In this document: positions 1-30,172 of the stretch, one piece after another
Position numbering within the stretch: position 1 is the stretch's first letter
Layout of the letters: each line of letters opens with the position of its first letter
Origin: a virus
Reading direction: 5' to 3' (one strand)
IMG/VR virus record: IMGVR_UViG_3300032294_000871
Location: 1 to 30,172 of that record
DNA length: 30,172 bases
The notes under the pieces: model-generated
The model's database searches: none
The model's input: the letters and a program-made list of their open reading frames with translations, nothing else
Told to the model about the DNA's origin: nothing
Program-made: the position numbers and the translations under genes

Positions 1-574
1 TTGTTCCGTTCAACGCAATCCATGATGATAGTGTATGCGCTGTTCCTGTCCCATTGTTTTGAAACAACTCAAACTCCAACCAAATGCTTTCACCGTCAGC
101 TATTGTATTCGCTGGCACTGTAAAAGAAATGATACTTCGCACCGCTGTTGTATTCTCGGCATCCAGTGCAGTGACTGTATATGTTGTGTCACCAGCTGCA
201 ACACTTGCCCATGTCTGATCGCCACGCAAGTACGTCGAACTGTTCGCCGTGCCAGTACCAAGACGGGCAGTGGCAACAGTGCCAGTTGTGATTGCGCTTG
301 CATCAAGATTGTTGACAGCAACTGTCAGTGTTTCGTTGCCACCATTGTTGTTCTCGGTTAACCCAATACCAGTGCCAGCAACCAGCTTGCCATTTAAGTA
401 GCCAGCTGTTGTGTCATTCAAACTGACACGCACCTTGTCATCGGTGTCAGTGACTGTGTTGGTGACTATGACGTTTTCAGGATCTGTTGCATCGACTGCA
501 ATGCCAGTACCAGCTGTGATTGTTTGCACACCACCACCAACACCACCACCATTGTTGTTGATTGATTCAATCAT
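1..574 (-). CDS. Tail fibre / receptor-binding-type structural protein (N-terminal part, runs off the left edge)
   Basis: ATG at 574 overlaps the stop of the upstream gene as ATGA. The frame is open to base 1, giving 191 visible residues. The start is Gly/Asn-rich, followed by beta-rich Thr/Val/Gly sequence. Around residues 92-123 it has a motif of the type ATARLGTGTAN..YLRGDQTW, common in phage tail-fibre and other virion adhesion proteins. The last visible part (DGESIWLEFELF) looks like the start of the beta-sandwich domain that usually ends such proteins. The missing C-terminus matches well in kind with the fragment at 29950-30172. Family assignment is by motif resemblance; the binding target is unknown. 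Confidence 0.75.
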   Translation of the reverse strand, partial: MIESINNNGGGVGGGVQTITAGTGIAVDATDPENVIVTNTVTDTDDKVRVSLNDTTAGYLNGKLVAGTGIGLTENNNGGNETLTVAVNNLDASAITTGTVATARLGTGTANSSTYLRGDQTWASVAAGDTTYTVTALDAENTTAVRSIISFTVPANTIADGESIWLEFELFQNNGTGTAHTLSSWIALNGT

Positions 575-879
575 GCGTTGTCATCCCTCTTAACACGAAA
601 TGCTTGCCAGTAGCAATTGGGGTTGTTCTCAATCGCAATCACTCTGATCGTTGTGTTCAATCCAACATCAACACGATACGGTGTGTCCTTGTTAAGCTTG
701 AATCCAACTGTTGTTGTTGGTGCGCTTCCGTCAAACGTGATGCGCATATCATGCTGGTGGCATTCGATCAAAACGAAATCGCTGTCAGCTGGTGGTGTGA
801 TTGTAACAGCAGTCGAGTTGTTCAATGCTTGCGTTTGCATCGTACCAACACGAATGCCAGTGAAACCAGTGATGCCCAT
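571..879 (-). CDS. Small structural protein of unknown function (102 aa)
   Basis: ATG at 879 has a good ribosome binding site, AGGAG, eight bases upstream. The stop overlaps the fibre gene start (ATGA). The protein is beta-rich and soluble, with no signal peptide or membrane segment, and a short hydrophilic tail ending VKRDDNA. It lies between the capsid genes and the fibre gene, which suggests a virion component such as a head decoration or fibre-anchoring protein. I do not recognise a family; the role is inferred only from position. Confidence 0.75.
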   Translation of the reverse strand: MGITGFTGIRVGTMQTQALNNSTAVTITPPADSDFVLIECHQHDMRITFDGSAPTTTVGFKLNKDTPYRVDVGLNTTIRVIAIENNPNCYWQAFRVKRDDNA

Positions 880-903
880 TGTTTGTGTCTCCTGATTGAA
901 GTT

Positions 904-930
904 GACTGGGGTGCGCAGTGCACCCCAATC
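904..930 (-). promoter_or_regulatory. GC-rich intergenic hairpin without U-tract
   Basis: TGGGGTGC (907-914) and GCACCCCA (920-927) form an 8-bp perfect stem around a five-base loop, with two more pairs beyond one mismatch. It fills the gap between two structural genes. On the minus strand it is followed by GTCAACTTC, not a U run, so it is more likely an mRNA stability or processing element, or a partial terminator, than a full terminator. Confidence 0.5.
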
Positions 931-942
931 AGATTCAACTGT

Positions 943-1395
943 TTACGCGTTGTTCAGAACAGCAGCGACGCCCTTGCCAGCAGCATCGAGTGACTGGTTT
1001 GCAACCTTGCCACAATTGTACTTTGCAGCGATTGCAACACCAGTTGTTCCGTTGCCAGCAACAGCAACAAGTTGCAGATAGCGCTTCAAACCTTGCGTGT
1101 TGATTTCGAACGAAAAGATCTTGTTGTCATCTGTTGCAGATGGCAGCGTTGAACCATTCGCACCGTAGACAAGCGTGCTGATGTCACTTGGTGATGACAG
1201 CGTTGTTGAGTTAGTAGCAACGTCTGACTCTTGTACCTTCAACGTTGTCAGTGCAATGTCAGTTGCTCCGATGATCACATCAATGTTCACGAAGTCAACG
1301 CCAGCAGTGTCAATAACAAATGACGATGCTGTTGCATTGTCAATTGTCTGTGGAAGAATGGCAATGCCCTTCTTTGCTTGTTGTAGTTGTTCCAT
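943..1395 (-). CDS. Conserved virion-type protein next to the major capsid protein (150 aa)
   Basis: ATG at 1395 is preceded by AAGGA at suitable spacing. The sequence resembles a group of phage structural proteins found just downstream of the capsid gene. These typically have a segment like ATASSFVIDTAGVDF, a following hydrophobic beta strand, and a Ser/Thr-rich middle (here LKVQESDVATNSTTLSS at residues 52-68). The C-terminal third contains LKRYLQLVAVAG and is Ala/Gly-rich. A head decoration, cement or head-completion role is plausible but not shown by the sequence. Its distance to the capsid gene is only 12 bases, so the two are co-transcribed. Confidence 0.75.
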   Translation of the reverse strand: MEQLQQAKKGIAILPQTIDNATASSFVIDTAGVDFVNIDVIIGATDIALTTLKVQESDVATNSTTLSSPSDISTLVYGANGSTLPSATDDNKIFSFEINTQGLKRYLQLVAVAGNGTTGVAIAAKYNCGKVANQSLDAAGKGVAAVLNNA

Positions 1396-1407
1396 TGCTT
1401 TTAGTCC

Positions 1408-2835
1408 TTAGTTCTTAGTGATGAGAGCAGCAACAGAACCACGCTTGCGGTTTGCAGCAGTTGCATTGTAGTTGCCAATGTCGTGCACGTTAATGTCGAA
1501 GCGCTCTGTTGTAACAACTTCCCAGATCTGCGTGCGAATGTTCTTGTCAGTCTCTACGGTTGTTGCCTTCAGATCACCAAAGTCAACAGCGTTTGACATA
1601 GAACCAAAGTAGACAGGGATGTCATTTGCAGCAGACTCTGTTGCCATTGTTTCTGCGAACACAACTGGGTAACCGTCGAAGCGCTCTTGTGGAACACCAT
1701 TGACAACTTCAGTTGCAGTAACACCACCAGCTGCATAGGCTGCTTTCGCCATCACGTCAAAATAGAATTGCGATGTTGTGAAGTAAGCGTAGTCATTGCC
1801 TTGTCCCTGACGTACCTTGCCACGAAGCGATGCGAGTGAATCGCGTGTGATACCAGACCATGCATTTGTTGGTGCAACAACAGCACTTGCAAGCTTTGCC
1901 TTGTCAGCATCTGATGTCCATGTGCCACCAGCGTTTTCAAGTGTCTGCTGAAATGCATAACGCAGACCCATCACACCACCATGTGTGCTTGTGCCATCAC
2001 CAACAAAAAGACACTTGTCTTCCTTGTCAGCGAGTGCGTATGCAGCCTCACGTGTGATCTCATCAACTACATTGACAAGTGCATCATCAGCAAGTTCATA
2101 CGACACGAATGTAAGGTGACCAAGCTTCTTTGCAGAGAGCGTTGTGAAACCATAGCTAAGATCAGATGCAGTTGGTGCAACGCCTTCACTAACGAAGTAC
2201 ACATTTTGATCACCATTGATCTTGATGCGCTTGTGTGTTGCAGAAGACATTGGAACGACGCGTGCGTACTGGCGAGCAATACCACGTGGTTCCTTGAGTG
2301 ACCAAATTGCATCTTCCCAGAAGTCAGGCACAAGCACGCCAGCGCTTGCATCGTTGCCTTCTGTCATTGTCTTGAATCCAACACCATTGTCAACGCACCA
2401 CTGGTACGAAGCCTGATCACCACCAACGGCCTTCAGGAACTTGCCAACCTTGAATGCATCTTCGTTGCTCTTGAAATGCTTTGCGTTGTGGCGTGTCTTC
2501 ACACTGATCTTTGGTGTTGACTTTGTGCCAGTTGGCAGTGCGTTGCTTGGTGCGCTCCAATCAGCTGACTTTATACCAGCAACAGCAGCACGTGCGGCAA
2601 GCTTCTTCTTACGGATGTTGTCAAGCTTTGTGATCTTCTCAGTAACAGCAAGCACCTGATCAGCTGACAGCGTTTGTGCTGTTGCTTCATCGCTGTCATC
2701 TTCTGGCATTGTTGGTTCTGTGTAGAACAGAAGTGCATCACGTACTTGTGCAAGTGTTGCAGCCATTTCTTCTGGTGTTGCATTTGGATTCGCAAGGAGC
2801 GCATCCAGCAATGCAAGGATTTCTTCCATTGTCAT
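1408..2835 (-). CDS. HK97-family major capsid protein with N-terminal scaffold (delta) domain
   Basis: The 475-aa protein forms the icosahedral shell. Residues 1 to about 110 are acidic and helix-rich (EEILALLDALLANPNATPEE and the following helix), as expected for the delta domain that HK97-type capsids use as internal scaffold and that the prohead protease removes. From about residue 150 the HK97 fold follows, with typical elements such as GVLVPDFWEDAIWSL, ARVVPMSSATHKRI and FVSYELADDALVNVVDEI. ATG at 2835 overlaps the protease stop as ATGA; GAAGG lies upstream. Protease and capsid are adjacent, the standard order. A second ATG two codons later could also be used. Confidence 0.93.
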   Translation of the reverse strand: MTMEEILALLDALLANPNATPEEMAATLAQVRDALLFYTEPTMPEDDSDEATAQTLSADQVLAVTEKITKLDNIRKKKLAARAAVAGIKSADWSAPSNALPTGTKSTPKISVKTRHNAKHFKSNEDAFKVGKFLKAVGGDQASYQWCVDNGVGFKTMTEGNDASAGVLVPDFWEDAIWSLKEPRGIARQYARVVPMSSATHKRIKINGDQNVYFVSEGVAPTASDLSYGFTTLSAKKLGHLTFVSYELADDALVNVVDEITREAAYALADKEDKCLFVGDGTSTHGGVMGLRYAFQQTLENAGGTWTSDADKAKLASAVVAPTNAWSGITRDSLASLRGKVRQGQGNDYAYFTTSQFYFDVMAKAAYAAGGVTATEVVNGVPQERFDGYPVVFAETMATESAANDIPVYFGSMSNAVDFGDLKATTVETDKNIRTQIWEVVTTERFDINVHDIGNYNATAANRKRGSVAALITKN

Positions 2836-3581
2836 AGGTCGAGACCTTCAAAAAAGTTTTTCAATACGATGTGTTGTAGTTGTGATGAAGCATGCGTTTT
2901 GCCCTCTTCAGTTTTGGGACGTGGTGCAGCTTCATCAAGAATGTGCATGATCTCTTTGCGTGCTTTGCCCAATGCATCTGCCAATGCAGTAAGCGCAACA
3001 ACATTGCGATTGCTCAACACGCGCCCTGCCTTGACACGCATTGCAGCACGTGCTTTGGTAGCTGCAACCGCTTCCATGATTTCCGTTTCCAGCAAATCAA
3101 TGCGATCGTCAAAACCAGCTGACTTCACTGCAAGCAGTGATGTTGCTGGGTTAGCACCCACAAGCACTGGTGACCATTCGTGCAATCGCACTTCATAGAG
3201 TTCACGCACGCCATCTTTGTAGCCATCGGTCACGACTTCGTAACCAATGGAGAACTCGCGGAACAATCCGCGTTTGATCTTCAGATATGTTTCCCATGAT
3301 GATGGGATGTCTTCAAAGAACTGACCGCGTATGTACAGACCGCCAAGATGCTTGATTGCATCTGGCAATCGGTTGTCACCAGCAGCCAATTCTTCAACAT
3401 CAATCGTTGTTGCAACTGGGTTGTTCCAATCATGGGAAAGCACACCAGTTGGTAAGCCTTGCGCAAGTGACTTGGTGAATGCACCAGACATCACGCGTTC
3501 GTTGTAGCTGTCGATGTTACCAAACACAGACACGACGGCTTCAATGATGCCTTCGTGTTGTGCCTTCACATCTGCATACAT
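2832..3581 (-). CDS. Prohead protease (HK97 gp4 / peptidase S78 family)
   Basis: This 249-aa protein is the serine protease that matures the prohead by removing the capsid delta domain. Visible family motifs are the early strand IIEAVVSVFGNIDSYNERVM, the catalytic-His motif GVLSHDWNNP (His50) and the catalytic-Ser motif FREFSIGYE (Ser111), followed by LYEVRLHEWSPVLVGANP. The C-terminal 100 residues are basic and helical, probably removed by self-cleavage. I chose ATG at 3581, which has purine-rich AAAAGAGAAA upstream. An in-frame GTG at 3602 would add seven residues but has no ribosome binding site. The stop overlaps the capsid start. Confidence 0.9.
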   Translation of the reverse strand: MYADVKAQHEGIIEAVVSVFGNIDSYNERVMSGAFTKSLAQGLPTGVLSHDWNNPVATTIDVEELAAGDNRLPDAIKHLGGLYIRGQFFEDIPSSWETYLKIKRGLFREFSIGYEVVTDGYKDGVRELYEVRLHEWSPVLVGANPATSLLAVKSAGFDDRIDLLETEIMEAVAATKARAAMRVKAGRVLSNRNVVALTALADALGKARKEIMHILDEAAPRPKTEEGKTHASSQLQHIVLKNFFEGLDL

Positions 3582-3610
3582 GGTTTTGGTTTCTCTTTTC
3601 ACGGTGCGAA

Positions 3611-3639
3611 TCTATACAAATAGTTTGGGAAATACGCAA
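3611..3639 (-). promoter_or_regulatory. Possible sigma70-type promoter before the protease/capsid genes
   Basis: In the 71-base gap between portal-MuF and protease, the minus strand reads TTGCGT (3634-3639), 17 bases, then TATAGA (3611-3616). Spacing is ideal and each box has about four of six consensus bases. The surrounding sequence is AT-rich. It would give extra transcription of protease, capsid and downstream structural genes. Moderate to low confidence, since boxes are imperfect. Confidence 0.35.
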
Positions 3640-3652
3640 GCAAAATGTGCAA

Positions 3653-5764
3653 CTATCGTGCTTGTCTGTCGATATTCTTTCTGCGTACTGGACGCAACAC
3701 GCAACGACAACGGACAACTTCACCAGCTACTGAACCGATGCCCGGCCCCTGTAACGTGCCGTTGAACTTCGCCCCCATTTCAACCCACTTGCCATCAAGA
3801 GCACGATGCGATTCACGCACGCGTCCATCACGGCGCGTTGTCCATACCTTCACAATTTCGTTCTGCTTGTCAACTTCACTATCATTCAGATTCGACCATG
3901 TTGTTGTAGCAATCTTCGTACTGGATGCACGTGCTTGCGTTTGTGCAATTGCTTGTGCACGTGATTGTTTCAACGTGTCAAACTTTTCCATCAGCTTCTT
4001 TTCAATGTCTTCTGCTGATGAACCCGACATGCTCGCAACAGTATCTTGCACTTCTTGCTGAATAGTGCCAACGCTGTCTGTGATGTTTGCAGCCATGTCC
4101 CTGTTCAGTTCAGCAACAATCTTGTCAATCTCACTTTCAACGCTGGTGAAGTCTGCATTTACTTCCGTCACTGCCAGCTTCATAATTTGCTTTGCAAGAT
4201 TCTTGCGCCATGCACCAGTTGCCTTCATGTACTGATCAATCAGCAGTTGCATCTTTGGATCGTTCTGCTTGGTGTCGTACTGTGCACCAGACTTCGTTGC
4301 GTTGCTGATCAGCACTTTGCCAATGCCTTCAATCAACTTGCTGGTATCAGTTTGCAGTGACTTGCTGAATGTGCCAATGGTGTTGTCCATTGATTTCCAG
4401 AACGCTTCTGCTTTCACGTCTGTTGTCTGATCAATCTGGCCTTCTGTTGGATATTCAACTGGTTGCCACTTTGCATCTTGCACAAGCTCTGTTGCAGTCT
4501 GGTTGCGTGCTGCATCCTTGCCATTAAGCGCAAGCACAGATTGCTTTGCTGACAACATGCCAAATGCTGGTGCTGGTGTCACAAGTGAATATGCATACTT
4601 GTCACCACCTTCTGGTGCTGGTGGATAGCCCAGACGCTGGCGTGCTTCATCGACTGTCACAAGGTTTGCATTGAACGTTGCAATGACTGGATAGATAACC
4701 GCATCGGGATCTGATTGCAGAGCACCAACGTTGCTGGTGTCAAACTCCACATCAACTTCAGGGTACTCATTGCCAAACGATAGTTCAACTTGCTCCTCCC
4801 ATGTGTTCCATGTTGGCACGCGTGTCAGCAACGTGTATTCTTGAAACGCTGTTTGCATGTTGCTGTATGTGCTCGACTGCAAACCAGCCATCGTCATTGC
4901 AACTGATGGATGCACCCGATAGATACCACAGATAGCAGTTTCGTATTGCGCGAATTGCGTGCCAGCTTCCATCTTGCTAACGTCCAAACCCATCTGTGTG
5001 TAAGACATACCAGATGGCAGCACGATAGGCTTACCACGATTGCGACCAGTGGTGTTGGTTTGGAACTGCTCTTTCAGTGACTCTGCTTGCTGCTGGTTGA
5101 TTGTCTGCTGAACAGACAACACGCCAGATGGAACACCGTTGTTGCGAAGGTAGCTGTACAGCGTCTGCATCAATTCGTTGTACGTGTCAATGTTGATACC
5201 AGCAGCACGGATTGGAGAGATACCAAGAATTGGATTCAACGGATCAATGTAGTACGACCGAATGTGGATGATGTCTCTGGGATCAATCTCTTTTGATACG
5301 TTGTCGTATTGGTATTGGTAGTAATCAACCCATTGCCCAGATTCACTGATTGGCACGATGTGTCCACTGTGGTATGGTCGTAGTTCAATCACTTGTCCAT
5401 ACACGTTGCGTACCTTGTGAATGTATGCATTGCCACCAATGTCAACATACGTGCTGACGTATTGCCAGAACATACTTTGTGACATGTCCTTGTTTGGTCT
5501 CCTGAACAAACGTGTCAATGGATGCTGTGGTATGATCTCTTTCGTGATCGGATCAACAGCAGTCAATGGTGGTTCATTCATTGTCTGTGCACGCGTTGCA
5601 ATGCAAGCAAGCACCACTTGATTGAGATATGCGTTTGCTTGCTGTTCAAACGCACGCCTGTCTGGTGCAGAAAAACGATTGCCAGTGGTTGACATGATCG
5701 GCATGCCAGTTGATTTGACAGCCCAATTCAGTACGCTGTCACGGATGGTGTCAAGTAATCCCAT
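3653..5764 (-). CDS. Portal protein fused to a C-terminal MuF-like domain (703 aa)
   Basis: Residues 1 to about 400 are an HK97-type portal: ACIATRAQTMNEPPL, the HPLTRLFRRPN segment, GGNAYIHKVRN, IIHIRSYYIDPLNPILGISP, and a C-terminal LVTVDEARQRLGYPPAPEGGD, a typical portal ending. Residues about 440-600 are helical. The last 110 residues resemble the Mu gpF-like minor head domain: IAQTQARASSTK, then TTRRDGRVRESHRALDG and the closing VVRCRCVLRPVRR. The portal forms the dodecameric DNA-entry vertex; MuF-like domains belong to minor head proteins sometimes injected with DNA. Usually these are two genes; one uninterrupted frame carries both here. ATG overlaps the terminase stop (TAATG). Confidence 0.9.
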   Translation of the reverse strand: MGLLDTIRDSVLNWAVKSTGMPIMSTTGNRFSAPDRRAFEQQANAYLNQVVLACIATRAQTMNEPPLTAVDPITKEIIPQHPLTRLFRRPNKDMSQSMFWQYVSTYVDIGGNAYIHKVRNVYGQVIELRPYHSGHIVPISESGQWVDYYQYQYDNVSKEIDPRDIIHIRSYYIDPLNPILGISPIRAAGINIDTYNELMQTLYSYLRNNGVPSGVLSVQQTINQQQAESLKEQFQTNTTGRNRGKPIVLPSGMSYTQMGLDVSKMEAGTQFAQYETAICGIYRVHPSVAMTMAGLQSSTYSNMQTAFQEYTLLTRVPTWNTWEEQVELSFGNEYPEVDVEFDTSNVGALQSDPDAVIYPVIATFNANLVTVDEARQRLGYPPAPEGGDKYAYSLVTPAPAFGMLSAKQSVLALNGKDAARNQTATELVQDAKWQPVEYPTEGQIDQTTDVKAEAFWKSMDNTIGTFSKSLQTDTSKLIEGIGKVLISNATKSGAQYDTKQNDPKMQLLIDQYMKATGAWRKNLAKQIMKLAVTEVNADFTSVESEIDKIVAELNRDMAANITDSVGTIQQEVQDTVASMSGSSAEDIEKKLMEKFDTLKQSRAQAIAQTQARASSTKIATTTWSNLNDSEVDKQNEIVKVWTTRRDGRVRESHRALDGKWVEMGAKFNGTLQGPGIGSVAGEVVRCRCVLRPVRRKNIDRQAR

Positions 5765-6927
5765 TAGAGTGCTATGATTTCAAGTTTGTTTTGAAGTGCG
5801 TTGACTGCATACACAAGTGCATCAACTGTATCATCATGTTCGCCATTTGGAAAGTTCAGCAGTTCATCTTCAAAGTACATCGGCAAACCACGTGTCAAGT
5901 GCAGATAGCCATGTTCAATCTTGCCTTCAACTGGCATGAACCTTGCAAGCTTGTCACCATGTGGTGTCACTGGGTCAATCGGTAACATCGTGGTGCGCAT
6001 CAACTCTTGTGCAACGTATGCTTGCGCTTGCACTTTCTCAATGGCAATCGTTGTGGGGTTCCACTTGTCTGCATACATCTTGATAGTGTGCAGAATGTCG
6101 TTGAACGTTAGATGCTCTCTGTACACATCAAGCACATGCACATTGCCAGTGGTGTCTTCACCGACAACAACAATGGCAGTGAAGTCAGCTTCGTTTTTCA
6201 TTGACACAGCCAAATCAACACCCATTGCAACACGTGCAATCGTTGGTGCTGTGCTATAACGCAACCATTCACGTTTAACGCGTGCACCTTCAACATCAAC
6301 ATATTCAGCAAGCCATTCTTGTCGCCATGCGCTCGTTGGTAGATTCTTGCGCTGGCGTTCTATCTCTGCTGCTTTCAAGTGTGGGTTGCGGTGCTCTGAC
6401 GTCACTGGTATGTGGATGCATGCCCAGTCAGGATCACCACGATTGTCATCTTCCAAGCGCTTGAAATAGTTGTTGCCTTTTGGCGTGCTGAAGAAATACG
6501 CATCACCTTCTAAGTCAGCCAGCGTTGCACTGATCACATACAGCCATGCATCTTCTAAGTTCACACTATGTGCAGCTTCATCAATGATCACACGACCGTA
6601 GTGGTTGCCTCGCATGCCATCAAAACGATGCAGACCAAAGAAATGGATTGCAGCACCAGTCACCAGTTCAATCACACCATCTTTGATCTTGATGTTGCTG
6701 ATGATGGGTGACAGACCATGTACGCATTCAACCCAGCGCTTTTCATATTCAGTGGCTGTGGGCATGATGAATGCAGAAGGCAGACCGTTGCAGCCAGCTT
6801 CTGCCAATAGGTTGTATGACAGAACAGACTTGCCAAAACGACGGTGACAACGAATGTGATTGAACCGCTTGCGTTGCGAAACAATGAATGACTGCCCACT
6901 ATGCGGATTCGCATCAATCGCGCGCAT
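5764..6927 (-). CDS. terL: Terminase large subunit (packaging ATPase and nuclease)
   Basis: The 387-aa DNA-packaging motor has an N-terminal ATPase and a C-terminal RNase H-fold nuclease. Walker A-like motif HRRFGKS at residues 28-34, Walker B VIIDEAA at 113-119, and coupling motif FFSTPKG at 145-151. Nuclease acidic residues are visible at GVDLA (Asp238), IAIEKV (Glu297) and GEHDDTVDALVYA (Asp365, Asp366, Asp369). ATG at 6927 overlaps the terS end by 14 bases. The frame extends upstream to 7041, but that part lies inside terS and is not family-like. The stop forms TAATG with the portal start. Confidence 0.93.
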   Translation of the reverse strand: MRAIDANPHSGQSFIVSQRKRFNHIRCHRRFGKSVLSYNLLAEAGCNGLPSAFIMPTATEYEKRWVECVHGLSPIISNIKIKDGVIELVTGAAIHFFGLHRFDGMRGNHYGRVIIDEAAHSVNLEDAWLYVISATLADLEGDAYFFSTPKGNNYFKRLEDDNRGDPDWACIHIPVTSEHRNPHLKAAEIERQRKNLPTSAWRQEWLAEYVDVEGARVKREWLRYSTAPTIARVAMGVDLAVSMKNEADFTAIVVVGEDTTGNVHVLDVYREHLTFNDILHTIKMYADKWNPTTIAIEKVQAQAYVAQELMRTTMLPIDPVTPHGDKLARFMPVEGKIEHGYLHLTRGLPMYFEDELLNFPNGEHDDTVDALVYAVNALQNKLEIIAL

Positions 6928-7279
6928 CGTTGTCTTCTGTGCTATCTGTTGCAATGATCTGTGGTGCGCTTCCCCAATTGAATGTGATGCGCTTGTTGCT
7001 ATCTGTCTCTGCTTTGATCTCTTGTTTGTCAGACTGTCCAAGCACTTGCTTGCCTAACCATATGAGCATCGTGACGTTGCCAGCAAGTGCAACATCCCAC
7101 TGCTTGCGACGCAATGACATCTTTCCAACAGATCTGCCTTCTGTCAGCACATCCTTGAAACGTCGTGCAAGTGTGTCATGTGAGCACCCAACGATGTGTG
7201 CTATTTCTTCGTTGGTGCATCCAATTGCAGCAAGCTTCTTGACTTGCTCTGGGTTGATGTCAATTGGTGGCCTTGCCAT
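6914..7279 (-). CDS. terS: Terminase small subunit (DNA-recognition HTH protein)
   Basis: The 121-aa protein recognises the packaging site and brings phage DNA to TerL. The N-terminus is a helix-turn-helix: INPEQVKKLAAIGCTNEEIA then HIVGCSHDTLARRFKDVL. The next segment, MSLRRKQWDVALAGNVTMLI plus WLGKQVLGQSDK, is characteristic of phage TerS proteins. The acidic C-terminus ends STEDNDARD. It begins one base after the stop of the ParB-like gene and overlaps terL by 14 bases, so the three form one translational unit. Confidence 0.9.
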   Translation of the reverse strand: MARPPIDINPEQVKKLAAIGCTNEEIAHIVGCSHDTLARRFKDVLTEGRSVGKMSLRRKQWDVALAGNVTMLIWLGKQVLGQSDKQEIKAETDSNKRITFNWGSAPQIIATDSTEDNDARD

Positions 7280-7280
7280 A

Positions 7281-7772
7281 TCAGATCTTCATCTTGCTTC
7301 CACAGTGTGGACATAGTTGCACATCATCATCTGGTGCTTGCTCTGCATCGACTTCATCAGCCATCAGTTCAGCCAGTTCATCAGCACCAAAGCCAGTCAT
7401 TGCCACATCGTATCCATCAGCATGCAGCGTGTCAAGTTCAACACGCAACAATTCTTCATCCCATCCAGCATCAAGCGCAAGACGGTTATCAGCAATGACG
7501 TATGCACGCTTCTGCTGTTCAGTCATGTATTCCAATCGCACCACTGGCACGTTATCCATTTGCAAGTGTTGTGCAGCCAGCACACGTCCGTGCCCAGCTA
7601 TGATCGTGCCATCAGAATCAATAAGCACTGGGTTGGTGAAACCAAACTCACGTATGCTCGCTGCAATACGTTTCACTTGCTCTGGTGAATGTGTACGGCT
7701 GTTACGTGCATACGGTGTCAGTGCTGACAGTTGCACGTATTCAATCTGCTGTTTGTCGGTTTTGGTACGCAT
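7281..7772 (-). CDS. ParB-like N-terminal domain protein with C-terminal zinc-knuckle half
   Basis: The 163-aa protein has the ParB/Srx-type domain over residues 8-130: IEYVQLSALTPYARNSRTH, IREFGFTNPVLIDSDGTI and the signature IIAGHGRVLAA at 57-67, then EYMTEQQKRAYVIADNRLAL. This domain is common in phage proteins where it often precedes a DNA methyltransferase; here no methylase follows. An acidic linker leads to a short CPHCGSK tail, one half of a possible zinc site. Directly upstream of terS, so a role in packaging-site handling or DNA modification is possible but unproven. ATG at 7772 was chosen because the frame upstream crosses a tRNA-like structure. Confidence 0.85.
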   Translation of the reverse strand: MRTKTDKQQIEYVQLSALTPYARNSRTHSPEQVKRIAASIREFGFTNPVLIDSDGTIIAGHGRVLAAQHLQMDNVPVVRLEYMTEQQKRAYVIADNRLALDAGWDEELLRVELDTLHADGYDVAMTGFGADELAELMADEVDAEQAPDDDVQLCPHCGSKMKI

Positions 7773-7828
7773 TATGCACCCAATGTAAGAAACGTTTGCA
7801 GAATTGCGATATGTTTTGTATGCATGTT

Positions 7829-7903
7829 GCACGCTGCTTGGATTTGAACCAAGATGCACCCAGCCATGAATCCGCGCCAACGGTTGTTGGTTGTGCCAGC
7901 GTG
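7829..7903 (-). other. tRNA-like structure (degenerate or unusual tRNA)
   Basis: On the minus strand CACGCTG and CAGCGTG form a perfect 7-bp acceptor-like stem 74 bases end to end. Just inside is a perfect T-arm, CTTGG-TTCAAAT-CCAAG, with the canonical GGTTCAAATCC consensus. CCAAC/GTTGG can form a D-like hairpin. However position 8 is not T, the D loop lacks GG, the anticodon arm does not pair well (loop ATTCATG or TTCATGG, anticodon ambiguous between TCA and CAT), and no CCA follows. It is therefore a decayed tRNA or another tRNA-shaped RNA. It sits in the largest intergenic gap (7773-7991). Confidence 0.4.
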
Positions 7904-7991
7904 TTGCCCATACGATCCCACTCGCATGGTAGTTCATCGAGTTACATAACCATGTTGCCCTGTGGTATGTTGGTGAATAGTTATTTACGCG

Positions 7992-8183
7992 TTATGCGTA
8001 TTGCTTTGCATCATCTGATGGCAAGATCATTTCAACAACGTCTTGCTCCAAATCGCACGTTGAAAACAAGAACTGTGCAAATGTGCGCTCTGCTGCTTGT
8101 TCCTTAGCTGTGTATTCATCTGATGCATCAACAGTGTGTACACGTCGGATGCTCAGTATGGTTGTTACTTCGTATTGTGGCAT
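7992..8183 (-). CDS. Small hypothetical protein (63 aa)
   Basis: ATG at 8183 lies one base after the stop of the upstream gene (TGACATG arrangement), the same spacing used by several genes here. The protein starts MPQYEVTTILSIRRVHTVDA and has an acidic helical middle (SDEYTAKEQAAERTFAQFLF). It has no membrane segment and no family I recognise. It is the last gene of the early block before the 219-base gap. A longer frame starting at 8306 would lie inside the upstream gene and is rejected. Confidence 0.65.
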   Translation of the reverse strand: MPQYEVTTILSIRRVHTVDASDEYTAKEQAAERTFAQFLFSTCDLEQDVVEMILPSDDAKQYA

Positions 8184-8184
8184 G

Positions 8185-8754
8185 TCATTTCCAGTATGAA
8201 TGAGCAATAGTTGCTGCTGGTGGGTATTTCTTGATCCATTGATCTGCCTTGACTTTCTCACGATGAACAGCAAGTACTTCGTTTGAAAAAGCAAGTGCTT
8301 CATCAAAGCTTTTAAACTTCTTTTGTTTGATCTCCATGACCTTCACACCCATATCAGTCTGCACCTTGCCAACTACGATCAATCTCCATTCTTGTCCATG
8401 ACGGTTGAATCGCATTGATTTGTTGTGCGCAATGATACCAGACCATATTGCAACGCATCTTTCGACGTGCTCAGATCCAAGTGCGTTGCGATCACCACAA
8501 CCAATCAGTGCATAGAAACGTTCTGCACTTGCACCAGTCTTCATCGACTGAATGCGATTGCGCTGTGCAAGTGTCATGATCTTGCGTGGTGTACGTGGTG
8601 GCCTTGCTGGTGGCGAGACTGTTGCAAACTTCACAGCAGAACCACCGTTGATGTACACTGGCGGTTTCTGTATTATCTCGACTGTCGGAATACCCAGCCA
8701 GTCAGCAATGATCTTGCGCCAGCCCGTGACTGGCTTTTTGTGCTTTGTGCTCAT
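8185..8754 (-). CDS. Hypothetical early protein (189 aa), basic
   Basis: ATG at 8754 has GGAG nine bases upstream; an in-frame ATG at 8769 has only a distant GGGG. The N-terminus contains WRKIIADWLGIPTVEIIQKP, followed by a Pro/Arg-rich linker (SPPARPPRTPRKIMTLAQRN) typical of a flexible, possibly nucleic-acid-binding, region. The C-terminal half is mixed alpha/beta (EWRLIVVGKVQTDMGVKVME). It follows the replication initiator gene, so a helper of replication is one possibility. I do not recognise the family. Confidence 0.75.
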   Translation of the reverse strand: MSTKHKKPVTGWRKIIADWLGIPTVEIIQKPPVYINGGSAVKFATVSPPARPPRTPRKIMTLAQRNRIQSMKTGASAERFYALIGCGDRNALGSEHVERCVAIWSGIIAHNKSMRFNRHGQEWRLIVVGKVQTDMGVKVMEIKQKKFKSFDEALAFSNEVLAVHREKVKADQWIKKYPPAATIAHSYWK

Positions 8755-8817
8755 TTGCACTTGCTCCATGTGTTGTGAATACCCCTATTACGCACAGAAA
8801 CGTGCGCTGTTGCGTTT

Positions 8818-9612
8818 TTATTCGTCTGGTGTCACTTTGGACAGGTACGCAGCTTTGAACGCGTCTACGTCCGTTTGTGACAGTTTCGGCCTATTCGCGA
8901 TTTCAACCACGTGTTTTGGCAATCCTTGCGGTGCTGTTCGTGCTTGCGTCGGTTGCTGCTGTGCAACACGATCGTTGAAACCCTTGCGCCAATTCCGTGC
9001 TGCTGCTTTCCAATCCTTCATCGGATTGCGTCCGACACGCCAGCCATTGGCTGTGTAGTAATCCGTGAACCGTTGCGCCTCTGATGCTGGCATGTTCAGT
9101 TCACCAAAGTACGCAATGCACTCTGAATCATCAACTGGCCTTGCGTGCGTGGTGCGCTTGCGCACACTACCAACATTCTTTTCTTCTGTCTTATTCTGTT
9201 CTGTTATGTTATGTAATAGCATTGCATTTGCATCTGATTTGCATTGCATTTGCATTGCATTTGCATCCCAGCGCTTTGCAGCTGCTTGCTTGCGTCTGGT
9301 GCTAACTTCATGGCGTGCCATGATGTTACGTTCAATGCGTTCACACTTCACTTCATCGTTGGCTGTCACTTCGAAAAGACCATGTTGCACGAACATGTGC
9401 AATGCTTGTTGTGCCTCTTGTTGTGACACTCGCATCACCACTTGCAATGAATCTGCAACATCAGCAGTGGTTGCATCTGGTGTGTAGTGCAGCATTTCGA
9501 CTACGTGCCAGTACATGCCATATGCACTTGCACCACCCTCACGAATCATGCGCATGATCTTCACATCACGTGTTGCGTGGTAATCGTGTGGAAACCACTC
9601 TTTCACTGCCAT
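8818..9612 (-). CDS. Replication initiator / helicase-loader-like protein (DUF4373-type N-terminus)
   Basis: The 264-aa protein has two recognisable parts. Residues 1-95 match the DUF4373 (Lin1244/Lin1753) pattern of phage and plasmid replication proteins: WFPHDYHATRDVKIMRMI, then GGASAYGMYWHVVEMLHYTP, a winged-helix-like fold. Residues about 165-220 resemble the C-terminal part of DnaT/lambda O-like replication proteins: TDYYTANGWRVGRNPMKDWK and AAARNWRKGF. The linker is Ala/Met/Asn-repetitive because its DNA carries an 11-bp repeat array (9212-9266), a candidate origin. It likely binds the origin and recruits the host replisome; no polymerase is encoded here. It overlaps the endonuclease gene by ten bases. 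Confidence 0.8.
   Translation of the reverse strand: MAVKEWFPHDYHATRDVKIMRMIREGGASAYGMYWHVVEMLHYTPDATTADVADSLQVVMRVSQQEAQQALHMFVQHGLFEVTANDEVKCERIERNIMARHEVSTRRKQAAAKRWDANAMQMQCKSDANAMLLHNITEQNKTEEKNVGSVRKRTTHARPVDDSECIAYFGELNMPASEAQRFTDYYTANGWRVGRNPMKDWKAAARNWRKGFNDRVAQQQPTQARTAPQGLPKHVVEIANRPKLSQTDVDAFKAAYLSKVTPDE
9212..9266. repeat. Iteron-like array: five 11-bp units inside the replication initiator gene
   Basis: The plus strand shows TGCATTTGCAT exactly at 9223-9233, 9245-9255 and 9256-9266, with diverged units CTGATTTGCAT (9234-9244) and TGTAATAGCAT (9212-9222). The units are contiguous with a period of 11, close to one helical turn and not a multiple of three, so the constraint is on DNA rather than protein. 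The neighbouring 9171-9219 is about 31% GC and pyrimidine-rich on the plus strand. Known lambdoid origins have iterons plus an AT-rich region inside the O gene. Confidence 0.6.
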
Positions 9613-9899
9613 TCCAGTGCCCTTCTGATCGTGTCAATTGTTTCCATCTTGCACAGCTGCTTGGGCTGGCATCTGATAATGCGCCAGCCCATGCATGCAG
9701 CTTCGTTGTACTTCTCCATGTCTTTCAGGAATCCAGCACCAGTTGTGTGCCTGCCACCGATCCACACACCACCTTCGACTTCCAACGCAACACGATGGTC
9801 AGCCCATGCGTAATCAAAACGCCAGCGACGTGTTGAATGGAAACGATGTTCAGTCAATGGCAGTGGTAACTTCTGCGCACGCAACAGTGCTGTGAACAT
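9603..9899 (-). CDS. Vsr/DUF559-like PD-(D/E)XK endonuclease (98 aa)
   Basis: The sequence reads RRWRFDYAWADHRVALEVEG, then GVWIGGRHTTGAGFLKDMEK and YNEAACMGWRIIRC, the pattern of a small phage family of Vsr-like restriction-fold nucleases. The Asp of FDYAW and the Glu of LEVEGG are the likely metal-binding residues. These proteins are often found in phage replication modules and may cut branched or mismatched DNA. ATG at 9899 follows the upstream stop by one base (TGACATG); ATG at 9914 is an alternative. It overlaps the initiator gene start by ten bases. Confidence 0.75.
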   Translation of the reverse strand: MFTALLRAQKLPLPLTEHRFHSTRRWRFDYAWADHRVALEVEGGVWIGGRHTTGAGFLKDMEKYNEAACMGWRIIRCQPKQLCKMETIDTIRRALEWQ

Positions 9900-9900
9900 G

Positions 9901-10227
9901 TCAGAATGGTGCATTGTCAAACTGTGGGTATGGGTTTGGTTGTGGTTGCGTTGCGTGCTTGGTGACACGCCATGCTTGCAAGCTATTCATCCATCCTTGT
10001 GTTCCGTCCTTGCGCTTGAAACCACGACCACGAACATCAAACACAACATCAACAAGATCACCAACACGCAAGTCATCCGCAATGCGCACGTTGTCTTGCA
10101 CAAGTTCAAATGATACTTCGTTTGGGTACTTGCCACTGTTGTTCAGCACGACAATCATGCGCTTTCGAAACGTGTCCGTGATCTGCTCAACTGCACCGAT
10201 GTGCACCAGTTCTCCATTGTATTCCAT
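9901..10227 (-). CDS. DUF3127 family protein, SSB-like (108 aa)
   Basis: The fold pattern resembles DUF3127, a family with an OB-fold-like single-strand binding profile: RKRMIVVLNNSGKYPNEVSF, the DDLRVGDLVDVVFDVRGRGF segment, and the closing NSLQAWRV. The C-terminus is Gln/Pro-rich and ends QFDNAPF, similar in style to the acidic, Phe-ending tips of SSB proteins. ATG at 10227 overlaps the upstream stop (TGATG) and has AAAGG upstream. Together with the Sak4-like ATPase and nuclease it makes up a recombination set. The family is fairly clear; single-strand binding is inferred. Confidence 0.8.
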   Translation of the reverse strand: MEYNGELVHIGAVEQITDTFRKRMIVVLNNSGKYPNEVSFELVQDNVRIADDLRVGDLVDVVFDVRGRGFKRKDGTQGWMNSLQAWRVTKHATQPQPNPYPQFDNAPF

Positions 10228-10430
10228 CACTTTGCCTTTCTTTGTGGTAAAACATCACGCAACACATCCAGTGCTGCCAGCCATTCAGCGTCTTTTCTTG
10301 TCAATCGTCCCATGTGCTCCATGATTGCAGCACGTTCAAACCATTCTTCGTACTGGCGTTCATTCATTCGTTCAACCAGCATCATAGTGCCAGTCTTTTC
10401 TTGGTAGTGTTCTGGGTTACGTTGCACCAT
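10227..10430 (-). CDS. Small hypothetical protein (67 aa)
   Basis: ATG at 10430 overlaps the end of the upstream HTH gene by 14 bases, the same kind of overlap as terS/terL. The protein is highly charged and helical (VERMNERQYEEWFERAAIME, then RKDAEWLAALDVLRDVLPQR). It has no membrane segment or known motif. Longer versions starting at 10523 lie inside the upstream gene and are not supported. Its end overlaps the DUF3127 gene start, so it is part of the same translational chain. Confidence 0.65.
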   Translation of the reverse strand: MVQRNPEHYQEKTGTMMLVERMNERQYEEWFERAAIMEHMGRLTRKDAEWLAALDVLRDVLPQRKAK

Positions 10431-10638
10431 TGTCTTCAATCCAGTATATAGCATGATGTGCACCGTTGCTTGTCTTGCGCCTGTCAGACTTGATTGCGTG
10501 CCCTTGCTTGCGCAGTTCAGCAATGCGTGCTGCCAATCGCATGCATCCGAATCTATATAGCGCCTCTTGTGGTGTCAAGTGCAAACCACTCTGCATGAAG
10601 CGCAAGATGCGTTCGTTTTGTGTTTCGCCAGTGTTCAT
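10417..10638 (-). CDS. Small winged-helix / HTH protein (HTH_39-like, 73 aa)
   Basis: ATG at 10638 has AAAGG eight bases upstream and forms ATGA with the stop of the upstream small membrane protein. The sequence QNERILRFMQSGLHLTPQEA and LYRFGCMRLAARIAELRKQG follows the helix-turn-helix family found in many phages (HTH_39-like), ending in a beta wing HAIYWIEDN. Probably DNA-binding, either regulatory or linked to replication. Target unknown. Confidence 0.8.
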   Translation of the reverse strand: MNTGETQNERILRFMQSGLHLTPQEALYRFGCMRLAARIAELRKQGHAIKSDRRKTSNGAHHAIYWIEDNGAT

Positions 10639-10754
10639 AGATGCTGCCTTTGTTCTTTGTAAAGAAACCAAACCACGATGAACAAAATGCTTGTTGAAAG
10701 TATTGCCATGACAGTTGCAACGTATGCCAAAATCACTTGCACGTATTCACTCAT
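10635..10754 (-). CDS. Small single-pass membrane protein (39 aa)
   Basis: ATG at 10754 and the stop both make ATGA overlaps with neighbouring genes, which supports this tiny gene. It consists of a short polar start (MSEYVQ), a hydrophobic stretch of about 25 residues (VILAYVATVMAILSTSILFI followed by VVWF) and a positively charged tail. It would be an inner-membrane protein with the basic end in the cytoplasm. Function unknown; host takeover or superinfection roles are possible guesses only. Confidence 0.7.
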   Translation of the reverse strand: MSEYVQVILAYVATVMAILSTSILFIVVWFLYKEQRQHL

Positions 10755-11041
10755 AGCTGCCTCGTTTCGGCTTTGGCGATGGCGGCGAATGCTAAGTCCC
10801 ACGCTGCGTTTTCCTCGTCGCTTGGATCTGTACAACTGCACCCACCCCAACACTGCGAACGCAATGCCTTCAACGCTTCCAGCATCTCAGGCGCGGCGGC
10901 GATGAGACTGCGATTGGGTTCGGTTATGGCGTAGATGTCGCATCCAACTATCTCGTTGTTGGAATCAACAATCGAAAAGACATGATTGGCATGTTGCACC
11001 CATCGCCACGGTCCTGGCGTGTGCTTCGGTGCGTCGCTCAT
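10751..11041 (-). CDS. HTPGPW-family phage protein, paralogue of the next gene (96 aa)
   Basis: The protein has the pattern KHTPGPWRW at the start, a middle region naming ITEPNRSLIAAAPEMLEALK, and AFAAIAKAE near the end. Small phage proteins with HTPGPW...LIAAAPELLEAL are very common, but their function is unknown. ATGA overlaps link it to both neighbours. Its DNA is visibly richer in GC (GGCGCGGCGGCGATG) than the surroundings, which suggests recent acquisition. Six cysteine-containing positions near CWGGCSCTDP are a local insertion relative to the paralogue. Confidence 0.85.
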   Translation of the reverse strand: MSDAPKHTPGPWRWVQHANHVFSIVDSNNEIVGCDIYAITEPNRSLIAAAPEMLEALKALRSQCWGGCSCTDPSDEENAAWDLAFAAIAKAETRQL

Positions 11042-11352
11042 TCCTGCCTCCCTTCGGCTTTGGCGATGGCGGCTTCTGCAAAAGCGATTCTGCCGTCTTC
11101 GTCGAAGTGGTCGCTGTTGTCCATCTCGTAGGCAATGGCCGACGGGAGAATGCGCTTCAACGCCTCCAGCATCTCAGGTGCTGCTGCGATCAATTTCCAG
11201 TCCTCAGGTCGCAAATTGATCCTGTTGGAATAGCCTGCAGCCTGCAGTAGAATGTAGCCCATACGTTCTGGATATGTAAGATTCCAGATACCAAATGTGC
11301 CGTCATACCAAGCTACCCACGGCCCTGGCGTGTGCTTTGGTGTGTCGTTCAT
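11038..11352 (-). CDS. HTPGPW-family phage protein, paralogue (104 aa)
   Basis: ATG at 11352 follows the upstream stop by two bases and has TGGGG upstream. It shares KHTPGPW, KLIAAAPEMLEALKRIL and EAAIAKAEGRQ with the neighbouring 96-aa gene. Their 3-prime ends also share a near-identical DNA stretch (CGGCTTTGGCGATGGCGGC on the plus strand), which shows a tandem duplication or parallel acquisition. The family function is unknown. Overlaps its paralogue by ATGA. Confidence 0.85.
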   Translation of the reverse strand: MNDTPKHTPGPWVAWYDGTFGIWNLTYPERMGYILLQAAGYSNRINLRPEDWKLIAAAPEMLEALKRILPSAIAYEMDNSDHFDEDGRIAFAEAAIAKAEGRQE

Positions 11353-11354
11353 GA

Positions 11355-11774
11355 TCAACCCCACTGAAAAATAAAGAATGGTTCACGCATGTTCAGTGCT
11401 GGCCCATAGATAGCCCACACACGTTGCACATCACGTCTTGCTTGCTCTGCATGATACTTCGCATTGCGCTCTTGCTGTTCCAATCGTGATCGGTGTTCTG
11501 CCTCTGCACGCAATACCTCTTGTTTCAAGAATGCATCTTTGGCCTTGCGAATCTCTGCATGCATCACTTGTGCATGTGCAATCGCCATGCGTTGTACTGC
11601 GAGAAACTCCAATGGCGTGCGCACATAGAACTTCGTTGTGACATCCTTGCGTTCGCCATCGCGATTGTACCGAAAGTGAACAACAAAGTATGGGTTGCAA
11701 CTTGCTGACACATACAGAATCACGTTGCGTGCTGCTCTGTACTTGCCAGCCTTCAATGGCAGTGCTTTGATCAT
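11355..11774 (-). CDS. Hypothetical protein with long charged helix (139 aa)
   Basis: The first 60 residues (LKAGKYRAARNVILYVSASC, YFVVHFRYNRDGERKDVTTK) form a beta-rich domain with a faint likeness to the arm-binding domain of tyrosine integrases, but no catalytic integrase domain exists here, so I do not call it one. Residues 75-125 are a charged, Ala/Glu/Arg/Gln-rich helix, probably a coiled coil. ATG at 11774 makes an ATGA overlap with the upstream gene. Function unknown; DNA binding is possible. Confidence 0.7.
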   Translation of the reverse strand: MIKALPLKAGKYRAARNVILYVSASCNPYFVVHFRYNRDGERKDVTTKFYVRTPLEFLAVQRMAIAHAQVMHAEIRKAKDAFLKQEVLRAEAEHRSRLEQQERNAKYHAEQARRDVQRVWAIYGPALNMREPFFIFQWG

Positions 11775-12001
11775 AGCGCACCACCTTCTGATTTGCGCAT
11801 CATGCGTTCGTGCATTTCATCTTGCAATGATGATATATATGCAAGAAACTGCTGTGCATCCTTTGCTGTGCACATGTCGCGCATTGCCAGCTGGCAAACC
11901 AGTGCAGCAATCATTGGCACAATGTCGCGATCTGCCAACGTGCTTGTGATGTGCAATAGTACTTGCGCATCATTGTCTGCTTGTGCCTTGTCATAGTGCA
12001 T
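11771..12001 (-). CDS. Small hypothetical helical protein (76 aa)
   Basis: ATG at 12001 has GGAG seven bases upstream; an ATG two codons earlier at 12007 is too close to it. The protein is helical with short hydrophobic stretches (IVPMIAALVCQLAMRDM, AKDAQQFLAYISSLQDEM), not long enough for a clear membrane segment. It overlaps the end of the nuclease gene and the start of the next gene (ATGA). No family recognised. Confidence 0.65.
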   Translation of the reverse strand: MHYDKAQADNDAQVLLHITSTLADRDIVPMIAALVCQLAMRDMCTAKDAQQFLAYISSLQDEMHERMMRKSEGGAL

Positions 12002-12653
12002 TGTCATTCTCCACTGTTGTTGTGTGTTGATCTTTCAAATCCCAGATGCCATGCTGCATGCAATAGTTGTGCAGCTGCATCACGTTGCGTTGTACTTCAT
12101 CTTGCATGCCTTCGTATGCATCGCATTGCACAACCTCTTGATTGGCAATTGCATACACACCGTTGGATTCAACCCACTGATGTATGACAAAGTAGAATGT
12201 GCTTGCTGAGAACAGCCACAAATAGCAACGCCATTGCATTGATTCTTGGTACGACTGAATCTTGCGTTCAGTGATACTGCCAAGTGTTGTCTTAAAATCA
12301 ACAATCGTTGTTCCAATTACAGCGTCTGCTGTACCACGCAATGCAACAATGCTTGCATCATCTTCATGGACAACACGTGCTGCTGGCATTTCAAGCAGTG
12401 CATCATTGCCAATCAGTTCACAGCAGTGTTGTAGACTTTCCAGATCATATCTGTCTGCAATGTTCTCTGGTTGTTGATTCGCATGTGTCTGTTCAATCAA
12501 CTTGTGAATGGTCGTGCCAAACTCCATTGCTTCGTTGGTCTCTGTTGTTCCAAGTATGGATGCAACAAGATCGTCGTGCGTTGTCCATTCATCGTTGCAG
12601 AAGCGTCGCCACTTCTCCACTTGCGTTGCACGGTAGATATATGTTTGCTTCAT
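11991..12653 (-). CDS. Cas4/RecB-like PD-(D/E)XK exonuclease (220 aa)
   Basis: Motifs in order match the RecB/Cas4-type nuclease fold: a conserved His in FGTTIHKLIE (His50), the first metal ligand in LRGTADAVIG (Asp110), the D-x-K core in IVDFKTTLG (Asp119, Lys121), and the helix motif QWRCYLW (Gln140, Tyr144, the QxxxY signature). It probably resects linear DNA to make single strands for annealing. It neighbours a Sak4-like ATPase two genes upstream, a pairing that fits phage recombination modules. ATG at 12653 makes an ATGA overlap. No iron-sulphur cysteine cluster of the Cas4 type is evident. Confidence 0.82.
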   Translation of the reverse strand: MKQTYIYRATQVEKWRRFCNDEWTTHDDLVASILGTTETNEAMEFGTTIHKLIEQTHANQQPENIADRYDLESLQHCCELIGNDALLEMPAARVVHEDDASIVALRGTADAVIGTTIVDFKTTLGSITERKIQSYQESMQWRCYLWLFSASTFYFVIHQWVESNGVYAIANQEVVQCDAYEGMQDEVQRNVMQLHNYCMQHGIWDLKDQHTTTVENDNAL

Positions 12654-12967
12654 CGCTGCACCTCATTGTATAAGTCTGCAATGAATTGTGCAGAACGCGA
12701 TGCCTCGTATGGCAAACCTCGTGGCAGAACGCCAATCGGCTTGCCATTGTCGTACATATTCCAAACGTGCAAATTGCTGTTCCAAGAAACTGTGTACCTT
12801 GCTGGCTTGACGTAGGGGGCTGGCTTTGTGATAGGCTGCCACGGTGTGCCGAGCTGTACACCTTCGTATGACCACGTCATCACGTTGTAATTGTAGAATA
12901 TCCAAACGCTACCATCTGAAAGCGCATCCTCTGCCGTCGGCAGTCGGTCGGTAATCCATTCACTCAT
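12650..12967 (-). CDS. DUF551-like small phage protein (105 aa)
   Basis: The N-terminus MSEWITDRLPTAEDALSDGS and the TPWQPITKPAPYV segment follow the DUF551 pattern (W-I-x-x-x-x-RLP ... W-x-P), widespread in phages with unknown role. The middle is aromatic-rich (WIFYNYNVMTWSYEG). ATGA overlaps link it to the Sak4-like gene upstream and the nuclease gene downstream, so it is translated with the recombination genes, though nothing shows it takes part. Confidence 0.75.
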   Translation of the reverse strand: MSEWITDRLPTAEDALSDGSVWIFYNYNVMTWSYEGVQLGTPWQPITKPAPYVKPARYTVSWNSNLHVWNMYDNGKPIGVLPRGLPYEASRSAQFIADLYNEVQR

Positions 12968-13875
12968 GGCTGCACCATAAACAACTGTTCTTTCTTTGCG
13001 TAGTGCCAGCCGTGGTACTTCGCATGCTTGCTCACCAGTGCACGCATCTGTGTTTTGACAGTCTCTGGTGCATTGTGCAGCTGTGCAACAAGTTCATTCA
13101 ATGCTTCTGGCGTGATGCAGTCATGCAACTGCGCACGATACTGTGCAAGCATTGCCATCACAATGTCGTGTTCATCACTCTGCTTGCCAAATGCATCAAT
13201 CATGCGATCAATCAACTGTGCACCAAACTGCTTGTTGTCATCAAGATTGTCAACTGCAACCACACCCAATCGTGCACTGTCTTTGCCAAAGTAGTCACCA
13301 GTAGGAGCAAAGCCAATGACGCGCTGGCTCGCATCATTCAGATATGCAAAGCCAACGAAGTCTGCTTGCTTCAACACAAGACCGTATGAACTGCCTTGTA
13401 TGTCAGGGCGCTTGCGTACGTTGTCTCCTTCGCGCTCTTCTTTATGGTGCGCAATCATCACCACATTCTTGCCAGCAATGTTCAGCTTTTTGAACCATGC
13501 ACTAAACACTGCTTTCAACTCTCCCCATCCTTGCATTGTCAATGTACCTTTTGCAGTGCCCATCTTTGGATTCTGCTGTATAATGTACGTTGCCATGTAG
13601 TCAAGAGCACTCCCAACGGTGTCAATCACAATCGTGTCGTAGTCATTCAGCATCGTGTTCATCACGTCTTGCACATCTGCCCAGCTGTCAACACGTACTG
13701 TCGTGCCCAGAACTGACTGCATAGAACGGTGCGCACCACCATCAAAGTCAATCACAAGTGGATTGCGCATCGTGTAACACACTGATGTTTTACCAGTACT
13801 TGGTTGTCCGTAGATCAGCACATTGATTGTGCCCACTGGCACGCGTTCACCTTGCTTTGTGATATGTATTGCCAT
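12964..13875 (-). CDS. Sak4-type RecA-like ATPase (AAA_24), single-strand annealing/recombination (303 aa)
   Basis: ATG at 13875 follows the upstream stop by one base, with GGGGAG as ribosome binding site. The Walker A motif is YGQPSTGKTS (residues 22-31), followed by NPLVIDFDGGAHR, a signature of Sak4-like phage proteins. Walker B is DTIVIDTVGS (81-89), and a sensor-like VVMIAHHKEE follows. The insertion RKRPDIQGSSYGLVLKQAD is typical of this family. Sak4 proteins are RecA-core ATPases that promote annealing with an SSB partner; the DUF3127 protein may be that partner. Recombination function is inferred from the family. Confidence 0.85.
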   Translation of the reverse strand: MAIHITKQGERVPVGTINVLIYGQPSTGKTSVCYTMRNPLVIDFDGGAHRSMQSVLGTTVRVDSWADVQDVMNTMLNDYDTIVIDTVGSALDYMATYIIQQNPKMGTAKGTLTMQGWGELKAVFSAWFKKLNIAGKNVVMIAHHKEEREGDNVRKRPDIQGSSYGLVLKQADFVGFAYLNDASQRVIGFAPTGDYFGKDSARLGVVAVDNLDDNKQFGAQLIDRMIDAFGKQSDEHDIVMAMLAQYRAQLHDCITPEALNELVAQLHNAPETVKTQMRALVSKHAKYHGWHYAKKEQLFMVQP

Positions 13876-13876
13876 G

Positions 13877-14086
13877 TCAGAAGCTCCCCAAAATGTTGAC
13901 TGATGGTTTGATCTCTGGATCTGGTGATGCTGCAATAGCCCACAATGATGCAGCGCAAAGAATTGCAACGACCAGTGCTGCAAAGTATGTCAGGGCTTTG
14001 TCTGTGCCTTCAATTTCTGGTGCAATGCGAAGCCCCCTCTTGCCTTGTGCATCCTTGATGATGCGAATATCTACCCCGATTTTCAT
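13877..14086 (-). CDS. Small single-pass membrane protein (69 aa)
   Basis: ATG at 14086 has AAGGG eight bases upstream; ATG at 14092 (ATGA overlap) is an alternative but too close to that site. The first 40 residues are polar and charged (MKIGVDIRIIKDAQGKRGLR), then comes one clear membrane helix (YFAALVVAILCAASLWAIAA) and a short tail. Function unknown. It precedes the Sak4-like gene by one base. Confidence 0.7.
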   Translation of the reverse strand: MKIGVDIRIIKDAQGKRGLRIAPEIEGTDKALTYFAALVVAILCAASLWAIAASPDPEIKPSVNILGSF

Positions 14087-14088
14087 TG

Positions 14089-14274
14089 TCATATCCCTTG
14101 AATGTTGATTGCCTTGTGTTGTGCTTGCTCTTGCTCTTGCTGTTGCGTGTATGCTTGCACGATCAGTCTTTCAATCGCGTGCGATCGGCTTCGCAACTGC
14201 TGTTGTGCAATCGCTGTCAGCATCTGCTGTGCTTCTGGTGATAGTGTGACTGTTGTTGTGATTCGCTTTGCCAT
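14089..14274 (-). CDS. Ribbon-helix-helix DNA-binding protein (61 aa)
   Basis: The sequence AKRITTTVTLSPEAQQMLTA then IAQQQLRSRSHAIERLIVQA is the Arc/MetJ/CopG pattern: one beta strand (ITTTVTLS) and two helices joined by RSRSHAI. The C-terminus is Gln/Glu-rich. Such proteins dimerise and bind palindromic operators in the major groove. ATG at 14274 has GGAG nine bases upstream. It is the only good candidate here for the protein that binds the palindrome at 15248-15277, which would make it an early-promoter autoregulator; this is inference. Confidence 0.8.
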   Translation of the reverse strand: MAKRITTTVTLSPEAQQMLTAIAQQQLRSRSHAIERLIVQAYTQQQEQEQAQHKAINIQGI

Positions 14275-14386
14275 TGGCAATGCTCCGTAGATATGAATGA
14301 ATAGTGTTGATTGCTGCAACGTACGTTGCACCACTTGCTTCAACTCGTTTGCCTTGGTGATACGTGTGCACGTGGTATGTCTTCAT
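14171..14386 (-). CDS. Small hypothetical protein overlapping the RHH gene (71 aa)
   Basis: ATG at 14386 makes a clean ATGA with the stop of the upstream gene and is preceded by ACGGTGCAATC, a diverged form of the leader seen before other genes here. The first 38 residues (MKTYHVHTYHQGKRVEASGA, TYVAAINTIHSYLRSI) look natural. The remaining part overlaps the RHH gene by about 100 bases in another frame and is Thr/Asp/Ala-rich, less protein-like. Either the overlap is real or the gene has lost its original end. Function unknown. Confidence 0.5.
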   Translation of the reverse strand: MKTYHVHTYHQGKRVEASGATYVAAINTIHSYLRSIANGKANHNNSHTITRSTADADSDCTTAVAKPIARD

Positions 14387-14631
14387 GATTGCACCGTTTC
14401 TTGTATTGGTCTGTATGTGATGTGATGTGCAGTGACTGCCATGACTTCTGCGATGCATGTCCAGTCACTACCAAGCCCCCAACCAGCATGCACTTCATCA
14501 ACCCATTTCTTTGTTGCAACAGCATCATCATACGTCATGTGGCTGCTGTGTGCTGGTGTGTTCCATTCCCATGTTTGTGCGTTGCGTGTCAACACTTGCC
14601 AACGCTTTTGTGCAATCAGTTTATTTGCCAT
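14383..14631 (-). CDS. Small hypothetical early protein (82 aa)
   Basis: ATG at 14631 directly follows the repeated leader ATCACGGGGCACGATC. An alternative ATG at 14685 (ATGA with the upstream gene) would put the leader inside the coding sequence and is less likely, because the copy in front of the next gene upstream is not in a coding frame. The protein is Trp-rich (KRWQVLTRNAQTWEWNTPAH, WVDEVHAGWGLGSDWTCIAE) and soluble. No family recognised. Confidence 0.7.
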   Translation of the reverse strand: MANKLIAQKRWQVLTRNAQTWEWNTPAHSSHMTYDDAVATKKWVDEVHAGWGLGSDWTCIAEVMAVTAHHITYRPIQETVQS

Positions 14632-14680
14632 GATCGTGCCCCGTGATAGTAGTTGTGTGTGTCGCAGTGTAGGATGCTGC
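14626..14680 (-). repeat. Repeated leader, copy 1 (RBS/leader of the 82-aa gene)
   Basis: The minus strand reads GCAGCATCC.ACACTGC.ACACA, then ACTATCACGGGGCACGATC and ATG. It matches copy 2 at 14877-14927 over its full length with only a few changes and a 4-base length difference. The GGGG lies seven bases before the start codon, so part of it acts as the ribosome binding site. Confidence 0.75.
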
Positions 14681-14681
14681 T

Positions 14682-14882
14682 TCATGACATCACCACTTCA
14701 ATATTGCCAGCATTGAACCTCATATGATATGTAGTTGCGTCATCACTGATTACATCAATGTGACCATACCCGAATTGGCCTGTGACCATGTGTTCAGCTG
14801 TTCGTATTGTGCCTGTCCAAAACTGCGCATTTGACGAATCAACTGTGATCGTTGCCGTGTGCAAATCAAATGTTTGTGCCAT
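14682..14882 (-). CDS. Small hypothetical early protein (66 aa)
   Basis: ATG at 14882 directly follows leader copy 2 (ATCACGGGGCACGATC). The protein is a short beta-rich domain: FDLHTATITVDSSNAQFWTG then TIRTAEHMVTGQFGYGHIDV. No membrane segment, no cysteines, no family recognised. It ends in ATGA with a possible upstream extension of the next gene. It is one of a run of small genes directly behind the early promoter, a position where phages often carry host-takeover genes. Confidence 0.7.
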   Translation of the reverse strand: MAQTFDLHTATITVDSSNAQFWTGTIRTAEHMVTGQFGYGHIDVISDDATTYHMRFNAGNIEVVMS

Positions 14883-14927
14883 GATCGTGCCCCGTGATAG
14901 TTGTTGTGTTGCAGTGTTGGATGCTGC
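14877..14927 (-). repeat. Repeated leader, copy 2 (RBS/leader of the 66-aa gene)
   Basis: Nearly identical to copy 1 at 14626-14680, including CTATCACGGGGCACGATC and the ATG that follows. Here the repeat lies in the noncoding gap between two genes, which shows it is conserved as RNA or DNA rather than as protein. A third, shorter copy (AATCACGGGGCGCTATC) is found at 15194-15220. Confidence 0.75.
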
Positions 14928-14944
14928 ACCCCTTGTTCATGTTG

Positions 14945-15196
14945 TTATGCGCAATTCTCAAAAGTCATACCACCTTCTGACACGAAACGACCATGTGCTA
15001 GTTCATAACCGACACGAACGCCGTTGTTGTCATACACATATACTGGTGGTGTAGTTTGTCCGAACGTCTTGGCATTGTATAGCATTTCTTGGATCGCATC
15101 CCACAGATCCCAATTCTTTGCTGTCTCTGCTTGTGCCAGTTCTTGTTGCAGCTTTGCAACCAACTTTGCTGCCTTGTTTGCTTGTTGCTTTGTCAT
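14945..15196 (-). CDS. First gene of the early operon, hypothetical (83 aa)
   Basis: ATG at 15196 follows leader copy 3 (AATCACGGGGCGCTATC) and lies about 40 bases downstream of the -10 box of the early promoter. The N-terminal half is a charged helix, probably a coiled coil (KQQANKAAKLVAKLQQELAQ). The C-terminal half is a small beta domain (PPVYVYDNNGVRVGYELAHG). Being promoter-proximal, it should be among the earliest and most abundant products. No family recognised. Confidence 0.75.
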   Translation of the reverse strand: MTKQQANKAAKLVAKLQQELAQAETAKNWDLWDAIQEMLYNAKTFGQTTPPVYVYDNNGVRVGYELAHGRFVSEGGMTFENCA

Positions 15197-15220
15197 GATA
15201 GCGCCCCGTGATTGTGTGTG
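15194..15220 (-). repeat. Repeated leader, copy 3 (short)
   Basis: The minus strand CACACACAATCACGGGGCGCTATC followed by ATG shares the ACACA.AATCACGGGGC core and start-codon spacing with copies 1 and 2, but diverges further upstream, where the promoter begins. It forms the 5-prime untranslated leader of the early transcript. Confidence 0.65.
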
Positions 15221-15237
15221 CAATTGATTACGTCACA

Positions 15238-15265
15238 AATATAGCACATTCATGGCGTATGTCAA
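15238..15265 (-). promoter_or_regulatory. Strong sigma70-type early promoter
   Basis: The minus strand has TTGACA (15260-15265, all six consensus bases), a 16-base spacer, and TATATT (15238-15243, five of six). It lies in a 107-base noncoding gap and points into the early/replication block. Upstream of the -35 box are A and T tracts (15278-15295) that could act as an UP element. This is the clearest promoter in the window. Confidence 0.85.
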
Positions 15266-15277
15266 TACACCATGAAT
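15248..15277. promoter_or_regulatory. 30-bp operator-like palindrome over the early promoter
   Basis: ATTCATGGCGTAT and ATACACCATGAAT (plus strand, 15248-15260 and 15265-15277) are inverted copies with one mismatch in 13, around GTCA. The palindrome covers the -35 box and most of the spacer, the classical position for repressor binding. A DNA hairpin role is less likely, since it is upstream of the transcription start. Confidence 0.75.
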
Positions 15278-15295
15278 AAAAAAGTGAACTTTTTT
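15278..15295 (-). terminator. Weak A/T-rich terminator-like palindrome (or UP element)
   Basis: AAAAAAGT and ACTTTTTT are perfect inverted copies separated by two bases, a few bases after the stop of the 68-aa gene. On the minus strand the stem is followed by the second T6. The stem lacks GC pairs, so termination would be weak; its position just before the -35 box also fits an UP element. Both uses are possible. Confidence 0.35.
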
Positions 15296-15303
15296 GTTGC
15301 TAT

Positions 15304-15510
15304 TTAGGGCTGTTTCTGGCTAAGTGCATACAAATCAAGCACTTGCGCATACCAAGAATCTGCAACTTTTTTTGAATGCTGTGCAGTCAGCATGGCACGT
15401 TGCTGCTGGATGCGTGCCCAATCATCAGAAGCAATGACAGAACGTGCACCACTTGGATGCAGCACGTATGTAGTGCCATCTAGCATCATGTTTACTTGGT
15501 ACGTTTCCAT
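15304..15510 (-). CDS. Small hypothetical protein (68 aa)
   Basis: ATG at 15510 overlaps the upstream gene by 19 bases; ATG at 15489 is an alternative, and neither has a strong ribosome binding site. The protein starts METYQVNMMLDGTTYVLHPS and continues with a helical, Gln/Ala-rich part (WARIQQQRAMLTAQHSKKVA). No family recognised. It is the last gene before the promoter region of the early block. Confidence 0.65.
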   Translation of the reverse strand: METYQVNMMLDGTTYVLHPSGARSVIASDDWARIQQQRAMLTAQHSKKVADSWYAQVLDLYALSQKQP

Positions 15511-15788
15511 CGTGCTGTTTTGTGCAGTTGAAAATACATCTGTTCTAATCCAGCAGCCAGTTGTTCGCTGTCATACATACCAAGTGTGTGCAGTGCAGCG
15601 TGCACAAACTCGTGCAAGAACGTTGCAAAGCGTTGTTCATCCGTAGTGCACACATCATCAATGTGTGTTGCAATGCGAATCACGTGCTTGTCACAATCGC
15701 AATCACCATACAACCCATTCAGCTTGCACTGCTTGACACGCCAGCGATGTCCAGCCAGCATGAAGGATGTTGGAACATCGTACTTCAT
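15492..15788 (-). CDS. Zincin-like metallopeptidase domain protein (98 aa)
   Basis: The HExxH zinc motif is visible in FATFLHEFVHAALHTLG (His59, Glu60, His63), and a downstream acidic helix (YDSEQLAAGLEQMYFQL) could supply the third ligand. Small phage proteins of this SprT/ImmA-like type, with HEFVHAL, are common; substrates are unknown. Two cysteines in GDCDCDK precede it. ATG at 15788 makes ATGA with the phosphoesterase gene. The enzyme class is supported by the motif, activity is inferred. Confidence 0.8.
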   Translation of the reverse strand: MKYDVPTSFMLAGHRWRVKQCKLNGLYGDCDCDKHVIRIATHIDDVCTTDEQRFATFLHEFVHAALHTLGMYDSEQLAAGLEQMYFQLHKTARWKRTK

Positions 15789-16696
15789 AGCACTTCACCG
15801 TTGCTTATCAACTTTGCTTCCATTTTGAAAAGACCATTTGATTGCAGATGAACTATGTTGAACCCGTGTTGCCATTCGTTCAATGGGAAATAGAACGGAC
15901 GCAAGTTACACAAACAACCAGACACCCATGAACCAATGACATCACCCTTCAAACGCGGTCGCTGCACTGACTGTGGACGGTGCAAGTGTCCAATCAGAAT
16001 GTTGTCCATCAATCGTTGTGACAACGTGCGTGCTGCATTCATTCCAGATGCTCGCATTTCGTGCCCGTGGTAGATTGACAACTTCCCAGCTTCAATACCA
16101 CGACGATCACCAACCCATGTGATATTGTACTTCAACAAATCAAGTTGTTCCGCCATTGATGAACCACGCACCTTGTCACCAGCAAGCGCTTTTGGGATGA
16201 ACCGTTTGTATCTTTCTTCGTGGTTGCCCTCTTGATAGATGATCTGCACATCATTGCCAAAGTACGTGCGTATCTGTGACAAGATCAAACGCCCTTCATC
16301 AAGCTCATCACCAAACGAAATGGCACGCGTCTTGTCCTTGTCATGGTCGCTGATTTCGTACATGTCCATGAAGTCACCATTGATCACAAGTGTGTCAATG
16401 CCAATGCGCTTCATGTAACGCAATGCAGCTTCTGTTGCCTTCTTGTCATGTGATGGCACGTGCACGTCACTGATCACACCAATGCATTCTGCCTTCAACA
16501 CAAATGGTGCTTCAACTTCATTGTAGCCATGTGGCAAATCAAGTTCATCAGTTGCTGGTGCTGCATCGTTTAACTCCAAACCACCAGTCTTGATTGTCTG
16601 CACACGCTCTTGCAACTTGTCCGCCATCTTGCGCAAACGATATTCACGCAAAGCCTCTTGCTCGTCTGACTTCAAACGAAAGCGGTTGTCTTTCAT
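15785..16696 (-). CDS. Calcineurin-like metallophosphoesterase (303 aa)
   Basis: All five family motifs are present in order: ISDVHVP (Asp77, His79), INGDFMD (Asp108), EGNHEER (Asn158, His159), IYHGHEM (His210, His212) and IGHLHRP (236-239). These coordinate two metal ions in phosphatases and nucleases. The first 65 residues are a charged helix and linker. Substrate could be nucleic acid or nucleotides; phage members of this type are usually called DNA-repair-exonuclease-like without proof. ATG at 16696 overlaps the stop of the upstream structural gene (TGATG). It lies at the boundary between tail and early genes. Confidence 0.88.
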   Translation of the reverse strand: MKDNRFRLKSDEQEALREYRLRKMADKLQERVQTIKTGGLELNDAAPATDELDLPHGYNEVEAPFVLKAECIGVISDVHVPSHDKKATEAALRYMKRIGIDTLVINGDFMDMYEISDHDKDKTRAISFGDELDEGRLILSQIRTYFGNDVQIIYQEGNHEERYKRFIPKALAGDKVRGSSMAEQLDLLKYNITWVGDRRGIEAGKLSIYHGHEMRASGMNAARTLSQRLMDNILIGHLHRPQSVQRPRLKGDVIGSWVSGCLCNLRPFYFPLNEWQHGFNIVHLQSNGLFKMEAKLISNGEVL

Positions 16697-17226
16697 CACA
16701 GCGCCGTGTTGTTTTCAAGTGTAAGACGTGCACGGATGCCAGCACTTGCTGCATACGTCACTGACTGATCGACTACGACAACAACATATATGTTCGTCGC
16801 TGTTGCTGTTGTGCCCGTGCGAAGGTATCTGTTTGGGTTCACTGTTGCAGTCCAGACAGTATCTGATACGCGTGCGTAGTTCGCAGTATCAACTGCGATC
16901 GGTGCGCACATCAAGTTGACTGTGCTTGCATTGTACACTGCATTGGTTGCTGGTGCAGTTGGTGCAGTGTCAGTGTAGACATATACCAACATCTTTGCTT
17001 TCTTGATGTTCGCACTGCTGCTTGCTGTCTCTTCAATTTCAATCTGGCGCAATGTCAGATGCTGGTTGGTAGTGGATGCAACAGATGGAAACGTCAGCAC
17101 TTGTGCTTGGAAGCCATAGTATTGCAACAGTGCGCTGGTTGATACTGCATCAAATGCAACCCAGCCTGATGAGCTTGGTGCAGTCGTGATTGTCTGTGCA
17201 GTTGGTGTCTGTGGTAAACAAGACAT
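16696..17226 (-). CDS. Virion-type beta-rich protein, probably tail tip (176 aa)
   Basis: ATG at 17226 has GGAA at suitable distance. The protein is Thr/Ala/Ser/Val-rich, lacks charged helices, and has beta strands such as LRTGTTATATNIYVVVVVD and RQIEIEETASSSANIKKAKM. Phage structural proteins with this fold and ending (RARLTLENNTAL) often follow tail-tip genes. It is preceded by another virion-type gene and followed by an enzyme gene, so it is the last gene of the tail block. Role inferred from composition and place. Confidence 0.7.
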   Translation of the reverse strand: MSCLPQTPTAQTITTAPSSSGWVAFDAVSTSALLQYYGFQAQVLTFPSVASTTNQHLTLRQIEIEETASSSANIKKAKMLVYVYTDTAPTAPATNAVYNASTVNLMCAPIAVDTANYARVSDTVWTATVNPNRYLRTGTTATATNIYVVVVVDQSVTYAASAGIRARLTLENNTAL

Positions 17227-17241
17227 ATTCGTTGTTCCGTT

Positions 17242-18033
17242 TTAGTTGTTCCAAAGGTAAGAGTTGCCAGATGCTGGTGCAGTAACAAGATCACCATTGC
17301 CATCTGTGTTGTGTTCACATCGCGTGCGTGCAAGTATCACACGCCCATATACCGATTGTGGGTATGTCAATGTTTGGTCTCCAGTTGTGCCAGCTGCAAT
17401 GAATGTCTGGACTGTCAATTCGTCACCAGCTGACAAGGGCACAAGATCAGTGCCTGACAGTTTCGCATCTTGGATTGGGTTTTCACCAGCGTACCCACGA
17501 TCTATACTGTCAAGTATTGACCATTGAACGCCATTGACAAACGTTGCCATGCGTACACGTGGGCTGTTCATAGACAATGGCAATGTGTAAATGATCATTG
17601 CGTCAACCAAATACACACCTTCTGCATCATGTGGGCAGACGTATCGCCAGCGTCCAGCAGCAGTACCACCAGCAGATTGATATTCAGCACCCATGATGCG
17701 CACGTTCTCTGTGTTGAACTGTATTGGGTCACTGGTGTTGGTTGTTACGATCACGTTGGATTGAATATCCCAGCGCCCGATTCGTTCGTATTCACCAACC
17801 CAGTGCTTCGCACGTCGTTCTGCATTGCTCATTGCAGCCATAGCATCTGCAACACGTTTCTGCACATACTGCGTATCTGTCTGCACAATGGTTGTCACTG
17901 TGTTCACATACGTTGTCAGTTCATTTTGAAACGTAGTAACGCCACCGCCACCAGAACGGCCTGAACGATCGTTCGGGAATGCCAGTGCATCAGGCACAAT
18001 ACTGCGGTCTTTGTAGAGTTCTGAAATTGGCAT
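17242..18033 (-). CDS. Tail-tip or adhesion protein with C1q/TNF-like C-terminal domain (263 aa)
   Basis: ATG at 18033 is one base after the upstream stop (TGACATG). Residues 30-90 include a Gly-rich turn (RSGRSGGGGVTTFQNELTTY) and a coiled-coil-like helix. Residues about 120-250 follow a C1q-like pattern: AEGVYLVDAMIIYTLPLSM, RVRMATFVNGVQWSILDSID, and LSGTDLVPLSAGDELTVQTF, then the closing VYGRVILAR. Such trimeric domains are used by phages to bind host surfaces. It follows the putative tail hub, a usual place for receptor-binding proteins. Confidence 0.72.
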   Translation of the reverse strand: MPISELYKDRSIVPDALAFPNDRSGRSGGGGVTTFQNELTTYVNTVTTIVQTDTQYVQKRVADAMAAMSNAERRAKHWVGEYERIGRWDIQSNVIVTTNTSDPIQFNTENVRIMGAEYQSAGGTAAGRWRYVCPHDAEGVYLVDAMIIYTLPLSMNSPRVRMATFVNGVQWSILDSIDRGYAGENPIQDAKLSGTDLVPLSAGDELTVQTFIAAGTTGDQTLTYPQSVYGRVILARTRCEHNTDGNGDLVTAPASGNSYLWNN

Positions 18034-18034
18034 G

Positions 18035-19837
18035 TCACGGAACCATAGTGAATGATACAACAGCAGTGCCAGCTTGCAAATCACACTGCACACCATTAAT
18101 GATTGCAGTGCTCCATGCAAAGTGTGTTAGTTCAGATGCAACGCTGCTGCTTGAAAGATCAACAACCATACCAATTGCGTTGGTGTTTACGCCAGTTGGA
18201 AGTGTCAACTTTGGATAGTCTGCAATCCTGAATGTTGCGTCGAAGCTTGCAAGGTTATCATCACCAAATGTGTCAGTGACGTGCTGTGCAACTGCATACG
18301 GCAACCCCCCGTAACTCTGCACAGCATTCACCCACAAGTTGTACTTGTCAGTTGTTGCCTGATCAAATGCATACGTTGGTGGTTCAGTCCCCAAATCAAC
18401 ACCACTGTCAGGATCTGTTGCAGTGTACAGTGTTGAATACGATGGGCTCGTGTACATCTTCAACGTTGGATGCGCAAGAAAGCATTGTCCATTTGCTTCG
18501 TACACAATGCGATTGGTTTGGAACAATCCAATAGATGCGAATGCAGCTTGGTCAGAGTCGCCACCACGGATTGTGTCCATTGTGGTTGGTAGGTTGTGCA
18601 GATACATCTGTGATGTGAATTGCTTGTCAGCACGCATGACACCGCTGTTGACAATCCATTGTGTAACGTTGTTGTCACTGAACATGTCAGTGCGTGTCTC
18701 TGCTTTTGCAATCGCGTCTTCTGTCTCTGTAAACTCTGGGTATTCAAGTGAATCATCAAGTGATGCAGTTTGTGTAAAGTCAAACCAGCCCTTTACATTA
18801 CCGACTGACCAAACGTAGCTGATGTAAGGATTGCCACCACCAGCGTTGTACACTGGCCTATACGCTACCTTCGCACCAAAGGATTCACACAAATCTTTGT
18901 ACCAATCCCATGCCGTTTCATAGCGTGCCCAGCTCACTTCATCATGTGTTGACACCATACCACCCACAGTTGCACCAGTGTCTTTTTCAATCACACGTGT
19001 CACAAGCTTTGCAGTCGATGTTGTCAGTGCATTGCCAATGTATCTGGGATAAGTAGTTGTGCACTCGTAGAAATCAACAACGTTGCCAATCAATGAAGGC
19101 ATATTGCCAGTTGCGTCTGCTGCTTGTTGCGTCGCTGCTGCTGATATGTTTGTCGTTCTGCATGTCTGGCGTATCAACTCAGCAGTGATGTTGGTACGAA
19201 TCTTGTTGAAGATACTTGCCCAACTTTCAACAAAGAACCCAGTGCTCCAACCAGTGTCTTCAACACGTGCTGTATGGTATGCATCTGATCGCACTGCACT
19301 GGGGAAACCAACATCATACAACACAGTGTGATAGTTGCCAGCCCACGCGTTGCTTTCAATCTTTGACATTGGCATGCCAACCAATGCATCATACATTGCA
19401 TCAACAAGTTCAATTGATGTTGTGTATGCACCAGCTTCCTTGGTGTAGCTTGTGCCAGCAATCTTTGCTGGTGTTCCGCAGAACTCCAATGACCATGTGA
19501 CACCACCACTGCCACGATCACTGAAATACAGAAACGTATTCTTCTGCCATCCAACAACTGGTGCATATAGAAATTGCACCTTGTTCAGCAGCTTCGTTTT
19601 CAAATCAGCTGGCAACTTGCTGTACACCAGATTGATTGTCATTTGATCTGGTGACTTCAACCCATATGGCAGTGAATCAAACTTTGATTCAATAGCACCA
19701 ATTTCAATTGCAGTTGACTCTGCACCCGATAACATAACACGCGTTGACGATAGTGTTGCATCATATGGCACAATGTCCAAACGAAAGCGCCAGCCAGTTG
19801 TTGGTGATGTCCATTCTTTGCGATACTGTGTAGACAT
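18035..19837 (-). CDS. Tail hub / tail-associated (Tal-like) protein (600 aa)
   Basis: The order tape measure, 154-aa tail protein, this gene matches the Dit-Tal order of siphovirus tail tips. The N-terminus TGWRFRLDIVPYDATLSSTR and later VWSLEFCG-like segments (GVTWSLEFCGTPAKIAGTSY) resemble the hub domains of phage baseplate proteins. The rest is mixed alpha/beta with many aromatic residues. No peptidase or lysozyme motif is visible. ATG overlaps the upstream stop (TAATG). Function by position; confident as a tail protein, less so as the hub itself. Confidence 0.75.
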   Translation of the reverse strand: MSTQYRKEWTSPTTGWRFRLDIVPYDATLSSTRVMLSGAESTAIEIGAIESKFDSLPYGLKSPDQMTINLVYSKLPADLKTKLLNKVQFLYAPVVGWQKNTFLYFSDRGSGGVTWSLEFCGTPAKIAGTSYTKEAGAYTTSIELVDAMYDALVGMPMSKIESNAWAGNYHTVLYDVGFPSAVRSDAYHTARVEDTGWSTGFFVESWASIFNKIRTNITAELIRQTCRTTNISAAATQQAADATGNMPSLIGNVVDFYECTTTYPRYIGNALTTSTAKLVTRVIEKDTGATVGGMVSTHDEVSWARYETAWDWYKDLCESFGAKVAYRPVYNAGGGNPYISYVWSVGNVKGWFDFTQTASLDDSLEYPEFTETEDAIAKAETRTDMFSDNNVTQWIVNSGVMRADKQFTSQMYLHNLPTTMDTIRGGDSDQAAFASIGLFQTNRIVYEANGQCFLAHPTLKMYTSPSYSTLYTATDPDSGVDLGTEPPTYAFDQATTDKYNLWVNAVQSYGGLPYAVAQHVTDTFGDDNLASFDATFRIADYPKLTLPTGVNTNAIGMVVDLSSSSVASELTHFAWSTAIINGVQCDLQAGTAVVSFTMVP

Positions 19838-20301
19838 TAGCGCAACCCCTTCACACGCAACTGCAACGTTACCCCATGATTGCCAGCGCTCTTGTTTACT
19901 GTCTCACTGACAGATTCAATGACAACTGGCATGACATTGCCAGCTGTTGCTGGGTATCTACGTGTACCACCTTGCATCGACACCCACAGCTTTGGCTTTT
20001 CAGTCAGCCAGTCAATTAGTGCTTCCCAATCATCAAGATCTGGTGTCGTGGTTGCTTCGTATTGGTATGGGTACAACTCGACTGCAAACACATCACGAAC
20101 AGTGCCAGTTGTTTCGACCCATCCAGATACATCAGTCAACAGTTCAGCATTGTATTCTTTAGTGTTGGACGGTGCAACGATATACGCTGTGGTGCTTGCA
20201 TGCGTTGTTGGCAATGCGCTTGTTGCACATTGCGTGTAACTGACTGTTGCAAGATCATTGTCAGCACGATAAAATGTGGCTTTCCATTGCTCACTGATCA
20301 T
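19837..20301 (-). CDS. Tail protein after the tape measure, Dit-like position (154 aa)
   Basis: ATG at 20301 makes ATGA with the tape measure stop. The protein is beta-rich, with AVELYPYQYEATTTPDLDDW and LIDWLTEKPKLWVSMQGG followed by a C-terminal strand pair (VVIESVSETVNKSAGNHGVT LQLRVKGLR split by a short turn). This resembles small distal-tail or minor tail proteins that cap the tail tube. It is shorter than a full Dit (usually above 200 aa), so a minor tail protein is equally likely. Confidence 0.7.
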   Translation of the reverse strand: MISEQWKATFYRADNDLATVSYTQCATSALPTTHASTTAYIVAPSNTKEYNAELLTDVSGWVETTGTVRDVFAVELYPYQYEATTTPDLDDWEALIDWLTEKPKLWVSMQGGTRRYPATAGNVMPVVIESVSETVNKSAGNHGVTLQLRVKGLR

Positions 20302-23300
20302 CGACGCGTCTTTCTAAAATTGGCTTTGTTGATCTGTCGTATCACTGCATCCTTGTCTGCACTGACTACCACTGTGGTTGCTGTCTTCTGCAACGTGTCC
20401 ATTGCTTCCAATTGTTCGCGCATTGCACGCACTTCATTTACCACTGGCTGTATGTCAACAGCGTTGTATGTGTTGGCAATAGATTGCGAATAGATACCAC
20501 GCTTCATTTCATCAACAACACCAATGCGGTTCTGCTGCAACATCTGCTGAATTGCTGGGAATGATTCAAGTGGTTTGTTTGCATACAAGTGTTCTAACAA
20601 TCCACGGTGTTTGCGTGTCATTGTTTGTGGTGCAACAAACTCGCCCTTGTGCACAACGCCAGCTGTTTCGTACTTGCCACCGTCACCAGTATAGCCACCA
20701 TCAGCAAACGATGCGAGTGCAGCAGACAACAGTGCTTTGAATCCAGCAATTGCTGCAATGCCTGCAATCTGTCCAAATGGTGGTGGTATGATGGAACTGA
20801 AAAGCATCAACACTTGTGGCGTGTACAAATCAACAAGAGAAAGTGCAAGATCACCAGCAACTTTCTTGAGTGACTTGCCGACGTTCTCACCAGACACAAC
20901 AAGCGCTGCAAACTTAGCAGCACCAGCAACGCTCAAGTTTTCAAGCGTCTTCAACCTTTGGTCAGCTGCTTTGCTCTCCTCATCAGCAATCATTGTTGCT
21001 TTTGCAGATGCATCAAGTGAATCGTTGTTGCGTATCTCAGTAATCTTCAGTGCAATGTTCTGTTCAGTTTCAATGCTTTCCTTAGCGTATTTCTTGCGCT
21101 TATCGGATAGCTCCAAAAACAAATCAGATGCAGCTTGACCGCTTGCACTTGCAACTTTGCCCAACAAGTTGACTTGTTCAACAACAGTTGAAGAAAGATC
21201 ATTGACAGCCTCTTGATACGAAGTGCTGCCAGCACGGAACGCTTGCAACACCTCTTGGTTTGCTTCGTTTAACTCTTCTAACTTTTCTTTTGCTTCATCG
21301 GTCTTCAGATCAATTTCGATGTTGCCCAGCCCTTCAACAAGCATGCCCAACGATTTGTCAAGAAACCCGATCTTGTCAGTTGGCAGTTCAATCTTTGTCA
21401 AGAATTGTTGAGTGCGTTGAAGCTCTGTTTGCAGACCACGCAATCTTTCTTCAGATGATGGTATGACAATCTCTGTTTTGATTGCTGGCAACGCACGTTG
21501 CGCTTTACCTAACAACACAAGTAACTCGTTGTAATACTCAGTCGCAGCCTTCGCATCAGGGCCAACGATCTTGGTAGCAATTGCAAAACCATCGCTATCC
21601 GTTTGCGCTTCTAACAATGCCTTTGCTCCTATTAGCAATTGCCTTGCGTTCTCTGCTGTGATCTGCTTTAACTGCACTTCCGCTTGCTCTTTTGTAAGCT
21701 TGCCAGATGCAACTTGCCTATCAAGCAACTCTTGTTGTGTAACAAGCGCAGACTGTTGTGCTTTGCGTACGTTATCAATTGCTTGCTTGACTTTTTCAAA
21801 CTCACTCTTGACTTTGCCAGCAGCACCAGCGCCCTTCGTGCCAGTGTCACCAAGCGTTTTGTTGAGATCTTTGCCGCTCTTGTTGTTCTCTTTGATGATC
21901 TTGTTGACTTCATCAAACGAATCACCAGCTTTGTCAGCTTGCTTTGCTACATCCTTAACAGCACCAGCAGCATCTTTGAAGCCAAGCGCCTCTTTCACGA
22001 AGTCAGGCAAGATGGAAACGAAATCAACAAACGCTTTCTTGACTGCACCAAACACTTTGTTTAGCACGTCAAATGAAGATACCCATCTGCCAACTGCTGA
22101 CACAAGCGATGTCACGCCTTGCACAAAGCCACTGACCAAACCAACAATGCCAGTGATCAAACCAGATACAAGCTTCAGTGCACCATTCAACCCAACACCG
22201 AGCAAGCGCACAAGCACTTCGACAATTGGCACGAGGATTTGCACAAGCAATTGCACCAATGGCGCAAGTGACTTTGCAAGATCAGCAACAGATGCAACAA
22301 CAGTGTCAATGATCGGCCCCAACGAATCACCAAGCGCATCAATCACTGGCTGCAATGCTTTCAACACAACACCAACAACATTGGCAATGATACCCAGCGT
22401 TGGTGCAAGGCCAGTAACAAGACGTTGAATGAGAGCGCCAACCGTGCCAGTTAGCTGTGCAATGACGGGGCCGATAGCATCAAACAATTGCAACAACACT
22501 GGTGCAAGTGATTCAAACGTTTTGCCCAGTGTAGTTCCAAGTGTTGCCAGCACAGGGCCGATCGTTTCAACAAGCTTGCCAATCACAGGCCCGATCTGCT
22601 GAATCAATGGTGTGATGGCTGCACTGATTTCAGTGATAGCAGGCCCAAGCGCATCCATGATCGCGAGGCCAGCCTCTTCGAATCCTCTTGTAAGAGTATT
22701 CTTAAGATTTTGGATAACTGCATCAGGGCCTTGCGCTTGTGATTCAAGTGTTTCGTATGTGCTGCCCAGTTCCTTGTTGAGTGCAATGACCTTTTCAGCT
22801 GGCGAAATATTCGAGCGCAAAGTGTCGGCAAGCTGTGGGTATTTCTTCGCAAGGTTGTCAATTGCAGCAGCGCCTTCAGGATCTGCCAAACCACGTGACA
22901 ATGCTTTAATGACAGCTTCGCCTTTGACAGCACCACCAGACAACGCTTCAATTCCAACTGCTGCTTTCGTCAGATCAGTATTCAGCTGTCCACTTGCACC
23001 AGCCAAACCAGCTGCTGCACTGGATAGCTCATCAACTCGCTTTACATCTTGACCAAGTGAATTGGCAAGTGCAAGATTTGCCTTCGTTGTTTCTTCAATA
23101 GCAGCCTGCACATCTTGCACACCAGCTTGCGAAAATGCCACCTCAAGAGAATCACCAAGTTCATCACCAGCCATCGCACCTTCGAAGAGGTTGGTTGCAA
23201 GCTTGCTGATGCCAGCAAATGCAGCACCACCAAGTGCACCACCAATGACAGAAGACAAACCACCGACCTTGCTACCAAAGCCATCAAGCGCATTGTTAGC

Positions 23301-23507
23301 GCCTTTGGTGTCAACATCAACAACAACACTTTCAACACCACCCAAACCATCAATCTTGTCTTCTGCTGTATCAACTTGTGATGTGTCAACATCAATGCGC
23401 ACTTTCTTTGCGCCCAATGAACCGAGCACTTTGTCAGCAGCATTTGCTGCTTTCATCAATGCACCAGAGTCAACCCCCAGTTTGACAACGAATTCGGAAA
23501 CTGCCAT
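20298..23507 (-). CDS. Tape measure protein (1069 aa)
   Basis: It is the longest gene, placed directly after the tail chaperones, as expected. It sets tail length and is injected or forms the tail interior. Features: N-terminal helical region with Gly/Ala turns (SSVIGGALGGAAFAGISKLA), a central hydrophobic run with repeated short patterns (GPVIGKLVETIGPVLATLGT, GPAITEISAAITPLIQQIGP, GPIIDTVVASVADLAKSLAP) that can span membranes, long charged coiled coils at about 560-800, and a further hydrophobic segment near 950 followed by DGGYTGDGGKYE and GEFVAPQ, a typical phage ending motif. ATG at 23507 has only a weak ribosome binding site. Confidence 0.92.
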   Translation of the reverse strand: MAVSEFVVKLGVDSGALMKAANAADKVLGSLGAKKVRIDVDTSQVDTAEDKIDGLGGVESVVVDVDTKGANNALDGFGSKVGGLSSVIGGALGGAAFAGISKLATNLFEGAMAGDELGDSLEVAFSQAGVQDVQAAIEETTKANLALANSLGQDVKRVDELSSAAAGLAGASGQLNTDLTKAAVGIEALSGGAVKGEAVIKALSRGLADPEGAAAIDNLAKKYPQLADTLRSNISPAEKVIALNKELGSTYETLESQAQGPDAVIQNLKNTLTRGFEEAGLAIMDALGPAITEISAAITPLIQQIGPVIGKLVETIGPVLATLGTTLGKTFESLAPVLLQLFDAIGPVIAQLTGTVGALIQRLVTGLAPTLGIIANVVGVVLKALQPVIDALGDSLGPIIDTVVASVADLAKSLAPLVQLLVQILVPIVEVLVRLLGVGLNGALKLVSGLITGIVGLVSGFVQGVTSLVSAVGRWVSSFDVLNKVFGAVKKAFVDFVSILPDFVKEALGFKDAAGAVKDVAKQADKAGDSFDEVNKIIKENNKSGKDLNKTLGDTGTKGAGAAGKVKSEFEKVKQAIDNVRKAQQSALVTQQELLDRQVASGKLTKEQAEVQLKQITAENARQLLIGAKALLEAQTDSDGFAIATKIVGPDAKAATEYYNELLVLLGKAQRALPAIKTEIVIPSSEERLRGLQTELQRTQQFLTKIELPTDKIGFLDKSLGMLVEGLGNIEIDLKTDEAKEKLEELNEANQEVLQAFRAGSTSYQEAVNDLSSTVVEQVNLLGKVASASGQAASDLFLELSDKRKKYAKESIETEQNIALKITEIRNNDSLDASAKATMIADEESKAADQRLKTLENLSVAGAAKFAALVVSGENVGKSLKKVAGDLALSLVDLYTPQVLMLFSSIIPPPFGQIAGIAAIAGFKALLSAALASFADGGYTGDGGKYETAGVVHKGEFVAPQTMTRKHRGLLEHLYANKPLESFPAIQQMLQQNRIGVVDEMKRGIYSQSIANTYNAVDIQPVVNEVRAMREQLEAMDTLQKTATTVVVSADKDAVIRQINKANFRKTRR

Positions 23508-23513
23508 TGCTCA

Positions 23514-23831
23514 TCAAAGGCCGTACTTGCGGCGTGTGTTCTGTAAAACGTACTCGTGCTCTGTAATGAATCGTGCTGGTCTGCGCATTGTTACTGCTTT
23601 GTGCAGTAAAGATATTTTGACGAACTCAGCATAGTCCATGTCAATGATGTCGTAGAAAGAGACACGCAAGACATCAACGTATTGCAGTGCCATTGCTTCT
23701 GCATGGTGTTCAGATGGTACGTGGTAGTCATCCAAGTAGTTGCGTTCTGTTTCACGTTCTCTGCCTCTTTCATCTTTGGGGTTTGTTGTTGCAATAGGCC
23801 ACTGCTGGTAACACCACGCACGCCACAACAC
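23514..23831 (-). CDS. Tail assembly chaperone, second frame (lambda gpT-like position; 105 aa if separate)
   Basis: This frame lies between the first chaperone gene and the tape measure and overlaps it for up to 90 bases, the lambda G/GT arrangement. It could be translated alone from GTG at 23831, two bases after the upstream stop, but that start lacks a ribosome binding site. More likely it is reached by a +1 frameshift around 23848-23856 (see finding). Its content includes YLDDYHVPSEHHAEAMALQ and FVKISLLHKAVTMRRPARFI. The stretch ERGRERETERN is very charged. Confidence 0.72.
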   Translation of the reverse strand: MLWRAWCYQQWPIATTNPKDERGRERETERNYLDDYHVPSEHHAEAMALQYVDVLRVSFYDIIDMDYAEFVKISLLHKAVTMRRPARFITEHEYVLQNTRRKYGL

Positions 23832-23832
23832 A

Positions 23833-24417
23833 TCATTTGTACTGACCGCAAAATGAATCAATGAATGCTGCCACCTCCCCAGCATCAATGTCTTGCCAGA
23901 AATCACTTTCAATCGGTTGATCAATCAATGCAAGTGTTTCGCTTGGTGTCTTAACTCTATCGACGATTTCACGCACAATATCAACACCAGCAACCAGTGC
24001 TTCAATCGTTGTTGGGTATGCGCCACTGTTGAACGTTACAAGCTTTGCAAGTTCAGGTGTTGACACCAGCAGCTGCTGTACACGTTGTGCACACCAGTTG
24101 CGTGCTTCATCAATCGCTGCATCTGTATCAAAAGCGGGAGCATCTGCAACATCAGCATGATCACGCTTGTATGCTTCCTCGTTTTGCCGCACGCGTTCAA
24201 TGATGGTCGTGTTGTTATAGTTGCCATTGGTTGTGACATACATTGTAAGTTCGGGGAACTTCTGCAATGCAGTCTTCCACACTGCCATTTGCAAACCGTT
24301 GTTCGTTTGCTTGGCAATCTCGTTGATGCGTTGGATCAGTTCCTTCGCCTTGTCTACGTTTCGCAACTTGACTGCGAATGGATATGCTGCATATACTTGC
24401 CCCTTGTAAGTAAACAA
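23833..24417 (-). CDS. Tail assembly chaperone, first frame (lambda gpG-like position; 194 aa)
   Basis: I chose TTG at 24417, with GAGAGG six bases upstream and starting one base after the upstream stop; ATG is not available there. The protein is helical and soluble: FAVKLRNVDKAKELIQRINE, EAYKRDHADVADAPAFDTDA, TPELAKLVTFNSGAYPTTIE. It lies between the major tail protein region and the tape measure, and a second frame overlaps its end, as in tail chaperone pairs that coat the tape measure. Family similarity is not obvious; assignment rests on place and overlap. Confidence 0.72.
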   Translation of the reverse strand: MFTYKGQVYAAYPFAVKLRNVDKAKELIQRINEIAKQTNNGLQMAVWKTALQKFPELTMYVTTNGNYNNTTIIERVRQNEEAYKRDHADVADAPAFDTDAAIDEARNWCAQRVQQLLVSTPELAKLVTFNSGAYPTTIEALVAGVDIVREIVDRVKTPSETLALIDQPIESDFWQDIDAGEVAAFIDSFCGQYK

Positions 24418-24418
24418 C

Positions 24419-25273
24419 TCAGACCTCTCGATTGTGTGTGAAATAGTTGACAATGGGAATTGCAATAGCGTAGTCACCAGCGACAATGACAGCACCAGTA
24501 GTCAGCAGCAATGCAGCTGGTGCAATGATGCGTGCACGATCTTGTGCAGCTATGCACCCAGCATAACCAAGCAGCATCGCTGCATAGAGTGTTGCGTTGT
24601 TCCAAACCAAACCAATGATTGATGCACCCCATGGCAACAACCAAACTTGCCATGTCTCCAATGTTGTGCGGTGCTTCGCAATAGCTGACTTGATTGGGTT
24701 GCGCAACCATTCAATTTGTTCTTCATCTGGGTGTGGTTCTCTTGTCAGTCGCAAGTGCAGATAGCACATGCCAGCAAAGCACAGTGCGATCAGCACAAGC
24801 ACGATGGGCATTGATGCAGACAGATACAATGCCAGCCACAATGCAGCACGTTCGTGCAACATCGGTGCAATGCCAATCAGCATCATGCCAAGCAAGATGT
24901 TGTCAGCACCAAGAACAGCACCGATTGCGATATATGCAAGCATGGGAATATCAAGCAGTACAGGCCATGCAATAGACTGTCGTATTGTTGGCAAGCAGAG
25001 CACACCAGCAGCAACAACTGTACCATCAACACCATGCTGTTCAGCAAACGCGTGTGTTGCCAATGCGAGTGCCATGTATGACACTGCATGCAGTGCACGC
25101 CATGATGCAACGTTTGGAAGCAGTGTTGCGAGTTGACGCATAGCATAGGGACACGGCACGTGTGCACCGCGCCCCATTGCTAAGTAGTAGCCACCATCTG
25201 GTGTCAGTATTGTTTTTCGAATACCCAACCCAAAAATGTAAAGTAACACCGCTATGATGGCTGTTGTGATCAT
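24419..25273 (-). CDS. Multi-pass membrane protein, GT-C-like (284 aa)
   Basis: About eight hydrophobic segments are visible, e.g. MITTAIIAVLLYIFGLGI, LDIPMLAYIAIGAVLGADNI, MPIVLVLIALCFAGMCYLHL, WLLPWGASIIGLVW and RIIAPAALLLTTGAVIVAGD. The first outer loop, TPDGGYYLAMGRGAHVPCPY, resembles the acidic loop after helix one in lipid-linked GT-C glycosyltransferases, but without a clear catalytic match. It is out of place between the major tail protein and tail chaperones, joined by ATGA to the former. With the nearby family 2 glycosyltransferase it may belong to a glycosylation or cell-surface modification function. Function uncertain. Confidence 0.8.
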   Translation of the reverse strand: MITTAIIAVLLYIFGLGIRKTILTPDGGYYLAMGRGAHVPCPYAMRQLATLLPNVASWRALHAVSYMALALATHAFAEQHGVDGTVVAAGVLCLPTIRQSIAWPVLLDIPMLAYIAIGAVLGADNILLGMMLIGIAPMLHERAALWLALYLSASMPIVLVLIALCFAGMCYLHLRLTREPHPDEEQIEWLRNPIKSAIAKHRTTLETWQVWLLPWGASIIGLVWNNATLYAAMLLGYAGCIAAQDRARIIAPAALLLTTGAVIVAGDYAIAIPIVNYFTHNREV

Positions 25274-25848
25274 CCGAAAAACACCGCGCCAAACTTGCGA
25301 GTTGAGTTGTTCAGCAACTGCGCTTGTGGCGTTGTCGCTGTGATCGAAGTGAAGTACGTTGCAGCAATCGTGATTGGTGTTTCAATTGCTTGTGCAACGA
25401 ATGCAAGTGTTGGCTTGTTGTACACGTTGCCTGACTGGTTCCATGAACCAGATGTTTTTTGTGCAACGCCAAACATGTGAAAAACCTTTTGCTTTCCAAC
25501 TGATGTGCCAGAGCCTGACACAAGACCGCCCTTTACAATGATGTACAACGGCTGGCCAGCAGACGCTGCACCAAGTCGTGAAACACCATTTTCAAATGTG
25601 ATGTCTTCTGGTGTGCCAGCAGTGCCAGCAGTTGGACGTGCGTAGTTTTCAATAAATGTGTTGAGTGCTTCATCATCAGACAACTGATTGACTGTGATGG
25701 TTGCAACGCCTTGGTCATCAAACGCAACATCGGTGTCAATCTGATCTGTGTTGGTGTACACTGGTGACACACCAACTGACGGCGTTGTGCCGTTTGTGGC
25801 TGTGTACACAAAGAGTGCACGACCGCCACTGATTACATAACCTGCCAT
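25270..25848 (-). CDS. Major tail tube protein (192 aa)
   Basis: ATG at 25848 has AAAGGA upstream at good distance. The protein starts MAGYVISGGRALFVYTATNG and is beta-rich, with ENGVSRLGAASAGQPLYIIV and GKQKVFHMFGVAQKTSGSWN, and a terminal strand. Size and order (tail terminator, a few genes, this, chaperones, tape measure) match the tube protein of siphoviruses. Made in large amounts, consistent with the good ribosome binding site. Direct similarity to a named family is not strong by eye. Confidence 0.78.
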   Translation of the reverse strand: MAGYVISGGRALFVYTATNGTTPSVGVSPVYTNTDQIDTDVAFDDQGVATITVNQLSDDEALNTFIENYARPTAGTAGTPEDITFENGVSRLGAASAGQPLYIIVKGGLVSGSGTSVGKQKVFHMFGVAQKTSGSWNQSGNVYNKPTLAFVAQAIETPITIAATYFTSITATTPQAQLLNNSTRKFGAVFFG

Positions 25849-25851
25849 GGG

Positions 25852-26628
25852 TCATGATCCTTTCAATTCAAGATATGTGTTTAGGTTATTGCGCAGCACG
25901 TTGGTGTAATAGTCAGGCAGATACGTGCGATCTTCTGCGATCTGCTGGCAAAGCATGATCACATTGCGACCCATCTTGGCAGTCAGGGTTGCAGAGTCTA
26001 CAACATATCCAACATGGTACACACCAATGTCAGCTTCAATTACTGTGAATCCAGCGTCCTTGATTTGCGGTTCAATCTGTTCGTGCACTTTACCACGCCA
26101 CTGAATACCCACAGCTTTGCGATGTGCACGACAATGCGGAACAGCATAGAACGCACCGCGCTTGTTTTCTTCGTATGGTGGTTGGTAACCATAGCAACCA
26201 ACCATGACACCACCAACACCTTGCGGTAGCTTGGTGATTTCAAGAATGTTGTTGTGCTGCCATGTCATCAGTCGATCATCAGTGTCCATCCAGAAACACC
26301 ATTCACGATCGCACAATGACAGTGCAGCATTGCGTGCAGCAGCGAAATCCCAGCTGCCATAATTGTAAGTAGCAAACACGTATTCAATGCCATCAATCAC
26401 TTCCCTTCTGTCAACAGTCAATGTATGCTCTTTGCATCCAGCTTCGTGCACTGTGTTGACAAGCACGCACTGCACACCAGTTGGTAGCGTGTCCAGCATG
26501 CCACGTAGATAATGCGCATCCTCTTTGCGTGTGATTGTGTAGAATGACAGACTGTGCTGCTGTGCTTGTGGTTGTTCCTTCGTTGGCTGTTCAATATCCC
26601 CCACAAGCATCTGTTTGATGCTACCCAT
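25852..26628 (-). CDS. Family 2 glycosyltransferase (258 aa)
   Basis: ATG at 26628 overlaps the upstream gene by eight bases. Motifs of GT2 enzymes (GT-A fold): N-terminal SLSFYTITRKEDAHYLRGML, the acceptor-side helix DFAAARNAALSLCDREW (94-110), the metal/nucleotide-sugar motif FWMDTDDRL (DTDD at 115-118), and the later WRGKVHEQIEP. It transfers a sugar from a nucleotide-sugar to an unknown acceptor. It sits directly before the major tail protein gene; glycosylation of virion proteins by phage enzymes is known for some phages, so the tail tube is a likely target. No membrane segment, so cytoplasmic. Confidence 0.88.
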   Translation of the reverse strand: MGSIKQMLVGDIEQPTKEQPQAQQHSLSFYTITRKEDAHYLRGMLDTLPTGVQCVLVNTVHEAGCKEHTLTVDRREVIDGIEYVFATYNYGSWDFAAARNAALSLCDREWCFWMDTDDRLMTWQHNNILEITKLPQGVGGVMVGCYGYQPPYEENKRGAFYAVPHCRAHRKAVGIQWRGKVHEQIEPQIKDAGFTVIEADIGVYHVGYVVDSATLTAKMGRNVIMLCQQIAEDRTYLPDYYTNVLRNNLNTYLELKGS

Positions 26629-26809
26629 TTTGTTGCTCGTATTGTGTAAACAAAACCAAGTCTTTTGTTCCGTCTTCATCTTCAGCGATCACACAACCAT
26701 TGACTGGCAATTCAATTGTGTTGCCTAGTGATGATTGATATATGACGTTGCACACGCCGTGTATTGCTTGCCAATTCTGCAATTGGTTGATCAGCTGTGC
26801 AGTTGTCAT
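26621..26809 (-). CDS. Small hypothetical protein (62 aa)
   Basis: ATG at 26809 makes ATGA with the tail terminator stop; its end overlaps the glycosyltransferase start by eight bases. Sequence: TTAQLINQLQNWQAIHGVCN then VIYQSSLGNTIELPVNGCVI, and an acidic turn AEDEDGTKD. It looks like a small alpha/beta domain, similar in shape to small phage proteins that begin with a short helix and a Gly-x-x-x-V-strand. Function unknown. Confidence 0.75.
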   Translation of the reverse strand: MTTAQLINQLQNWQAIHGVCNVIYQSSLGNTIELPVNGCVIAEDEDGTKDLVLFTQYEQQNG

Positions 26810-27270
26810 GCCCAGTGCCCAAACGAAAGTGTCACATCACAGTCAGCTTCAATCTTGTTGTCACCATTGTCAACATGTCCACCAACCAGTGTCACGTTTG
26901 CAACGTGTATTGCTGTGGTTGTTCCATCGGTGTGTGTTTCGTACACACTGAATGGTATGCTCCTGATTGCTTTTTCAATCTTTGCAATCGTGTCTGCATA
27001 GGCTGTGAATGACTTGCCAGTTGGCAATGCAGTTTCGCTGCTGACTGCAACATCAGACCAGATGCGGATGGTGCATGTACCATCAACAATGCGCATACTT
27101 TCCAGCATCGTGCCACCAGTTGTCTGCACAATAAATGGATAGACAATCGTGCGTGTTGCAGTTGGTTGCTGTGATTTGTTCAGCACCTTCTGCACAGTGA
27201 ATGTTGGTTCACTTGCAAGTGCAGTGCGCACGGTGTCAATGAAGAATGACAGTTTGTTTGCTGATGGCAT
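26806..27270 (-). CDS. Tail terminator / tail completion protein (154 aa)
   Basis: ATG at 27270 has GGGAAG seven bases upstream; TTG at 27276 in the same frame is less likely. The protein has a helical N-terminus (NKLSFFIDTVRTALASEP), a Tyr-Pro-Phe strand (ATRTIVYPFIVQTTGG), a helix at about 95 (YADTIAKIEKAIRSIPF) and a C-terminal double strand (EADCDVTLSFGHWA). Size and order after the gp10-like protein match the tail terminator, which ends tail growth and joins tail to head. By-eye family match is moderate. Confidence 0.75.
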   Translation of the reverse strand: MPSANKLSFFIDTVRTALASEPTFTVQKVLNKSQQPTATRTIVYPFIVQTTGGTMLESMRIVDGTCTIRIWSDVAVSSETALPTGKSFTAYADTIAKIEKAIRSIPFSVYETHTDGTTTAIHVANVTLVGGHVDNGDNKIEADCDVTLSFGHWA

Positions 27271-27272
27271 TG

Positions 27273-27827
27273 TCAACTTCCCAATTCTTTTCTGATGCGA
27301 TCCAACAAACGTGGTATCTGTTGTTTTGAAAACGCTGCAAATCCCGGCCTTAGATAAGGGCGTGCTGGCATTTCGATATTGTGCGGTTTGGTAGTGCGCA
27401 TGTTCTTGTCAGCATTCTCTTTGCGCACAAACAACGTGCGCCCACCTATGTTGACGTATGGTGTTCCGCCAGGGTGCTTGATTGTGCCACCATACTCATG
27501 GATAGCTGCATACGGTACAACATCCTTATCAATACCATACTTGATTTCAAGACGATCGTTGACAACATCAACCTTGCTGATGTTTCCTTTTTCACGTGGT
27601 GCAAGTGCACGTCCAAGTGTGTTGGTTTGGAAACGCAATTTGTTTGTGTTGTTGCGTGGTGCTCGCAAGTTCAATGGGCCTTCACTCTGTGCAACAAATG
27701 GAGATGACCCAATGTCTTCACCCATCTGTTCAATGGTGAATGCATAGAGTTCATCTGGTGCAGACTGAATGAACTGCTTGACAATCTCACGAATGCGCCG
27801 CGCTTTCTCTGCAAATGGTGATGCCAT
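27273..27827 (-). CDS. HK97 gp10-like / virion morphogenesis protein (184 aa)
   Basis: Characteristic pieces are YAAIHEYGGTIKHPGGTPYV and MPARPYLRPGFAAF, the pattern shared by HK97 gp10-type and phage virion morphogenesis proteins (IHEYGG ... ARPFL). It acts in the neck or tail-completion step. The N-terminus is helical (KARRIREIVKQFIQSAPDEL). It begins at the stop of the connector gene (TGATG, one-base overlap), and order connector, gp10-like, terminator is standard. Confidence 0.88.
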   Translation of the reverse strand: MASPFAEKARRIREIVKQFIQSAPDELYAFTIEQMGEDIGSSPFVAQSEGPLNLRAPRNNTNKLRFQTNTLGRALAPREKGNISKVDVVNDRLEIKYGIDKDVVPYAAIHEYGGTIKHPGGTPYVNIGGRTLFVRKENADKNMRTTKPHNIEMPARPYLRPGFAAFSKQQIPRLLDRIRKELGS

Positions 27828-28414
27828 CAGATCACCATCAGTCGATAGCGTTGCAGTTTCTGTTCAACGATTGGACGCATGCGCATGATGGCCTTGCTGA
27901 ATGTCGTACCACCTTGACCTTCTGTAACTGCTGACATACCGAAACGTTCTGATTGTCCAGCGTAGGGTGTCTCTAAATACAGCTCTTTCACAAGCTCATA
28001 CCCAGCAGCAACAATATCAGCTGGCACTGTGTTAGCTGCCCAGCCAACATTGACTGTGAACTCGTATTCAACGTAAGGTGTGAAACCATCAGCATACCAG
28101 AGTGCAGCACCAAAGTAGCGAGGGCGCAATGCATACTTACTTGCATCCACCGTTGTCCAGCCAATTGTTGGGTCTTGCCTGTACCGCAGTTGCGTTGCTG
28201 TCATTGGCACTGTGTAAAGAATGGTGTGCTCGATTTCGCCAATACCATCCCAGTACATCGTGATTGATTGCTGTTCCACTGGTTGACTGATGATGCCATC
28301 AATCTCATCTTCTGCTGCTGCAATCATTCGTGCAATCAATGCATCCATGCTTGTATCTGCTGAATCAATGCGCAGCCAATCAGACTTGACAACACTAGTT
28401 GTGAGATATGCCAT
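27827..28414 (-). CDS. Head-tail connector (HK97 gp6-like adaptor, 195 aa)
   Basis: The first 45 residues form two helices (ARMIAAAEDEIDGIISQPVE) characteristic of gp6-like adaptors, which bind under the portal as a ring. The middle is a beta insertion (TQLRYRQDPTIGWTTVDASK), followed by WAANTVPADIVAAGYELVKE and LYLETPY, a common feature of these proteins. Start overlaps the endolysin stop (TAATG). The gene order places it after lysis genes instead of directly after the capsid gene, which is unusual. Confidence 0.85.
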   Translation of the reverse strand: MAYLTTSVVKSDWLRIDSADTSMDALIARMIAAAEDEIDGIISQPVEQQSITMYWDGIGEIEHTILYTVPMTATQLRYRQDPTIGWTTVDASKYALRPRYFGAALWYADGFTPYVEYEFTVNVGWAANTVPADIVAAGYELVKELYLETPYAGQSERFGMSAVTEGQGGTTFSKAIMRMRPIVEQKLQRYRLMVI

Positions 28415-28875
28415 TACGCTTGGGCCTTCAACAGTTCAAATGCGAGTTGATCCTTGTCGTTCATTTTCTTTGGCAGCACATAAGCAATCACACGTGCAAT
28501 GCGATACTTGCGTACGTTCACTGCATCATCTTGATTGCCACCAAGTACAGACACTGTTGAAGCATCGTGGTCTTCGTAGAAACCAACGTGACCACCACCA
28601 GTACGCGTCATGACTACGATGCAGCCCTTGACTGGCTTTGCAATCTGCACACCCCACTTTGCCCACGATCGTGCTGCTGCTGACTTCGTTGGTACATACC
28701 CAGCTTTGTGCACGCACCAGTTCACGAAGGATGAGCACCACGGCACTTCATCATCAGTTGCACGCAACGTTGTCGTGCTGTGGTATTCAACAATTCGCGG
28801 ATTGTCGGCAATGCCTTGCAACTCCTTGACACCAAGTTCACGCCGTGCGATTTCGTACCATGTAAAGTTGTGCAT
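28414..28875 (-). CDS. Endolysin: CHAP/NlpC-type peptidase (TIGR02594-like, 153 aa)
   Basis: The catalytic Cys is in EVPWCSSFVNWCVHKAGY (Cys47), the His in GGGHVGFYED (His96), and the third polar residue in LGGNQDD (Asn114), matching the TIGR02594/CHAP-like peptidoglycan peptidases. It cuts cell-wall peptides at the end of infection. No signal peptide, so a holin is needed to release it. No separate wall-binding domain, as usual for phages of Gram-negative hosts. ATG at 28875 has AAGAG upstream. It starts 24 bases after the strong hairpin/terminator. Confidence 0.88.
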   Translation of the reverse strand: MHNFTWYEIARRELGVKELQGIADNPRIVEYHSTTTLRATDDEVPWCSSFVNWCVHKAGYVPTKSAAARSWAKWGVQIAKPVKGCIVVMTRTGGGHVGFYEDHDASTVSVLGGNQDDAVNVRKYRIARVIAYVLPKKMNDKDQLAFELLKAQA

Positions 28876-28898
28876 TACAATGCTCTTGTTGTCTTGTT

Positions 28899-28970
28899 AA
28901 AAAAAGGGCGGACGTTCTGCGCTATCACGGGGTAGATATACATGGGGGGCTATGTTGCGCACGTCCGCCC
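28899..28970 (-). terminator. Large intrinsic-terminator-like hairpin with 10-bp GC stem and T7 run
   Basis: GGGCGGACGT (28906-28915 on the plus strand) and ACGTCCGCCC (28961-28970) are perfect inverted copies; an inner GCGC/GCGC pair continues the stem past a three-base bulge. On the minus strand the stem is followed at once by seven T (28899-28905). This is the strongest terminator in the window. The loop is long (about 45 bases) and unusually G/C-run-rich. It separates holin and endolysin genes. Confidence 0.75.
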
Positions 28971-28978
28971 CGATTCGT

Positions 28979-29404
28979 TTACTGTACTTCTGTTCCACCA
29001 GTCACGTTGCTATCCTTCGCAAACAGACCGATGAAAAACACCGCTGTTGCAATGATTGCATCTGATGGGATTGGCAAACCGAACACTGCATTGATAACGT
29101 AGGCAATTGCACCCACGATTGCAGCAACTGTTGTTTTCCAATTCTTCATGATCAAACCCTTTGAAAGTGAATATGCAAATGGCAGCAATGCCACCATCAT
29201 CTTTGTCTTGAATGCTATGTCATCGAAGGCAAGTGTTGCACGTTCCCATGCTGTCAGCTCCCAAAGCTTTTCAATCTCAGCACGTCCAACTGTGTTGTCA
29301 ATCGGTTCAGCGAATCGCCCTTCGTAGGGTGTCAATCCTTCGCGACGTACCATCGGCACGCGTGTGATCTTCAACTCGTTCAATCCATTGGATTCGGTAC
29401 TCAT
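28979..29404 (-). CDS. Holin-like membrane protein with nested start (141 aa or 56 aa)
   Basis: The last 56 residues, starting MKNWKTTVAAIVGAIAYVIN and including AIIATAVFFIGLFAKDSNVT, match a well-known type of small two-helix phage holin. ATG for this form is at 29149 and has AAAGGG seven bases upstream. The frame is open upstream to ATG 29404 (141 aa), adding a soluble part (TPYEGRFAEPIDNTVGRAEI) and a third hydrophobic stretch (MMVALLPFAYSLSKGL). The long form overlaps the upstream gene by about 100 bases and lacks a clear ribosome binding site. It forms the pores that release the endolysin. Confidence 0.72.
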   Translation of the reverse strand: MSTESNGLNELKITRVPMVRREGLTPYEGRFAEPIDNTVGRAEIEKLWELTAWERATLAFDDIAFKTKMMVALLPFAYSLSKGLIMKNWKTTVAAIVGAIAYVINAVFGLPIPSDAIIATAVFFIGLFAKDSNVTGGTEVQ

Positions 29405-29591
29405 GGTCTGACACTTGCGATTGTAAAACATCCAGCTTTGTCACTGTCTCTTTCATGTCAGCAAGATTCGTCTTAATCACTGCCATGTCTTCACGCAACG
29501 CCAGCACAGTACTGAACAGAGCACCACCCATTGCAACCACAATACCAGCTGTGATACCAAGCATCCACTTTGTGAAGTTGTCTTGCATCAT
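29307..29591 (-). CDS. Single-pass membrane protein with coiled coil, lysis region (94 aa)
   Basis: One N-terminal membrane helix (WMLGITAGIVVAMGGALFST) is followed by a helix with heptad-like spacing (MAVIKTNLADMKETVTKLDV) and a basic tail (RRIDTLRRAIR). This layout (short N-terminus, membrane helix, QVxDHExRI-type coil) is common in phage lysis modules, where such proteins are annotated as holin-like or as spanin-like. ATG overlaps the upstream stop (TGATG). Its end overlaps the long form of the next gene. Exact role unproven. Confidence 0.78.
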   Translation of the reverse strand: MMQDNFTKWMLGITAGIVVAMGGALFSTVLALREDMAVIKTNLADMKETVTKLDVLQSQVSDHEYRIQWIERVEDHTRADGTSRRIDTLRRAIR

Positions 29592-29950
29592 CAGCCCTTT
29601 GGAAACTGGGCTTTGATTGCAGTGCGCTTTGCATGGATGTCTGCCAGCTGTGCACGGTACTTTGTCACTGCATCCATGTCATTGGTTGCAATACCAAGTT
29701 GATATTCCATGCACAATTCAATTGTCTTCTGCATGTCAATGCCAGCGTTCTGGTATGCTTCCAATCGTTTGACGTGGTATGGTGGTTCAAAGAATCCAGA
29801 TGCAACCAGTTCATTCCACTTTGCAACGCACTCATCAAGTGATGGAATTGGTTCGTTTGCATCAATCCAAGTTGCAACCATTGATTCGTAAGTGCGATGT
29901 GACTGTGCACCACGCAAACCCATTTGGTATATGATTTCAGCAAAATCCAT
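29591..29950 (-). CDS. Fibre-associated or assembly protein of unknown family (119 aa)
   Basis: ATG at 29950 makes a one-base TAATG overlap with the stop of the fibre gene. The 119-aa protein is soluble and helical: MDFAEIIYQMGLRGAQSHRT, WIDANEPIPSLDECVAKWNE. The closing part (VTKYRAQLADIHAKRTAIKA then QFPKG) recalls the last segment of tail-fibre assembly proteins, which often end in YRQAL..P-type helices, and its place directly after the fibre gene supports this. The resemblance is weak. A frame starting at 30028 lies in the fibre gene and is rejected. Confidence 0.7.
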   Translation of the reverse strand: MDFAEIIYQMGLRGAQSHRTYESMVATWIDANEPIPSLDECVAKWNELVASGFFEPPYHVKRLEAYQNAGIDMQKTIELCMEYQLGIATNDMDAVTKYRAQLADIHAKRTAIKAQFPKG

Positions 29951-30172
29951 TATGTCACCTGTCCATTTGGTTTGTATGCTCTTGCATGTTGCACGCGCGT
30001 GTAAACATTCGAAGCAGTGCCAGACCACTGCACTTTCAACTCTATTGTAATAGCATTTGAAAATGTTGGCGTTTGCGCGCTGTAATTATTAGGCAAGGCA
30101 ATTGCTGTGCTGCTGCTGCCCCAAAAATTACCAATAGCTTCTGGCAAATGCGTTTGTTGATTGCTGATGAAA
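29950..30172 (-). CDS. Tail fibre C-terminal part (runs off the right edge)
   Basis: The frame is open from base 30171 (first full codon TTC) with no stop upstream in the window. About 73 residues are visible: a Ser/Thr/Asn-rich part then SNAITIELKVQWSGTASNVY and TRVQHARAYK. This is the usual ending of the beta-sandwich domain of phage adhesins, with a W-S-G/A-S-x-x-V-Y/F-x-x-x-x-A pattern. A TTG at 30147 could be read as a start but has no ribosome binding site. It is best read as the missing end of the gene at 1-574. Confidence 0.72.
   Translation of the reverse strand, partial: FISNQQTHLPEAIGNFWGSSSTAIALPNNYSAQTPTFSNAITIELKVQWSGTASNVYTRVQHARAYKPNGQVT

Follow-up and report, generated by a model that had tools for sequence, protein, structure and literature searches.

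A putative initiator gene with an 11-bp array

The window, a 30,172-nucleotide stretch of viral DNA (IMG/VR record IMGVR_UViG_3300032294_000871), contains on its minus strand a putative replication initiator gene (8818..9612) encoding P0001, a protein of 264 aa. P0001 is a member of the Pfam family Lin1244_N (= DUF4373), with an E value of 5.4e-9 and 37.1 bits for a gathering cut-off of 25, and it matches PHROG 2562, 'replication initiation protein' (E 4e-8). The first-pass annotation had named it a DUF4373/DnaT-like initiator; the DUF4373 part of this name stands (Pfam E 5e-9, PHROG), while the DnaT part was loose, considering that Pfam gave no DnaT match and that the PHROG 'primosomal protein' matches were weak. 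No match to the lambda O family was found in Pfam or PHROGs, nor to the RepA_N domain in Pfam, and a PDB sequence search returned nothing useful.

The AlphaFold model of P0001, built with 56 sequences, showed an N-terminal domain with pLDDT mostly 92-98 (aa 11-110), a low-confidence segment (131-154) and a confident C-terminal domain. The winged-helix-like domain at the N terminus (aa 6-83; 9364..9597, minus strand) is supported by Pfam, by AlphaFold and by weak Foldseek matches, many of which are winged-helix DNA binders (MarR, DtxR, ArsR, ORC), the top one being a DnaD-containing model (E 0.03). As modeled, this domain likely binds DNA. The C-terminal domain (about aa 161-219; 8956..9132, minus strand; pLDDT about 90-97) contains NGWRVGRNPMKDWKAAARNW, and its partner is perhaps a helicase or a loader.

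Between these two folded parts, the codons of a junction motif, RRKQAAAKRW (AxxRW type; 9268..9297, minus strand), are followed directly on their 3' side by an array of five 11-bp units (9211..9265, minus strand), supported by TRF, exact unit matches and lag-11 self-match. Along the coding strand, which is the minus strand, the units are unit 1 TGCAAATGCAA (9265-9255), unit 2 TGCAAATGCAA (9254-9244), unit 3 TGCAAATCAGA, which is decayed (9243-9233), unit 4 TGCAAATGCAA (9232-9222) and unit 5 TGCTATTACAT, a half unit (9221-9211). From 9267 to 9219 this strand reads GA TGCAAATGCAA TGCAAATGCAA TGCAAATCAGA TGCAAATGCAA TGC, and then TATTACATAACATAACAGAACAGAATAAGACAGAAGAAAAGAAT; the geometry of the unit is a dyad, TGC-N4-GCA, plus 1 bp. 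This confirms an earlier count of five contiguous units, three identical and two diverged: exact TGCATTTGCAT occurs at only 3 places in the whole window (9223, 9245 and 9256), and one of the other units is decayed and one is a half. TRF ranked the array (period 11, 4.4 copies, 9219-9266) as the top-scoring tandem array of the window. Its lag-11 self-match is 28/33 bases, against a maximum of 18 elsewhere in the window and never more than 23 in Markov simulations of the whole window (n=200), and is thus far above chance.

The array is followed by an AT-rich tract that is high in A, low in T and contains 5-bp repeats (ATAAC ATAAC AGAAC AGAAT; 9171..9218, minus strand), recognized by its composition. 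Its GC content is 27.1%, compared with 47.4% for the window, and its coding strand has 26 A and 9 T in 48 nt; only 0.03% of the 48-bp stretches of the window are as AT-rich. The GC content of the whole of 9171-9266 is 32.3%, close to the roughly 31% first reported. The order of iterons and then a T-poor tract is common to the window and its relatives, in which equivalent tracts also come after the iterons, the window version being made of 5-bp repeats. On composition, this tract is a likely DNA unwinding element. Array and tract sit over the disordered linker between the winged-helix-like and the C-terminal domains; by the AlphaFold confidence profile, the iterons are thus flanked by a folded part on either side, an arrangement also seen in lambda O.

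We also looked at the gene neighborhood. Upstream of the initiator gene, the window carries an SSB-like gene, a Sak4-like gene and a possible exonuclease, and the gene just downstream (8185-8769) had no family match, so that no helicase or loader is seen beside the initiator gene. In other phages the gene following the DUF1376/DUF4373 gene encodes a DnaB-like helicase (Vibrio 1.236.O and 1.003.O, Acinetobacter fThrA and RM_A2) or a DnaC-like loader (Porphyromonas phage 005b), and in Rac ydaU is followed by ydaV ('putative replication protein'). The skew peak anticipated by the first-pass annotation at the candidate origin did not appear, as GC skew in the window has no inflection at the array. 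Also on the minus strand, two adjacent ORFs (10751-11041 and 11038-11364) both match phrog_1273 and are tandem paralogues with no assigned function.

Codon use in the array and its relatives

We asked how far the repeat depends on the codons of the gene. In the window gene taken alone, synonymous-codon shuffling gave a non-significant lag-11 match (z 1.4; best lag 5, family-wise p 0.068). Shuffles often regenerate the match, given the existing preference of the gene for GCA, AAT and CAA, and codon usage could explain the repeat in this gene by itself. Therefore, the argument for selection on the DNA depends on comparison and not on the window gene alone. Two close relatives, L002 and L003, keep the array with 1 and 0 synonymous changes in 19 array codons, compared with 16 and 22 in 165 codons outside it, numbers that are too few in the array to speak of constraint; the single change in L002, GCA to GCT, damages unit 4.

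The first-pass annotation had held that synonymous changes destroying the repeats in related phages would speak against an origin; a scan for DNA encoding ANAMQM showed instead that 10/10 non-redundant initiator linkers keep identical codons, GCA AAT GCA ATG CAA, even in phages that otherwise encode alanine mostly with GCC or GCG, whereas sixteen other ORFs with the same peptide, encoding unrelated proteins, have mixed codons. As judged from these codons, constraint across the family is at the DNA level.

These results also bear on the possibility that a NANAMQMQ peptide is what is selected, the DNA repeat being a by-product. Many members indeed share NANAMQM or NANAMRT. However, the exact 19-mer TGCAAATGCAATGCAAATG, found in 51 IMG/VR contigs, in most cases within the linker part of a DUF4373- or DUF1376-like gene, is usually read as NANAMQM but in other members as CKCNANA or VQMQCKC. 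Moreover, the synonymous sites are fixed in initiators only, and other classes of iterons encode unrelated peptides. We thus regard selection on the peptide as highly improbable.

Pitch-11 dyads across phages

In more distant members TGC and GCA are retained and the four bases between them vary; we therefore searched for TGC-N4-GCA plus one base. A raw scan of IMG/VR for three such units at 11-bp pitch found them in at least 120 contigs. Among the matches listed, 53/71 of the ORFs carrying the arrays were initiator-type (40 DUF1376 and 13 Lin1244_N), with 'primosomal protein' and 'replication initiation protein' as PHROG names. The arrays occupied all three codon phases (30/18/31), and the earlier proposal that the period of 11 is helical and not codon-based is borne out by this recurrence across many phages in every frame. 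At 12-bp pitch, TGC-N4-GCA fell mainly in ORFs encoding proline-alanine repeats (PAPAPA-type proteins), and only 4/49 scanned ORFs were DUF1376. AGC-N4-GCT at 11-bp pitch, taken as a negative control, was found in 72 contigs and had to be dropped as a control, considering that 34/43 of its ORFs were initiator-type (31 DUF1376 and 3 Lin1244_N); it represents a second iteron class.

We then considered genes collected by their domain and not by their repeat: 62 non-redundant initiator ORFs retrieved by scanning with alignments of the N-terminal domain. Array-carrying members made up most of these alignments, and the fractions below are thus not family-wide frequencies. The broad DUF1376 alignment was too diverse for scanning. 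Shuffles preserved each protein and its codon usage, and the control set was composed of 101 ORFs after removal of those overlapping initiator genes. Repetition of the DNA beyond synonymous shuffles was found in 40/62 initiators and in 1/101 control ORFs, with best lags of 7 (15 genes), 11 (8) and 22 (6). Pooled scoring with mismatches had a poor null, as shuffles regenerate many matches, and we relied on the exact-match test on this set. Exact phased dyads XYZ-N4-rc(XYZ) at pitch 11 were present in 23/62 initiators (22 being TGC) and 0/101 controls, for a shuffle mean of 1.1, and no comparable excess was found among the 62 initiators at pitches 10, 12, 13, 14, 15, 18 or 21. Units in this set lie at a median of 116 nt past the domain end, in codon phases 15/26/28, with GAAC as the commonest center. 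The 60 nt following them contain 49% A and 13.5% T, compared with 34.5% A and 22% T for the gene, and this T-poor tract is often made of AAAGG or CACCAGA microrepeats. A clear array was not seen in some family members, namely Rac ydaU and two Acinetobacter phages.

Further classes of iterons share the geometry: AAC in Bordetella IFTN2, Moraxella Mcat30 and contig L616, and TAC in contig L564, while coliphage mEp515 has a GGTCATGACC-like unit at lag 11. GTTCAAC at 11-bp pitch was noted as a class in L813, L814 and L616, covering Bordetella and Moraxella phages and one Lin1244_N gene. The class was the same in 55/55 comparisons above 60% domain identity and agreed no better than chance below 60%, so that class switches are frequent. 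The junction motif follows the class, as AxxRW precedes the array in 84/91 TGC-class initiators and in 0/23 of the AGC class, a difference part of which may be coding overlap since some AGC arrays begin at the junction. GG occupies the junction position in 14/23 AGC-class genes, from both domain families, with the same reservation on overlap; the upstream A-to-G change at the junction is not accounted for by coding overlap. The coupling of junction motif and class is indirect evidence for binding of the iterons by the initiator.

The location of the arrays varies too. In seven contigs, five of the AGC class (L377, L378, L386, L414 and L437) and two of the TGC class (L196 and L205), they lie inside codons of the folded DUF1376 domain, at about residues 40-60, and here the domain sequence itself accommodates DNA sites. 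In about 25 contigs (including L375, L381, L389, L393 and L418), three to four copies of AGCAAATGCT at 11-bp pitch, followed by (ATAAG)n, are non-coding, the array region being without any ORF of 100 aa. These contigs are apparently one lineage, no initiator of the DUF1376/Lin1244_N type was detected in their fetched stretches, and the arrays are possibly a stand-alone origin of this lineage. Arrays in non-coding DNA speak for an element of the DNA itself and against a property of the peptide.

A disordered linker could in principle tolerate any sequence and accumulate slippage repeats without function. The linker of P0001 is indeed disordered and the window repeat is compatible with the codon usage of its gene, but neutral expansion of this kind is very unlikely given that pitch 11, which is not a codon multiple, is favored over all other tested pitches, that half sites are retained while the center varies, that one unit is read in three frames, that arrays also occur within a folded domain and in non-coding DNA, and that control ORFs are without them.

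A candidate origin within the initiator gene

We propose that the array is an intragenic, lambda-O-like origin of an uncharacterized superfamily of winged-helix initiators, in which the geometry is fixed and the sequence changes, a reading to which we give a probability of roughly 80% on the sequence comparisons above. P0001 would use its winged-helix domain, perhaps with the aid of the basic junction helix, to bind the 11-bp dyad iterons of its own gene, with copies of the protein lined up next to one another along a single face of the DNA helix. The complex would then melt the adjoining T-poor, A-rich tract, the C-terminal domain would recruit the replicative helicase or its loader, and DNA replication would start at the array.

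A winged-helix protein could also bind its own gene to regulate transcription of replication genes, replication starting elsewhere. In its favor, self-binding sites in or near regulator genes are common, and the structure of the family is winged-helix-like. We nevertheless consider it unlikely: the arrays show regular phasing, a T-poor tract of the kind typical for unwinding elements comes after them, they lie mid-gene and not at promoters, and the protein families are annotated as replication or primosomal. It is possible that the array serves as both operator and origin.

The array might alternatively serve a ParB-like protein, or be an exchange point between initiator modules. A gene for a ParB-like partition or nuclease protein (7281-7937, minus strand) lies about 1.3 kb from the array, and both the N-terminal domains and the classes of iterons appear shuffled among lineages. 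Against this, the array goes with DUF1376/Lin1244_N genes in many phages and, in the ten phage regions viewed, had no annotated ParB gene beside it, making a partition or recombination site the least probable of the alternatives.

The origin reading has several precedents. Like the lambda ori, the window has dyad iterons and an AT-rich tract in the middle of an initiator gene, and the first-pass suggestion of a lambda-like design, with another initiator family and a shorter iteron, fits everything measured. The two differ in that the initiator families are unrelated, the lambda iteron being longer than the 10-bp dyad and 11-bp pitch found here, and in that many iteron classes share here one geometry, with a tract of 5- or 7-bp repeats. 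As P0001 has no O-family match, lambda is a precedent only for how such an origin works. The lambda ori lies mid-gene in O, and the origins of lambda and Stx phages combine inverted-repeat iterons with an AT-rich tract in the initiator gene, the helicase-loading gene P coming next (PMC7466680). In Staphylococcus phage 80alpha, the ori was inferred to lie inside ORF20, since ORF20 could not be complemented in trans (PMC5499656). ORF20 and SPP1 gene 38 resemble the window gene in having an origin inferred within the initiator gene, but they belong to different protein families and 11-bp TGC-N4-GCA arrays are not described there. RepA_N initiators (pSK41, pTZ2162 and PLE RepA) have an N-terminal DNA-binding domain structurally related to DnaD, and their iterons are semi-palindromic direct repeats that converge on an A tract (PMC7145576); they differ from the window in their Pfam family and in being mostly from plasmids or satellites, and the PLE iterons are non-coding. 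E. coli Rac ydaU-ydaV (a DUF1376-like 'primosomal protein I' and a putative replication protein) shares the domain family and the gene order, but ydaU of Rac-SA53, unlike the window gene, is without a phased 11-bp array and may be decayed. Our literature search, with subscription papers mostly outside its scope, found only the lambda, 80alpha, SPP1 and RepA_N precedents and no description of an 11-bp origin in DUF1376/Lin1244_N genes. What seems new here is the set of initiator families, an 11-bp dyad geometry that stays fixed as its sequence switches, the tract of microrepeats and the existence of versions outside coding DNA.

Taken more broadly, the arrays may define a very widespread and undescribed class of origins, a generalization for which we see even odds. 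Such origins would repeat a 10-bp dyad XYZ-N4-rc(XYZ) with a period of 11 bp ahead of a T-poor tract of 5- or 7-bp microrepeats, and would lie in DUF1376/Lin1244_N genes and sometimes in non-coding DNA; XYZ would switch by lineage (TGC, AGC, AAC, TAC and probably GGT), coupled to the junction motif (AxxRW with TGC, often GG with AGC). If so, a sequence could be enough to tell the specificity of an origin. Tailed phages and prophages commonly encode DUF1376 and DUF4373 proteins, which are still filed as domains of unknown function; their genes could then be annotated as initiator plus origin, the latter findable by a simple DNA pattern. In addition, the changes of iteron class would be a natural experiment on the co-evolution of initiator and origin, and odd peptides such as NANAMQMQ and NHQTPDT would be explained as by-products of DNA sites. 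The family includes members tractable in the laboratory, for example coliphage mEp515.

Other observations concern the C-terminal part of these proteins. In other phages, NGWRVGRNPMKDWKAAARNW is attached to N-terminal domains of many kinds, and in contig L004 (1210-2139) a C-terminal domain 71% identical to that of P0001 is joined to a different N-terminal half without the DANAMQ linker, a natural domain swap. The C-terminal motif NGWKVGKNPMKDWKAAVRNW (contigs L015-L081 as a group) is fused to many unrelated N-terminal domains as a mobile initiator C-terminal module, and the linkers before it are often repetitive (NPNPNP, DTDTDT, KESKVKESK).
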